Part shown: positions 1 through 64,000 of the stretch, piece by piece
How the letters are laid out: each line of letters opens with the position of its first letter
Numbering within the stretch: position 1 is the stretch's first letter
From: Hypomesus transpacificus
Lineage: Eukaryota > Chordata > Actinopteri > Osmeriformes > Osmeridae
NCBI RefSeq assembly: GCF_021917145.1
Contig: NW_025813735.1
Coordinates: forward strand, 281,496 to 345,495
Length of the DNA: 64,000 bases
Direction of reading: 5' to 3'
Notes under the pieces: model-generated
Seen by the model: the letters and a program-made list of their open reading frames with translations, nothing else
Told to the model about the DNA's origin: nothing
Databases searched by the model: none
Made by a program: the position numbers and the translations under genes

Positions 1-284
1 CCCCTAATTGTAGAGTCTGGATCATTTTAAACATGGTCTTTTGCCTGTTGATGCCTGTAATCCAGTGAAGAAAATCATGACAACAATAATGTTTAATGTA
101 ACTGACCCCTCTAACAGTACAACTGTGCCTGTCGGTGTTCGTTGGGGCAGTGCGAAAATGACAGTTATCTTTCAAGACATTCCAAACCCAACAGCAGAAG
201 GTTGATAGTGTGAACTGGCCTCAAGTCTGTGTGTGTCACTGGATGATGAGCTGTGCTGACCTGTGTGTGTGTGTGCGTCTGCAG

Positions 285-2390
285 TATCGTTCTTCAGGCC
301 GCAGGTGTGTCTGCCAGGAGAGGTGAGGCAGGAGTACGAGGATCAGATCAGCAAGGTGAGGGCTCTCTGCAGATACGCTTAGCTGCACCATGTGTTTACA
401 CTGAAACCAAATCAGTGTCAGTAAACCATGTCTCTCCTCCTCTCTTTCCCTCCCCCCCTCCACCCGCCCGCCGTACCCTCCTGCCCCCTCTGCTCCTCCT
501 GCCCCCCCCCCGCTCCTCCTGCCCCCCCTGCTCCTCCTGCCCCCCCCGCTCCTCCTGCCCCCCCTGCTCCTCCTGCCCCCCCCCGCTCCTCCTGCCCCTC
601 CTGCCCCCTCTGCTCCTCCTGCCCCTCCTGCCCCTTCTGCTCCTCCTGCTCCTCCTGCCCCCCCCGCTCCTCCTGCCCCCCCTGCTCCTCCTGCCCCCCC
701 CCGCTCCTCCTGCCCCCCCTGCTCCCTCTGGTTCTCCTGCCCCCCCTGCCCCTCCTGCCCCTTCTGCTCCTCCTGCCCCCTCTGCCCCCCCTGCCCCTCC
801 TGCCCCCCTGCCCCTTCTGCTCCTCCTGCCCCTTCTGCTCCTCCTGCCCACCCTGTCCCCCCTGCCCCTCCTCCAGCTGGCGGAGGAGAAGCGGGCTGTG
901 GAGGAGGCGGAGAGGAGGGCCAGTGAGGAGTACATCCAGCGTCTCCTGGCGGAGGAGGAGGGCCGCCTGGTGGAGGAGAGCAGGAGGCAGGAGCAGAGGC
1001 AGCTGGAGGATGATGAGAGGCTGGCCTGGACGCTCAGTGAGGAGCTGGTGAGTAGGAGGCACATGCTGTCCAGGGGGACAAGAGGAAAGTAGTCGGTGTC
1101 AAGGGATGTGGTCATCGTTTGGTACCTTCCCTTTCCTCTCGAGGCCTTGTGGGAAGACATCCGGCTATTTGGGGAAATAGTTGTTGATTGGTGCCCTCCC
1201 TCCTCAGAATCAAAGCCCGATCTCAGAATCACAGAGGAACACTCGTTTGAATAAAAACCCCCTGGCCAAGAGGAAACCACACACCAACGCTGGAGATATA
1301 GAGAAGTGAGTGTGAACAGTGATAACAGTAACACCACCTCACACCAGGCACACTTAAAGTCACCACATCCCAAGCATGGAGCAGCAACAAGAACATCTGT
1401 ACTCCAGTACAGGTGGTTACTGTGTCTCTGTCTCCTAGGTTCTTAAGCCCTCTCCCGAGGCCCCTCAGCGATCCAGAGACCAGCTCCAGCCTCGCGGCCA
1501 ACAAGGTGGGGCTCTGTCTCTCCCATGTTAACATGAGCAAAACAAGTTTCTACACGCTCTTAGTAGACGTGTTATAGTTGGATAAACATGAAGAACATTG
1601 TTGTGTTTCTGTCTTGTGCCAGGAGAACGTTTCCTGCCCAGACAGGAAGTCCTCCACACCCAGACCAGACCTCTGTCAGGAGCATCCCAGCATGCAGTGC
1701 GTCGCCACAACGTCAACAGAAGGCTCCATGCACCCCTCAACTAGCCACACCCCACACACAAACTCCTCCCACATCCACCCCTCCACAGGCCCCTCCCACA
1801 CCAGCCCCAAGCCAGTGTCTGTATCCAAGAGGAAGAGCTCGGAGCTGGGTCCCAGGGAGGAGGTGGAGGCTTTCAGCAAACGTCCGTGCCCAGCGGGGTC
1901 TCCCCCCGGGGGCGGAGAGCCCCCCTGGGCCCCGGAAGAGGCCACGCTGCTTCAGGAGCTGGCCCAAAGGGAGGAGGTGCTGTTCAGGCAGCATGAGGAG
2001 GACCACAGGCTGGCCCAGGCCCTGCAGAAGGAGCTGGACCAGGAAGTGGCCCTCCAGGCTGTCGACCGCAGGAAGGGCTCCAGCGACCAGTACCTGCTCC
2101 GACAGAAGCCCAGCCGCGTTCAGTCCAGCTCGGGGCCGGTGGCCGCCACTCCCCCCTGCACCAACAGGGAGCGCTCTCGCTCGGCCAGCGCCACCAAACG
2201 GGGCGCGTCGGAGAGGAGACTGTCCAGCCCCAGGGTGAGAGGAGGAGGGGGGCAGGGCGGCCCCAGGGTGAGAGGAGGAGGAGGAGGAGGGGGGCAGGGC
2301 GGCCCCTCCAGCCCTGCTGCACCCTTGCTCTCCATGGGTAGAGCCAGCAGGCAGGCCTCCCTCATGGACATGTTCCCCCCAGGACAATGA
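285..2390 (+). CDS. rnf168: RNF168 E3 ubiquitin ligase, 3' portion (5 exons; RING exon missing)
   Basis: Exons 285-355, 877-1047, 1208-1305, 1439-1505 and 1623-2390 join in frame at GT/AG borders and end at TGA 2388-2390. About 390 residues are visible. Exon 877-1047 carries a charged helix (ASEEYIQRLLAEEE) followed by a MIU-like motif (DDERLAWTLSEEL). Exons three and four give GDIEKFLSP, the counterpart of GDIQKYLTP in mammalian RNF168. The last exon holds MIU2 (EEDHRLAQALQKELDQE) followed at once by the LR motif RKGSSDQYLLR, which in RNF168 reads ubiquitinated H2A. RNF168 amplifies H2A K13/K15 ubiquitination at DNA double-strand breaks in the nucleus and recruits 53BP1. The N-terminal RING finger is encoded left of the window. 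RNF169 shares the MIU2-LR design, but the UMI/MIU1 region and the C-terminal end (ASLMDMF) favour RNF168. Motifs are seen; function is family knowledge. Confidence 0.9.
440..876 (+). repeat. C/T-rich tract (CTCCTGCCCC-type) filling the rnf168 intron up to the acceptor
   Basis: The intron 356-876 is dominated by a degenerate repeat of CTCCTGCCCCC and CCCCGCTCCTCCTG units running directly into the AG at 875-876. It is a polypyrimidine tract enlarged to more than 400 bp. Long open frames on both strands here encode only Pro/Leu/Ser/Cys or Gly/Arg/Gln low-complexity peptides and are not genes. Confidence 0.85.
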
Positions 2391-2561
2391 GTCCTCCTCA
2401 GCCTGACACCGTCACTAACCCTCCCTCTCCACCTCCAGGGAGAGCGGGGAAGAGGGGGGGGGAGCAGGGAGGGGGGGAGAGCGGGGAGGAGGGGGAAAGG
2501 TTGGCCTTTTCTCTTAGTATTGTTTGTGCCTTTTGAAACTCATGCCTTGAGCTGGGTAGAG

Positions 2562-3051
2562 TAGAGAGGACTTCCACGAGGCCTTCACCTCACAGGACGT
2601 GCTGAGGAAACAGAGAGGACTTCCACGAGGCCTTCACCTCACAGGACGTGCTGAGGAAACAGAGAGGACTTCCACGAGGCCTTCACCTCACAGGACGTGC
2701 TGAGGAAACAGAGAGGACTTCCACGAGGCCTTCACCTCACAGGACGTGCTGAGGAAACAGAGAGGACTTCCACGAGGCCTTCACCTCACAGGACGTGCTG
2801 AGGAAACAGAGAGGACTTCCACGAGGCCTTCACCTCACAGGACGTGCTGAGGAAACAGAGAGGACTTCCACGAGGCCTTCACCTCACAGGACGTGCTGAG
2901 GAAACAGAGAGGACTTCCACGAGGCCTTCACCTCACAGGACGTGCTGAGGAAACAGAGAGGACTTCCACGAGGCCTTCACCTCACAGGACGTGCTGAGGA
3001 AACAGAGAGGACTTCCACGAGGCCTTCACCTCACAGGACGTGCTGAGGAAA
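2562..3051 (+). repeat. 49-bp minisatellite, 10 near-identical copies, in the rnf168 3' UTR
   Basis: The unit starts AGAGAGGACTTCCACGAGG and recurs every 49 bp with almost no divergence between 2562 and 3051. It lies between the rnf168 stop (2390) and the likely poly(A) signal at 3168. High copy identity implies recent expansion or homogenisation. If the poly(A) call is right, the array is transcribed in the 3' UTR. Confidence 0.9.
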
Positions 3052-3167
3052 GACCCCAGCTCAGGGGAGCAGCAACACCCATGGTTATCAAATCTGGTTC
3101 ATATTAAACTGTTTAGTTTTTTTTGTTCCTCTCCATTCTTTAGACCCATATACTGTATTAACTATGA

Positions 3168-3173
3168 AATAAA
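3168..3173 (+). terminator. Poly(A) signal AATAAA, probably for rnf168
   Basis: AATAAA about 780 bp after the rnf168 stop codon, just past the 49-bp minisatellite. No other canonical hexamer was noted between the stop and this site. Confidence 0.55.
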
Positions 3174-4800
3174 ATCAGACACAAACAAAACTCTTGCTGG
3201 TGTTTTGCATGATGGTTGTTTAGAGGAAGTAAGCAGAGGAAGCACACTGCTGGTTTGAGGCCTGTGATGTAATAGGTCTCAACCCCAGCTGTGAAGGACA
3301 AGGGATAATCAGAAATAACGACATACTGACTGACTCATATGACATATTGCCTTCTGATTATGTAGATTATGTTTTGTGAGAACAGCTGCAAAGATTCCCT
3401 ATCCCAAGTAGCATTTTTTCAGAGGCGTAAATGGGTGGTGAAAAATGGACTTAAACAGGAAACGCAAACTCGCTTTGGTTTTTCAGGATTAGTTGGACTT
3501 TAGCATCCTGAGATTCACGTGAGGTTTCATCACCGTGGTGACGGGCTGTGGTCATGTGACTTGCCGCAATGTCGTCGCTGTTGGGTCACTAAAAGAGTTG
3601 ACTCGTCAGATGATTCAGGAGAAACAGTCAGACACTGTGTGGCTATTTTAGGAATGGATGTGTTAAAAAAGACACTCCGTGAGAAAATAAGTTGATATCA
3701 ACATATTGGGGGGGGGGGGGGGGGCTGTTCAGGCGGGTTCTCAACTCCAGAGCAGTTCTTTCACATCCGTTATAGAGGACACCGGCTTTGAGCTAGAAAC
3801 TCTGCTACAGTCTTGCCCGTTGTATTTCTTTTGTCTAATTGAGAGGAATTCTTGGGCTCTCTAATTATGTCACAGATATGAACAACCGTTGGAATAACTG
3901 TCTAGGTCTAGTCAGTTAATTGGTAGCTAATTTGGTAAAATGAAGGTATACAGTTGATGAATTTAACTAGGACCTATAGCCAATTAATCAATAAAACTAT
4001 TATGTTTATTTTCATTGAAATGTGTGTATTAGCCCAGCTTACTCAAAAAAAAAGCATGCCAGAGGTGAGGGTCGCCTGCTGTTTTCAGGAGGGTACGGTG
4101 AGACAAGGGCAGTTCAAACTTGACTGTGGTGTACAGTTCGTATTTTCCTTTTCCACTCTAACCGTGATTCACTGCTCCCACTTTAACTGATTTGAGGAAC
4201 AGCACTTCTCCAAACGGACCCAAAATAGCAATAAAAATGCCCCGGGAATAGCAGGCCAATGCAGTCCCTAAACAAATATTACCCAACTGCCCTTTTTGGC
4301 ATCGTGTTGTTGTGTGACGTTGAAAATAATCAGTGTGTGTGTACGTGCGTGTGCGCGCGATGCCTCAGCAAACAAGGGGCGGAAAGGTGTCACTCACTGA
4401 CTATATTTGGTGTCTGCGAATGTCAAGTTCCTCATCGAAATGTGCTGAAATATTAGATCCATCTTCTCCTTCTATGTTACTCAGTTGGCACAATAAGAAC
4501 TAGGCTTCTCCATCATCTCTCAAAACGGCAGGTAAGATACTCTAGTTTGATCTGGTTTTGTTGCTGTTCCACTTTTATTATAGCCTATAGAATTTAGTGC
4601 CGGCATCAAACAAGGACTTTACTGTCTACTAATTGATGGAACAAGAAACAGATAGCCTCGTCCTATTTGTATAATATTGTATGTTGATAAAAGGGTTCGA
4701 TTTGGTCCAGTCAATGTATCTGGTTAAAACAGCTATTAGCTACATTTCACCGGGGTTTATTCAAATTAATTTCTGAGATTATGAATTGAAACATTAAACA
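3174..4800. other. Intergenic, no gene seen
   Basis: Between rnf168 and the tm4sf19-like gene. It holds a 16-nt or longer poly-G run at about 3709-3724 and a short GT/GC dinucleotide stretch near 4340. Short open frames lack recognisable domains. I see no conserved exon. Confidence 0.5.
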
Positions 4801-4859
4801 ATTTTCCATGCTTTTACCTACGAATTTGTAGGTTTTAAATTCACCTCAAAATTTAAAAT

Positions 4860-5290
4860 GTAACAAAAAAAGCAAGGTTCAGAAATTCATGTTGTTGAAA
4901 TTCGAACAGTAAAATTCAGATCCCAAAAATCAAATAAAAAAATATTAAAGCTTCAGAAATTCAAATAAAACAAAATTCAGGCTGCTCAAATTCGAATGGT
5001 GAAATTTATATCCAAAACATTTGAAACGAAAAAATTAAGATTGGAACATTCGGGATACCAAGGTATCGCTTGCCTCAGATCGGACCTCTCCTCAGAATCC
5101 CAGGCTGTGATTGGATGACTGATCTGCATGTATGACTGCCTGCAACTACACCTGGATGAGAGGGTTTTTGAGGAGAGAGGTCTGCAGTTGGACCATTCTC
5201 GGAGAAGTGAGATGGTTCGATTACATTCAGGCTCGATTGCCTTACTTTTTCGGCTGAAATTTTGGGGATCTGAATTTCACCATTCATATA
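4860..5290. mobile_element. Possible fold-back/MITE-like repeat, AT-rich arms
   Basis: The stretch 4870-5030 repeats short words such as AAATTCAG, CAGAAATTC and GAATGGTGAAATTT. The stretch 5255-5290 holds the inverse words (GATCTGAATTTCACCATTC). Between them is a unique-looking GC-richer core at about 5040-5250. This arrangement resembles a small fold-back element. I could not define its ends or a target-site duplication, so the call is tentative. Confidence 0.3.
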
Positions 5291-5429
5291 TTTACATTTA
5301 GGTGGTGTTTAAATGTCAATATTAAGTATCCAATGCCTCTTAAAATTCAAAACATATCACTGATTTGCTTCCATATGAAATTATTTGACTCACTATTTAA
5401 ATAATATTGCTGTGGTCCTGTCCAGAGTA

Positions 5430-8400
5430 ATGTGTGTGGTGAGCTGCTCCAGGTGTGTGGGTGTGGCCCTGGTTCCCCTGGCCTTGTTGTGCATCCTGGC
5501 CAACAGCCTGCTGTTCTTCCCCTGGCTGGAGGGACGCTACCTGCTGGAGGGTCATGTGACCAGAGAGGCCACCTATGGAACCGGCTTGTGGGCGTCGGGA
5601 TTCCTGGTAAGATATTTAGCGAGGGGGTCGGGGTGTGTGGGGTTGAGTTTTAGTGTTTGTATGTGTGTGTGTGTGCATGTGTGTGTGTACATGCTTGCTT
5701 GAGTGTGCATGTGTGTGTATGTACATGTGTGTGTGCATGCTTGCTTGTGTGTGTGCATGTGTGTGTGCGTGCGTACACCCATCTGTGTGGTTCTGTGTAA
5801 CAGTGTGGGTTCTGTGGAACTGTGGTTCTGTGTAACAGTGTGTGGTTCTGTGTAACAGTGTGGGGTTCTGTGGAACTGTGTGGGGTTCTGTGTAACAGTG
5901 TGGGGTTCTGTGTAACAGTGTGTGGTTCTGACTGCAGGATCAGTGCCTTCACCGGTTTCTGATTACTTTCCTCTTGTTCTGTGTTCCTGATGTCGATCAC
6001 TCACCCGCACCTGTGAAGGGACCTTACAGAGCTTTCAAACTGTTGTAATAGTAAATGTATTATACAAAATAACAGTGGGAGGAATTGTGTGAATTATCAA
6101 GCCTTTCACATGTATCTGAATTGTTTTTCTATCATTGTGTTTTCTGTGTTTTGCTTCGCAGGTTCTGGTCGGAGCGAGAGGATTTATAATTGGCAGCTCA
6201 AAGACGGGCTGCTGTGGATTCAGGACTGAGGTGAGGGTGAATATTAGGATCAGGGTGAAGGTGGATATTAGGATCAGGGTGAATATTAGGATCAGGGTGA
6301 ATATTAGGATTAGGGTGAAGGTACTGGTTGGATTAGGGTTAGTGGCTTTGATCTTGAGTGCAACGGAATCAACTTCCGAAGATCTGGTTCTGTATCTGTG
6401 CTGAGGTAAAGTGTTCTAACTCTATGGTTTTGGCCGTGTCTGTGCTGAGGTAAAGTGTTCTAACTCTATGGTTTTGGCCGTGTCTGTGCTGAGGTAAAGT
6501 GTTCTAACTCTATGGTTTTGGCCGTCTCTGTGCTGAGGTAAAGTGTTCTAACTCTATGGTTTTGGCCGTCTCTGTGCTGCCAGATGCTGTTCCAGGTGGG
6601 CTCCTCCTGCGTGGCCCTGACTGCTGCTGCCCTCTGCTGTCTGGTGAGCGCCAGCGCGCTGGTCCACGGCCCGCTGTGCCTCCATAACTCCACGCAGGGC
6701 CAGGCCTGGGCGTCCCCGTTCAGACGCACGTCCAGCCAGTGAGTACGGCTCTCCTGGGAGAGCACAACACTACCTGGTCTTTACACATACATGGAGACAT
6801 ACAGACTTTGGCGCAGTACTGTACACAGGACAGTCTACCTGTATGACCCTGCTCTGTGTTCTCAGGGACCCAGTCTACCTGTATGACCCTGCTCTGTGTT
6901 CTCAGGGACCCAGTCTACCTGTATGACCCTGCTCTGTGTTCTCAGGGACCCAGTCTACCTGTATGACCCTGCTCTGTGTTCCCACGGACCCAGTCTACCT
7001 GTATGACCCTGCTCTGTGTTCTCAGGGACCCAGTCTACCTGTATGACCCTGCTCTGTGTTCCCACGGACCCAGTCTACCTGTATGACCCTGCTCTGTGTT
7101 CTCAGGGACCCAGTCTACCTGTATGACCCTGCTCTGTGTTCTCAGGGACCCAGTCTACCTGTATGACCCTGCTCTGTGTTCTCAGGGACCCAGTCTACCT
7201 GTATGACCCTGCTCTGTGTTCTCAGGGACCCAGTCTACCTGTATGACCCTGCTCTGTGTTCTCAGGGACCCAGTCTACCTGTATGACCCTGCTCTGTGTT
7301 CTCAGGGACCCAGTCTACCTGTATGACCCTGCTCTGTGTTCCCACGGACCCAGTCTACCTGTATGACCCTGCTCTGTGTTCTCAGGGACCCAGTCTACCT
7401 GTATGACCCTGCTCTGTGTTCTCAGGGACCCAGTCTACCTGTTTGACCCTGCTCTGTGTTCTCAGGGACCCAGTCTACCTGTATGACCCTGCTCTGTGTT
7501 CTCAGGGACCCAGTCTACCTGTATGACCCTGCTCTGTGTTCTCAGGGACCCAGTCTACCTGTATGACCCTGCTCTGTGTTCTCAGGGACCCAGTCTACCT
7601 GTATGACCCTGCTCTGTGTTCCCACGGACCCAGTCTACCTGTATGACCCTGCTCTGTGTTCTCAGGGACCCAGTCTACCTGTATGACCCTGCTCTGTGTT
7701 CCCACGGACCCAGTCTACCTGTATGACCCTGCTCTGTGTTCTCAGGGACCCAGTCTACCTGTATGACCCTGCTCTGTGTTCCCACGGACCCAGTCTACCT
7801 GTATGACCCTGCTCTGTGTTCTCAGGGACCCAGTCTACCTGTATGACCCTGCTCTGTGTTCTCAGGGACCCAGTCTACCTGTATGACCCTGCTCTGTGTT
7901 CTCAGGGACCCAGTCTACCTGTATGACCCTGCTCTGTGTTCTCAGGGACCCAGTCTACCTGTATGACCCTGCTCTGTGTTCTCAGGGACCCAGTCTACCT
8001 GTATGACCCTGCTCTGTGTTCTCAGGGACCCAGTCTACCTGTTTGACCCTGCTCTGTGTTCTCAGGGACCCAGTCTACCTGTATGACCCTGCTCTGTGTT
8101 CTCAGGGACCCAGTCTACCTGTATGACCCTGCTCTGTGTTCTCAGGGACCCAGTCTACCTGTATGACCCTGCTCTGTGTTCTCAGGGACCCAGTCTACCT
8201 GTATGACCCTGCTCTGTGTTCTCAGGGACCCAGTCTACCTGTATGACCCTGCTCTGTGTTCTCAGGGACCCAGTCTACCTGTATGACCCTGCTCTGTGTT
8301 CTCAGGGACCCAGTCTACCTGTATGACCCTGCTCTGTGTTCCCACGGACCCAGTCTACCTGTATGACCCTGCTCTGTGTTCTCAGGGACCCAGTCTACCT

Positions 8401-8933
8401 GTATGACCCTGCTCTGTGTTCCCACGGACCCAGTCTACCTGTATGACCCTGCTCTGTGTTCTCAGGGACCCAGTCTACCTGTATGACCCTGCTCTGTGTT
8501 CTCAGGGACCCAGTCTACCTGTATGACCCTGCTCTGTGTTCTCAGGGACCCAGTCTACCTGTATGCCCCTGCTCTTTGGGACTCTGCCTGTGAGGAGCCA
8601 AGGAGTGCTGTGTTGTGGCACGTGGTGCTGTTCTCTGTCCTGGCAGCCAGCAGTGCCCTGCAGGCTCTCCTCTGTGCTGCCCACACACTCAACTCCATAT
8701 GTGGCGTCGTCTTCGGTCGAGGGTTCTGCCGAAACAAGGTGCGCTTATTTACATCACTCAGAATGTGGTGCAAGTGTGTGTGTGTTTGTTATGTGATGTC
8801 GTAGTTAATGAGGTGCAGCTGAAAGAGTGTGGGGGGGTTGTCTGCGTGTGTCTTCACCAGCTGCATGTCGTCGTGTCAGAAGTCTCATAGTGTGTGTGTG
8901 TGTGTGTTTCAGGTCAGTCCAGTCTCTGTTTAA
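5430..8933 (+). CDS. tm4sf19: L6-family tetraspan membrane protein, TM4SF19-like (5 exons)
   Basis: Exons 5430-5606, 6162-6230, 6584-6738, 8546-8738 and 8913-8933 join in frame (phases 0, 0, 2, 0) to about 204 residues, ending VSPVSV. Start ATG 5430 gives MCVVSCSRCVG, the typical L6-family N-terminus with paired cysteines. Four hydrophobic segments are visible: LVPLALLCILANSLLFFPW, GLWASGFLVLVGARGFIIG, VALTAAALCCLVSASALV, and VVLFSVLAASSALQALLCAAHTLNSICGV. The extracellular loop carries NST and the LYAPALWDSACEEP block seen in TM4SF19. The family are plasma-membrane proteins linked to integrins; TM4SF19 lies beside RNF168 in human 3q29, as here. The third intron (6739-8545) is almost entirely a 40-bp minisatellite built from this gene's own splice acceptor. 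The exact paralogue (TM4SF19 rather than TM4SF1/4/18) is inferred from the visible blocks and synteny. Confidence 0.82.
5650..5935 (+). repeat. GT-rich microsatellite plus 'GGTTCTGTGTAACAGTGTG' short tandem repeat
   Basis: Intron 1 of the tm4sf19-like gene holds a TGTGTGCATG-type microsatellite (about 5655-5775), followed by 6-7 imperfect copies of a roughly 20-bp GTGTGGTTCTGTGTAACA unit to about 5935. Confidence 0.8.
6395..6582 (+). repeat. 44-bp tandem repeat, 4 copies, ending at a splice acceptor
   Basis: The unit TCTGTGCTGAGGTAAAGTG... recurs every 44 bp from 6395. The last copy runs into the acceptor of the exon at 6584: TCTGTGCTG is followed by CCAG instead of AGG. Each unit contains CTGAG|GTAAAG, a good match to a 5' splice site, so decoy donors are present just before the real acceptor. 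Confidence 0.85.
6856..8545 (+). repeat. 40-bp minisatellite (42 units) made of a splice acceptor plus exon start
   Basis: Between 6856 and 8545 the sequence is a 40-bp tandem array. Units start at 6866, 6906 and so on, and the real exon starts at 8546, exactly 42 periods later. Each unit consists of about 10 nt of intron end (GTGTTCTCAG) plus the first 30 nt of the downstream exon (GGACCCAGTCTACCTGTATG and onward) with one mismatch (A for C). Eight units carry TTCCCACGG instead of TTCTCAGGG, which destroys the acceptor AG (positions near 6981, 7061, 7341, 7621, 7701, 7781, 8341, 8421). Two units have GTTTGACC for GTATGACC (7441, 8041). Confidence 0.97.
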
Positions 8934-8961
8934 GCTCCAGGACTGTGAGAAGAGAGGAAGG

Positions 8962-9366
8962 GATTATGGTGATGATGAAGAGGATAGTGATGATGATGAT
9001 GACGATGGTGATGAAGAGTATAGTGATGATGATGATGACGATGGTGATGAAGAGGATAGTGATGATGATGATGACGATGGTGATGAAGAGTATAGTGATG
9101 ATGATGATGACGATGGTGATGAAGAGTATAGTGATGATGGTGATGACGATGGTGATGAAGAGTATAGTGATGATGGTGATGACGATGGTGATGAAGAGTA
9201 TAGTGATGATGGTGATGACGATGGTGATGAAGAGTATAGTGATGATGGTGATGACGATGGTGATGAAGAGTATAGTGATGATGATGATGACGATGGTGAT
9301 GAAGAGTATAGTGATGATGATGATGACGATGGTGATGAAGAGTATAGTGATGATGGTGATGATGCA
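8962..9366 (+). repeat. GAT-rich 36-bp minisatellite, about 11 copies, in the tm4sf19-like 3' UTR
   Basis: After the stop at 8931-8933 comes a 36-bp unit (GAT/GAC/GGT/GAA/GAG/TAT/AGT triplets) repeated about 11 times. Because 36 is divisible by three, each frame stays open. One frame would encode an SDDDDDDGDEEY acidic repeat, another poly-His/Tyr on the minus strand. The splice-joined tm4sf19 frame stops before it, so I treat it as 3' UTR. Confidence 0.88.
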
Positions 9367-9634
9367 GGAGTACGTTTCCCTGTGATGATGATCCCATGAT
9401 GATTGTCAACCTTGAAGCAGAAACATACCTGTGGTTAGTATACTTCGGACCATGAGAAGTCCACAGTAGCAGGAAAGCACACTAGCACTTTAAATAGAAA
9501 ACTGGTGGTAAATAACCTTCACTTGTACATTCACCTATGTATTTTAATAGTATAACTCAAATCTAACATGTTGTTAATGTAATTTGCCCATACTGTGAAT
9601 CAATAACTTATTTATTTCTGTAGTTATTTGCAAA

Positions 9635-9640
9635 AATAAA
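9635..9640 (+). terminator. Poly(A) signal AATAAA for the tm4sf19-like gene
   Basis: AATAAA about 700 bp after the stop at 8933 in AT-rich sequence; the nearest canonical hexamer after the GAT minisatellite. Confidence 0.6.
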
Positions 9641-12040
9641 AATAGCATTTTATTTTGTCTACATGGGCTGGTGTCCTGGTGGTGTTCCCGTGTGGTCCTG
9701 CAGCTAACAGCAGTGATGGTCAGAAAGCTGCTGTTTATTTAGTCTAACTGTCTTCCCTGTGTCCTCTTACAACACCTCACCCACCTCTCATCAGCTATCA
9801 TCCTCTCTTTCTCTTCTCCTTCCTGTTGCTGTTCTTCCCCTTTCTCCCTCTCTCTGTCTCTCTCTCTTCCTCTGTCTCTGTGATCTTTCTATAAGTCTTG
9901 TCTGCTTTCCACAGCGTTAGGAGATGAACAAGACCAGAATAGTCTTTGGTGTTTTTTGTGTGGGGGTGTGGTGGGGGGGGGGGGGGGTGTGTTTGATATG
10001 AAATCCTTTTGAGAGGAATAGGAGGTTTGTATAAACATGACTTTTGGCATGTGCGTTCTGAAACCATTGGTTGATCCTGTTATTTACATTGTACTTTGAT
10101 ATTTGGCCTGTTTCCTTGCTGAAAGCCAAACCAGATCAAGGAATCACACATTAAAACAGCCAAATAAGGGTATTTATCTGAAGTTGAATACATAAACCTC
10201 AAGGAGATGTTGTGCTTACACAGTAACCTGAGACTTTACATTTTTTCTTCATAGAGAATGTTTGTTTAGCTCTAGATTTATATCCCAAGTACGAGAAGGA
10301 GACCGTAGGATCCTCGAGGCTGCTCATGGGCAAACTGTGGATCTGGATCGCTCAAACAATGAAACATCATATTTGATTACGTCAACATGCAGTACTAGCA
10401 TATTAAAAGTTGTCTTTTAATATGACAACCCCCCCCCCCCCCCCGACTTTTCTGCTAAGTCAGTCTTTCTGCCAAGTCAGTCTTGTGTTTCTCAAATTCA
10501 GCGCTCCTCGTCTTTGGTGAGATTTAAGGGCAGAGGTACCATCATCTACAGCTTCCTCATTCTAACCAAACCCAAGCAGAAAGATGAACGAGCTTCGACC
10601 ACTTCCTGTTTCATGTAGCAGCCCCCCCATGGACTTCCTGGCATTCTCTAGCCTTGATGGGTGGTGGACTGAGAGAGAAGAGTTTGGTCAGAATACTGTC
10701 AGGCTGCAGTGTATGGGAGGTGTGTGTGTGTGTGTGTGTGGGATCGGGTGTTTGTCTGATGAGACGTCCTCTGAGACTCACACATGCTTCCTCACACGAG
10801 TCATCATGTGAGACTTTGGAGGAAGGTCTGAAGGGTTTCCTGCTTTTCAGACGGAAGATAAACTCCTCCCTCCCTCCCTACCTCACTCCCTACCTCCCTC
10901 CCTCCCTCCCTCACTCCCTACCTCCCTACCTCCCTCCTCAGGACAGAGTATTTTCTCATCAGACCGCCAGACGCCAGACGAACATCAGATGACCCCCAGC
11001 CCTCTCACGTCTGCTCCAGGTCCAGCTCCTGTTCCAGGTCAGACTGCATCGGCTCCAGACCTCTCACGTCTGCTCCAGGTCCAGCTCCTGTTCCAGGTCA
11101 GACTGCATCGGCTCCAGACCTCTCACGTCTGCTCCAGGTCCAGCTCCTGTTCCAGGTCAGACTGCATCGGCTCCAGACCTCTCCTCCTCCGCTCAGATCT
11201 CACAGTCACATCTGTACGCGTGAATGGATCTTGTTTAGCTGTCCAGTTTGTCTGTCCGTCTGGTTCTCCAGAAAGCAGAGAGAACCATCAGAGAACCATC
11301 AGAGAACCACCAGAGAACCACCAGCTTCTCTGGCATCCAACCTCGTGGTGTGTTTGGATTTCGGTGTTGTTGTTTGGCGAGTGTGTCTGTATATGTGTTA
11401 CTCTGTTTGTGTTTGTGCACGAGAGACACCACTTTAAGTAACATATCACGGTTAACTTGCATGGTTTTCTTACCAGGCCAGAGGGTAAACAGTGTTGTGT
11501 GAATCCGAATGTTGTAGAAGCGCTGTGTGTTCCAATGGAAAACTATTTAGTCCAACTTTCTAACAATATGTTTTTTCTGTTACTCAATCTGGAAGTAGTA
11601 TTTGTTCTGGTAATGTCTCAAGAGTATTCTGAGGTCAAGATACTGTATGATTTATATCATGCAGCGTCTGAATGTGCCAGTGTGCTGTTCAAGATTGCTT
11701 AGACTGTGAGTTCACCAGATTTAAGATAACCGGCTGCTTTTGCAGTTTTAGAAGCAACACAACTTGACGGTATTTAAGCTGTCCAGCAGTACAGATGTTC
11801 TCCATCAGTTTAAGGGAAAGGAAAGGAAAAAGTTGCTTACTGTTATTCCCCACAGTGTAGAAAAAGGGGGCTTAGGTCTCCATGATACATGATAATGATA
11901 ACAAGGATGATACAAAATACATTACTATATTAAACAATAATTTCTGCTGATTATATACCGAGCAATTGAAAAGAAAAAAATATAATAATATTTTTTAAGA
12001 ACATTCAAAAACATAAAATCTAAAACTTTATTTTTACACA
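9641..12040. other. Intergenic; simple repeats only
   Basis: Contains poly-G near 9972, poly-C near 10429-10444, a CCTC/CCTA-rich block at 10861-10938, and a 59-bp unit (CCTCTCACGTCTGCTCCAGG...) repeated three times at about 10999-11180. No exon or domain was recognised. The end, up to 12055, may include 5' non-coding sequence of the next gene: CCCCCAG just before its ATG looks like an acceptor. Confidence 0.5.
10999..11180 (+). repeat. 59-bp tandem repeat, 3 copies
   Basis: Unit CCTCTCACGTCTGCTCCAGG... GCATCGGCTCCAGA repeats three times with near identity. It is not associated with a recognised gene. Confidence 0.85.
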
Positions 12041-12057
12041 CGCTGCCTCCCCCAGTC

Positions 12058-13086
12058 ATGGACCTAAACTTCACCCAGCTCCCCTCCCCCTGGCCCCCGG
12101 CCGCATCCAACCAGACCAGCAGCTTCAGCAGCCTGTTCACCCAGCAGGTCCTCCCTGCTCTCTACATGCTGATCTGCGGCGTGGGCCTGGTCCTCAACAT
12201 CCTGGCCGCCTGGATCTTCTTCCGGGTCCCCAGCGACTCTGGCCTGGTGGTGTATCTGAAGAACATGGTGCTGGCAGATCTCCTTATGCTGTCCACCTAC
12301 CCGTGGCGCGTGGCCAGCGAGATGGACCTTGGCGGCTGGCGCCTGAGGGTGCTGGTGTGTCGCTACACGGCCGTACTCTTCTACTCCAGCATGTACGTGG
12401 GCATCGTGTTCATGGGCCTCATCAGCCTGGAGCGCTACGTGAGGATTGTACGCTCCTCCTCCTCCTTCTCCTGTGGTTCCCCGCTCCTCCAGAGCGTGGG
12501 CTTTGCCCGCGTGCTGGCTCTGCTCACCTGGAGCCTGCTGGTTCTGTCCGTGCTGCCTAACGTGCTGCTCACCAGCCGGCCCGGGGACGAGGGGAGCTCC
12601 AGGGACTGCATGAAGCTGAAGAGCCCACTGGGGGTGCAGTGGCACTGGGCGTCGAGCCTGTTCAGCGTGGGGCTGTTCTGGGCGACCCTCCTGGTGCTGG
12701 GGTTCTGCTACTCCTCCATCGCCTGTCGGATCTACCGCTCCTACCGCCGCGTGCGGCAGGATGCCGGCGAGGTGTGTCGGAAATCGAACCGCAGCATCCT
12801 GAGCCTCCTGGCGGTGTTCTTTGTGTGTTTTGTGCCGTACCACGCCTGCCGCGTGCCCTACACCCTCAGCCAGATGCCCGGGGCCGGCTTCAGCTGGCAC
12901 AGCCGCTTCCTGCTGTTCCAGATCAAGGAAGGCACGCTGTTCCTGTCTGCGCTCAACGTGTGCCTGGATCCCGTCATCTACTTCCTAATGTGTCGGACGT
13001 TCAGGGAGTCGCTGCTCAGGAAGCTGTCAGGGGGAGGAGCCAGGAGGCGGTCTCTGACCACGGCACAGAGCCTCAGCAACATCTGA
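12058..13086 (+). CDS. gpr87: P2Y12-group class A GPCR, GPR87-like (single coding exon)
   Basis: An uninterrupted 342-residue frame from ATG 12058 to TGA 13084-13086. Seven hydrophobic helices are visible. N-glycosylation sites sit at NFT (4) and NQT (18). TM3 ends SLERY (ERY in place of DRY). ECL2 has the disulfide Cys in DCMKLKSPLGVQWH, TM6 reads FFVCFVPYHACRVPYT, and TM7 has LDPVIYF, the DPxxY form typical of P2Y12-like receptors. The KLKSPLG, CRYTAVLFYSSMY and FLMCRTF blocks resemble GPR87 more than P2RY12/13/14. It is a plasma-membrane receptor, probably Gi-coupled by family; the ligand cannot be told from sequence. CCCCCAG immediately before the ATG suggests a 5' non-coding exon upstream. 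Two more receptors of this group follow on the same strand. Confidence 0.85.
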   Translation: MDLNFTQLPSPWPPAASNQTSSFSSLFTQQVLPALYMLICGVGLVLNILAAWIFFRVPSDSGLVVYLKNMVLADLLMLSTYPWRVASEMDLGGWRLRVLVCRYTAVLFYSSMYVGIVFMGLISLERYVRIVRSSSSFSCGSPLLQSVGFARVLALLTWSLLVLSVLPNVLLTSRPGDEGSSRDCMKLKSPLGVQWHWASSLFSVGLFWATLLVLGFCYSSIACRIYRSYRRVRQDAGEVCRKSNRSILSLLAVFFVCFVPYHACRVPYTLSQMPGAGFSWHSRFLLFQIKEGTLFLSALNVCLDPVIYFLMCRTFRESLLRKLSGGGARRRSLTTAQSLSNI

Positions 13087-13960
13087 CCCTGACCGGGGAG
13101 GGAGGGAGGGATGGTTGGATGGGGGGGAGAGGGAGGGATATATGGAGGGAAGGAAAAGGGGAGATTGAGGGAAAGGGAGGGAGAGGGAAGAAGAGGAGAG
13201 GGGGAGATGGAGGGAGAGAGACTAGGAGGACAGAATCAAGGGAGAATCTGCAATTAAAAGTTGATTTAAATTGCAGACTTCATATGAACGTACAGTACAG
13301 TATATTGGCTCTCTGTTTAGATGGGTATAATGTGTAGGAGATGAAATGTGACATGTTGTGCTTATGCTTAATTAGATAAAGACTTTTTAAAGAAGGCTAC
13401 TCCTATCAGTATTCATATGTTAATCTGTTCATTAGTTGTCTAACACTGGAAGTGTTGCATGTGACCCATGTGTCTTCTTCTGTGGTCATGTCAGCCTGTA
13501 GCTACAGTCAAAGGGCTCCACACCGCAGTGATGACAAAGCACATTACTGGCTTCATGTGCAGAACTGGATACACAAAGAGAAACACACAACCACAGAATC
13601 ACAAGAGCAATCTAGCTGCATGTCTGTTCCTACATTGGAGATGTTTTTGCAATGTTTAAACCAAGAAAACTTATGATTTTTTTGTATAGTTTGGACATGT
13701 TTTGGCTGTATGTCAACGTGGACATATTTTCACAGCAGAAAAAGCAAATTACAATGTTCATATTTAGCCACCAGGGGGCAGTAGTCACATCTACTGGTGG
13801 TACCACACCAGACCCCCACCCCTCGCCCCTCCGCTTGAGGCAGGTGGATGTAGGTGGTACTTTGGTAACTTCCGATTAGGCACCCGGGTCGTCCGGTCGT
13901 TTTGATTCTATTAACTCCAGTCAACATTTTTCAAAACAATCCCCCCCAATAATTTGACTT
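13087..13960. other. 3' flank of the GPR87-like gene; no further gene seen
   Basis: GGGA/GGAG-rich repeat at 13090-13225, then AT-rich sequence. A CTCF-like motif lies at 13767. No coding sequence was recognised. Confidence 0.5.
13767..13784 (+). promoter_or_regulatory. CTCF-like motif between two receptor genes
   Basis: GCCACCAGGGGGCAGTAG closely fits the vertebrate CTCF core (CCASYAGRKGGC). It sits in the spacer between the GPR87-like gene and the next receptor. Occupancy is inference. Confidence 0.45.
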
Positions 13961-14085
13961 TGATTAATTTCATTTTTCAGTTTTCCAAGACTCAGTTTTG
14001 GAATCGTTTAGGAATCGGAATCGTTTTAAATGTACCGGTTTGGCACCGGAATCTTATAAATCCAAACGATACCCAACCTTAGCAC
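13960..14085 (-). mobile_element. Solo end of a hAT-type element related to 16762-17586
   Basis: The end reads AATCCAAACGATACCCAACC and is preceded by GGTTTGGCACCGGAATC. This is the reverse complement of the left end of the hAT element at 16762 (GGTTGGGTATCGTTTGG, then CCGAACCGGTAC). I see no matching second terminus nearby, so it is a fragment. Confidence 0.5.
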
Positions 14086-14254
14086 CGACAGAGATACTTT
14101 ATCTAAGTTATGGAAATGAAGGATCCATGCAAGTAAATAACATTTGACAACAACCTCTTCCTGATTTGACTCTCAAATAACAGGATCAGCACCTGTCTTT
14201 ATAAAAGGAGCTTTTCATCCTCATATGAGTCAACATTTTTTCTCTCATGGACAA

Positions 14255-14430
14255 TCTCACATACACACACACGTGCACACACATACACACACGTGCACAC
14301 ACATACACACACGTGCACACACATTCACACTCGTGCACACAAATACACACACGCGCACAAACATACACATACAAAACACACACAAAAACAGACACACATC
14401 GTACACACACACACAAACACCCACATACAC
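14255..14430 (+). repeat. CA-rich microsatellite/20-bp repeat
   Basis: ACACACGTGCACACACATAC-type units repeated, grading into CACACA and CACAAACA. It lies between the two receptor genes and has no coding content. Confidence 0.9.
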
Positions 14431-15095
14431 ACATCCTGGCCTCTGTGGTGAGTCTCAGTCTGACACAAAACTGAACAGAAGGAAGTGCCAGATCCAGACC
14501 AGCCAATGACAGCTCCGATAAGACCACCCGGATCACACAGCACAGCAGGTAAGAGGAACACACGCACAAACATCTCAGAATTAAAAATATTTAGATTCCA
14601 TGTTATGTAAAATGATCAAAGTATCTAACATGCAATAGATAAAAAGTTTCTATGTTTTGACTCAAGTGATTGGCTGGAGTTGTTCCGCGTTAATGTGATG
14701 ACTTGAATGTAGGTGAGGTGATCAAACAATTTAAACCAAAATGAACTAATGTCATACATAGATGGATGTAGTCAGTGTATGAATGTTTGAATGTAGATCA
14801 AGAGGTCATAAGTTCAAGTTAGCTCTATATGATTGTCTTTTAGGCGGGTTAATAAACATTCTTGTAGCCTACTAGTTATTAGTTAATAAATAGCTATGAC
14901 TACTTGGTGGTGATCTCTGTAGGCATCTGAATCTGTGACACTGCTAGTAAAAATGCTATGCTAATAAAATGCATTTCGATTTGATTGGTCAATGGGCATT
15001 TATGCAGAAGGCAACTGAATAACTGTCATATTCTGTGTTTTATTAGACGGACGCACCAGGGTGATCAGGGGTGTGGGAGAAGTTGAACTTCACAA
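14431..15095. other. 5' flank of the second receptor gene
   Basis: No exon was recognised with confidence. CAGCAG|GTAAGAGG at about 14543-14554 would make a good donor for a 5' non-coding exon. TTTTATTAG at about 15039-15047 is a possible acceptor upstream of the ATG at 15096. A degenerate tRNA-SINE-like fragment (AGATCAAGAGGTCATAAGTTCAAG) is at about 14793-14817. Confidence 0.35.
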
Positions 15096-18000
15096 ATGGA
15101 GCACGTCAACTCATCATCTCCGGTAAACAGCACCCTGGGGAATGACTCCTGTTGCGACATCCAGGACGTACCGCAAACGTTCTTCATAACCACCTACGGA
15201 CTGGTGTTCCTCCTGGGTCTGGTTCTGAACGGCATCACGGTTCGCGTGTACTTCTGCCAAGCCCAGCGGCGCCCCTCAAGTGTGACAGTCTACCTGAAGA
15301 ATCTGGTCGTTGCCGACTTCCTTCTCAGCCTCTGTATCCCGCTGCGGATCGCTAACTACGCGAGCAGGTCCGTCATGCGAAGAGTATACTGCTCTTTCGG
15401 GGCGTCCGCTTTCTATCTGAACATGTACGCCAGCATTCTCTTCATGGACTACATCGCAGCGAACAGGTACGCGAGCAGGAACTCATTCAGCCAGATAAAC
15501 TTTTCAATGCATGCTCATTGGTATTGTTCCTCATGTCTAAGAAACAAGCCCTGGCTGTTCCGCCTTTTTAAGCTTGACATTTTGGGATCAAGGGCGTTGT
15601 TGGACCTAAAACTCTACTGGGGCACAGGCCCCTATTCATATCCCTTTTTTTTCTTTCTAGCTTGCTGCACAATGCACTACTAGGCTGTAGAAACTCCCCT
15701 TGCTTAACCCAGTATACAACAGTTCAGGGACGCAAGTTTGATATCAGCTTTGGCAGGGACATATATTCATATGTCACAACAATTTTTTGAGCTTCTTGTA
15801 ATATTGTTTGTATGTTTTAGTCAAAATAAGATGATGATAGGTCTATCATTTACAAACTTTCTTTAGTTTTGTAATGTTTTCTTAGCCTACCTCAATTCTG
15901 ACTTGTGTGCAGAGTCTGACACCTGGGGGCCTCTTGTATAAACGTTGCGTCCGACAAGAAAGGGCGCAAATAGTGACAGTTTTCCACTCCGCCGACTTTC
16001 TTTTGTTGCTAATACCTGATGACAGGCCAACAAACAGGACACATTTTCTCGCCTCCACCTCTGTTGTCAGGATCTTGATCTCAAAGTCTGTGAAATTGTT
16101 ATTTTTTGCGTGTTTAGACATTTGAATTCAGACAAAGAAATGACCTCAGGAGCGCGTTTATAGGTAATCAGCATATTCATTTATTGAAGGAGGCAAGACG
16201 GGGTCAGTGGCTCGTTCACGGTTAATCTCACGTTGATTGTGATTTAAAAAGGAAAGGTGCGCAGGACCTGGCGTACGACCGGTTTTATACATGTGAATAT
16301 TTCTGTGTAGGTACTTTTCAAGTTTTGGCCGTACGCCATCTTCTGGTATGAAAGCTGCGCAATCTTTTATACGAGGCCCCTGGACTTCTGTGTGTGTGCT
16401 GCAGTGGCTATTTGGCAAGCTCAGAATAGTGCGCTGACATGGAATTCTGCGTGCATCGGTTTGTGTTTTCGGTTAAACTGCTTTGATTTTACAAGCGTTG
16501 ATTGGGATACTGCGTTTTTTTCCGGGATTATCAATTTAAATGAATGTATTGACTAATAAATTAAATTGTTAAAACTCAAACTTCAGATTTTACTGGGCCA
16601 TAGCGGGGGTCTAACGACACCCGTTTGGATTTAAGGTAGGCGCACACAGTTCAGAGGATTGAAGAGTTCAGTTAACTCACACAACCACAGCGATTTAATA
16701 TCTATATATTTTAAAAAGGTCAAGAAGGTCAAAGTTTCCCCGTGTAGCACTCTATCACACCTAGGGTTGGGTATCGTTTGGATTTATACGATTCCGATGC
16801 CGAACCGGTACTTTTAAAACGATTCAGATTCCTAAACCGATTCTTGAAAAACTGAAAACTGAAAATAATCAAAGAAAGCCCCTTTTATAGTATTTTTTTA
16901 ATGAAAAATGATTAAAATGTAACAATACATTAACGTTTTAAAGTAGCTTACTTAATAAATAGATATTAAGTAGGCTAACCCTAAGTCACCTAACACACAA
17001 CTACAATAATTTAACAATAAATAACAGTTACACTATTAACAAATAACAACAAAATAAATGTTGAGTTGGTATGCTAACTAAACCAGCTTAAAACTTTAAC
17101 AGTTCTTTTGCAGAAAAATGACCATATTTGCCTTCTCTGGCAAGATACTAAACCTCTCCTGACTTATAGCATGTCCTGCACAAGAGAAAACTATCTCAGA
17201 TGGTGTCGAAGAGGCCTGTACACACAGGTATGAGTTTGAAAGGGCAGACAAATTGGAGAGACTGTCCCGGGACCAGGGGCTGATGTCCGCAAGCTGTGGA
17301 ACACGGTGCATCTCTCTGCTTTAAGAAGTATTCCGTGTGTTGCCGCATATTTCAATAAATTCAACATGCTCCCCCTTTGCACATAATCGGTTTTAAACAT
17401 TTGTTGCATTTTGCGATGTTGGAATCCTTGGCTGTGAAATACAGCCACAGCTTTATTTCGGAGCGACAGAGGGAAAATATTTCAGTCGACACATTAAGTG
17501 GAACCGAAATGAGGAACCGAAATGTGCGTTCTAATCCGGTCCGATTCCTACCTGTATCATAGGAACCGGTTAGGTACCCAACCCTAATCACACCTCCTGC
17601 CCCCTTGTCTACATCCTGTACCCTCCCTGTCCCTTCCCTATCCACTTCCTGTCCTCCCAGGTACCTAAAGATTGTCCGCCCGCTGGAGAATCACTCCTTT
17701 CAGACTGTCCGCTCAGCCCACCTCGTCTCCATAGCAACCTGGTCTGTCCTGGTGACCATGATGTGCATCTACGTGACTCTGCATCTCGTCACCAGTCAGG
17801 ACGAGACGCAGCCCTGCATGGCCCTGGGCTGCGACACCACGCACAGCCCTGAGATGCACCTCTTCTACAAGATCATCCACTCCTCCCTGGCGGCCATCTT
17901 CCTGTTTGTCCTGGTCTCCCTGGTGCTGCTGTACCGTGGAACCTGCTGGAGGCTGGAGCAGGCGCAGCGGGCCCGAAGGACCGCCTGCCGCAAGCTGAGC

Positions 18001-18426
18001 AGGTCCAGGAGCAACATGCGTGTTCTGGTGGGCGTGTTCTGCGTGTGTTTCGTTCCCTACCACCTGGTGCGTGTGCCCTACGCCTTGTTCAAGCGCAGGT
18101 GCGAGTGGGCGAGGCTTTTCTACTTCCTGAAGGAGGGGACGGTGCTGCTGTCGGTTCTCAACGCTTGCCTGGACCCGTTTATTTACTTCATTTTCAGCAA
18201 GGCCTTCAGAGAGCAGCTGGGAGTCGGGGGAGCCTCGAACGTCACCCAGACCCAGCTGGAGATGAGGGGAGCCTCGAACGTCACCCAGACCCAGCTGGAG
18301 ATGAGGAGAGCCTCGAACGTCACCCAGACCCAGCTGGAGATGAGGAGGAACAGCGAGGGTCTCCTGGGACTCCAGAGGACAGAGAAAACTATCGTCACCA
18401 CGTCTAGACGGACAAGTGTGATTTAG
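15096..18426 (+). CDS. Divergent P2Y12-group class A GPCR (2 coding exons)
   Basis: Exon 15096-15466 (donor GTACGC) joins exon 17661-18426 (acceptor CCTCCCAG) in phase 2, inside the Arg codon of the DRY-position motif. This gives about 378 residues ending RTSVI. Features: NSS/NST sequons near the N-terminus, TM2 YLKNLVVADFLLSL, TM3 FYLNMYASILFMDYIAANRYLKIVRP (NRY, not DRY), TM6 FCVCFVPYHLVRVPYA, and TM7 LNACLDPFIYF. TM2, TM6 and TM7 look like P2RY12/13/14. TM4 and ECL2 lack the usual LPNMILTN block and instead have MALGCDTTHS, which recalls carboxylic-acid receptors. The cytoplasmic tail has a 13-residue segment repeated three times. Orthology is unresolved: it could be a fish-specific member of the cluster or a diverged P2RY. 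The 2.2 kb intron hosts a hAT-derived element. Confidence 0.82.
16762..17586 (-). mobile_element. hAT-type transposon remnant with BED-finger fragment
   Basis: Ends are TAGGGTTGGGTATC at 16762 and GGTACCCAACCCTA ending at 17586. They are flanked by an identical 8-bp duplication ATCACACC (16754-16761 and 17587-17594), diagnostic of hAT-type insertion. On the minus strand at about 17361-17480 a frame encodes EIKLWLYFTAKDSNIAKCNKC, the W-x-YF / C-x2-C start of a BED zinc finger as found in hAT/ZBED transposases. A shifted frame downstream (LLKYAATHGILL) looks like the finger's tail. At 825 bp it is an internally deleted, inactive copy in the receptor intron. Confidence 0.85.
18229..18348 (+). 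repeat. Coding minisatellite: 39-bp unit x3 in the receptor tail
   Basis: GCCTCGAACGTCACCCAGAC recurs at 18232, 18271 and 18310 (period 39 bp). It encodes three copies of (G/R)ASNVTQTQLEMR in the cytoplasmic tail of the receptor. The period keeps the frame, so copy number could vary without breaking the protein. Confidence 0.95.
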
Positions 18427-20154
18427 CACCAAGGCCCACTATTCCACTATTGGTCAGTGGGACCTGTTGAGTAGCTGATCTCTTCCACTATTGGTCAGTG
18501 GGACTTGTTGACTAATTGAAGGGAACTCTTATGAAGGATCAATGCAATATTGAGTAAAATATGTGTTCTATTATAATTAAGTTATTTTATGACTGTTCTT
18601 TACTGCTGAAATTTTGCAAAGATATCTATTCCTCGAAATGACTACAATCTGCTGTGAAAAGTCACAATCCCCTTTTATGATTCTGAGAAATGTGACTAAT
18701 TATATAAGGTCAAAAGGAGGAGGTGGTGGAAGATAGTCAAGTAGTCTGCATTAAAGATCCGATCAATTATTATTGTCACCTCACTTCCTCATCACAGTTC
18801 CTGAACACAGGCGGCTCCTCTATTCTAGTTCCATAAAATTAAACTCAATTTCAACCACAGGGTCCTACAACCAGGAAATGACACGCACACACACACCTCA
18901 GGAAGGTCTCTTTGACAGGAGAGCCTCGTTTTGTCAGATCTACAGACACTGTGGAAGGTTGAGGCTTGCGTGATGACACGAGCAGGAAGCTACTGTCTAG
19001 TTAAATGTCAGGATACGCAGGGGTGGGGCTTGCTGGCAGATACTGACTAAGATCACCCCGGAACCCAGGACCCTGGCCAGCAGGAGCCGCTGTCCTAACA
19101 GAGGAGGTAAACACACAACTCCATGTTGAAACAGGAACAATGCGGTACGTTATCATTCTGTTCAGTATGCTTCAGCTCATAACCTCTACTTCTCTACTTC
19201 TTCGAACAGTGGTCACAGAGTCGCTTGGGAGGACTGTATCACACCAGACTTTAGCGTCTAAGTTGGGTTGAATATCATCGCTGTACCATTGCAGCTCTGT
19301 AGAGTCACACTGTGTGGTTTATCTGATGAGATTAAGAATAGTTGACATGAAGTGTGGCCTGACCCAGGCACTTGTCTTCTCTCCCACCCTCCCCTGGATC
19401 TCTACACGTGGTCAGCAACTTTACTATGACAAACGAACAGGAGGGAGCATTCATCAAAATCATTTAACTTTGTAAAAGAAACTACATTTATTACATCAGA
19501 TGAGCGAACAGGTGAGAGAGGAGTTTGTTTCTTACAGTTTGAAATGAACTGAACCATTTCCTGTTGAGGAGATTTACATCTCACCACGAAGTTTCATGTC
19601 TGCAATGTGAGAAAATAAATTTGTCAGGGAAACGTCATAGGCAAATGTAGAAAACCTATACGGAATTTAAGAGTTTGCTAAGGCTAATTCTGCCTCTTTG
19701 GGTTAGGTAACATAGTTCAATAGGAAACACACAAAACATAACTAAGCAAAACAATATAGACTAGGTCTAGTACTTAAAGTAGGATACTTACAAAGTAAGT
19801 ACAAATAAACCTATACAAAGTTGTCAATATATGAATATACAAAATCTGTATGTTGAAAGCCCACTTGCAATGTTGTAGAAAAAGATGAAAATGTAGGCTA
19901 CGCCCTCAGTTAGCTTAGATTAGGCCAGGCTGGACTCTTTTTCCGCATGATTGCAACATATCTAAATACAGAAAGAGTTATAAAAAAATATAATCTAATT
20001 GGGCCTATAGTTATTTCTCAAGGCAATAAAAACTAATATTTTACGAGACCAAATGCATGGTGTGTGACCGGAATTGAAACCATTTGTTTTGGGGGCGTAG
20101 GCCTATGACACTTTCCTTCTCATATGTTGTCGTTAATTTGCAGTCTAATAAAGC
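18427..20154. other. Intergenic/3' flank, no gene seen
   Basis: AT-rich sequence following the second receptor. TTCCACTATTGGTCAGTGGGAC is duplicated at 18442 and 18483. An AATAAA at 19614 is too distant to assign. No recognisable exon or domain was found. Part may be 3' UTR of the receptor or 5' sequence of gpr171. Confidence 0.45.
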
Positions 20155-20162
20155 ACATCTGT

Positions 20163-21822
20163 ATGGAAGCAAATCGTGACCAAAATTCAAATGAAAATGC
20201 ATTTCCAGAAATGCATTTTCATTTTAAGAATGTGGCTGCATTTTTTGACTCATAAATGAAATTAGTAATCAATCACCCTATTTGCATTTTAATTTTCTTC
20301 CTTAAGACTGCTCATTCTTTCACTTAATTAAAATGAAAACGAAAAAGACATTTTAAATTTAATTTTCAAAATATGCCCCAGCAAATAGATACCAAAATTC
20401 AATTTGAAATGTAAAATTTGAAAATGAAAATGCATTTCCAGGAATGCATTTTCATTTTAAGAACGTGGCTGCAAAATCGCGACCACAATTCAAATGAAAA
20501 TGCATTTCCAGAAATTCATTTTCAAGAACGTGGCTGCAAAATCGTGACCACAATTCAAATTCAAATGCATTACCAGAAATGCATTTTCATTTTCAGAACG
20601 TGGCTGCAAAATCGTGACCACAATTCAAATTCAAATGCATTTCCAGAAATGCATTTTCATTTTAAGAATGTGGCTGCATTATTTGACTCATAAATAAAAT
20701 TAGTAATCAATCATCCTATTTGCATTTGCATTTTCCTCATCAAGACTGCACATGTTATGCCATAATCAAAAAAAAAACAGAGCGGACATTGCATTTTCAT
20801 TTTCATGTTCTGCCCGCAAAAAACTGCCCATAATTCGAAAACGAAAATGCATTCTGAGCGGCGCAGTAGAGTGACGTCAGTAGCCGTCACAGACGTACAC
20901 ATTAATGAGGTTGCCATAGTAAACCTCTCTTCAGTCCTGGAACGGCTGGATGCTGTGGAGCCTCAAATGGGACGGGGACGACCAACCATCCACATCCCGT
21001 TCGAGTCCATCGAAAACTATTTATTAAATGGTCTACTTTTCCCTGTGAAAGCAAGCTGTTTCACCTTTGGCCTAGTTCAGACAAAATCTGAATTTCCGCA
21101 ATCTGAATTTGAATTTCCGCAATCTGAATTTCAAGAATCTGAATTCCTGCAATCTGAATTCCTGCAATCTGAATTTCAAGAATCTGAATTCCTGCAATCT
21201 GAATTTTAGAATTTTTTCAATTCAACATTTGAAATGAATTTATTTAAATTAATTTAAATTAATTTAAATTAATTTAAATCAATTTAAATTAAATTAAATT
21301 AATTAAATTAAAAATTAAATTAAATTAAATTTCTGGAAATGCATTTGAATTTGAATTGTGGTCACGATTTTGCAGCCACGTTCTGAAAATGGAAATGCAT
21401 TTCTGGTAATGCATTTGAATTTGAATTGTGGTCACGATTTTGCAGCCACGTTCTTGAAAATGAAAATGCATTTCTGGAAATGCATTTTCATTTGAATTGT
21501 GGTCACGATTTTGCAGCCACGTTCTTAAAATGAAAATGCATTCCTGGAAATGCATTTTCATTTTCAAATTTTACATTTCAAATTGAATTTTGGTATCTAT
21601 TTGCTGGGGCATATTTTGAAAATTAAATTTAAAATGTCTTTTTCGTTTTCATTTTAATTAAGTGAAAGAATGAGCAGTCTTAAGGAAGAAAATTAAAATG
21701 CAAATAGGGTGATTGATTACTAATTTCATTTATGAGTCAAAAAATGCAGCCACATTCTTAAAATGAAAATGCATTTCTGGAAATGCATTTTCATTTGAAT
21801 TTTGGTCACGATTTGCTTCCAT
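20163..21822. mobile_element. 1.66 kb fold-back (long inverted repeat) transposon with 8-bp target duplication
   Basis: Left arm 20163 to about 20700 begins ATGGAAGCAAATCGTGACC. The right arm, about 21320-21822, is its reverse complement and ends GGTCACGATTTGCTTCCAT. The identical 8-bp sequence ACATCTGT flanks both sides (20155-20162, 21823-21830). The arms are made of subrepeats (AAATGCATTTCCAGAAATGC, AAGAACGTGGCTGCAAAATC). The core holds a plus-strand frame at about 20805-21209 (GRGRPTIHIPFESIENYLLNG, then an EFxQSEFxQ repeat) that may be a captured or degenerate transposon gene, plus an AATTTAAATT repeat at 21236-21330. The boundaries are firm; the superfamily is not. Confidence 0.9.
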
Positions 21823-22064
21823 ACATCTGTAGCACTTCCTACAACAGTCTAACCAACAGTGAAGAAACAACCTGTAACACGACAGACGAGATCCACCCAC
21901 CTTCTGTGAAGTGACGACAACGCCCCCGCCCCCCCAAAAAAACGTAAGTCTCTTTTAGTGTGTAGTAACCTGTTATTCTCTCTTGTTTAATTTGAATCTA
22001 ACGTCAATTATAGTTTTCTCTCTCTGTCTTAGGTTCAGGTCTCGCTACGTCGCTATCCACGACA

Positions 22065-23735
22065 ATGTCCTCTCCCCCGAATACCAGCTACCTCACCGCC
22101 GACCTGAAGCGATGCGTCGTGAACGACAGGATGGAGCCGTTTATCGTCCTCTACATTCTCATCTTCCTCGTGAGCCTGGCGGGAAACGCGACGTCCCTTT
22201 GGGCTTTCACCTGCGGCTCGTGTTTCCACGGTAGCAAGGAGTGTACAAACGTCTACCTGACCAACCTGCTTGCCTCCGATCTTATTCTGACGCTGGCCTT
22301 GCCCTTCAAGATCGCCAAGGATTTGGGTGTGTTGTCCTGGGAAATGATGGTGTTCCACTGCCAGGTCAGCGCGGTGCTTATCTACATCAGCTTGTACGCA
22401 TCCATCTTCTTCCTGGCTTTCATCAGTGTGGACCGCTACCTACAGGTGATGACTAAGTTATTGTCCGTCTAGAACAGTGTCACTATTGGTTAAAGTTCTG
22501 GGTTTATAAGTAGCCTATTAGACAACCATCTGATAGGAGAGAGTTGACCTACACCTCAGAAGAATGACCAGTTCAGACACAGAGGTAGGGTTAGCAAAGC
22601 TTCTCTCAGGCATGAAGGTCAGGGGTCATGATTTATAGTGAATAAATCAAACACAGACAACAGGTGTTCCTCAATCAGGCGAACCCCAAATCATGAACAG
22701 GACAGCCACGACATGAACAGGACAGCCACGACATGAACAGGACAGCCACGACATGAACAGGACAGCCACGGTACTTTAGAAAAGCTTAAAAACGATCAGG
22801 ACTCCTAGAAGTCGGGCCTAGAAAGTAACATTTTAGGGTTCCCCTGACCCAGACACTCATCACCACCCAGAGCCTATATACCACTCAGCCTAGATTGTAC
22901 TTTAGGCTGTAGTACAAGTATAACTGTCCTATTCAGGATTATTCCATGATCCAATATTGATTACATAAAGAACCCAGCAGATGGAGGAACAGATGGATTG
23001 CATCAACAGATAATAAGTTAGCTATTATTGTAAGCTTCCTCACTTCAAATAAAAGCGTCTCTCCAAACCAATGAAATCGTAACTCCTCCCACGCAGGTGA
23101 TTGGCAGCCCCCGCGTGCTGAGCATGCGTGGCGTGGGCTTTGCCCGGCTGATGTCGGCGGTGGTGTGGATGCTGGTCCTCGTCGTCATGGTTCCCAACAT
23201 GCTCCTCCCAATCCACAGCTTGGCGGAGGAGTCCCACCTCAGCTGCTCCGCCCTGAAGAAGGACGTGGGTCTTCACTGGCACACCTTCTCCGTCTTCCTT
23301 TCCATGGCGCTGTTCCTAAACGCCTCCGTCGCCGTGCTGATCTCCAGCGGGCTCGTCCTGCAAAGGCTGCTGGGAAGCAGGAAGAATCCCGGCGACCGGG
23401 ACAGCGCCTGCCAGGCCACCGTCTACATCGCCGTGGTGACCGTGGCGTACGTGGTTAGCTTCGTACCGTACCACGCCGTCCGCACTCCGTACACTCTCAC
23501 CCAGGCCCAGGTCCTGGAGCAGGACTGCCCCACCAGGAGACACCTCTTCCTGGCTAAGGAATCCACCTGGCTGCTGGCCTTGCTGCATGTGTGTTTTGAC
23601 CCTGCTTTCTACTACTTCTTCTCTCAGTCCTTCAGAGAGAGGATCGGGAAAGTATTTGACAGGAGGACTAGGAAGTCTGTTTCTGTCACCGAACCTGCTG
23701 CTGTGATTCTGCATTCTGTAACTGCCACAGACTGA
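22065..23735 (+). CDS. gpr171: GPR171-like receptor (2 coding exons)
   Basis: Exon 22065-22445 (donor GTGATG) joins exon 23097-23735 (acceptor CCACGCAG) in phase 0 to give 339 residues. An AG near 22032 suggests an upstream 5' UTR exon. Family-specific blocks match GPR171: FHCQVSAVLIYISLYASIFFLAFISVDRYLQ, VVWMLVLVVMVPNMLLPI, FVPYHAVRTPYTLTQ, LFLAKESTWLLAL, CFDPAFYYFFSQSFR. The arginine motif is intact (DRY). GPR171 is a plasma-membrane receptor reported to bind the peptide BigLEN. In mammals it lies beside P2RY14/GPR87/P2RY12 and near CLRN1, matching the neighbours here. The intron (22446-23096) contains a 20-bp minisatellite. The protein is slightly longer than mammalian GPR171 (about 319). 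Confidence 0.88.
22693..22772 (+). repeat. 20-bp tandem repeat x4 in the gpr171 intron
   Basis: ATGAACAGGACAGCCACGAC repeated four times without interruption. Confidence 0.9.
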
Positions 23736-24041
23736 ACGCAGGCAGGCTCTAACCCACACAGACAGCAGTTAGGAATCAGGGTAGGCTATCATTTTACTGA
23801 AACTAGAGATGAGAAGAGTCTTGGTGGATTTAACTATCATTTTCATCTGACATCTGAACAAATGGCTTCATATGTAAAAAAAGATTTAATGTATTCAATT
23901 GTATTCTGTGAACTACTCAATTTGGAAATGTATTTTGTCATGGAAAATCTTTATGGATGTGTTGTTCACTTTGATCAAGTCACAATGAAATATAAGCTAT
24001 ATTGTATTTAAAACAAAAACAAAATTTCAAGTTTGATTACA

Positions 24042-24047
24042 AATAAA
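24042..24047 (+). terminator. Poly(A) signal AATAAA for gpr171
   Basis: AATAAA about 300 bp after the gpr171 stop at 23735. Confidence 0.6.
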
Positions 24048-24074
24048 TTCTGTTTTGGCACAATAACTACTTTA

Positions 24075-24180
24075 GGGGGAATAGTGTATCTCATTGGTCA
24101 AACATTTGGCTACAGGTCATGAGGTTGCAGGTTACATTTTTCCGTGAACGTCGATTTGGATAAAAGCGTCTGTGTAAGAA
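24075..24180 (+). mobile_element. Degenerate tRNA-derived SINE
   Basis: ATCTCATTGGTCAAACATTTGG ... GTCATGAGGTTGCAGGTTAC resembles tRNA-like A and B box regions. The 3' tail TTTGGATAAAAGCGTCTGTG is the tail shared by many fish SINEs. Strongly diverged, so an old copy. Confidence 0.6.
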
Positions 24181-24772
24181 TCATAGTTCAAGAAGGTTCT
24201 ATTCTATATAGGCCTATATAGGAATAGGCTATACAATCTGTATTCCATCTATTTAGCCCCTGGGGACCACGCGTCTTGTCTTTCTATTGGTTCAGAAGTC
24301 TTTACAACAACGTTATTGTCCCTTGTGTCACGTGGCCAATGAGGTTCCATCAATTATATTCAAGCGCAATTAACTTGACATTTATGATGGCTCAGGGAAC
24401 CGGATAGGACCGTCCTCGAGTCTGCTGTCTGTCTGAGCAACGCTGTATCGACTCCATCAGACGTTCAGGTTTTTTTTTCTTCCGGGGCGCTTCTCATCTC
24501 CGTAGCTGTCCTCGAGGAGAGCTCCTCGAAATTTAAAACCCTGGTTACTTGGAGACGACCAGCAGATGAACTGCCAGTGTAACTAAATACTCACCGGACA
24601 TTTTAGAATCGAAACACGCTACTTTCCCCGATTGGACTTGATAAGATAGTAGGCTATAAGAAAAAAAGTCATGATTTGGACTGGGACCCATTTGCCGTTA
24701 CAGAAGTCACAAACGGGGGAGAGCGCCTCAGGGAGATGAGCAGCCTGGGTTAGACTCCAATATCGCCTCATT

Positions 24773-27700
24773 ATGCCAAATCGACAAAAGAAGATAATAT
24801 TTGGCATCGCCGGGGTGTTTAGTTTTGCCAGCGTTCTCATCGTTGCTGCAGCCATGGGCACGCCGTTTTGGGTAAACGGGACCGTTCTGTGTAAAACAGG
24901 AGCTCAACTAGTTAACGCGTCGGGACACGAACTAGACAAATTTATCGGAAGGATAAACTACGGCCTGTTTCATGGACAGAGAGTCAAACAGTGTGGACTA
25001 GGCGGAAGACCCTTCAGGTTTTCGTGTGAGTATAGGCCTGGTTTATTTCACGATAAGAAGATGGTTGAATTGTGTCTATTTAAAGATTAGAGATCAGTTG
25101 TTTGCCTCCTTGCTCATATATAATTCAAAGCAAATAACAATGAATGCAACAAGCAGTGACGTCAGCCCCATTAATAGTTGAAATGACATTGATAAAATAC
25201 TTACTTATTTATATGATAATAACAAACATTAGTATTGTGCCTGAAAATTTGGTTAAGGTTAATGAACTCTTGACGTTTTAATGGTTATAAGAGTAAGTGA
25301 CACAAAATATATGTCCCTTGCCTGTTGAATTGGTTGAGTGGCTTTGAAAATGACTTGCTCATTTTGGACGGCATGGAATGAATTGAAAGGAGAGTTGACT
25401 CTCTCGGTTATTAAAACAACAACAGTCCTGACAGAGTAAAAAGATTGCCTGATGTAAATCTCTTGGAGAAGCTTTGGCCCTTGCATGAGGCCAGCACAGC
25501 CTCCCTTCACAGCACATTTCAAAGTGTTTTTATGTAGCTCCACTTGGACCTAAGTTATACAAACACTCAACGGGTCAAGTAAAAACTCTTGGTGTTAAAT
25601 TAACTATTTGAAACCCATAAAATAGGCCTATATCAACAGATCCAAACATGTAAAGTGAATAGTTCACCGAACTGTCTTCTCCCCCTCTCATTGGTCAACA
25701 GCCCTAGGAAGGGAGATGAAATGTTGCAGTTAAGAGATTTCCTGAGATAACGACACATTTTAGTTTGCGAACAGAGGGAGTCTTTGTTTTCGATGTGACA
25801 TAAGCATTTTTGCACTAATGAGGGTTGGAGTACACTCAGAAAGATGTTGTGCTTGACTAGACAGCCAATGGAGCCTACCCATTGGTTCTGATAAACAAAA
25901 CCAGTTTGTTCACTTATAGGCCATCTGTCCTTGTGTTAGTACTGTATAGATTTTCTCTGGATGATTTGATCTATTCTCAAAAACGCTGGCGTTATTTACT
26001 GTTAAGGTTCAATTTACTGTGAAACATAACAATTAGGGGTGTGACAATATATCATGGAACAAACATTTTACAATATGTATCGTAGAGTTATGGCAATATT
26101 TTTACAATATGATGTCCGTTTGATCCAATTGGTTGAGCTACCTGTTCGTGACCTACTCTGCACCTGCGTCATGCGTGCATTCATTGCATTCACAGGAATC
26201 GCTTGAACTGAGTTAACTAAATTGTATGTACAACAAAGAAAATTATTGCAAATGTTTAATGTTTTTGAGAAAATCGGTTAATTGAGGTTGTTTCATTAAA
26301 AATGATGTTCAAAATATCGTGATACGTATTGTATCGTACACCCAGTATTGTGATACGTATCAAATCGTGAGCTGAGTGTATCGTTACACCCCTAATAACG
26401 ATCATATCCGTTCAACAAAACATTGTGTTCTCTCTTCACCCTCTCCTTCCTCTCCTCTCACCCCTCTGTCCTCCATCTCACGTTAATAGTTTTCCCAGAC
26501 ATGCTGGATTTCATCCCAGCGAGTCTTCACGTGACGGTGATCTTCTTCTGTGGTGTGCTACTTCTGTTCTCCTCCGTGGCGACGGCGTTCTTCATGTTCA
26601 ACGCCTTTGGGAGTCCGTACGAGACGCTGCACGGCCCGCTGGGCCTCTATCTCTGGACCTTCGTCTGCTGTGAGCTTCACATCATGTTTAGACTTGTTCA
26701 GCCCTTTTCACCAGCAGTGTCCCAGAGGAATTCACAGATGCCCACAGATCGGCACCTATAACTAAGCTAAACCCTCAAGGAAGACGATGTAAAACTCAGG
26801 GTCAAAAGGAAACGTCAATATGCGGTTTTACTGAGACCGATACATATTCAGGCCGGTAAACAGCGTCTGGGTTTTAGCCAGGCCCAGCCACGGACAAGCC
26901 GCAGCTCTGGGACATGTTTCTATATGGAGCTTTGAGTTTGGTGTGTTGAGGCCTGACTCAGGATTAGACCATTTCTGAACATGGTAGTGAAGTAGAAGTT
27001 CCTAGCTTAGTGAATAGTGATCCAAGGTTAGTGTAGTGATATATCTTCAGGTTAGTGTAGTGATATCTCTAGGTTAGTGGAGTGATATCTCTAGGTTAGT
27101 GGAGTGATATCTCTAGGTTAGTGTAGTGATATCTCTAGGTTAGTGTAGTGATATCTCTAGGTTAGTGTAGTGATATCTCTAGGTTGGTGTAGTGATATCT
27201 CTAGGTTAGTGTACTGATATCTCTAGGTTGTCCCTCACAAAGTGGGACTCTTTCCAGACAGTTCTTCAAACATGGATCAGGTGTGTCTAATCAAGGCTCT
27301 GTGGGGGGTGGACTATTCATCCACTGAATAAGGGACCCAATTAAGAAACCCAGCACCAGAGCTACTAAAGATTTATTTCCTGAGGTGGGGTGGGGTGGTA
27401 ATTAATCAATGTTGTTGCCAAGTACCAAGGGCCAAGACACAGATTCTATTTGGTCTCTGTTACTGAAAATCACTATTGTGAAATGACACCTCAATTTACT
27501 GTATCAATATGGATACAAAAGAAAAAAGTCTTAGCGCCCCATAACTTGATTTTTGGATTAAGAGTTGTGGAAAATGGCTACACAAATAAAACATGATTAG
27601 ATTGAATTAAGTGTAAAAGTGTCCGGAGTCAAATCCCTCCCTGGCTCTTTGCTGCAGATCTTCTCCTCACTCTCACCTGCACTCACACTTAACTTACAAA

Positions 27701-28052
27701 CTACCAAATAAAGCATAACAAATGCATATCTGTCCTGTTGTCTTCGCAGCAATTGTGTTTCCTCAACCAGTTTTCTTTCATCGCAGGCTTCTGCAGCTGC
27801 CTGGTGATGACCCTGTTCGCGTCCGAGGTGAAGATCAATCACCTGTCCGACAAGATCGCCAACTTCAACGAAGTCAACTTCGTCTACAAGACGTACACGG
27901 AGTGGTACGACCACTCCTTCTGGATAATCTTCCTCACCTTCCTCCTGCACTGCCTCAACTTCCTGTTGATCCGCGTGGCCGGGATCCAGTTTCCGTTTCA
28001 AGAGGCCAAAGACTTAGCAGTAAACACGGGCGCTGTGGATCTCATGTACTGA
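24773..28052 (+). CDS. clrn1: Clarin-1 (3 exons, complete)
   Basis: Exons 24773-25025, 26490-26669 and 27787-28052 join in frame (phase 1, phase 1) to exactly 232 residues, the length of human CLRN1. It starts MPNRQKKIIFGIAGVFSFAS and ends VDLMY. Four membrane segments are visible: GIAGVFSFASVLIVAAAMG, VTVIFFCGVLLLFSSVATAFFMF, LYLWTFVCCFCSCLVMTLFA, and FWIIFLTFLLHCLNFLLIRVAG. The first extracellular loop has the NAS sequon and the VLCKTGAQLVNASG block. The C-terminus fits a class II PDZ ligand. Clarin-1 is a tetraspan protein of hair-cell bundles and photoreceptor synapses; loss causes Usher syndrome type 3A in humans. Intron 1 carries a hAT MITE (26034-26394); intron 2 carries a 24-bp repeat. 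Confidence 0.96.
26034..26394. mobile_element. hAT-type MITE with 8-bp target duplication
   Basis: Ends are TAGGGGTGTGACAATAT at 26034 and ATCGTTACACCCCTA ending at 26394. Flanks are ATAACAAT (26026-26033) and ATAACGAT (26395-26402), 7 of 8 identical. No open frame is visible. It lies in clrn1 intron 1. Confidence 0.85.
27030..27232 (+). repeat. 24-bp tandem repeat, about 8 copies, clrn1 intron 2
   Basis: ATATCTCTAGGTTAGTGTAGTG units repeat with GTGTA/GTGGA variants. Each carries TAG|GTTAGTG, which resembles a weak splice site. Confidence 0.85.
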
Positions 28053-28803
28053 CTACTGCTACGTTGTTTAGTTTTACCCCCCCTTAGCGACACTGAGCCT
28101 CCCCTATTAACTAGCCCCTCAATAGAGTCTTGAGGCGTGCGTCCACCTATTTGAGCGCTGTTGAAAGGACCGAAGCTAATCGGAGACTCTTAAGCCTGTT
28201 CTTGTCCTCCTGTGACAAGCTAGCCGTCTTTTCCGTGAGAATAAGAGACTCCCTCGGGAACTCCCGGCGAGAAAACCGTCTTGAATCTCCTTAGATTGGT
28301 GAGGGTGTTTTTTCCATCGTATCGTTAATTGCGGTGTCTTGTTGCCGTAGATGGTGTTCGAATTAGAGGCCCGGATTACACAGCCAGTGAAAGGTGGATG
28401 TTTAGCCTACTTTCCCTTATTTTATTGTTCATGTGTTTTTATGCTGTAGGTGTCCTAGCCTAACAGTGAAAGTCTACTCTAACATTTTTCCGGAAATGTA
28501 GGCTAGGATGTTTGTTGAACAAAGTTGTATTCGTTACTGTAATAGGTTTAATTCGAAGTTTGGCTGACAGAATATGCCTATTAGAAAACTGTGGGAATTA
28601 TATTTCTGTTTTGGTCATTTAGTAGCCTGATGAATTTGTCACACGATGTGCCAATTATTGTGATTTTATAACCGGTCAGTTAAACTTCTGTAGCATTTAT
28701 AGGGCTCATGTTTTGTTTATAGACCTGTTTCTGGCACTGACAGAAGTAACGTCAAAACATTTTGTTGAAAGAATTTCTGCCCTCTTTTCATGTGTCTCTT
28801 TAT

Positions 28804-28809
28804 AATAAA
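28804..28809 (+). terminator. Poly(A) signal AATAAA for clrn1
   Basis: AATAAA about 750 bp after the clrn1 stop in AT-rich sequence. An earlier alternative was not noticed. Confidence 0.45.
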
Positions 28810-28829
28810 ATATTGATATTTACTGTGAA

Positions 28830-29905
28830 GGACCTCTTCATTCACAATCACACTTTAAGCTACATTGCTGAAGAAGCGGTTAGCCTACTGGTAAATTTTC
28901 AATGGCTTTCCATTGCTTTAAATATCAAACAGTTTGATAAAACTTTCCATCCTTTCTTTCATTCTCTTTCTCTCCATCCTTCTTCTCTATCGTTTTATTG
29001 TTCTGTTAAGAGTATTTTTACCACAAGCTGGCAGTGTGGTCAAACCATTTGAGACACAGAATCCAAGCAAAATAAGAAAAAGATCAATCCCATCTTTTCA
29101 GCTGAACAGATAAAAGGCCTTCTACAAAAGAGCAGTAAACTGTTTTATTAGTTGCCATAGCCTTATGAAACATAACTGACAGACATGATAGGCTATAATT
29201 AAAGAGGCCACTCCTGCAAGCTACACTCCTACCGTTCAGGAACGTTCAAAGTTGTCTTTGAGGTGGCTGTATCTTAGTAACCTGATCATGAATATGCAGC
29301 TCCACAGAAGCATATAACACAGACAACTTAGCCTGGCCCCTTCAGGGAAAAGTAAACAAGAATAGTTGAAGACTACTGGGTGGCATCCAGTTAGACTTGT
29401 ATGAACAGTCCTTGTTGCCCTTTATAGGTTTGTCCTTGACTGCACTCTAAAACACGGTAAGATTTTATGCTATCTGGCTGTGGTAGTATAGATTTATGAA
29501 TGAGTTATTAATTAAATTATTTGTTGACTTTATAGTAGCCTATGACACCCCTTGTCTTTACAATATTTTGTATATGTGTTTAATTCTGCTAGATGTGACT
29601 CAAGCATTTTTGCTGTTGTTACAAAAAAGTCAACTATTTACGTGACTAAATTATGATGTAATCTAAAAATATATATTTGCACGGCTAATAACTCAATATT
29701 TGTGTTTTGGATTTACAGTGTGCTTGGTTATGTCATTTGCACAAAAAAAAATGTTTGGCCTCTGTTTCAGTCTTAGATGACAATTTTTTTAATTTAAACT
29801 AATAATGGTAGGCTACTGCACTTTAGTTCAATGCGTATTTCACAACCTGTTCCTTGAACATTTTGGTATTGCCTAGCCGGTGGAAAGCTTAAAGCAACCA
29901 CCACC
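28830..29905. other. Intergenic between clrn1 and mindy4b
   Basis: AT-rich; short frames without domains. Nothing recognisable. Confidence 0.5.
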
Positions 29906-29908
29906 AAC

Positions 29909-30169
29909 CAGAGATGGCAAAAGTACAAACATCCTTCACTCAGGTACAGATACTCATGATCTCATAGACTCTGATAAAAGTTGAAGTACTGACCACACTT
30001 TTTCAGTCAAGTTAAAGTAAATAAGTGTGGGTCTCTGACATATACTTAAATAAAATGAAGTCATTACTACTACCCGTTTTAGTAAAAAGTTGTAAGAAAA
30101 ATTGTGAGGTATTGATACCAGGAAGTACAGACTTAAGTACAGTAACAAAGTATTTACTTCCCATCTCTG
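29909..30169. mobile_element. MITE with CAGAGATGG terminal inverted repeats
   Basis: Left end CAGAGATGGCAAAAGTACAAA at 29909. Right end TTTACTTCCCATCTCTG ending at 30169. The interior has the repeated AAGTACAGAC / GAAGTACTGACC words typical of an abundant fish hAT-like MITE. The target duplication is not clear. A decayed second copy of the interior seems to follow at about 30300-30500. Confidence 0.65.
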
Positions 30170-30170
30170 C

Positions 30171-31070
30171 AACCATTTAAAAACCGTGTAATAACAACAT
30201 AATACATGTGTAATAACAGTGTACTAAAAGTATAATATCAACATAATTACAGAGTGATAACAGTATATATACATAAATAAAATGATCATGCCACCACATA
30301 CAGACAAAAACTTAAGTAAAGAGCCTGGTTGGAAAATGTAAGAAGTAAAAAGTAGGCCTAGAGATATGTATGCAAACTAATAATTAATGACTTCATGTAA
30401 AAAGTTGTCAGAATAAGTACCAATGTCCGAAAAATAAATTGTGAAGAACTGTTGTCAGAAAAATAAATTGTGAAATACTGATACCAGAAAAAAACGGAGG
30501 GGTCTTGGAGACGTGGGAAGTTTGTTTAGCAAGACACGTGTTTAAGACAATGTGAGTGGCGGAGTTTCAACATTTGACCAGAAGATGGGGGTAGGCTAGT
30601 GGGGGAGGAGGTGAGGAGCGCTACTGTAAGCTGGAGCTATAGAGCCGAACTGGTCTGAACACAGTCACGTGCGGCTTCAGCATAGGGACCAGGTTACACA
30701 AAAATACTTTATCTATTTGAGACAAAAAGAGAGAAAAAAGCATAGCCAAGACCTTCTATTAGTAGCCTTCAATTTAACGAATATTTTGCAGAATATCTTA
30801 TAGGCCATTATAATATGTGCTTGGTCACAAACTACAAGCCAAACTTCTCTGGCCATTTATGGTTACTTTAAAAGATACGTTAATTGCAGCGGAAGCATCA
30901 CAGACAGTCCTATATTCAAAATTGGCGAGAGCAATTTACTGACAATGTCTAGCAGATAAAAATGGAGTCCAAGGTCGACTAAACTCCGGAATTGCACGCA
31001 AACTCCGTTCTCCGTGGATTTTTAAACTTCCCTTTCGGAATGATCCACTTTTGAACATCTTCTGAACAAC
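30171..31070. other. 5' flank of mindy4b
   Basis: AT-rich to about 30490, then a GC-richer block 30490-30700 without an evident CpG island. No gene was recognised. This probably contains the mindy4b promoter. Confidence 0.35.
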
Positions 31071-31142
31071 ATGAGGCTGGATACCAGACAAGGTGTTAAT
31101 CGTCGCGAGTCACATCTTGTTGACTTAATATGTCCCTCGCAG

Positions 31143-38055
<6,913 letters not shown>

Positions 38056-38066
38056 CGCATTCACGT

Positions 38067-38206
38067 CTGCTCGTGTCTAACGTTACTTTACGCTGTATAC
38101 GTCTAGTCGTGTCTAACGTTACTTCACGCTGTATACGTCTGCTCGTGTCTAACGTTACTTTACGCTGTATACGTCTAGTCGTGTCTAACGTTACTTTACG
38201 CTGTAT
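38067..38206 (+). repeat. 36-bp tandem repeat x4 in the mindy4b 3' UTR
   Basis: CGTCTAGTCGTGTCTAACGT... TACGCTGTATA units repeat four times between the stop and the poly(A) signal. Confidence 0.9.
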
Positions 38207-38207
38207 A

Positions 38208-38213
38208 AATAAA
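38208..38213 (+). terminator. Poly(A) signal AATAAA for mindy4b
   Basis: AATAAA 150 bp after the mindy4b stop, immediately after the 36-bp repeats. Confidence 0.8.
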
Positions 38214-38403
38214 GGCAAACAAAACCTAACTGTATTTAACAGATGTGTTTATCTAGTCTGCTCAATCACCGGCGTTGATCCTCCAGTTCAGGCAAAATGA
38301 TGTCACTCAGTATACAGAGGGAAAATGATAAGACAGGGAAAAACCTTATGACTGAATCACACTAACATTCAGGACAAGTCAGTTTCTGTTACAGTGCGTG
38401 CTT

Positions 38404-38419
38404 TATCGCCCCCTGGTGG
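38404..38419 (-). promoter_or_regulatory. CTCF-like motif between convergent mindy4b and tsen34
   Basis: TATCGCCCCCTGGTGG; its reverse complement CCACCAGGGGGCGATA is a near-perfect CTCF core. It sits between the mindy4b poly(A) site and the tsen34 stop, a plausible insulator or terminator boundary. Occupancy is inferred. Confidence 0.5.
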
Positions 38420-38573
38420 GCCGACAGGGGACCTACACCACAGCAATGACCACATCCTCTCAGTGATGAGAGAGAGAAGCTGCCTGGGAGTTCCAACAAC
38501 ACAGCCACTGACATGAGGTCCGATGTCAGACACGCTGGCACTCCACACACACGTCTCGAGCGACACTGCGGTT

Positions 38574-40156
38574 CTAGATCATTCCGCTCCACTGCAGAGA
38601 CGTGTACAGCACCTCCTCCTCGGCCGGAGAACACAGCAGCACCGTCTTCTTCACGTTGGAGCCCAGCCGTGCCACGGTGAGGACGTCGCTCAGAGGCAGA
38701 GACTCGTCCAGGTCGAGGCACACGGCGATGAAATGGGCGTGGAAACGGAGAGGGTCACCTGAGAGAAGAAAACAACAACAACAACATGAAGCAGACACTT
38801 CTCTCCAAAGCACAAACAGACATGGGATTTGAACCTGCAACCTCGTCGTCTGCAGCTTTAAAAGCTCTAACCACTGAGCTATACGCTCCCCCTCACACGT
38901 GTAAACACGACCCAAACACGTAAACACGACCCACCAGGATACACCAGGAAGTCTCCTCCAAACTTGCCAGCCGAGGTGAGGCAGAAGCCTCGCTGCCTCA
39001 GGTCTCTGAAGACCAGGAACCTCGTGTCCGAGCCTCGCTCCCGGGGGACCGGCTGGGCAGCGGACAGGAAGTCCCTCTCCTCGGGGCCGTACTGGAGCCC
39101 AGCGGAGGCGGTGCACAGCTGCACCGTCATGGCCGCCCGAGGGAAGGAGAAGCTGCGCTGCAGGTCGTCCAGACGGGAGAGGAGGGAGCTGTCTGAGGGG
39201 GCGGGCGGGAGACAGGAAGAGGAAGAGCAGCATCTCACAACAGAAACAGGATGGATGTCAGGGTGTTTGTGTCTCTCTCTCCGAGAGGGAGGAAGATCAA
39301 GTCCTCGTCTTTCAACATGAACAATATCTACGTGTGTGTGTGTGTATGCCTGTGTGTGTGTGTGTGTGTGGTGTGTGTCTCTGACAGGGAAGCAGCATAT
39401 CAACTCATATTGCTGAACACCTGCATTTATGTATGAATGTGTGTGTACATTCATGTGTGTGTGTCTCTCGCTCTCTCTGACAAGGAGATCACACCTGATC
39501 TTTCTGAACATGAACAGTGTGTAGGTGTACCATCTTGTTTCCCGCTCATAACTCTCAGAAGACAAGCCTTCCTGTCCTCGAGCGCCAGGGCCTTCTGCTC
39601 CTCAAAGGTTCGATCGAGATCTGCGTGGTACTGGTCCACGCGCTCCCGGCTCACTTCCCTGGCCTCAACCTGGCAGGAAGCAACGTCCACAGACGGCAAA
39701 AGGAATGATGACAAGGCAGAGCCGTCGAATTTGTTATTTTAAATGCCGCTGCGCTACATACGGGAGCCGGACGGGAGATAAATCTAGCGAATTCAATTCT
39801 TAGAAATCTTCAGGTAAAAGTTTTACCTGTGGGTCAATAGGAGGGATTCGTACAGCTTCGCCTATGTCCACCAGCAAACGTCCCTCTTCTTCCGTCAACT
39901 CCAACGGTCTCCCCAACCTGCAGTTCTGCCGGGGCTGTCGCGCTAACGAACCGACCAAAGATCCGATGATACCCCTCTCGCGAGCAGCCTTCACCTCATC
40001 TGCACGCCACACAAGAGGCGTGGATTCACAGAAGTTAATACCGATAACCGGAAGAATTTGTTTAGGGCCATTTTCGGTCGTCTCTCCTTCTCCGTCCCTC
40101 TCGTCAAGGTTACGCTTCAGAAGTTCTGGAGCTGTCGAGCTGCTCTGCTCTGCCAT
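38574..40156 (-). CDS. tsen34: tRNA-splicing endonuclease subunit Sen34 (4 exons)
   Basis: Minus-strand exons 40156-39827, 39669-39531, 39192-38935 and 38758-38574 join in frame (phases 0, 1, 1) to 303 residues; human TSEN34 has 310. Start ATG 40154-40156 gives MAEQSSSTAPELLKR; an upstream in-frame ATG at 40190-40192 would add 12 residues. The N-terminal domain has GIIGSLVGSLARQPRQNCRLGRPLELTEEEGRLLVDIGE. The C-terminal nuclease domain has DLRQRGFCLTSAGKFGGDFLVYPGDPLRFHAHFIA, containing the Tyr, His (FHAH) and later Lys (NVKKTVLLCS) of the endonuclease triad. The fold ends VLYTSLQWSGMI. Sen34 cuts the 3' splice site of tRNA introns as part of the nuclear TSEN2-34-15-54 complex. Intron 3 is largely a SINE; intron 2 has GT repeats. 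Confidence 0.95.
38765..38893 (-). mobile_element. tRNA-derived SINE filling tsen34 intron 3
   Basis: On the minus strand: GTATAGCTCAGTGGTTAGAG (A box), TTGCAGGTTCAAATCCCATG (B box), and a tail TTTGGAGAGAAGTGTCTGCT related to the fish SINE tail, then a CAACAA-type simple end on the plus strand. It occupies about 129 of the 176 bp of the intron. Confidence 0.85.
39325..39480 (+). repeat. GT microsatellite, tsen34 intron 2
   Basis: TGTGTGTGTGTATGCCTGTG and related dinucleotide runs, then TCTCTCGCTCTCTC. Confidence 0.85.
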
Positions 40157-40697
40157 TTTTGTCACAAGGAAAAGTTGACCGCTTGGGTGCAATCAATTCC
40201 CTGGTCTCAACATGCGTGTCGATTTAGAGACCATGACGAAAACATCCTAAACTTTCTTCGTCCACTGACTGTCTGAATGATTCACCGTAGCAACAACAGT
40301 GTATAAAATAGGAATTGTTTAATGTCTACATGATTATAACTACGACAGGTAGTCGGTGGTTTAGAAGTGACTAAAATCTGATGCAGCACTTCCTGGTGGG
40401 TGGGCGTAGTAGGTGATTGGCAGGTATGTCCTCCAATGAAAACGCCAAACTCACGTACTCACGAACGCCTACAAAATATCGTCTTACCAATGAGCATTCA
40501 ACATTGTTCATAATATCAGTAGCCTATTACAGTGTAGAAATCATTTCGCTTTGGGGTTTTAATTTCGCACTGTACAACCATTTATGTATCACAATATGTC
40601 TATGTCTTAACATATGGTTTAAGTTTTAGGAAATTATCAACCTTTAATTTAAAATCATGACACCAAAAAAAGTTTTGCTTTCAGGAAATGTGAACAA
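40157..40697. other. Spacer between tsen34 start and eif2a 3' end
   Basis: Should contain the tsen34 promoter on the minus strand. No TATA box was recognised. The right part is AT-rich 3' flank of eif2a. Confidence 0.4.
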
Positions 40698-40703
40698 TTT
40701 ATT
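40698..40703 (-). terminator. Poly(A) signal (minus strand AATAAA) for eif2a
   Basis: Plus-strand TTTATT at 40698-40703, about 330 bp past the eif2a stop at 41033. Confidence 0.55.
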
Positions 40704-41032
40704 GTGTTCAAACAAGCGTTAATGTAGTTTTCAAATTGACTGCTGGAAAAAAATAGTTTTAAATGGATATGTACAATCCAATTCTGAACACCACAGAGCC
40801 TGGTTGGCTTTTAAATCTGTACATACATTGCATAGCAATAGTACCTTGGATGGTATTTTGTTTAATTCTTGGGAATACGGCTCAAAAGAATGATTATGGT
40901 TAAGAAAAGAGACATTACGTGAAATGTGTGTTGTGAGTGCATTGGTCAGAACCATCCCAGATGCGTCCAAACTGTCTGTTATTTGATGAGTGGCTCTGAA
41001 CTGTTTGTATCCTGAACCCAAGAGGCCAGGTT

Positions 41033-44000
41033 CTAGTCTCCTAACTCCAGATCCTCCAGTTCTTTCAACAACTGCGCCTCCTTCTCCATCTTGTCAAGCT
41101 TGTGGACGAAGAAAGAAAAAAACAAAATTAATGTTTGATGTCTCACAGAAGATATTGAATAGAGCCTTTCATAGACGCTCAATTCACAAAAACCCAGATA
41201 CTGTCTTCAGGTTTCACTAGCTTCACTTTTACATTTCTCACTTAAATCATCGTTGGACGCAAGAAAAGATATATAAATAAAAGGTACTATTCTAATTATT
41301 GGGGGGGATGGGTATAGCTCAGTGGTTAAGTATTTGACTGTAGATAAAGCGGCGTGCAACAGGGATTGATCTACAGTCAAATACTTTACCACTGAACTAA
41401 AAAATAAAAGCAATGTGTATATATCTATTATCATTAAATCATGTACCACTTATTTTGTGCATCAGTAAACCTTCCTACCTGATTTTTCTGCATGGGTTTC
41501 CCAGATGACTGCTGTTCTTTCAGTTCATCTATAGCTTTCAGTTTCTGAAATAAAAACAAACCAACATAACATGACTCCCAAGCCTTTCATAGCCCTCATC
41601 CAGCACACAGCAAAACCTGCCCAGTTCTGGGATGGAAAGTATGCTGGTAAATGTGTTCAGACTGAACCTGATGTAAGCACAACTGACTAGGTGTGACCAG
41701 GGAAGTCAGAGAGGACAGTGCCATGAGAGATCTTAGGTCTGGAAGGGCCTTTTCTCTCACACACAGCACAAAGCACCAAGGTGTATAGTCAGCCCTGTGA
41801 AGTCAAACTGGCCGACATCTCATTCTTCCCCTCTCACCTTCTTCAGGTTTTTGATCTTCTTGTCGAGCTCGGGGTCACCAGAGGTGGGCTGGGTGCTGCT
41901 GGCCGGGCAGGACTCAGACTTGGGCTCAGACTGGGCTTCTGGGAGCTCTGGCTTGGTTTCCTGGAGGGACAGAACACTAGAGTTTAACTGCCCACCCTGT
42001 TCAGCTGACAGACCTTCCTAACTGTTCATTTTAATTGTCATTTGGCGTCCACTCTCCCCCTCCCTCCCTCCCCTTCCCCCTCACCTGTTTGGCTGCCTTC
42101 TTAGCCTCTCGTTTCTTCTGGTTCTTCAGAGCCGTCTTGGAGAGAGGCTTGTCTCCCGTGGCTCCAGGCCTCATGTCCTGAGGAGGCTCCTCCTCATGCT
42201 GTTAGAGATAACGGCAGGATAACCAGTTATCATGCTGTCAGAGACAACCTCAGTATGAACCAGTTATCATGCTGTCAGAGACAACCTCAGTATGAACCAG
42301 TTATCATGCTGTCAGAGACAACCTCAGTATGAACCAGTTATCATGCTGTCAGAGATAACCTCAGTATGAACCAGTTATCATGCTGTCAGAGACAACCTCA
42401 GTATGACCCAGTTAAACTGTTTGAGATAACAGACAGGCAGACAGATAATCAGACAGACAGTTATACAGACACAGTCAGTCCGTTGGGTAGACAGACAGAC
42501 AGACAGGTAGACAGACAGACAGACAGTCTCGGCCAGTGACGCACCAGTTTGGAGCTGGCGGTAACAGGCTTGTTCCGCAGCGCTGGTGGCCGGTATGCCT
42601 GGGCCGGCTTGGTTTCCGTGGTTCCCAGCTCGCTGGGTGCCGCCTGGTACTTCACCGGCCTCTCGGGGAACACCCCCTCAGGGAACGGTTGCCATAGCAC
42701 CTCCCAGAGCTCCGCCCCCGGGGGCGTGTCTTGCTTGTAGAGAACGGTGCCGGTGTAGTGCCAGATCTTGTAGCCGTTGCTGACCCGCAGCCTGGGAGAG
42801 CAGGTCGCCGTGACGACGTGCTCGCCGTCAGGGCTCCAGGAGAAGTGGGTGGAGTTAGCCGCCTGGGGTTTGCACACCTGCTTGTACTTCTTGACGTCCC
42901 ACACCTCCATCTGGCCCTGGAGGTTCCCGAAGCCGGCCAGCACCAGGATGTGGCCCTGGGGGCTGTAGAAGACCGCGTTCCTGGGACCCGTCCCAAAGTC
43001 GAACACTGGGTCGCACTTGTGGTTGAAGACAGTGGCCTTGGCGGGCATGAAGCCATACACCACACAGAACTCTGAGGAGGAGGGGCTCCACGCCACGTCG
43101 TAGATGGGCCCATTCTTAGCTGGGGGACACACGCACACGTTAGCCTCATCATGCCGACGCGTTTACCTGAAACGACTGGGGGGAGGTACTGGTGGGGGAG
43201 GGTCTGGGGGAGGTAGACAGTGGGAGATACTGTCTGGGGGAGGTAGACAGTGGGAGATACTGTCTGGGGGAGGGACACAGTGGGAGATACTGTCTGGGGG
43301 AGGTAGACAGTGGGAGATACTATCTGGGGGAGGGACACAGTGGGAGATACTGTCTGGGGGAGGGACACAGTGGGAGATACTGTCTGGGGGAGGGACACAG
43401 TGGGAGATACTGTCTGGGGGAGGGACACAGTGGGAGATACTGTCTGGGGGAGGGACACAGTGGGAGATACTGTCTGGGGGAGGTACACAGTGGGAGATAC
43501 TGTCTGGGGGAGGGACACAGTGGGAGATACTGTCTGGGGGAGGTAGACAGTGGGAGTTACTCACACAGCTGCACTGCGGCGGTCTCTCCGTTTACAGCTA
43601 GGTAGTGCAGGGTCTGCTCTCCGTAGTACGACGCCCCGGTCTTATCCACCTCCGTACTGGCTGTGACCAGCACGGCCGTGGCTGAGGACAAACACAGGGT
43701 CAGAACCATACACACGGCTACACACTCCGTGGACCGCTTAATCTGCTGATGGATCAATTTGTTGATCGAATGGATTCATCTGTCATGTTGTTTGGATGAG
43801 CGGTTCACGAGAATTAAATATAAACTTGTTTGTCGCCATGTTGAGCGATGGAGACACGGATCTCACCATAAATAAATAAAAAGCTGTTTGCCGTCAACGA
43901 GCGCCACAGTGGTTTGTTGAATAAATGGATGAATATAATAAATCAACAAATCTTTTTCATGGATGAATTCTGATTCTGACCAACCTTTTTTGTTCCACAG

Positions 44001-46094
44001 CATAGCAACTCTGTCTGATTTGAAGAAGCTCTTGTTGGCGAGTGCCGAGGTGGGGCCGCCGAAGTTAGGGTACTGATACAGACGGACGAAAGAGGGCGCT
44101 CCCTTGCTGCCAGGGACGTAGACAGCCACCTGCGACACGGGGAAACATTTAAATATCTAGACTCTAACGGAGTCTCTCACACACCTCACACACACACGTC
44201 TCACACACACACACATCACACACACGCCTCACACACACAGTGTGAGATCCAGTGGTACCTTGCTGGGCTGTGCTCCTGGAGACAACTCAAACTCTGATAC
44301 TTTCTGCAAGTGAAGTTTATTGGCGATAGTTCCTGCAGAAACACAAAGTCATTATTATATTTTTGTCGTGGTTAAGTTTCCACCATAATGGTACTACTAC
44401 TCCAAATGTTAAAATACTCTGCATATACAGTACTCCAGAGGATGTGTACTCCAGAGGATGTGTATAAATATCGTGTTAGGATGCCACTCAGGAGATACCG
44501 TACGGTAAGATATTTACCAAAGTCATTGTTTTCGAAGAAGTGCAGTTCGTTGTTGACACTCCTGACAGCAATCTTCTCGTCATCTGTCCAGCTGGGACAC
44601 CTGGGATTCAAAACAAAATCCATGTGATGGAATTCAAAACGCAAGCGATGACATAGTAAACTGTATTTTCACACAGATCGTTCCTAACAGTAATAACCAC
44701 GGCAACAGGAATGACGGTTTGATCTACAGTTGTTTCGCAAGATACGAGACAAAGAACTTGGAAGAGAACTCACCAGCCCTGCACCTTCTTCTGATAGAAG
44801 GCTTTGAGACAGGCTCCATTCTGCAGATCCCACAACTGCAAGTTGGCATCTCCTTGAGGGTTGTCCTGGGTTTCTAGAACCACAACATGAGACTCAGTCC
44901 TGTGCATCAGGATGTTTGATAATGTTTATTAACATTTTCTAAGATACAGAACTTCCAGTTGCGGAGCTAGCTAGCTATCTGCTGTTCTCTGCACACAAGC
45001 TTTCTAGATAAACGACTGTGTGTCAAATGTAAGGACGCTGCACGTAACCATTCAATCCCAGATAGAAGATAACAAGGCATCACTAGACTTACTGCTGTAC
45101 GGTTGCCAGGTGGCCAGTACAGAGTTGAGAGGAGAGAACTCCAACATGGAGGTCTTGGGGAGATCAAACGACCGAACTGGCGAGCCATCGGAAGTCTTCA
45201 CCACGCTCACCCTGGGAGACAAGGAGTGAATGGTACAGATCTAAACGTAATCAACTTTAATTACTGCAAACACTTGTAATATGGTTAAAAACAGGTTTCC
45301 ACCTTTTAGTATTGTAACAAATGTACTTACTTTTCGCCATTGCACCATGCAAACAATGTCCCATCTTTGCTGAAATCCTGATATTTACCTTGCCGGGTGT
45401 CCCTGATAATTGAAGGTGTGCAAAAATATAAACTTTTACGAAAATGTATAATGTCGGTCTGTAATCGAATTATTAAGGACGTAAGTTGAATAGGGGATTA
45501 ATGAACGTTTCGTTACCTTTCAAAACTAGCGTTTTCCTCACAGGCTGGTGGTCCGCGGAGCAGTGACGTCCCGTCCGAGCCCCGGACTAAGATCACAACA
45601 GCAAGCTTTTACATGCAATAGTTCCAGGACCTTGTCCCATATCAAGATGTAGACATTCAGTCAAAAGCACGGGTACAAATCGGCACTCATAACTTGAACT
45701 ACAGACTAGCCTACAATCACTCTGAGACGTGCCGTTTATCAACAACCAATTAGCCACGTAGTCGTGGCAATAGATAAGACGTCTATTCCAAGTTAGTTGA
45801 CACCCTTTAAATATAATATACTTCAAGTTGAATCATAGATACTGGTAGATTAGTGTAAGCTGGCTCTAACTATCAAAGCTGACAGGCTAAAGAGCTAGCT
45901 ACTGACTGCAGAGCATAAGGTTGCATCCACTAATTACTCAACAACGCTGATCTTAAGATTTTGTGACATTCGTAGAATGTGTTTTGTGCGCTAAAACAAC
46001 GTTCACATTTGAACAAGTTCGTAAACATGAAACGCAGTGAGTTGACGGTACTATGAAATATCCCACCTGCTAAAAGTGGAGTGGGGGGCGCCAT
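41033..46094 (-). CDS. eif2a: Eukaryotic translation initiation factor 2A (14 exons, complete)
   Basis: Minus-strand exons: 46094-46067, 45586-45517, 45402-45331, 45211-45093, 44873-44774, 44600-44518, 44332-44259, 44129-43985, 43681-43565, 43119-42545, 42198-42085, 41960-41838, 41544-41479 and 41098-41033. They total 1752 nt with consistent phases, 583 residues (human 585). Start MAPPTPLLAVRGSDG, end LELGD. A beta-propeller fills the N-terminal two thirds (SFVRLYQYPNFGGP, KTGASYYGEQTLHYLAVNG, KNGPIYDVAWSP, FDFGTGPRNAVFYSPQGHILVLAGFGN, LRVSNGYKIWHYTG). A basic low-complexity linker (KPLSKTALKNQKKREAKKAAKQ) and a C-terminal coiled coil (KKIKNLKKKLKAIDELKEQ) follow. eIF2A delivers Met-tRNA or other initiator tRNAs to the 40S subunit in a GTP-independent way and supports non-AUG initiation under stress. 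Introns 9 and 10 contain minisatellites. Confidence 0.97.
41308..41400. mobile_element. Inverted pair of tRNA-SINE heads (hairpin) in eif2a intron 13
   Basis: GGTATAGCTCAGTGGTTAAG, then TATTTGACTGTAGAT, is followed after about 25 bp by its near-exact inverse ATCTACAGTCAAATACTT and TACCACTGAACT. The whole would fold into a hairpin of about 33 bp. Both arms resemble the A-box region of the SINEs in this window. Confidence 0.7.
42196..42420 (-). repeat. 36-37 bp tandem repeat, about 6 copies, starting at the eif2a exon 11 acceptor
   Basis: Plus-strand unit CATGCTGTCAGAGACAACCT... AACCAGTTAT. On the minus strand each unit reads TCTCTGACAG|CATG, copying the real acceptor TCTCTAACAG|CATG of exon 42198-42085. 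So each unit carries a decoy 3' splice site. Confidence 0.85.
42428..42530 (-). repeat. ACAGACAG microsatellite, eif2a intron 10
   Basis: CAGACAGACAGACAGGTAGA-type 4-bp repeat immediately downstream of the exon 10 donor. Confidence 0.85.
43190..43556 (-). repeat. 30-bp minisatellite, about 12 copies, eif2a intron 9
   Basis: Plus-strand unit GTGGGAGATACTGTCTGGGG repeats every 30 bp with AGGTAGACA/AGGGACACA variants. On the minus strand each unit contains CCTCCCCCAGACAG, a strong pyrimidine-AG like the true acceptor CCCCCAG of the exon at 43119. The array fills almost all of the 445-bp intron. Confidence 0.92.
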
Positions 46095-46183
46095 GATGTA
46101 CCGGAAAAGGAATCTGCTGAAGGAAATGCGGAAAATCTCTCAGAAGAAGGGGCGTGTGGTGTCTGTCATCATCGTGAACAAGT
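46094..46183 (+). CDS. Possible short divergent ORF at the eif2a promoter
   Basis: On the plus strand, overlapping the eif2a start, ATG at about 46094 opens 30 codons (MMYRKRNLLKEMRKISQKKG...) up to TAA. AACAA|GTAAAG at its end could be a splice donor, so it might be a first exon. It is basic and has no domain I recognise. In mammals SERP1 is divergent to EIF2A, but this peptide does not look like SERP1. Could equally be noncoding. Confidence 0.15.
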
Positions 46184-46568
46184 AAAGAATAACTATTTAT
46201 TAAATTAACATGTATTTGTTATGTTGTTAGTATTCCACTAACTCTTTTAATCTGTTGTGTAAATATTTTTATGCTCTAAAAAAGCAGAAGTGTGCTCTTG
46301 TCTTTGACTAGAGCCATACAAGCACAAAAAACGATTTCCTCCCGTTGGGGGTCATCATCATAAGTAATCTACACATTAAACACACCTGAACTGTGTTAAT
46401 CATTAAGAATATTTTATTTGTATTTACTTTATTAACTATTAAGTTCTTTGGAATGGATTGTAATCATTAATAAAGAAAGCTGATGATGGTCCCATATATA
46501 GGCTACGAAGGTCAGTTATGAAGGAATTTCAATCCAGTATGGGTTTGTGTCTCCTGCCTCCGAGTGCA

Positions 46569-46585
46569 CCGCCCTCTACTGGAGG
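46569..46585 (-). promoter_or_regulatory. CTCF-like motif
   Basis: ACCGCCCTCTACTGGAG; its reverse complement contains CCAGTAGAGGGCGG, near the CTCF core. It lies about 30 bp left of the Kolobok-like insertion, upstream of eif2a. Confidence 0.35.
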
Positions 46586-46614
46586 TAATCACAACTGCAC
46601 TACCAGTGTCTTAA

Positions 46615-48267
46615 AGGGGCAATTGACTGCAAAACCGATTTTACCTTGTCATTGTTGAAAAACGACAGTTCGGAGGGTAAACTGAACATACCGTGAATAT
46701 CAAAGTCTATTGACACCTCTTTCCTATTCAAATCTCAAAAAGAAAAAATTTGGCTGTAAAACGCTAGCTTTTCAACAAAGCCACCGGTCCTACGTAGGAC
46801 CGGTGATCGCCCTCTTATTGGCTCTGGTCTGTATCTTTGTCACGCCCCAGAATTTACATCCAGACCAGCCAGAGGTAGCGTCTATCTCCGATACTAGTTT
46901 AGCTGCGCGCTGCTCTGTGTAGGCTACTTATAAGGAATTACAAAGAAGAACGTTTTGAATTATAACAAGGATATTGATTATGGACCACGGTCGTAAACGC
47001 TGTGTTCCAGGCTGTACAGGGAAGGCTAACTCTTACAGTCTTCCCAAGGAGCCAAACATTCAACAGGCATGGCTGCTGTTGTCTATGAGAAGATCCAGGC
47101 GAAGTTCGACACTCAATCATTCATTTGCTCTGAACATTTCACCCAAGACAGTTTTGACAACCTTGGACAATTTCAAGCAGGATATGCTAGGAAGCTGAAC
47201 CTGGAAAGAGGTGCTGTTCCAACCATATGCTCATTGCAACCGCAAGCTATAAGGACAGTAAGATGTTGTGCTAACAGTTATTAGCAATGCTAAAGTTTCC
47301 TGTATATAGCATACCAGGTAGAATGCTAAATACGTTTCTACACACATCAAATGACTTTAGCTAGACTAGCTGTAGTCGGCATTAGAAGGCATGGGAAGCT
47401 TCCGAAAAATAGCCAGAAAACGAACTGCAGTCTGGCTTATTGCTAACGCCTGTCTAGATAATCTATTTGAAAGAACTGGAGAAAGGCAGGTTTTAGATAC
47501 AGGATACATTAGCATTGCTAGTAACTGTTACTAGTAACACCTAGACTGTAGGCATGTAAACAAGTTTAGCTTGCTAGTTAACGCAAGAGCATAGAATGTG
47601 TGATAATTTAGCCTAGTTTATTGGCAATGGGGCTAACGTTGATTCATGTTCCTGACTGTGTTTCATTAAAATAAATAACCTGTGTAATGAAAATCTACAA
47701 TTCACGATGCATGTTTGTCCAGATCTTTGTCATGTTATTTTACAGCAAGATATCTAGAGCTAGCCTAGCTAGCTAACTGAAGCCGAGTAGAATCACGATT
47801 GCAACAACGTTTGGTTGCTAAGCTGTAGCCTAATGTTCTACCCACCTAAGTCAATCCAGTTTGCTTCAACAACAGAAGTGGAAACAAGTAATGTTATCAT
47901 TTCAAATGTTATATAGTCAATCTGTTGAAAACAGTGTTGTGTAGACACAATAGATTTATTTGAGCGTTTTTATTTCAAGTCTCCAACTTCAGTGTTTCAG
48001 CGAGTGCTGCTGTTGGCCGTGTTGCGTTTTTTGCTCCCAGCTTCACTCGTTGATTACCAACCAATCAGCGCGCAGCTTATCTAAATATTAATGAGCATAC
48101 CATAAAAGGAGAAAAGCTAGTGTTTTTTCCCGGGAACATTTCAGACGATCTGTAAGAGGGCATAGAACAGCACCCGGGCCATTTTCAACCCAACCAATGT
48201 TACATACCCTATTCGGAGACCTTAAGGAACAGTGTGAAATACCCCAAAAACCCAGTCAATTGCCCCT
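46615..48267 (+). mobile_element. Kolobok-like transposon: TTAA duplications, THAP domain remnant
   Basis: Perfect 15-bp inverted ends AGGGGCAATTGACTG (46615) and CAGTCAATTGCCCCT (ending 48267), each bordered by TTAA (46611-46614, 48268-48271). Near the left end a THAP zinc finger is readable: MDHGRKRCVPGCTGKANSYSL...QQAW from 46980. It continues in another frame (about 47069-47215) as VYEKIQAKFDTQSFICSEHF, then KLNLERGAVPTI. The C-x-C, W, C-x2-H and AVPT landmarks are in order, but a frameshift near 47070 breaks it. THAP plus TTAA target duplication points to the Kolobok superfamily. At 1653 bp it lacks room for a full transposase, so it is a non-autonomous, dead copy. Confidence 0.85.
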
Positions 48268-48271
48268 TTAA

Positions 48272-48635
48272 AAAAAAAAAAAACATTTAATTTGGACGGC
48301 AGCCAGTCATCTGATTAATAATAACTAACACAGTAGCAGCGCGTAGGAATTTGTCTGTTATGAAACTGGCCCTGTCCTTTAGCGATGGAATGCCCTCCTA
48401 TCGGGCAAATAATTGGATTTAGCCGTGATTACGAAATCGCAGTTAAGTACACAAGGCAACGTTCATTATTCACACTATAAGGTCACTTTGTCCGTTTGAG
48501 TAAATATGGCAGACATGGAAATATAAACTTGTGACCATAAATGTAGATTAGGCTAAAGGACTGTTTTGTGTGTGATTTACACCCAAAGTAACAAAATACT
48601 CAAAAAATAAACAAAGTACAAATGTACTCTTTCAT
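48272..48635. other. Intergenic between eif2a and slc43a2 3' ends
   Basis: Poly-A run after the transposon, then AT-rich sequence. Nothing recognised. Confidence 0.5.
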
Positions 48636-48646
48636 TTTATTTTATT
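48636..48646 (-). terminator. Overlapping poly(A) signals for slc43a2 (minus strand)
   Basis: Plus-strand TTTATTTTATT gives two overlapping AATAAA on the minus strand at 48636-48641 and 48641-48646. This is the leftmost plausible end of a 4.7-kb slc43a2 3' UTR. Inference. Confidence 0.4.
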
Positions 48647-51018
48647 CATATATTGATCGTTTCTTCTTCAGTCTAAACAAAGATTCAAAATTTCAATAAC
48701 AATGACTATATCTTGAAAGACAAAATGAGAACAAATATACACTATATAAAAGACGATTTGACTCGAAAACACCAATAATGAAAAACGTAAAAACCACAAA
48801 TAAAATGTACATTTAAGAGAAGAAAAAAAAGTAAGTAAGAAGCAGTTGGTGTTTCAGCTGAAATCCCCAACCACTAACAGGTATATTTCCGACGCACGAT
48901 CATGAAAAAAAACCTCAATCCAAAAACCAACACTCAATCAATGCATCGACCAGTCTAGCAACAGTCTAGCAACAGTCGATCCATCCTGATGCCTGGGTTG
49001 GTGGACAGTCAAGTCAAGTTACGTGACAGAAAAGCAAGGTGAGTGAATGGCATTGGACTGGAGGGAGACTTTAAGGTTTATGGCAGTGTAAAAAGTGCAG
49101 ATTCATTATCATTCGAAGGGACTGAAACGCATCAGCCCCACATTCATATTGCTGAAATTCTGTACTGCGGTGTGGTTAAGAAGCCGTGGGTCATCTCCAC
49201 CAGACCACCACGAGGCGGACGAGCTGCGAAGGAAACCGTCCTTTCAGGATCGCACGTGCTTCAGACACATACGTGCAGTGTGGTTGTTAAAAAGCCCAGA
49301 CCTGTTTCTCTGTCCCGTGTGTGTGTGTGTGTGTGTGTTCTTTTAACTGAGATCTGAACGCCCTGCACTAAACTTTTCTGTGAATATAAAAAAATAACGT
49401 TATTGTTCCCATCCCATCGTCTCTCGTGTTCGAAAAAAGCGTTTGTTTGCTGATGCTTGGGAATACATTCTGTGGGACTTACAGGACTAGCACGTGGTTC
49501 ACTGAGTCTGTGGACCTGTCGTTCTGCTTTAGTCGATCAGACTTTACTGAGGTTATTAAAGTAGAAAGTCTAAGGTGCTTGTGTGCCACTCGTTTCACAC
49601 TTACAGTCTAACCATTCATCAAGGCTGCTTTGGGAAATATTATCGCTGTTTCTCAGTGTGTGTGTGTGTGTGTGTGTGTGAGTGTGTGAATTTGTATGTG
49701 TTTGTGTGAGGGTAGAGAAACAGGTCTTCAGGCAGTGTGTATTAGCAGGGTGTGGAGGACCCAGAGAGATGGAAGGTGAGGGAGGGAGGGTGGGAGGGAG
49801 GGTGGGTGTAACAGCAAAGGCCTTCATCCACATCTAATCATCTGACCAGACAGACTCTAAAGGGTGCTGGCTGTCTTTGGAAGTGCTTCTGTGAGTTACG
49901 CTGAGCACAAACAGAAGAGACTAAACGCCAATCAGTATCTTTCTCTCTCTCTCTGTCTCTCAAAGATACCCCCCCCCCTTCAGTTTCAGCAGCAGGGTAA
50001 CTGACTCAAGCCCCTGAGCCCACAGTTACAGGAACGTAGAGCAGAATCTACTGACTCAAGCCCCTGAGCCCACAGTTACAGGAACGTAGAGCAGAATATA
50101 AGACGGGACCTCCCAGGACCCTGGTTGACCTCCTGCTATGATTGTAGAAGCAGATTCAAGTTTCTAGTTTGAGGAGTGTGGGGGCGACCCTACAGGGCCC
50201 ACTAAGGGGGCCTCTACAGTACAGAGGTATTTACCATATCATTCAATATAAAGTCGTGCGTAATGACGAAATACTGAGTGGAGTGTTTATGTAAAAAAAA
50301 TGAATGAGATTTGATAAAATAATGAAATATCTATATCTATAAAGGTGGTTACCAAATTCCAGTTCTGTTGGACTGGGTATATATATAAAAATACAGATTC
50401 TTACCAGGTTACATTATATTCAAATGCTAGGTAAATACCCTCCAATATGGGACAGTGACTCCATAAAGGCCCCCTTCATGAGATCAAAAGTTCCTCGAAT
50501 TAAAAAGCACCTTGTTTGTTGATAACACACAAAGACACATTCCTGCACTGTTTGTGTGTGCGTACAGGATCTCTGTGTGTGAGAGAGAGAGGTAGAGAAA
50601 GAGAGAGAGAGGGAGGGAGAGAGAGAGGTGGTGGTGGTTGTGGGGATGGGGGGGTTGAAGACAACAAAGATGTGCTCAGCCCCTCACAGAAGCACCTGTT
50701 GCTGAAGAGATCTGAGTTAAAATGGTTCTCAGTTTCAGGAAGAGAGTCTCTCTTCAAAACACATCATGTTTTACACCCTTTCCTGGCCATCGAGCTACTC
50801 AAATCATCATTAACCTGACAAACTGTTCTCATTACACTAAACAACATTTGCCACTGGATCAGTACAGTTGTCATCGATATTGCCAGTAAATACAGTTGTA
50901 AACACAAACAAAAAAAAGAGAAAAAAAGATGACTTGAGGCTACCTGATGCAATATAATCCGTTAATCTGAAGACATTTATAAAACAAACACTCAGTCAAG
51001 ACAGACTGCCTCGACGAG

Positions 51019-51415
51019 TCTGTGTGTGTGTGTGTTTACAAACTGTGTGTGTGTGTTTACAAACTGTGTGTGTGTGTGTGTTTACAAACTGTGTGTGTGT
51101 GTTTACAAACTGTGTGTGTGTGTTTACAAACTGTGTGTGTGTTTACAAACTGTGTGTGTGTGTGTTTACAAACTGTGTGTGTGTGTGTTTACAGTATGTG
51201 TGTTTACAAACTGTGTGTGTGTTTACAAACTGTGTGTGTGTGTTTACAAACTGTGTGTGTGTTTACAAACTGTGTGTGTGTGTGTTTACAAACTGTGTGT
51301 GTGTGTTTACAAACTGTGTGTGTGTGTGTTTACAGTATGTGTGTTTACAAACTGTGTGTGTGTGTTTATAGTGTGTGTGTTTACAAACTGTGTGTGTGCA
51401 TGCGTGTGTTTACAG
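51019..51415 (+). repeat. TGTTTACAAAC minisatellite within a GT microsatellite
   Basis: About 18 copies of TGTTTACAAACTGTGTGTG-type units with variable GT spacers (18-26 bp). Six-frame Cys/Val-rich frames here are artefacts of the repeat. Confidence 0.92.
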
Positions 51416-51687
51416 AATGTGTGTGCAGAATGTGTTGACAGTATATGTGTGTGCTTGTGTGTACAGTACGCGTGTGTGTATATATGTTTCAACAGTAACA
51501 TGCATTCCTGCTTAATCACCCTGCCTAGCAGTGCACTGTGTCATCTCACTGTGGGACATTATTGCTGGTAACAACAGCACATCTCGCCATGCGTGTGGAG
51601 CACCGGCACTGAGGTACCGAGTCCAGGAGAAGCTGCAGCATGCAGGCCTGGAGGGCCAACACAGGTTAACACAGCTGTCTGCCTGCC

Positions 51688-51726
<39 letters not shown>

Positions 51727-52599
51727 ATGCCTGCATCCAAGTCTCTCTCGTTTCTCCCAGCCTCCAGCCTCCAATGGTTGGCAGATAACAGGTGTCTCCT
51801 GGGTTTGGAAAGAGAGCTTCCTGTTCCTTGTCTGTGTTGTGTCTCTTCAGAAATGTTTGGAGTGTCCAGTCCTGTGTGTGTGTGTCTCAGAGCCTAAGGT
51901 CAGTCCTGTGTGTGTGTGTCTCAGAGCCCGAGGTCAGTCCTGTGTGTGTGTGTCTCAGAGCCTGAGGTCAGTCCTGTGTGTGTGTGTGTGTGTCTCAGGT
52001 CTTCTCTGGCAGTCCCAGGATGACTCCGTGGGGAGAGGCTGGAGAGGACAACGTCAGCTGGACAGGAGACACGAGAGGATGGACTCTTCTCCTTTTCACC
52101 GCTGCCTGTCCACCCCACGGAGGGTGTCCCTGCGTCTCCCTGGAGGACGGAAGTCTCATGTTTTAGCATGGAAGCACTCCTGACTCCCAGAGGCGTCGAC
52201 TGAAAGCACCACTCTCACTCACAGGACTGCCACCAATGGCGCGGGGGCAACTGTGAACTCAGAGATCTGATTGGAAATCCATGGCACAAGGAGGGACTGA
52301 CGGCGTCAAGATACAGAGACACAGGAACCAATCAGAGAATCTCAACATTGTTGCCGTCATTTAACACCTAGGAGAGCCACAAGAAAATTGTAACTGTGCT
52401 GGACTTGGCATCTCCACCAATGGCATTGTCCGGTTCTCTTCTTCTGTGGTGGACTAGCAGAGTTGGCAGATGACTAGAAAGAGTCTTGCATTGTTTACCA
52501 CGAGAAAAAATAAAAATAAAAGTAACAATGGAGACGAAAAATGAAAGAGAGGTAAAGAGGAGATCTTCTTTTCCCCCCTCTCTCTCTTTCTCTATCTCT

Positions 52600-52710
52600 C
52601 CCTCTCTCTCTCTGTATATGAGTAAGTAGGATCCACAATGGCTATTGTGATGTAACTGGTGTCTATCTGGCAGTTTTGACTGCCCAATAAAGATATTTTG
52701 AAGTTGAAAG
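52600..52710 (+). mobile_element. Short LINE 3' tail fragment
   Basis: GACTGCCCAATAAAGATATTTTGAAGTTGAAAG matches the style of the LINE tail at 33920-33945 (GCCAATAAAGCATTCTGAACTGAAC). Left boundary unknown. Confidence 0.45.
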
Positions 52711-53365
52711 TTTCTCTGTCTTTCCTCAGCTTCCAGGTACAGTGTAGGGCGTGGCATGTTTCTGGATGATGACAGGGTCATGTTACAGCTGAGATCCATG
52801 CTGACAGTTGACCTTCAGATCCAGTGTCTTGTGTGTTGGTGTGTGTGGCAGGAGTTTCACAGTGTAGAAGGTTCCAGAGGGTGCGTGTGTGTGTGTGCAG
52901 TACGTGTCAGGGTGACATTGATTGGCAGTGGACGTGTTTGTGTGTTTATGGGGAGAATGTACCAGTCCAGGAGTGTGAGAGAGCATCGTCTGAGTCAGTG
53001 TGTGTGAGTGTGTATGAGTGTGTATGAGTGTGTGTTCGGACAGGGGGAATGTACGACCCCAGGAGTGTGAGAGAGCATCGTCTGAGTGCAAGTGCAGACG
53101 GACTGAGAGGCTGGAGGAGGGGAGGAATCAGCTACGCATCATCATATAACCCCCTCTCCTCTGTCCTCCTCTCCTCTGTCCTCTCCTCTGTCCTCCTCTC
53201 CCCTCTCTTGTCCTCCTCTCCTCCCCTCTCTTCTCCTCCTCTCCTCCCCTCTCTACTCCTTCTCTCCTCTGTTCTCCTCTCCTCTGTCCTCTCTCTTCTC
53301 ATCCTCTCTTCTCCTCCTCTCTTCTCTCCTCCTCCTCTCCTCTCTTCTTCCTCCCTCCTCCCGGT

Positions 53366-56300
53366 CTAGACGGAGGCTTCAGGTTTGCTTTCAGTGTTGA
53401 CCTGGACGTAGATCTTGGGGTCCTCTTGGCGCTCGCGCTGCAGGCGCCGCAGGTGTCGGCTGTGACAGAGCAGGTAGAGAGGCAGGCAGAACCCCAGCAT
53501 GCTCAACCCCAACAGAGCCACGTTCACCTGCACGCACGGGACAGGAAGCAGGACATGACATCAGCCATCAGGGAAACGGAGGAAGTGACATTGTAAGTTA
53601 GGGGAGGACAGTTGAGGTGTGGGGGTGAGGAGGGGTGAGGAGGGGTGAGTGAGGGAGTTCAGTCTCACCCATAGGGGGTCTCCCTCCAGGGGGCCCACCA
53701 TGGCCATAAAGAGCGGCTGCTGCAGCAGAGCGAACAGAGCGCTGATCAGGGACTGCATCCCTGTGAGACTGCCAAACTGAGACGACGGGTACCTGAGACA
53801 CACACAGCACGGTCAGGATACACACACATGTACACGTACACACACACGTGTACACGTACACACACACACACACACCCTGAGACACACACAGCACGGTCAG
53901 GATACACACACATGTACACGTACACACACACACACACACACCCTGAGACACACACAGCACGGTCAGGATACACACACATGTACACGTACACACACACGTA
54001 TACACGTACACACACACACACACACCCTGAGACACTTACACAGCGGCGTACAGGCCTCCGACAGCAGAGTGGATGAAGCCTCTTACGATGGTATGAAGAA
54101 CAAAAGACAGGATCTGAGACAAGAGGAGGAGAATTCTGTTACTCCTGCTCTGCAACACTCTGTTCCTCCTCTTCGATCTTGGATCAGGACCTACTAAATA
54201 CTGACTCAGACCACCACTATACAGTTACAATATGCCCTTCTGATCCTTGTATATTACTTTCACACTGTGTGTGTCACTAGATACAAGCATCTGGTAAATT
54301 AATAACACGTTAATAATGTCAGAAGCGCTTCCACACCAGTTGATAAATGAGCAGCAGTTCTCTTTGTGTCCACCAGGAGTCAGTGTAGCGCTTCACAATC
54401 CTCTCAGCTGCAGTATCTGCAGCCCTGCCTTTGGTTCTGCAAGGGTTCTAGTCAGAGGAACGCATGCAGCACCATGCCCTCCTCTGCTGGTAGAACCCCT
54501 GACAGAACTACAGAATGTTTGTCTAGAACATGAGTAGTTCTCTTCTCAGGGGAACGTGTTTGTCGATGAGACATGTCAGATACGATGAGACATGGGAGTC
54601 ATAAAATGCTGATTATGATTGGACACAGGTCATATCACATGACTGACCGACTGACTTTGTACTAAATCAACGAATCCCTCCCTCCCTCTCTACCTGCAGA
54701 GGTAGGCTGGGAATGAGGCAGGTGGCTCCGAAGCAGACCAGCAGCAGGTTGGTGAAGATGAAGGCTCTCGTGGCGTTGGTGATCTTCTGGACGGTTCTGT
54801 CTCTCCTCTTGGGAGCTCCAGGCTCCCTGGTGACCAGAGGGAGCGGGGGGGGAACATGAGGTCAACAGGAAGTTACATACAAGACACGCTCATCAGAGTG
54901 TGTGTGTGTGAGACTCACTTTTTGAGATCCTTGTCGTCTCCATCCTCACAGTCTTTGAGCTTCCAGTCCATGATGTAGCCAATCACAGGAGAGGTGACGA
55001 GACACAGCAGCTGCAGCACACCAAAGATGGACGTGTACACGCTCACTAGGGGAGAGGAGGGGGAGGAGAGGGGGAGGAGAGAAGGAGGAGGGGGGGAGGA
55101 GAGGGGGAGAAAGTTAATCAGAAACTCAGTTATGATAACACTGTTTAGAAGCAGGTTAACACAGGCCGGGAGGAGAGGAGTCTCTGAGGTACTGAGTGAG
55201 TTAAGACAGAGTTTACAAGACAGCGTGAATCTATGCCAGAGAAAGAGGTGGCTGGTGAAGGATGAACTCTGAGCTCATCTAGCTCTGCTTGAACCCTTAC
55301 CCACTTCCATCCTCTGCACTGCATAGGCAACAGGAAGCAGGAAGCAGGAAACAGGAAGCAGGAAGCAGGAAACAGGAAGCAAGAGGAAAGAGGAAGCAGA
55401 CAGAGTTAGTCTGAAGCAACGCAGCGTCACTCACTCCCACATCAGGAAGAACCCTCACAAACACAAACACATATAGAAACAATCACACACACACACAACA
55501 CACACACACACACCTGTGGTGAGGTCACCGTCTGTGAGAGCCTCCAGGATGTTGTTCATGGCCCCCATGTAGAAGATGAGGCGCAGCTGGGTGACACACA
55601 TGGTGATGAGGCTGAGCATGAAGATAGGACTGAAGATGCTCTTCATGAACGACTGGGCTGGAGAGGGGGAGGAGAGGGGGGAGGAGAGGGGGGAGGAGAG
55701 GGGGAGGAGAGGGGGAGGAGAGGGGGGAGGAGAGGGGGAGGAGAGGGGGGAGGAGAGGGGGAGGAGAGGGGGTGGAGAGGGGGAGGAGAGGGGGAGGAGA
55801 GGGGGGAGGAGAGGGGGAGGAGAGGGGGGAGGAGAGGGGGAGGAGAGGGGGTGGAGAGGGGGAGGAGAGGGGGGAGGAGAGGGGGGAGGAGAGGGGGAGG
55901 AGAGGGGGGAGGAGAGGGGGAAGGAGAGGGGGGAGGAGAGGGGGAAGGAGAGGGGGGAGGAGAGGGGGAGGAGAGGGGGGAGGAGAGGGGGGAGGAGAGG
56001 GGGGAGGAGAGGGGGAAGGAGAGGGGGGAGGAGAGGGGGGAGGAGAGGGGGTGGAGAGGGGGGAGGAGAGGGGGGAGGAGAGGGGGGAGGAGAGGGGGAG
56101 GAGAGGGGGGAGGAGAGGGGGAGGAGAGGGGGGAGGAGAGGGGGAGGAGAGGGGGAGGAGAGGGGGGAGGAGAGGGGGGAGGAGAGGGTTAAACCATGTT
56201 ACATGGCACAGCAGGTACGGGGCCTCATGATCATGAAGCCGGAGGAAGCACCAGGAGAGACCAGCACACAGCTGCCTTCACTACCAGGAGAGACCAGCAC

Positions 56301-58478
56301 ACACCTGCCTTCACTACCAGGAGAGACCAGCACACACCTGCCTTCACTACCAGGAGAGACCAGCACACACCCGCCTTCACTACCAGGAGAGACCAGCACA
56401 CACCTGCCTTCACTACCAGGAGAGACCAGCACACAGCTGCCTTCACTACCAGGAGAGACCAGCACACACCTGCCTTCACTACCAGGAGAGACCAGCACAC
56501 ACCTGCCTTCACTACCTGGAGAGACCAGCACACACCTGCCTTCACTACCAGGAGAGACCAGCACACAGCTGCCTTCACTACCAGGAGAGACCAGCACACA
56601 CATGCCTTCACTACCAGGAGAGACCAGCACACACCTGCCTTCACTACCAGGAGAGACCAGCCACATCTAGCACCTCCAGCAGCTCCACAGTGAGTGTGTG
56701 TGTGCATATGACTGTTTATGTGTGTGTTCATTTATTTAAGTGTGTAATGTGTGTGTGTGTCAGTGTTTGTTAGCTTGTGTGTGTGTCAGTTGTTTATGTG
56801 TGTCAGTGTGTGTGGAGCCAAGCCAACTGGTCCAAAGGGCCTCCCAGTAATAACCCTCCTGATTGGTAGAAGTCCAGCTGATGCCCCTACTTCCTTAACG
56901 ACCTCCTGCTGCCTCCTGATTGGCTGCCGCGCGACCCCTGACCCCAGCACCCCCTTTCATCCCTCCTGATGACCCAGGATTCTTGGAACGCGGTCCGAAC
57001 CGATTCCACGGTCGGCTTGCTCCCAACAAGCCCCTGTGGGGCGTCCTGACCCGGGTTCACAGCCCTGAGAGGGTGAGGGGGTGGTTGGGGTGGAGAGGGG
57101 GGGTTTCCCCAGAGACAGTTGGGTGTCTCTGGGGATAATTGTATCGTACAGATCTGGGTTAGTACAGGCTAAGGGCACGGCACAGGGGGGTGGGGGGGAT
57201 GGAGGGGTGGGGGGGGTGGAGGGGTGAGGGGGCTGGCAACTCTCCAAACGAGATGTTGGACTTGTTGACCTCTCAGCCAATGACAGTTCTCCTCAGACAA
57301 GCTGGCGTCGAAGACCAAAACACTGGCTGTACTCTGCTGTACTAGTGTAGCCTCCCTCATGATCAACATACAGTACAGCAGAGATTCTTCTACTCTTTCA
57401 CTGTGTCAACGCAGAGTACAGTACAGTAGAGTAGATACTTGGCTAAGCTACACAGAGCAGGATGTAGACAGAGCAGAGCAGGATGTAGACAGAGCAGAGC
57501 AGGATGTAGACAGAGCAGAGCAGGATGTAGATAGAGCAGAGCAGGATGTAGACAGCTGTGTGTTAGCCAGGCACTCACTCTCTTCCTCCGCCTTGCATTT
57601 GACCTCCAGGTCGACGGTGGAGAGGCAGAGCTTGTTGCCCTCCTGCACTGCCAGCTCCCGCGGGTGCTGCTTCATGGAGTGTCCGACGCTCAGACGACGC
57701 CCCACCGTGGTCACCTGCCGGTAGAACTGCTTCCCTGTGATCTTGTGGTCGAAGCCCAGCCAGCTGAACTTGATCTTTACCCTGAGAGAGGGAGGGAGAG
57801 GGGGCGAGGCGGGGGAGGGGAGGGGGGAGACGGGGCGAGGCGGGGGAGGGGAGGGGGGAGAGAGAGGAGAGACGGAAGAGAAACAGAGAGGGAGAAAAGT
57901 AAGAATAACATCAACTAAATCCAGGTGAATCAGAACAAAGCCTCTGGATCTCTCGCTTTGCTACAACTTCCTGTCTGGAAGGCCGGGGCTGCCTTGGGGG
58001 CGTGTGTTTGTGTCCTATGTGTGTGTGTGTGTGAGTCCTACATGTGTGTGTATGTGAGTCCTACATGTGTGTGTGTGTGTGAGTCCTACGTGTAATCCAT
58101 GTCCTCGGGGCCGGGGAAGGGCTCCAGGGGCCAGTTGAAGAAGCAGTTGAGGAAGACGAGGCCGGCACAGGCCGCCCACACCAGCAGGATGCTGATGAAG
58201 GTGGCGCCCAGGTCATAGATCACCTGCAGGGACACCACAACGTTACACACACACACAGACACACACAGACTCACACACACATGTAAGACACACACAGACA
58301 CACACACACACACATGTAAGACACACACAGACACACACACACATGTAAGACACACACATAGACACACGCACACACACAGGCTCACCTTGATCCCAGGGAA
58401 GGTGACGGCCGAAGATGCGTAGGAGCCGATCATGAGAGCGATGAAGGTGGAGCGCAGGTCTCCAAACATGCTTGGCAG
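53366..58478 (-). CDS. slc43a2: LAT4 amino-acid transporter SLC43A2, C-terminal 9 exons
   Basis: Minus-strand exons 58478-58386, 58223-58090, 57781-57579, 55657-55514, 55045-54919, 54826-54694, 54113-54040, 53792-53669 and 53527-53366 join in frame (1194 nt, 397 residues), TAG at 53366-53368. Diagnostic blocks: [168 protein letters not shown]. These are LAT4 (SLC43A2) rather than LAT3 (SLC43A1). LAT4 is a Na-independent facilitated transporter of Leu, Ile, Met and Phe, basolateral in kidney and gut. About 170 N-terminal residues are absent; a LINE (60440-63860) fills the intron region to the right. Confidence 0.95.
53793..54039 (-). repeat. Intron made of acceptor-containing repeats (slc43a2)
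   Basis: The CCTGAGACACACACAGCACG block, whose minus strand is the real acceptor TGTGTGTGTCTCAG|G at 53792, recurs at 53875 and 53941, with a shortened form at 54025 beside the upstream donor. Spacers are CA/GTAC microsatellite. Periods are 84, 66 and 84 bp. Confidence 0.85.
54114..54693 (-). other. slc43a2 intron, no other feature
   Basis: Unique-looking intronic sequence between exons 54826-54694 and 54113-54040. Nothing recognised. Confidence 0.5.
55315..55395 (-). repeat. CAGGAAGCAGGAAA short tandem repeat
   Basis: AGGAAGCAGGAAGCAGGAAA heptamer-based repeat in an slc43a2 intron. Confidence 0.8.
55661..56190 (-). repeat. 530-bp GGGGAGGAGA purine tract abutting an slc43a2 acceptor
   Basis: Plus-strand (GAGGGGGGAGGA)n from 55661 to 56190. 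On the minus strand it is a CTCTCCTCCCCC polypyrimidine tract reaching the AG (CTCTCCAG) of the exon that starts at 55657. Arg/Glu/Gly-rich frames are repeat artefacts. Confidence 0.93.
56245..56665 (-). repeat. 33-bp minisatellite, 12-13 copies, slc43a2 intron
   Basis: CTACCAGGAGAGACCAGCAC... CTGCCTTCA units, 33 bp. The period is divisible by three, so every frame stays open, producing spurious 150-aa frames on both strands. Confidence 0.93.
57180..57235 (-). repeat. GGGGTGGAGGGG G-rich stretch
   Basis: CACAGGGGGGTGGGGGGGATGGAGGGGTGGGGGG: several G-runs within about 50 nt, a possible G-quadruplex, in an slc43a2 intron. Confidence 0.6.
57448..57555 (-). repeat. 21-bp tandem repeat x5, slc43a2 intron
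   Basis: GAGCAGGATGTAGACAGAGCA repeated five times just downstream of the exon 57781-57579 donor. Confidence 0.88.
58225..58385 (-). repeat. ACACAC/ATGTAAG microsatellite, slc43a2 intron
   Basis: CACACACACATGTAAGACAC repeated three to four times. It fills the intron between exons 58478-58386 and 58223-58090. Confidence 0.85.
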
Positions 58479-58714
58479 CTGAGGGAGGGAGGGAGGCAGG
58501 GAGGGAGGGAGGGAGGGGTGAGATATAGGTTACACTTATTAGGAATGAGATTTCAGTGCACCACACTGTTTGTACACAAATCTCAAATGTCAACAAACTC
58601 AAATGTTCTCTTTTTAACGTTGGGACAGTGAGCTATGTTTATACGCTGTCAGAGCAGTTGACAGTGTAACTAGGAGGGTCTCTAACACAACATGCACTCC
58701 TCTCTCCCTCCCAC

Positions 58715-58868
58715 CCACCCCCACACTGCAGAGAGAGAGAGAGGGAGAAAGAGAGAGCGAGGGAGATGAAGAGGAAGATCCCGTAGCAGGCAGTAATGAT
58801 CCAGCTGTCGGCCCAGCGCGAGAGCACATACTGTTCCCTCAATCCCACTATACACAACTGGTCTGCTG
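58715..58868 (-). other. Exon-like open segment of unknown identity
   Basis: On the minus strand, after a CTCCAGCAG acceptor-like site, one frame reads QYVLSRWADSWIITACYGIFLFISLAL, which looks like a membrane-spanning segment. It then dissolves into a TCTC repeat. It does not match the SLC43A2 segment expected before LPSMFGD. It may be a repeat-derived frame. Not assigned. Confidence 0.15.
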
Positions 58869-59189
58869 GAGAACATGGAGAGAGAGAGAGAGAGAGGTAG
58901 GGAGAGAGGGATAGTAGATACAGAGAGGGAGAAGGAAAGAGAGAAAGGAGAGAGAGAGGATCATGGGGCTGGTGATATTTCTAATGCTAGCAGATGACGG
59001 GAGAAGCCTCTGTTATGAGAGTGGGGGTAGGGGGGGTAGTTGCCAGAGAAGGGATGGAGGGACGGAAACAAATAACTTTTCTTAAATGCTATCATGGATC
59101 ATAGACTCAACAGTTCTACTAAACCTTCTCTCTCTCACCCTGAGTCTATCCATCCATCCCTCGAGTCATCCTGTTCCCAGGTCACACTC

Positions 59190-59575
59190 CAAGTAACCAG
59201 CAGACCTGTAGACCTGGTCTGATAACCAGCAGACCTGTAGACCTGGTCTGATAACCAGCAGACCTGTAGACCTGGTCTGATAACCAGCAGACCTGTAGAC
59301 CTGGTCTGATAACCAGCAGACCTGTAGACCTGGTCTGATAACCAGCAGACCTATAGACCTGGTCTGATAACCAGCAGACCTGTAGACCTGGTCTGATAAC
59401 CAGCAGACCTTTAGACCTGGTCTGATAACCAGCAGACCTGTAGACCTGGTCTGATAACCAGCAGACCTGTAGACCTGGTCTGATAACCAGCAGACATGTA
59501 GACCTGGTCTGATAACCAGCAGACCTGTAGACCTGGTCTAGTAACCAGCAGACCTGTAGACCTGGTCCAGTAACC
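59190..59575 (-). repeat. 29-bp minisatellite, 13 copies
   Basis: ACCAGCAGACCTGTAGACCT(GGTCTGATA) units, nearly identical, between 59190 and 59575. Probably within an slc43a2 intron. Confidence 0.93.
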
Positions 59576-59881
59576 AGGAGCACAACTTGGTGTGAGTGTG
59601 TGTGTGTGTGTGTGAGTATGAGTGTGTGTGTGTGTGTGTGTTTGACGGGGGTGTATGTGTGTGTTTGTGCAATGTCAACTCATAGGGAATATGTATCCTG
59701 ACACGCTTGTTTTCTAGGAAAGTTGTTGCCACATCTCAACTTCCTGTTTCAACATCTCTCGTCAACAGTCTCGTATCGTAGACAGAAGCTCAGCATCTAA
59801 CCTCTATGACATCACTGTGACCTCTAGAGGTCACCCTTCACAACAGCTTCTTATAGTGTTGGAGGGGTGAAGGGTGAACTC

Positions 59882-60354
59882 TAGGGTTGCCAACTTCCTC
59901 AACCCCAAATGAGGGACACTTTTATCTGCCTGCGCCAACAGCTGACCAACACTAAAGGAAATCGCAAGGTTTCATTAGCCACAGGCTACCATAAACCTAC
60001 TCATTTCAGCGTGATGTTGGCAAACCACTACTGTACTTGCTTGGATGTATTGTTCATAGTAATAGTCAAGACAATTATTACAAGTTTCTGTCATATGTCA
60101 TGTTGTTTTCTTGAAATAGCATTAGACTCTAACCATATGCCACAGACACTGATAAGCTTTAGGGCTAAAACAACCACTGTCACCAACAAGCCAAAACCGT
60201 GTCTCATTTCGACGTTTGCGTGAGTTTTTGCGTGTGCACAGTAGCTTAGTGTTGTCCGGCGAGGCTGTGATTGGAATACGGGACTGGAGCTGTCCCTAAC
60301 GGGACAAATCCAAATCACCCATAATTTGACAATTCAGGACGGTTGGCAACCCTA
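59882..60354. mobile_element. MITE with TAGGGTTGCCAAC terminal inverted repeats
   Basis: Left end TAGGGTTGCCAAC at 59882; right end GTTGGCAACCCTA ending at 60354. Flanks GTGAACTC and GTGACCTA match at 6 of 8 positions, fitting a worn 8-bp hAT-type duplication. No transposase is visible. Confidence 0.75.
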
Positions 60355-60439
60355 GTGACCTATGATATATAGATGTATACAAATATAGATGTTTTTTTTA
60401 TGGTATAGGTAGATAAATATGTATCTGGGGTTGGATCAA

Positions 60440-63400
60440 ATTAAGGAATTAACAGAAAGACCCCCCTCCTTGAGTCACCACCTTACCGCGGTGGAGGGGT
60501 TTGCGTGTCCTAGTGATCCTGGAAGCTATGTTGTCGGGGGCTTCATGCCCCTGGTAGGGTCTCCCAAGGCAAACAGGTTCCAGGTGAAAGACCAGACAAA
60601 GCGTGGCTCAAAAAACCAACCATGAAGAAATACAACAATGGTTCTCAGTTGCCCCTGCCCGGAAGCGGGTCACCGGGGCCCCCCCCTGGAGCCAGGCCCG
60701 GGGGTGGGGCTCGATGGCGAGCGCCTGGTGGCCGGGCCTTTTCCCATGGGGCCCGGTCGGGCACAGCCCGAAGAGACAACGTGGGACCCTCTTCCAGTGG
60801 GCTCACCATCCGCAGGAGGGGTCATGGGGGTCGGGTGCAGTGTGAGACGGGCGGCGGCCGAAGGCGGGGGCCTTGGCGGTCCGATCCTCGGCTGCAAAAG
60901 TTAGCTTTAGGGACGTGGAACGTCACCTCGCTGGCGGGAAAGGAGCCTGAGCTGGTGCGCGAGGTAGAGAGTTTCCGGCTAGATATAGTCGGCCTCGCCT
61001 CGACGCACAGCGTGGGCTCCGGAACCAGTCTCCTTGAGAGGGGCTGGACTCTCTTCCACTCTGGAGTTGCCCTTGGTGAGAGGCGTCGAGCTGGGGTGGG
61101 AATACTGGTTTCCCCTCGGTTCGGCGCCTGTACATTGGGGTTCACCCCGGTGGACGAGAGGGTAGCCTCCCTCCGCCTTCGGGTGGGGGGACGGGTCCTC
61201 ACTGTCGTTTGTGCTTATGCACCAAACGGCAGCTCAGAGTACCCACCCTTTTTGGAGTCTCTGGGGGGGGTGCTGGAAAGCGCTCCTCCTGGGGATTCCC
61301 TCGTCCTCCTGGGGGACTTCAATGCTCATGTGGGCAATGACAGTGAGACCTGGAGGGGCGTGATTGGGAGGAACGGCCCCCCCGATCTGAACCCGAGTGG
61401 TGTTTTGTTGTTGGACTTCTGTGCTAGACACGGTTTGTCCATAACGAACACCATGTTCAAGCATAAGGGTGTCCATATGTGCACCTGGCACCAGGACACC
61501 CGAGGTCTCAGTTCGATGATCGACTTTGTAGTCGTGTCATCGGACTTGGGGCCGCATGTCTTGGACACTCGGGTGAGGAGAGGGGCGGAGCTGTCAACTG
61601 ATCACCACCTGGTGGTGAGTTGGCTTCGATGGTGGGGGAGGACGCCGGTCAGGCCTGGCAGGCCCAAACGTAATGTGAGGGTCTGCTGGGAACGTCTGGC
61701 GGAACCCTCTGTCAGAAGGAGCTTCAACTCCCACCTCCGGGAGAGCTTCGATCATGTCTCGGGGGGGGGCCGGGGACATTGAGTCCGAATGGGCCATGTT
61801 CCGGGCCTCCATTGTTGAAGCGGCTGACCGGAGCTGCGGCCGCAGGGCGGTCGGTGCATGTCGCGGCGGTAACCCTCGGACCCGGTGGTGGACTCCGGAG
61901 GTGAGGGATGCCGTCAAGCTGAAGAAGGAGGCCTATCGGACTTTATTGGCTGGTAGGACTCCAGAGGCAGCTGATGTGTACCGGCAGGCCAAGCGGAACG
62001 CGGCTTTGGCGGTCGCGGAGGCAAAAACCCGGGCATGGGAGGAGTTCGGCGAGGCCATGGAGAATGACTTCCGAACGGCTTCAAAAAGGTTCTGGACCAC
62101 CATCCGGCGGCTCAGGAGGGGGAAGCAGTGCTCTGTCAACACTGTATACGGTGGGGATGGTGCGCTGCTGACCTCGACGGGGGACGTCCTGGATCGGTGG
62201 AAGGAATACTTCGAAGACCTCCTTAATTCCACCAACACGCTTTCCGACGTGGAGGCAGAGTCTGGGGACATCGGGGGGGGCCCTTCTATCTCTGGGGCTG
62301 AGGTCGCCGAGGTGGTTGAAAAGCTCCGCGGTGGCAGGGCCCCTGGGGTGGATGAGGTCCGCCCGGAGTTCCTTAAGGCTCTGGATGTTGTAGGGCTGTC
62401 TTGGTTGACACGACTCTGCAACATCGCGTGGACATCGGGGACAGTGCCTCTGGACTGGCAGACCGGGGTGGTGGTTCCCCTCTTTAAAAAGGGGGACCGG
62501 AGGGTGTGCTCCAACTTTAGGGGGATCACACTCCTCAGCCTCCCTGGGAAAGTCTATTCAGGGGTCCTGGAGAGGAGGGTCCGTCGGATTGTCGAACCTC
62601 GGATTCAGGAGGAGCAATGTGGTTTTCGTCCTGGCCGTGGAACAGTGGACCAGCTTTATACCCTCCGCGGAGTCCTGGAGGGTACATGGGAGTTCGCCCA
62701 ACCAGTCTACACATGTTTTGTGGATTTGGAAAAGGCGTTCGACCGTGTCCCTCGGGGGCTCATGTGGGGGGTGCTCCGAGAGTACGGGGTACCGGATTTC
62801 CTGATCGGGGCTGTCCGGTCCCTGTACGACCGGTGCCAGAGTTTGGTCCGCATTGCCGGTAGTAAGTCGAACTTGTTTCCGGTGAGGGTTGGACTCCGCC
62901 AGGGCTGCCCTATGTCACCGATTCTGTTCATTACCTATATGGACAGAATTTCTAGGCGCAGCCAGGGTGTTGAGGGGGTCCGGTTTGGTGACCTCAGGAT
63001 CGGGTCGCTGCTTTTTGCGGATGATGTGGTCCTGTTGGCTTCATCGGGCCGTGACCTTCAGCTCTCACTGGAGCGGTTCGCAGCCGAATGTGAAGCGGCT
63101 GGGATGCGAATCAGCACCTCCAAATCTGAGGCCATGGTAATCGACCGGAAAAGGGTGGAGTGCCATCTCCGGGTCGGGGAGGAGATCCTGAACCAAGCGG
63201 AGGAGTTCAAGTATCTCGGGGTCTTGTTCACGAGTGAGGGAAGAATGGAGCGCGAGGTCGACAGGCGGATCGGTGCGGCGTCCGCAGTGATGCGGGCTCT
63301 GCATCGGTCCGTCGTGGTGAAGAAGGAGCTGAGTCGAAAGGCGAAGCTCTCTATTTACCAGTCGATCTACGTTCCTACCCTCACCTATGGTCACGAACTA

Positions 63401-63860
63401 TGGGTAGTGACCGAAAGAACGAGATCGCGAATACAAGCGGCCGAAATGAGCTTTCTCCGTAGGGTGTCCGGGCTCTCCCTTAGAGATAGGGTGAGAAGCT
63501 CGGTCATCCGGGAGGGGCTCAGAGTAGAACCGCTGCTCCTCCGCGTCGAGAGGAGCCAGCTGAGGTGGCTCGGGCATCTGATTAGGATGCCTCCTGGACG
63601 CCTCCCTGGTGAGGTGTTCCGGGCACGTCCCACTGGGAAGAGGCCCCGGGGAAGACCCAGGACACGCTGGAGGGACTATGTCTCTCAGCTGGCCTGGGAA
63701 CGCCTTGGGGTCCCCCAGGAAGAGCTGGCGGAAGTGGCCGGGGGGAGGGAAGTCTGGGCCTCCCTGCTTAGGTCGCTGCCCCCCGCGACCCGATCCCCGG
63801 ACAAGCGGCAGATGACGACGACAACAGAAAGACTTAAAAAAAAAAAAAAAAAAAAAAAAT
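60440..63860 (+). mobile_element. Near full-length LINE (APE endonuclease + reverse transcriptase)
   Basis: 5' part from about 60440 (CCGCGGTGGAGGGGTTTGCG) to a poly-A run at 63837-63859. Frame 60622-61782 encodes an APE-type endonuclease: [51 protein letters not shown]. Frame 61754-63949 encodes the reverse transcriptase (QCGFRPGRGTVDQLYTL, FVDLEKAFDRVPRGLMW, GLRQGCPMSPILF, LLFADDVVLLA, KYLGVLF) and a conserved C-terminal block (QLRWLGHLIRMPPGRLPGEVFRARP). The two meet at a G9 run (61761-61769), so a single ORF has been split by an indel. No target-site duplication was found. Opposite in strand to slc43a2. The clade is not assigned. Confidence 0.93.
60622..61782 (+). pseudogene. LINE endonuclease reading frame, truncated by a frameshift
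   Basis: 386 codons; the first about 110 residues are Gly/Arg/Pro-rich and may be 5' UTR. The APE domain follows (residues about 100-345) with [12 protein letters not shown] and STDHH motifs corresponding to the catalytic Asn, Asp and His positions. The frame ends HVSGGGRGH just past the poly-G run instead of continuing as the 61754 frame does. Confidence 0.85.
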
Positions 63861-63949
63861 TGAACAGGTCACATAACATTAAAAAGGTAAACCAGTATTT
63901 CAAAGCTGCATTGAATAGACTTGTTATTGCTGGAAGCTTTACCACATGA
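61754..63949 (+). pseudogene. LINE reverse-transcriptase reading frame (frameshifted from the endonuclease)
   Basis: 731 codons. RT fingers-palm motifs run from about residue 215 to 480, with the FADD catalytic pair. Linker and C-terminal blocks run to about residue 690. The final 40 codons read through the poly-A run (KKKKKKKKK) into flanking DNA, so the true LINE stop has been lost or lies in another frame. Without its endonuclease in frame this copy is unlikely to move by itself. Confidence 0.85.
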
Positions 63950-64000
63950 CACAAGGTCATGTCACAACTGCATTCCTCGATATGAACAGTTAGATTGAGT
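63861..64000. other. Flank after the LINE
   Basis: AT-rich sequence after the poly-A tail; nothing recognised. Presumably still within the first introns of slc43a2. Confidence 0.4.

Follow-up and report, generated by a model that had tools for sequence, protein, structure and literature searches.

The tm4sf19-like gene described here raises the question of how splicing finds the acceptor of an exon that is preceded by 34 near-identical copies of that acceptor, and whether such an arrangement is a device of the gene or a product of mutation that the gene tolerates. The gene lies in the final 64 kb of contig C67 (345,495 bp), the whole stretch that was analysed and is called the window below, in a genome, probably that of a fish, of 437 Mb and 376 contigs. 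Its five exons, when joined, keep the frame intact and encode a product of 204 aa, of which residues 1-191 align with positions 1-188 of the 191 positions of the L6_membrane profile (PF05805; E=4.5e-52). This near full-length domain places the protein in the L6 membrane family. The human genes RNF168 and TM4SF19 are close together in the genome; here the upstream neighbour contains a fragment similar to RNF169 (E=1.2e-5), which fits an RNF168-type gene. A protein search of the genome with the tm4sf19-like product gave one close locus, its own, and remoter matches on contigs C5, C10, C22, C73 and C89.

Table 1. Features of the tm4sf19-like gene in the window and junction arrays confirmed by homology in other genes of the genome.
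Feature	Position in window	Strand	Unit and copies	Remarks
tm4sf19-like exon 1 (first coding exon)	5430..5606	+		ORF, GT donor
tm4sf19-like exon 2	6162..6230	+		AG/GT borders, frame maintained
Second array in tm4sf19-like gene	6395..6579	+	44 bp x4.2	Adjoins exon 3 (4 bp gap), junction not spanned
tm4sf19-like exon 3	6584..6738	+		Donor G = 6739, donor of the array-bearing intron
tm4sf19-like intron 3	6739..8545	+		Array makes up nearly all of it
Minisatellite across the exon 4 acceptor	6831..8575	+	40 bp, 43.6 copies	97% matches (Tandem Repeats Finder)
In-register upstream units	6856..8535	+	42 units, each 10 nt intron end + 30 nt exon start	34 AG, 8 AC
True acceptor AG, exon-proximal copy	8544..8545	+		Sole copy joined to the exon body giving the L6 protein; putatively the site used
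tm4sf19-like exon 4	8546..8738	+		First 30 nt = exonic part of the repeat unit; donor at 8739
tm4sf19-like last exon, coding part	8913..8933	+		Contains stop codon
RhoGEF/BAR acceptor array			62 bp x6; 39 nt intron end + 23 nt exon start	RhoGEF E=4.1e-12 (joined exons); BAR below cut-off
SMPD2 acceptor array			34 bp, at least 11 decoys	E=1.9e-6
ZRANB1 acceptor array			29 bp, at least 3 decoys	E=5.3e-28
MED12 exon donor array			47 bp x5	E=6.6e-48; MED12 and MED12L not separated
MAN1A donor array			26 bp x20	E=7.4e-30
HMGCR donor array			26 bp x8	E=7.1e-16
Alpha-L-fucosidase donor array		opposite to search word	42 bp x3	E=3.1e-13; one decoy GT, one TT

The repeat unit joins the intron end GTGTTCTCAG to the first 30 nt of exon 4 with one mismatch, at exon position +21. 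The initial annotation had described this 40-bp unit, 42 copies of it in register with the exon start at 8546, and about 34 decoy acceptors among them with eight lacking the AG; anchoring on exon base 8546 and Tandem Repeats Finder bore out the anatomy, and the counts of AG and AC units agree with it. The AC units are those at k=39, 37, 30, 23, 21, 19, 5 and 3, and the 5' edge of the array is a degenerate 43rd unit. Over positions -10 to +30 the AG units show a single difference from the true site (A in the units and C in the true exon at +21), with a second change at +18 in two of them; the true exon departs from the units at +21 and from +31. Through exon position +20 the true site is locally the same as the AG decoys, with scattered variants at -4/-1 (the AC units) and at +18, and a score limited to local sequence cannot separate the two. 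Because of this match, the skipping of the decoys does need an explanation, as was initially held. We infer from the reading frame that the acceptor used at exon 4 is the last copy. Each unit also carries the word TATGAC about 20 nt upstream of the next AG, created by a GAC codon; it resembles a branch point and is presumably a candidate for one.

Tandem Repeats Finder gave no array in any of the four paralogous exon-4 loci that were read. At the codon that is GAC in the units and GCC (Ala) in the true exon, two of these four loci (L069 and L070) have Asp in a by-eye alignment; the units therefore look like copies of an earlier form of exon 4. Minisatellites in general, defined as units of 18-100 bp in at least three copies that are at least 85% alike, have a density of 3.6 per 10 kb in the window, against 0.6 per 10 kb in the 200 kb sampled from contig C1.

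Use of a decoy would end the reading frame early. Entry at 41 of the 42 units adds 20 codons and ends the frame at codon 154, which confirms the earlier statement that a stop would follow within about 20 codons, and entry at the unit nearest the true acceptor leads to a stop at codon 163. The added peptide is QDPVYLYDPALCSQGPSLPV in 31 units, an S-H version of it in eight and an L-F version in two. Nonsense-mediated decay follows a rule of about 50 nt, by which a poison acceptor places its stop more than ~50 nt before the last junction. For all 42 units, whether they carry AG or AC, the premature stop falls 145 to 1812 nt upstream of the last exon junction, and because of this placement the decoy-spliced mRNAs are expected to be decay targets. 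Retention of intron 3 would give an immediate stop.

Judged by homology, junction arrays are present in seven further genes, eight in all, and affect both types of splice site (Table 1). The RhoGEF/BAR and MED12 arrays came from the contig C1 sample (200 kb in 20 stretches), MAN1A and HMGCR were reached via donor words, and SMPD2, ZRANB1 and the opposite-strand fucosidase donor via acceptor words. They include genes that are essential in other animals. The arrays demonstrate, as far as sequence can, that the same process has been active at both kinds of splice site elsewhere in the genome, and they point to a general mutational process rather than to a device of the tm4sf19-like gene. Three more arrays with 45- or 48-bp units and an open frame (L066, L067 and L068) lie at exons without a convincing match; these may be coding repeats or frame-neutral decoys.

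The unit length is not divisible by three in seven of the eight genes, and the 42-bp fucosidase array leaves the read-through open in the part seen. On the acceptor side, every decoy that was read meets a stop (42 in tm4sf19, five in RhoGEF, two in SMPD2 and three in ZRANB1). On the donor side, a stop in the read-through precedes the first decoy in HMGCR, the second in MAN1A and the third in MED12, and the nearer decoys of the latter two only shift the frame. Measured up to the first mismatch in the seven genes other than fucosidase, the exonic part of the unit ranges from 1 nt (ZRANB1) to 24 nt (MED12 and MAN1A), with 20 nt in tm4sf19.

How frequent such arrays are was estimated from two samples. 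Arrays confirmed to span a border numbered 2/12 in the 200-kb C1 sample and 1/23 in the window, the latter a lower bound as the other 22 arrays were judged by eye alone; the total of 3/35 corresponds to 8.6% (95% interval 1.8-23%). An excess over random placement was not shown for these 35 arrays, since about 4% would be expected at one border per 1 kb, a density assumed from general gene numbers. The chance of three or more spanning arrays is 0.17 at this density, 0.035 at one border per 2 kb and 0.37 at 1.5 per kb. What is notable about junction arrays is their tolerance rather than an enrichment.

Searches with splice-site words gave more triple-motif hits than a reversed control (Y6NCAGG 4701 vs 783, AGGTGAGT 589 vs 314, TTTNCAGG 278 vs 44), and the single motifs in 200 kb numbered 57 vs 36 for Y6NCAGG and 8 vs 8 for AGGTGAGT. 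Because a single array yields many hits, no enrichment is claimed from these counts. Among the Y6NCAGG arrays listed, none of the 14, all read by eye, lay at a recognised exon. The word AGGTGAGT gave at least 21 distinct arrays, of which 20 were fetched and two confirmed (MAN1A and HMGCR); two in-frame 48-bp arrays and one opposite-strand acceptor array had no convincing exon match, and the other 15 were not at recognised exons. For TTTNCAGG, at least 31 distinct arrays were found and 20 fetched, partly selected for exon-like appearance, of which three were confirmed (SMPD2, ZRANB1 and alpha-L-fucosidase). In the same set a striatin exon adjoins an array out of register, and L076 is a probable exon without a match.

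The initial annotation stated that such an arrangement had not been seen described. This is wrong, as related structures are published for amphioxus (PMC3087553) and for human ABCA7 (PMC5954066), F7 (PMC6627357) and CBS (PMC2630376), reports on which we draw in part. The amphioxus 'mirages' of Adh3, BflGb6 and BflGb9 are minisatellite-like tandem repeats over 5' or 3' intron-exon borders, of 3-6 units of 150-160 bp in BflGb6 and with units of 10-72 bp in Adh3; many of the units, not all, carry AG/GT, the border units escape homogenisation, and RT-PCR in the portion consulted suggests that regular splicing is undisturbed (PMC3087553). The tm4sf19-like array resembles them in its border-spanning register (42 units), in the AG of 34/42 units and in its deviant edge units, and differs in its 40-bp unit, its about 43 copies and its vertebrate-type genome. 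It is a long example of this known kind, a mirage in a vertebrate-type gene, and the presence of junction arrays in eight genes of one genome suggests that mirages are more widespread than amphioxus.

In human ABCA7, the VNTR of intron 18 has a 25-bp unit in about 12 to 427 copies, the first bases of which are the exon 18 donor; a decoy donor one unit away is used to some extent, with a frameshift and premature stop, and longer alleles show reduced expression and increased skipping of exon 19 (PMC5954066). In the same excerpt, unit retention is constant across VNTR lengths, and the authors observed no length effect on decay (PMC5954066). Unlike the tm4sf19-like array, the ABCA7 array as described there lies on the donor side and begins at the donor, with no exon sequence copied. 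The repeats of human F7 intron 7, which are few in number, also differ in lying on the donor side. They are a variable number of 37-bp repeats that carry the donor, and normally only the most upstream donor is used (PMC6627357). In human CBS 844_845ins68 the intron 7/exon 8 junction is duplicated and the distal site, beside the rest of exon 8, is strongly favoured (PMC2630376). That text speaks of a 'donor', whereas Romano 2002, among its references, deals with 3' splice sites (PMC2630376). The CBS and tm4sf19-like repeats are both tandem copies of an intron end and exon start (10 + 30 nt with one mismatch in the tm4sf19-like unit), but CBS has a single 68-bp duplication. For a 31-bp VNTR of CBS the literature search gave no paper. 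Intron gain through tandem genomic duplication that copies splice signals is described as well (PMC4974935; PMC3443670), and has also been proposed for mirages (PMC3087553). There the copy becomes a new intron, whereas the tm4sf19-like copies are decoys beside an old one.

We consider it likely that the tm4sf19-like array is a minisatellite of the mirage type, tolerated because splicing mainly uses the exon-proximal copy and leaks little, if at all, into decay-prone mRNA. A tandem duplication that took in 10 nt from the end of intron 3 and 30 nt from the start of exon 4 would have seeded the array, and unequal exchange or slippage would have enlarged it to about 43 copies; the initial suggestion of growth from an exon border is consistent with this putative origin. 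Since one end of the array would always retain an intact junction joined to the normal exon, the expansion could be tolerated. The splicing machinery, to judge from the published cases, mostly picks the exon-proximal acceptor, probably by exon definition with the donor at 8739, and occasional use of a decoy would give early-stop mRNAs that nonsense-mediated decay should clear, a small unproductive leak. The exon-proximal site is the downstream one for acceptors and the upstream one for donors, and both choices would accord with exon definition, under which the shortest exon with good borders is preferred. This explanation is favoured by the observed anatomy (register, copy number and identity), by the frame effects (an intact L6 frame and premature stops for 42/42 units), by the older exon state that the units seem to keep, by the recurrence in seven more arrays and by the published cases. 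Against it, 34 equal sites nearer to the donor could in principle outcompete the true acceptor, and most word-found arrays lie away from recognised exons (confirmed 0/14, 2/20 and 3/20 in the three pattern sets). Hairpin-driven duplication was considered as a common cause of the arrays and rejected: in DNA folding, two of five repeats folded better than shuffles (RhoGEF z=-2.97, HMGCR z=-2.39) and three were no better, including tm4sf19 (z=+1.22); the MAN1A stretch in this set was an acceptor-side repeat, not the donor array.

Firstly, the decoys could form a regulatory device that sends a set fraction of transcripts to decay, with copy number tuning tm4sf19 output. The 34 intact decoys, every one leading to a stop placed for decay, would fit this, as would the lower expression, the increased exon 19 skipping and the premature stop upon one-unit retention in ABCA7 (PMC5954066). 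Still, the recurrence in seven unrelated genes on acceptor and donor sides and the absence of arrays from the four paralogous loci argue against it, and so do the published observations, within the passages cited, that ABCA7 retention is independent of VNTR length with no length effect on decay (PMC5954066) and that mirages leave regular splicing undisturbed (PMC3087553). It seems unlikely that the array is such a device.

Secondly, the expansion could be damaging, with decoys near the donor capturing splicing or the exon being skipped, so that this allele yields little TM4SF19. The decoys are closer to the donor and match the true site in local sequence, and classical duplicated-site experiments reportedly sometimes favoured the first acceptor. 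ABCA7 expansions are also harmful (PMC5954066). However, the coding frame is intact over five exons, which a recent allele could also show, similar arrays persist in HMGCR, MED12 and MAN1A, and CBS and amphioxus show exon-proximal choice as far as reported (PMC2630376; PMC3087553), and we regard a damaging effect as quite improbable.

Lastly, it is very improbable that a shorter repeat was inflated to this length in assembly: one amphioxus mirage was found wrongly assembled in the genome draft (PMC3087553) and a single assembly was used here, but the variant units are in irregular order along the array, contigs of more than 10 Mb suggest that the assembly was made from long reads, and other loci have junction arrays as well.

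Studies of splice-site choice often rely on plasmid constructs in which two sites compete. The arrays described here are natural, lie in genes whose function is known and present as many as 34 decoy acceptors or 19 decoy donors; since these decoys are locally alike, position and exon context must decide the choice. It is conceivable, though rather doubtful, that junction minisatellites on acceptors and donors form a large class of perhaps hundreds, including essential genes, in which a ladder of 1 to 34 near-identical sites would show genome-wide that the exon-proximal copy wins, and copy number would set graded unproductive splicing. Given the decoy use and length effects in ABCA7, such arrays need not be neutral, and that gene shows that disease relevance is possible in the part of the report we cite (PMC5954066). 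Where short repeats have grown out of an intron-exon border, one gene can hold dozens of false splice sites that are nearly identical to its true site.

Tandem arrays also lie at or near other borders of the tm4sf19-like gene. The array that begins at the donor of exon 2 has recurring donor-like AGGGTGAAT words, and a second array ends 4 bp upstream of exon 3 and carries a branch-point-like word, TTCTAAC, and an AG in every unit. A third array, with many GAT/GAA-type codons, starts shortly after the stop codon and therefore lies within the presumed 3' UTR.

The upstream RNF168/169-like gene contains a 9-bp array that ends at a CTCCTCCAG acceptor, directly before a coding-looking exon; this array is an expanded polypyrimidine tract. 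Downstream of the apparent stop of the same gene, a 49-bp array (identity 100%) has one frame that is protein-like (EDFHEAFTSQDVLRK). Three further features of the window were judged by eye only: a 13-codon repeat that seemingly lengthens the tail of a receptor-like protein, an apparent intron that consists almost wholly of an array bounded by GTGAGC and CTGCAG, and a coding sequence resembling a retroelement at the extreme end of the contig.

Arrays and a retroelement-like sequence in the window, and arrays at loci elsewhere in the genome (contigs C2 to C11)
Feature	Position	Unit and copies
RNF168/169-like, before exon	476-872	9 bp, CCCTCCTGC-type, ~44
RNF168/169-like, after stop	2563-3051	49 bp, x10
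tm4sf19-like, exon 2 donor	6230-6319	18-24 bp
tm4sf19-like, before exon 3	6395-6579	44 bp, x4.2
tm4sf19-like, after stop	8973-9362	36 bp, x10.8
Receptor-like protein	18227-18345	39 bp
Apparent intron	58257-58374, minus strand	GT/CA-type
Retroelement-like sequence	63000-63840	
MAN1A exon, arrays on both sides (L054/L064)	C2:170400-171700, minus strand	
HMGCR (L065)	C7:9444800-9445700	CTACCTGTCCAG|GTGAGT
Striatin intron (L080)	C11:19179490-19179990	53-54 bp, TTTTCAGG words
Open frame (L066)	C3:1550600-1551750	48 bp, CAG|GTGAGT
Open frame (L067)	C6:8778800-8779650	48 bp, CAG|GTGAGT

The MAN1A exon is preceded, upstream of its acceptor, by a CTGCTAGTGACAGGTCCTG-bearing repeat and followed by the 20-copy donor array. 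The striatin array lies shortly before a striatin exon (Pfam E=2.1e-13) and is out of register with the acceptor of that exon. Since the HMGCR unit has one acceptor-like and one donor-like side, stepwise (recursive) splicing could remove the decoys of this array. Lastly, each alternative donor of the two open-frame arrays would, if used, add 16 residues, and these arrays could therefore alter protein length.
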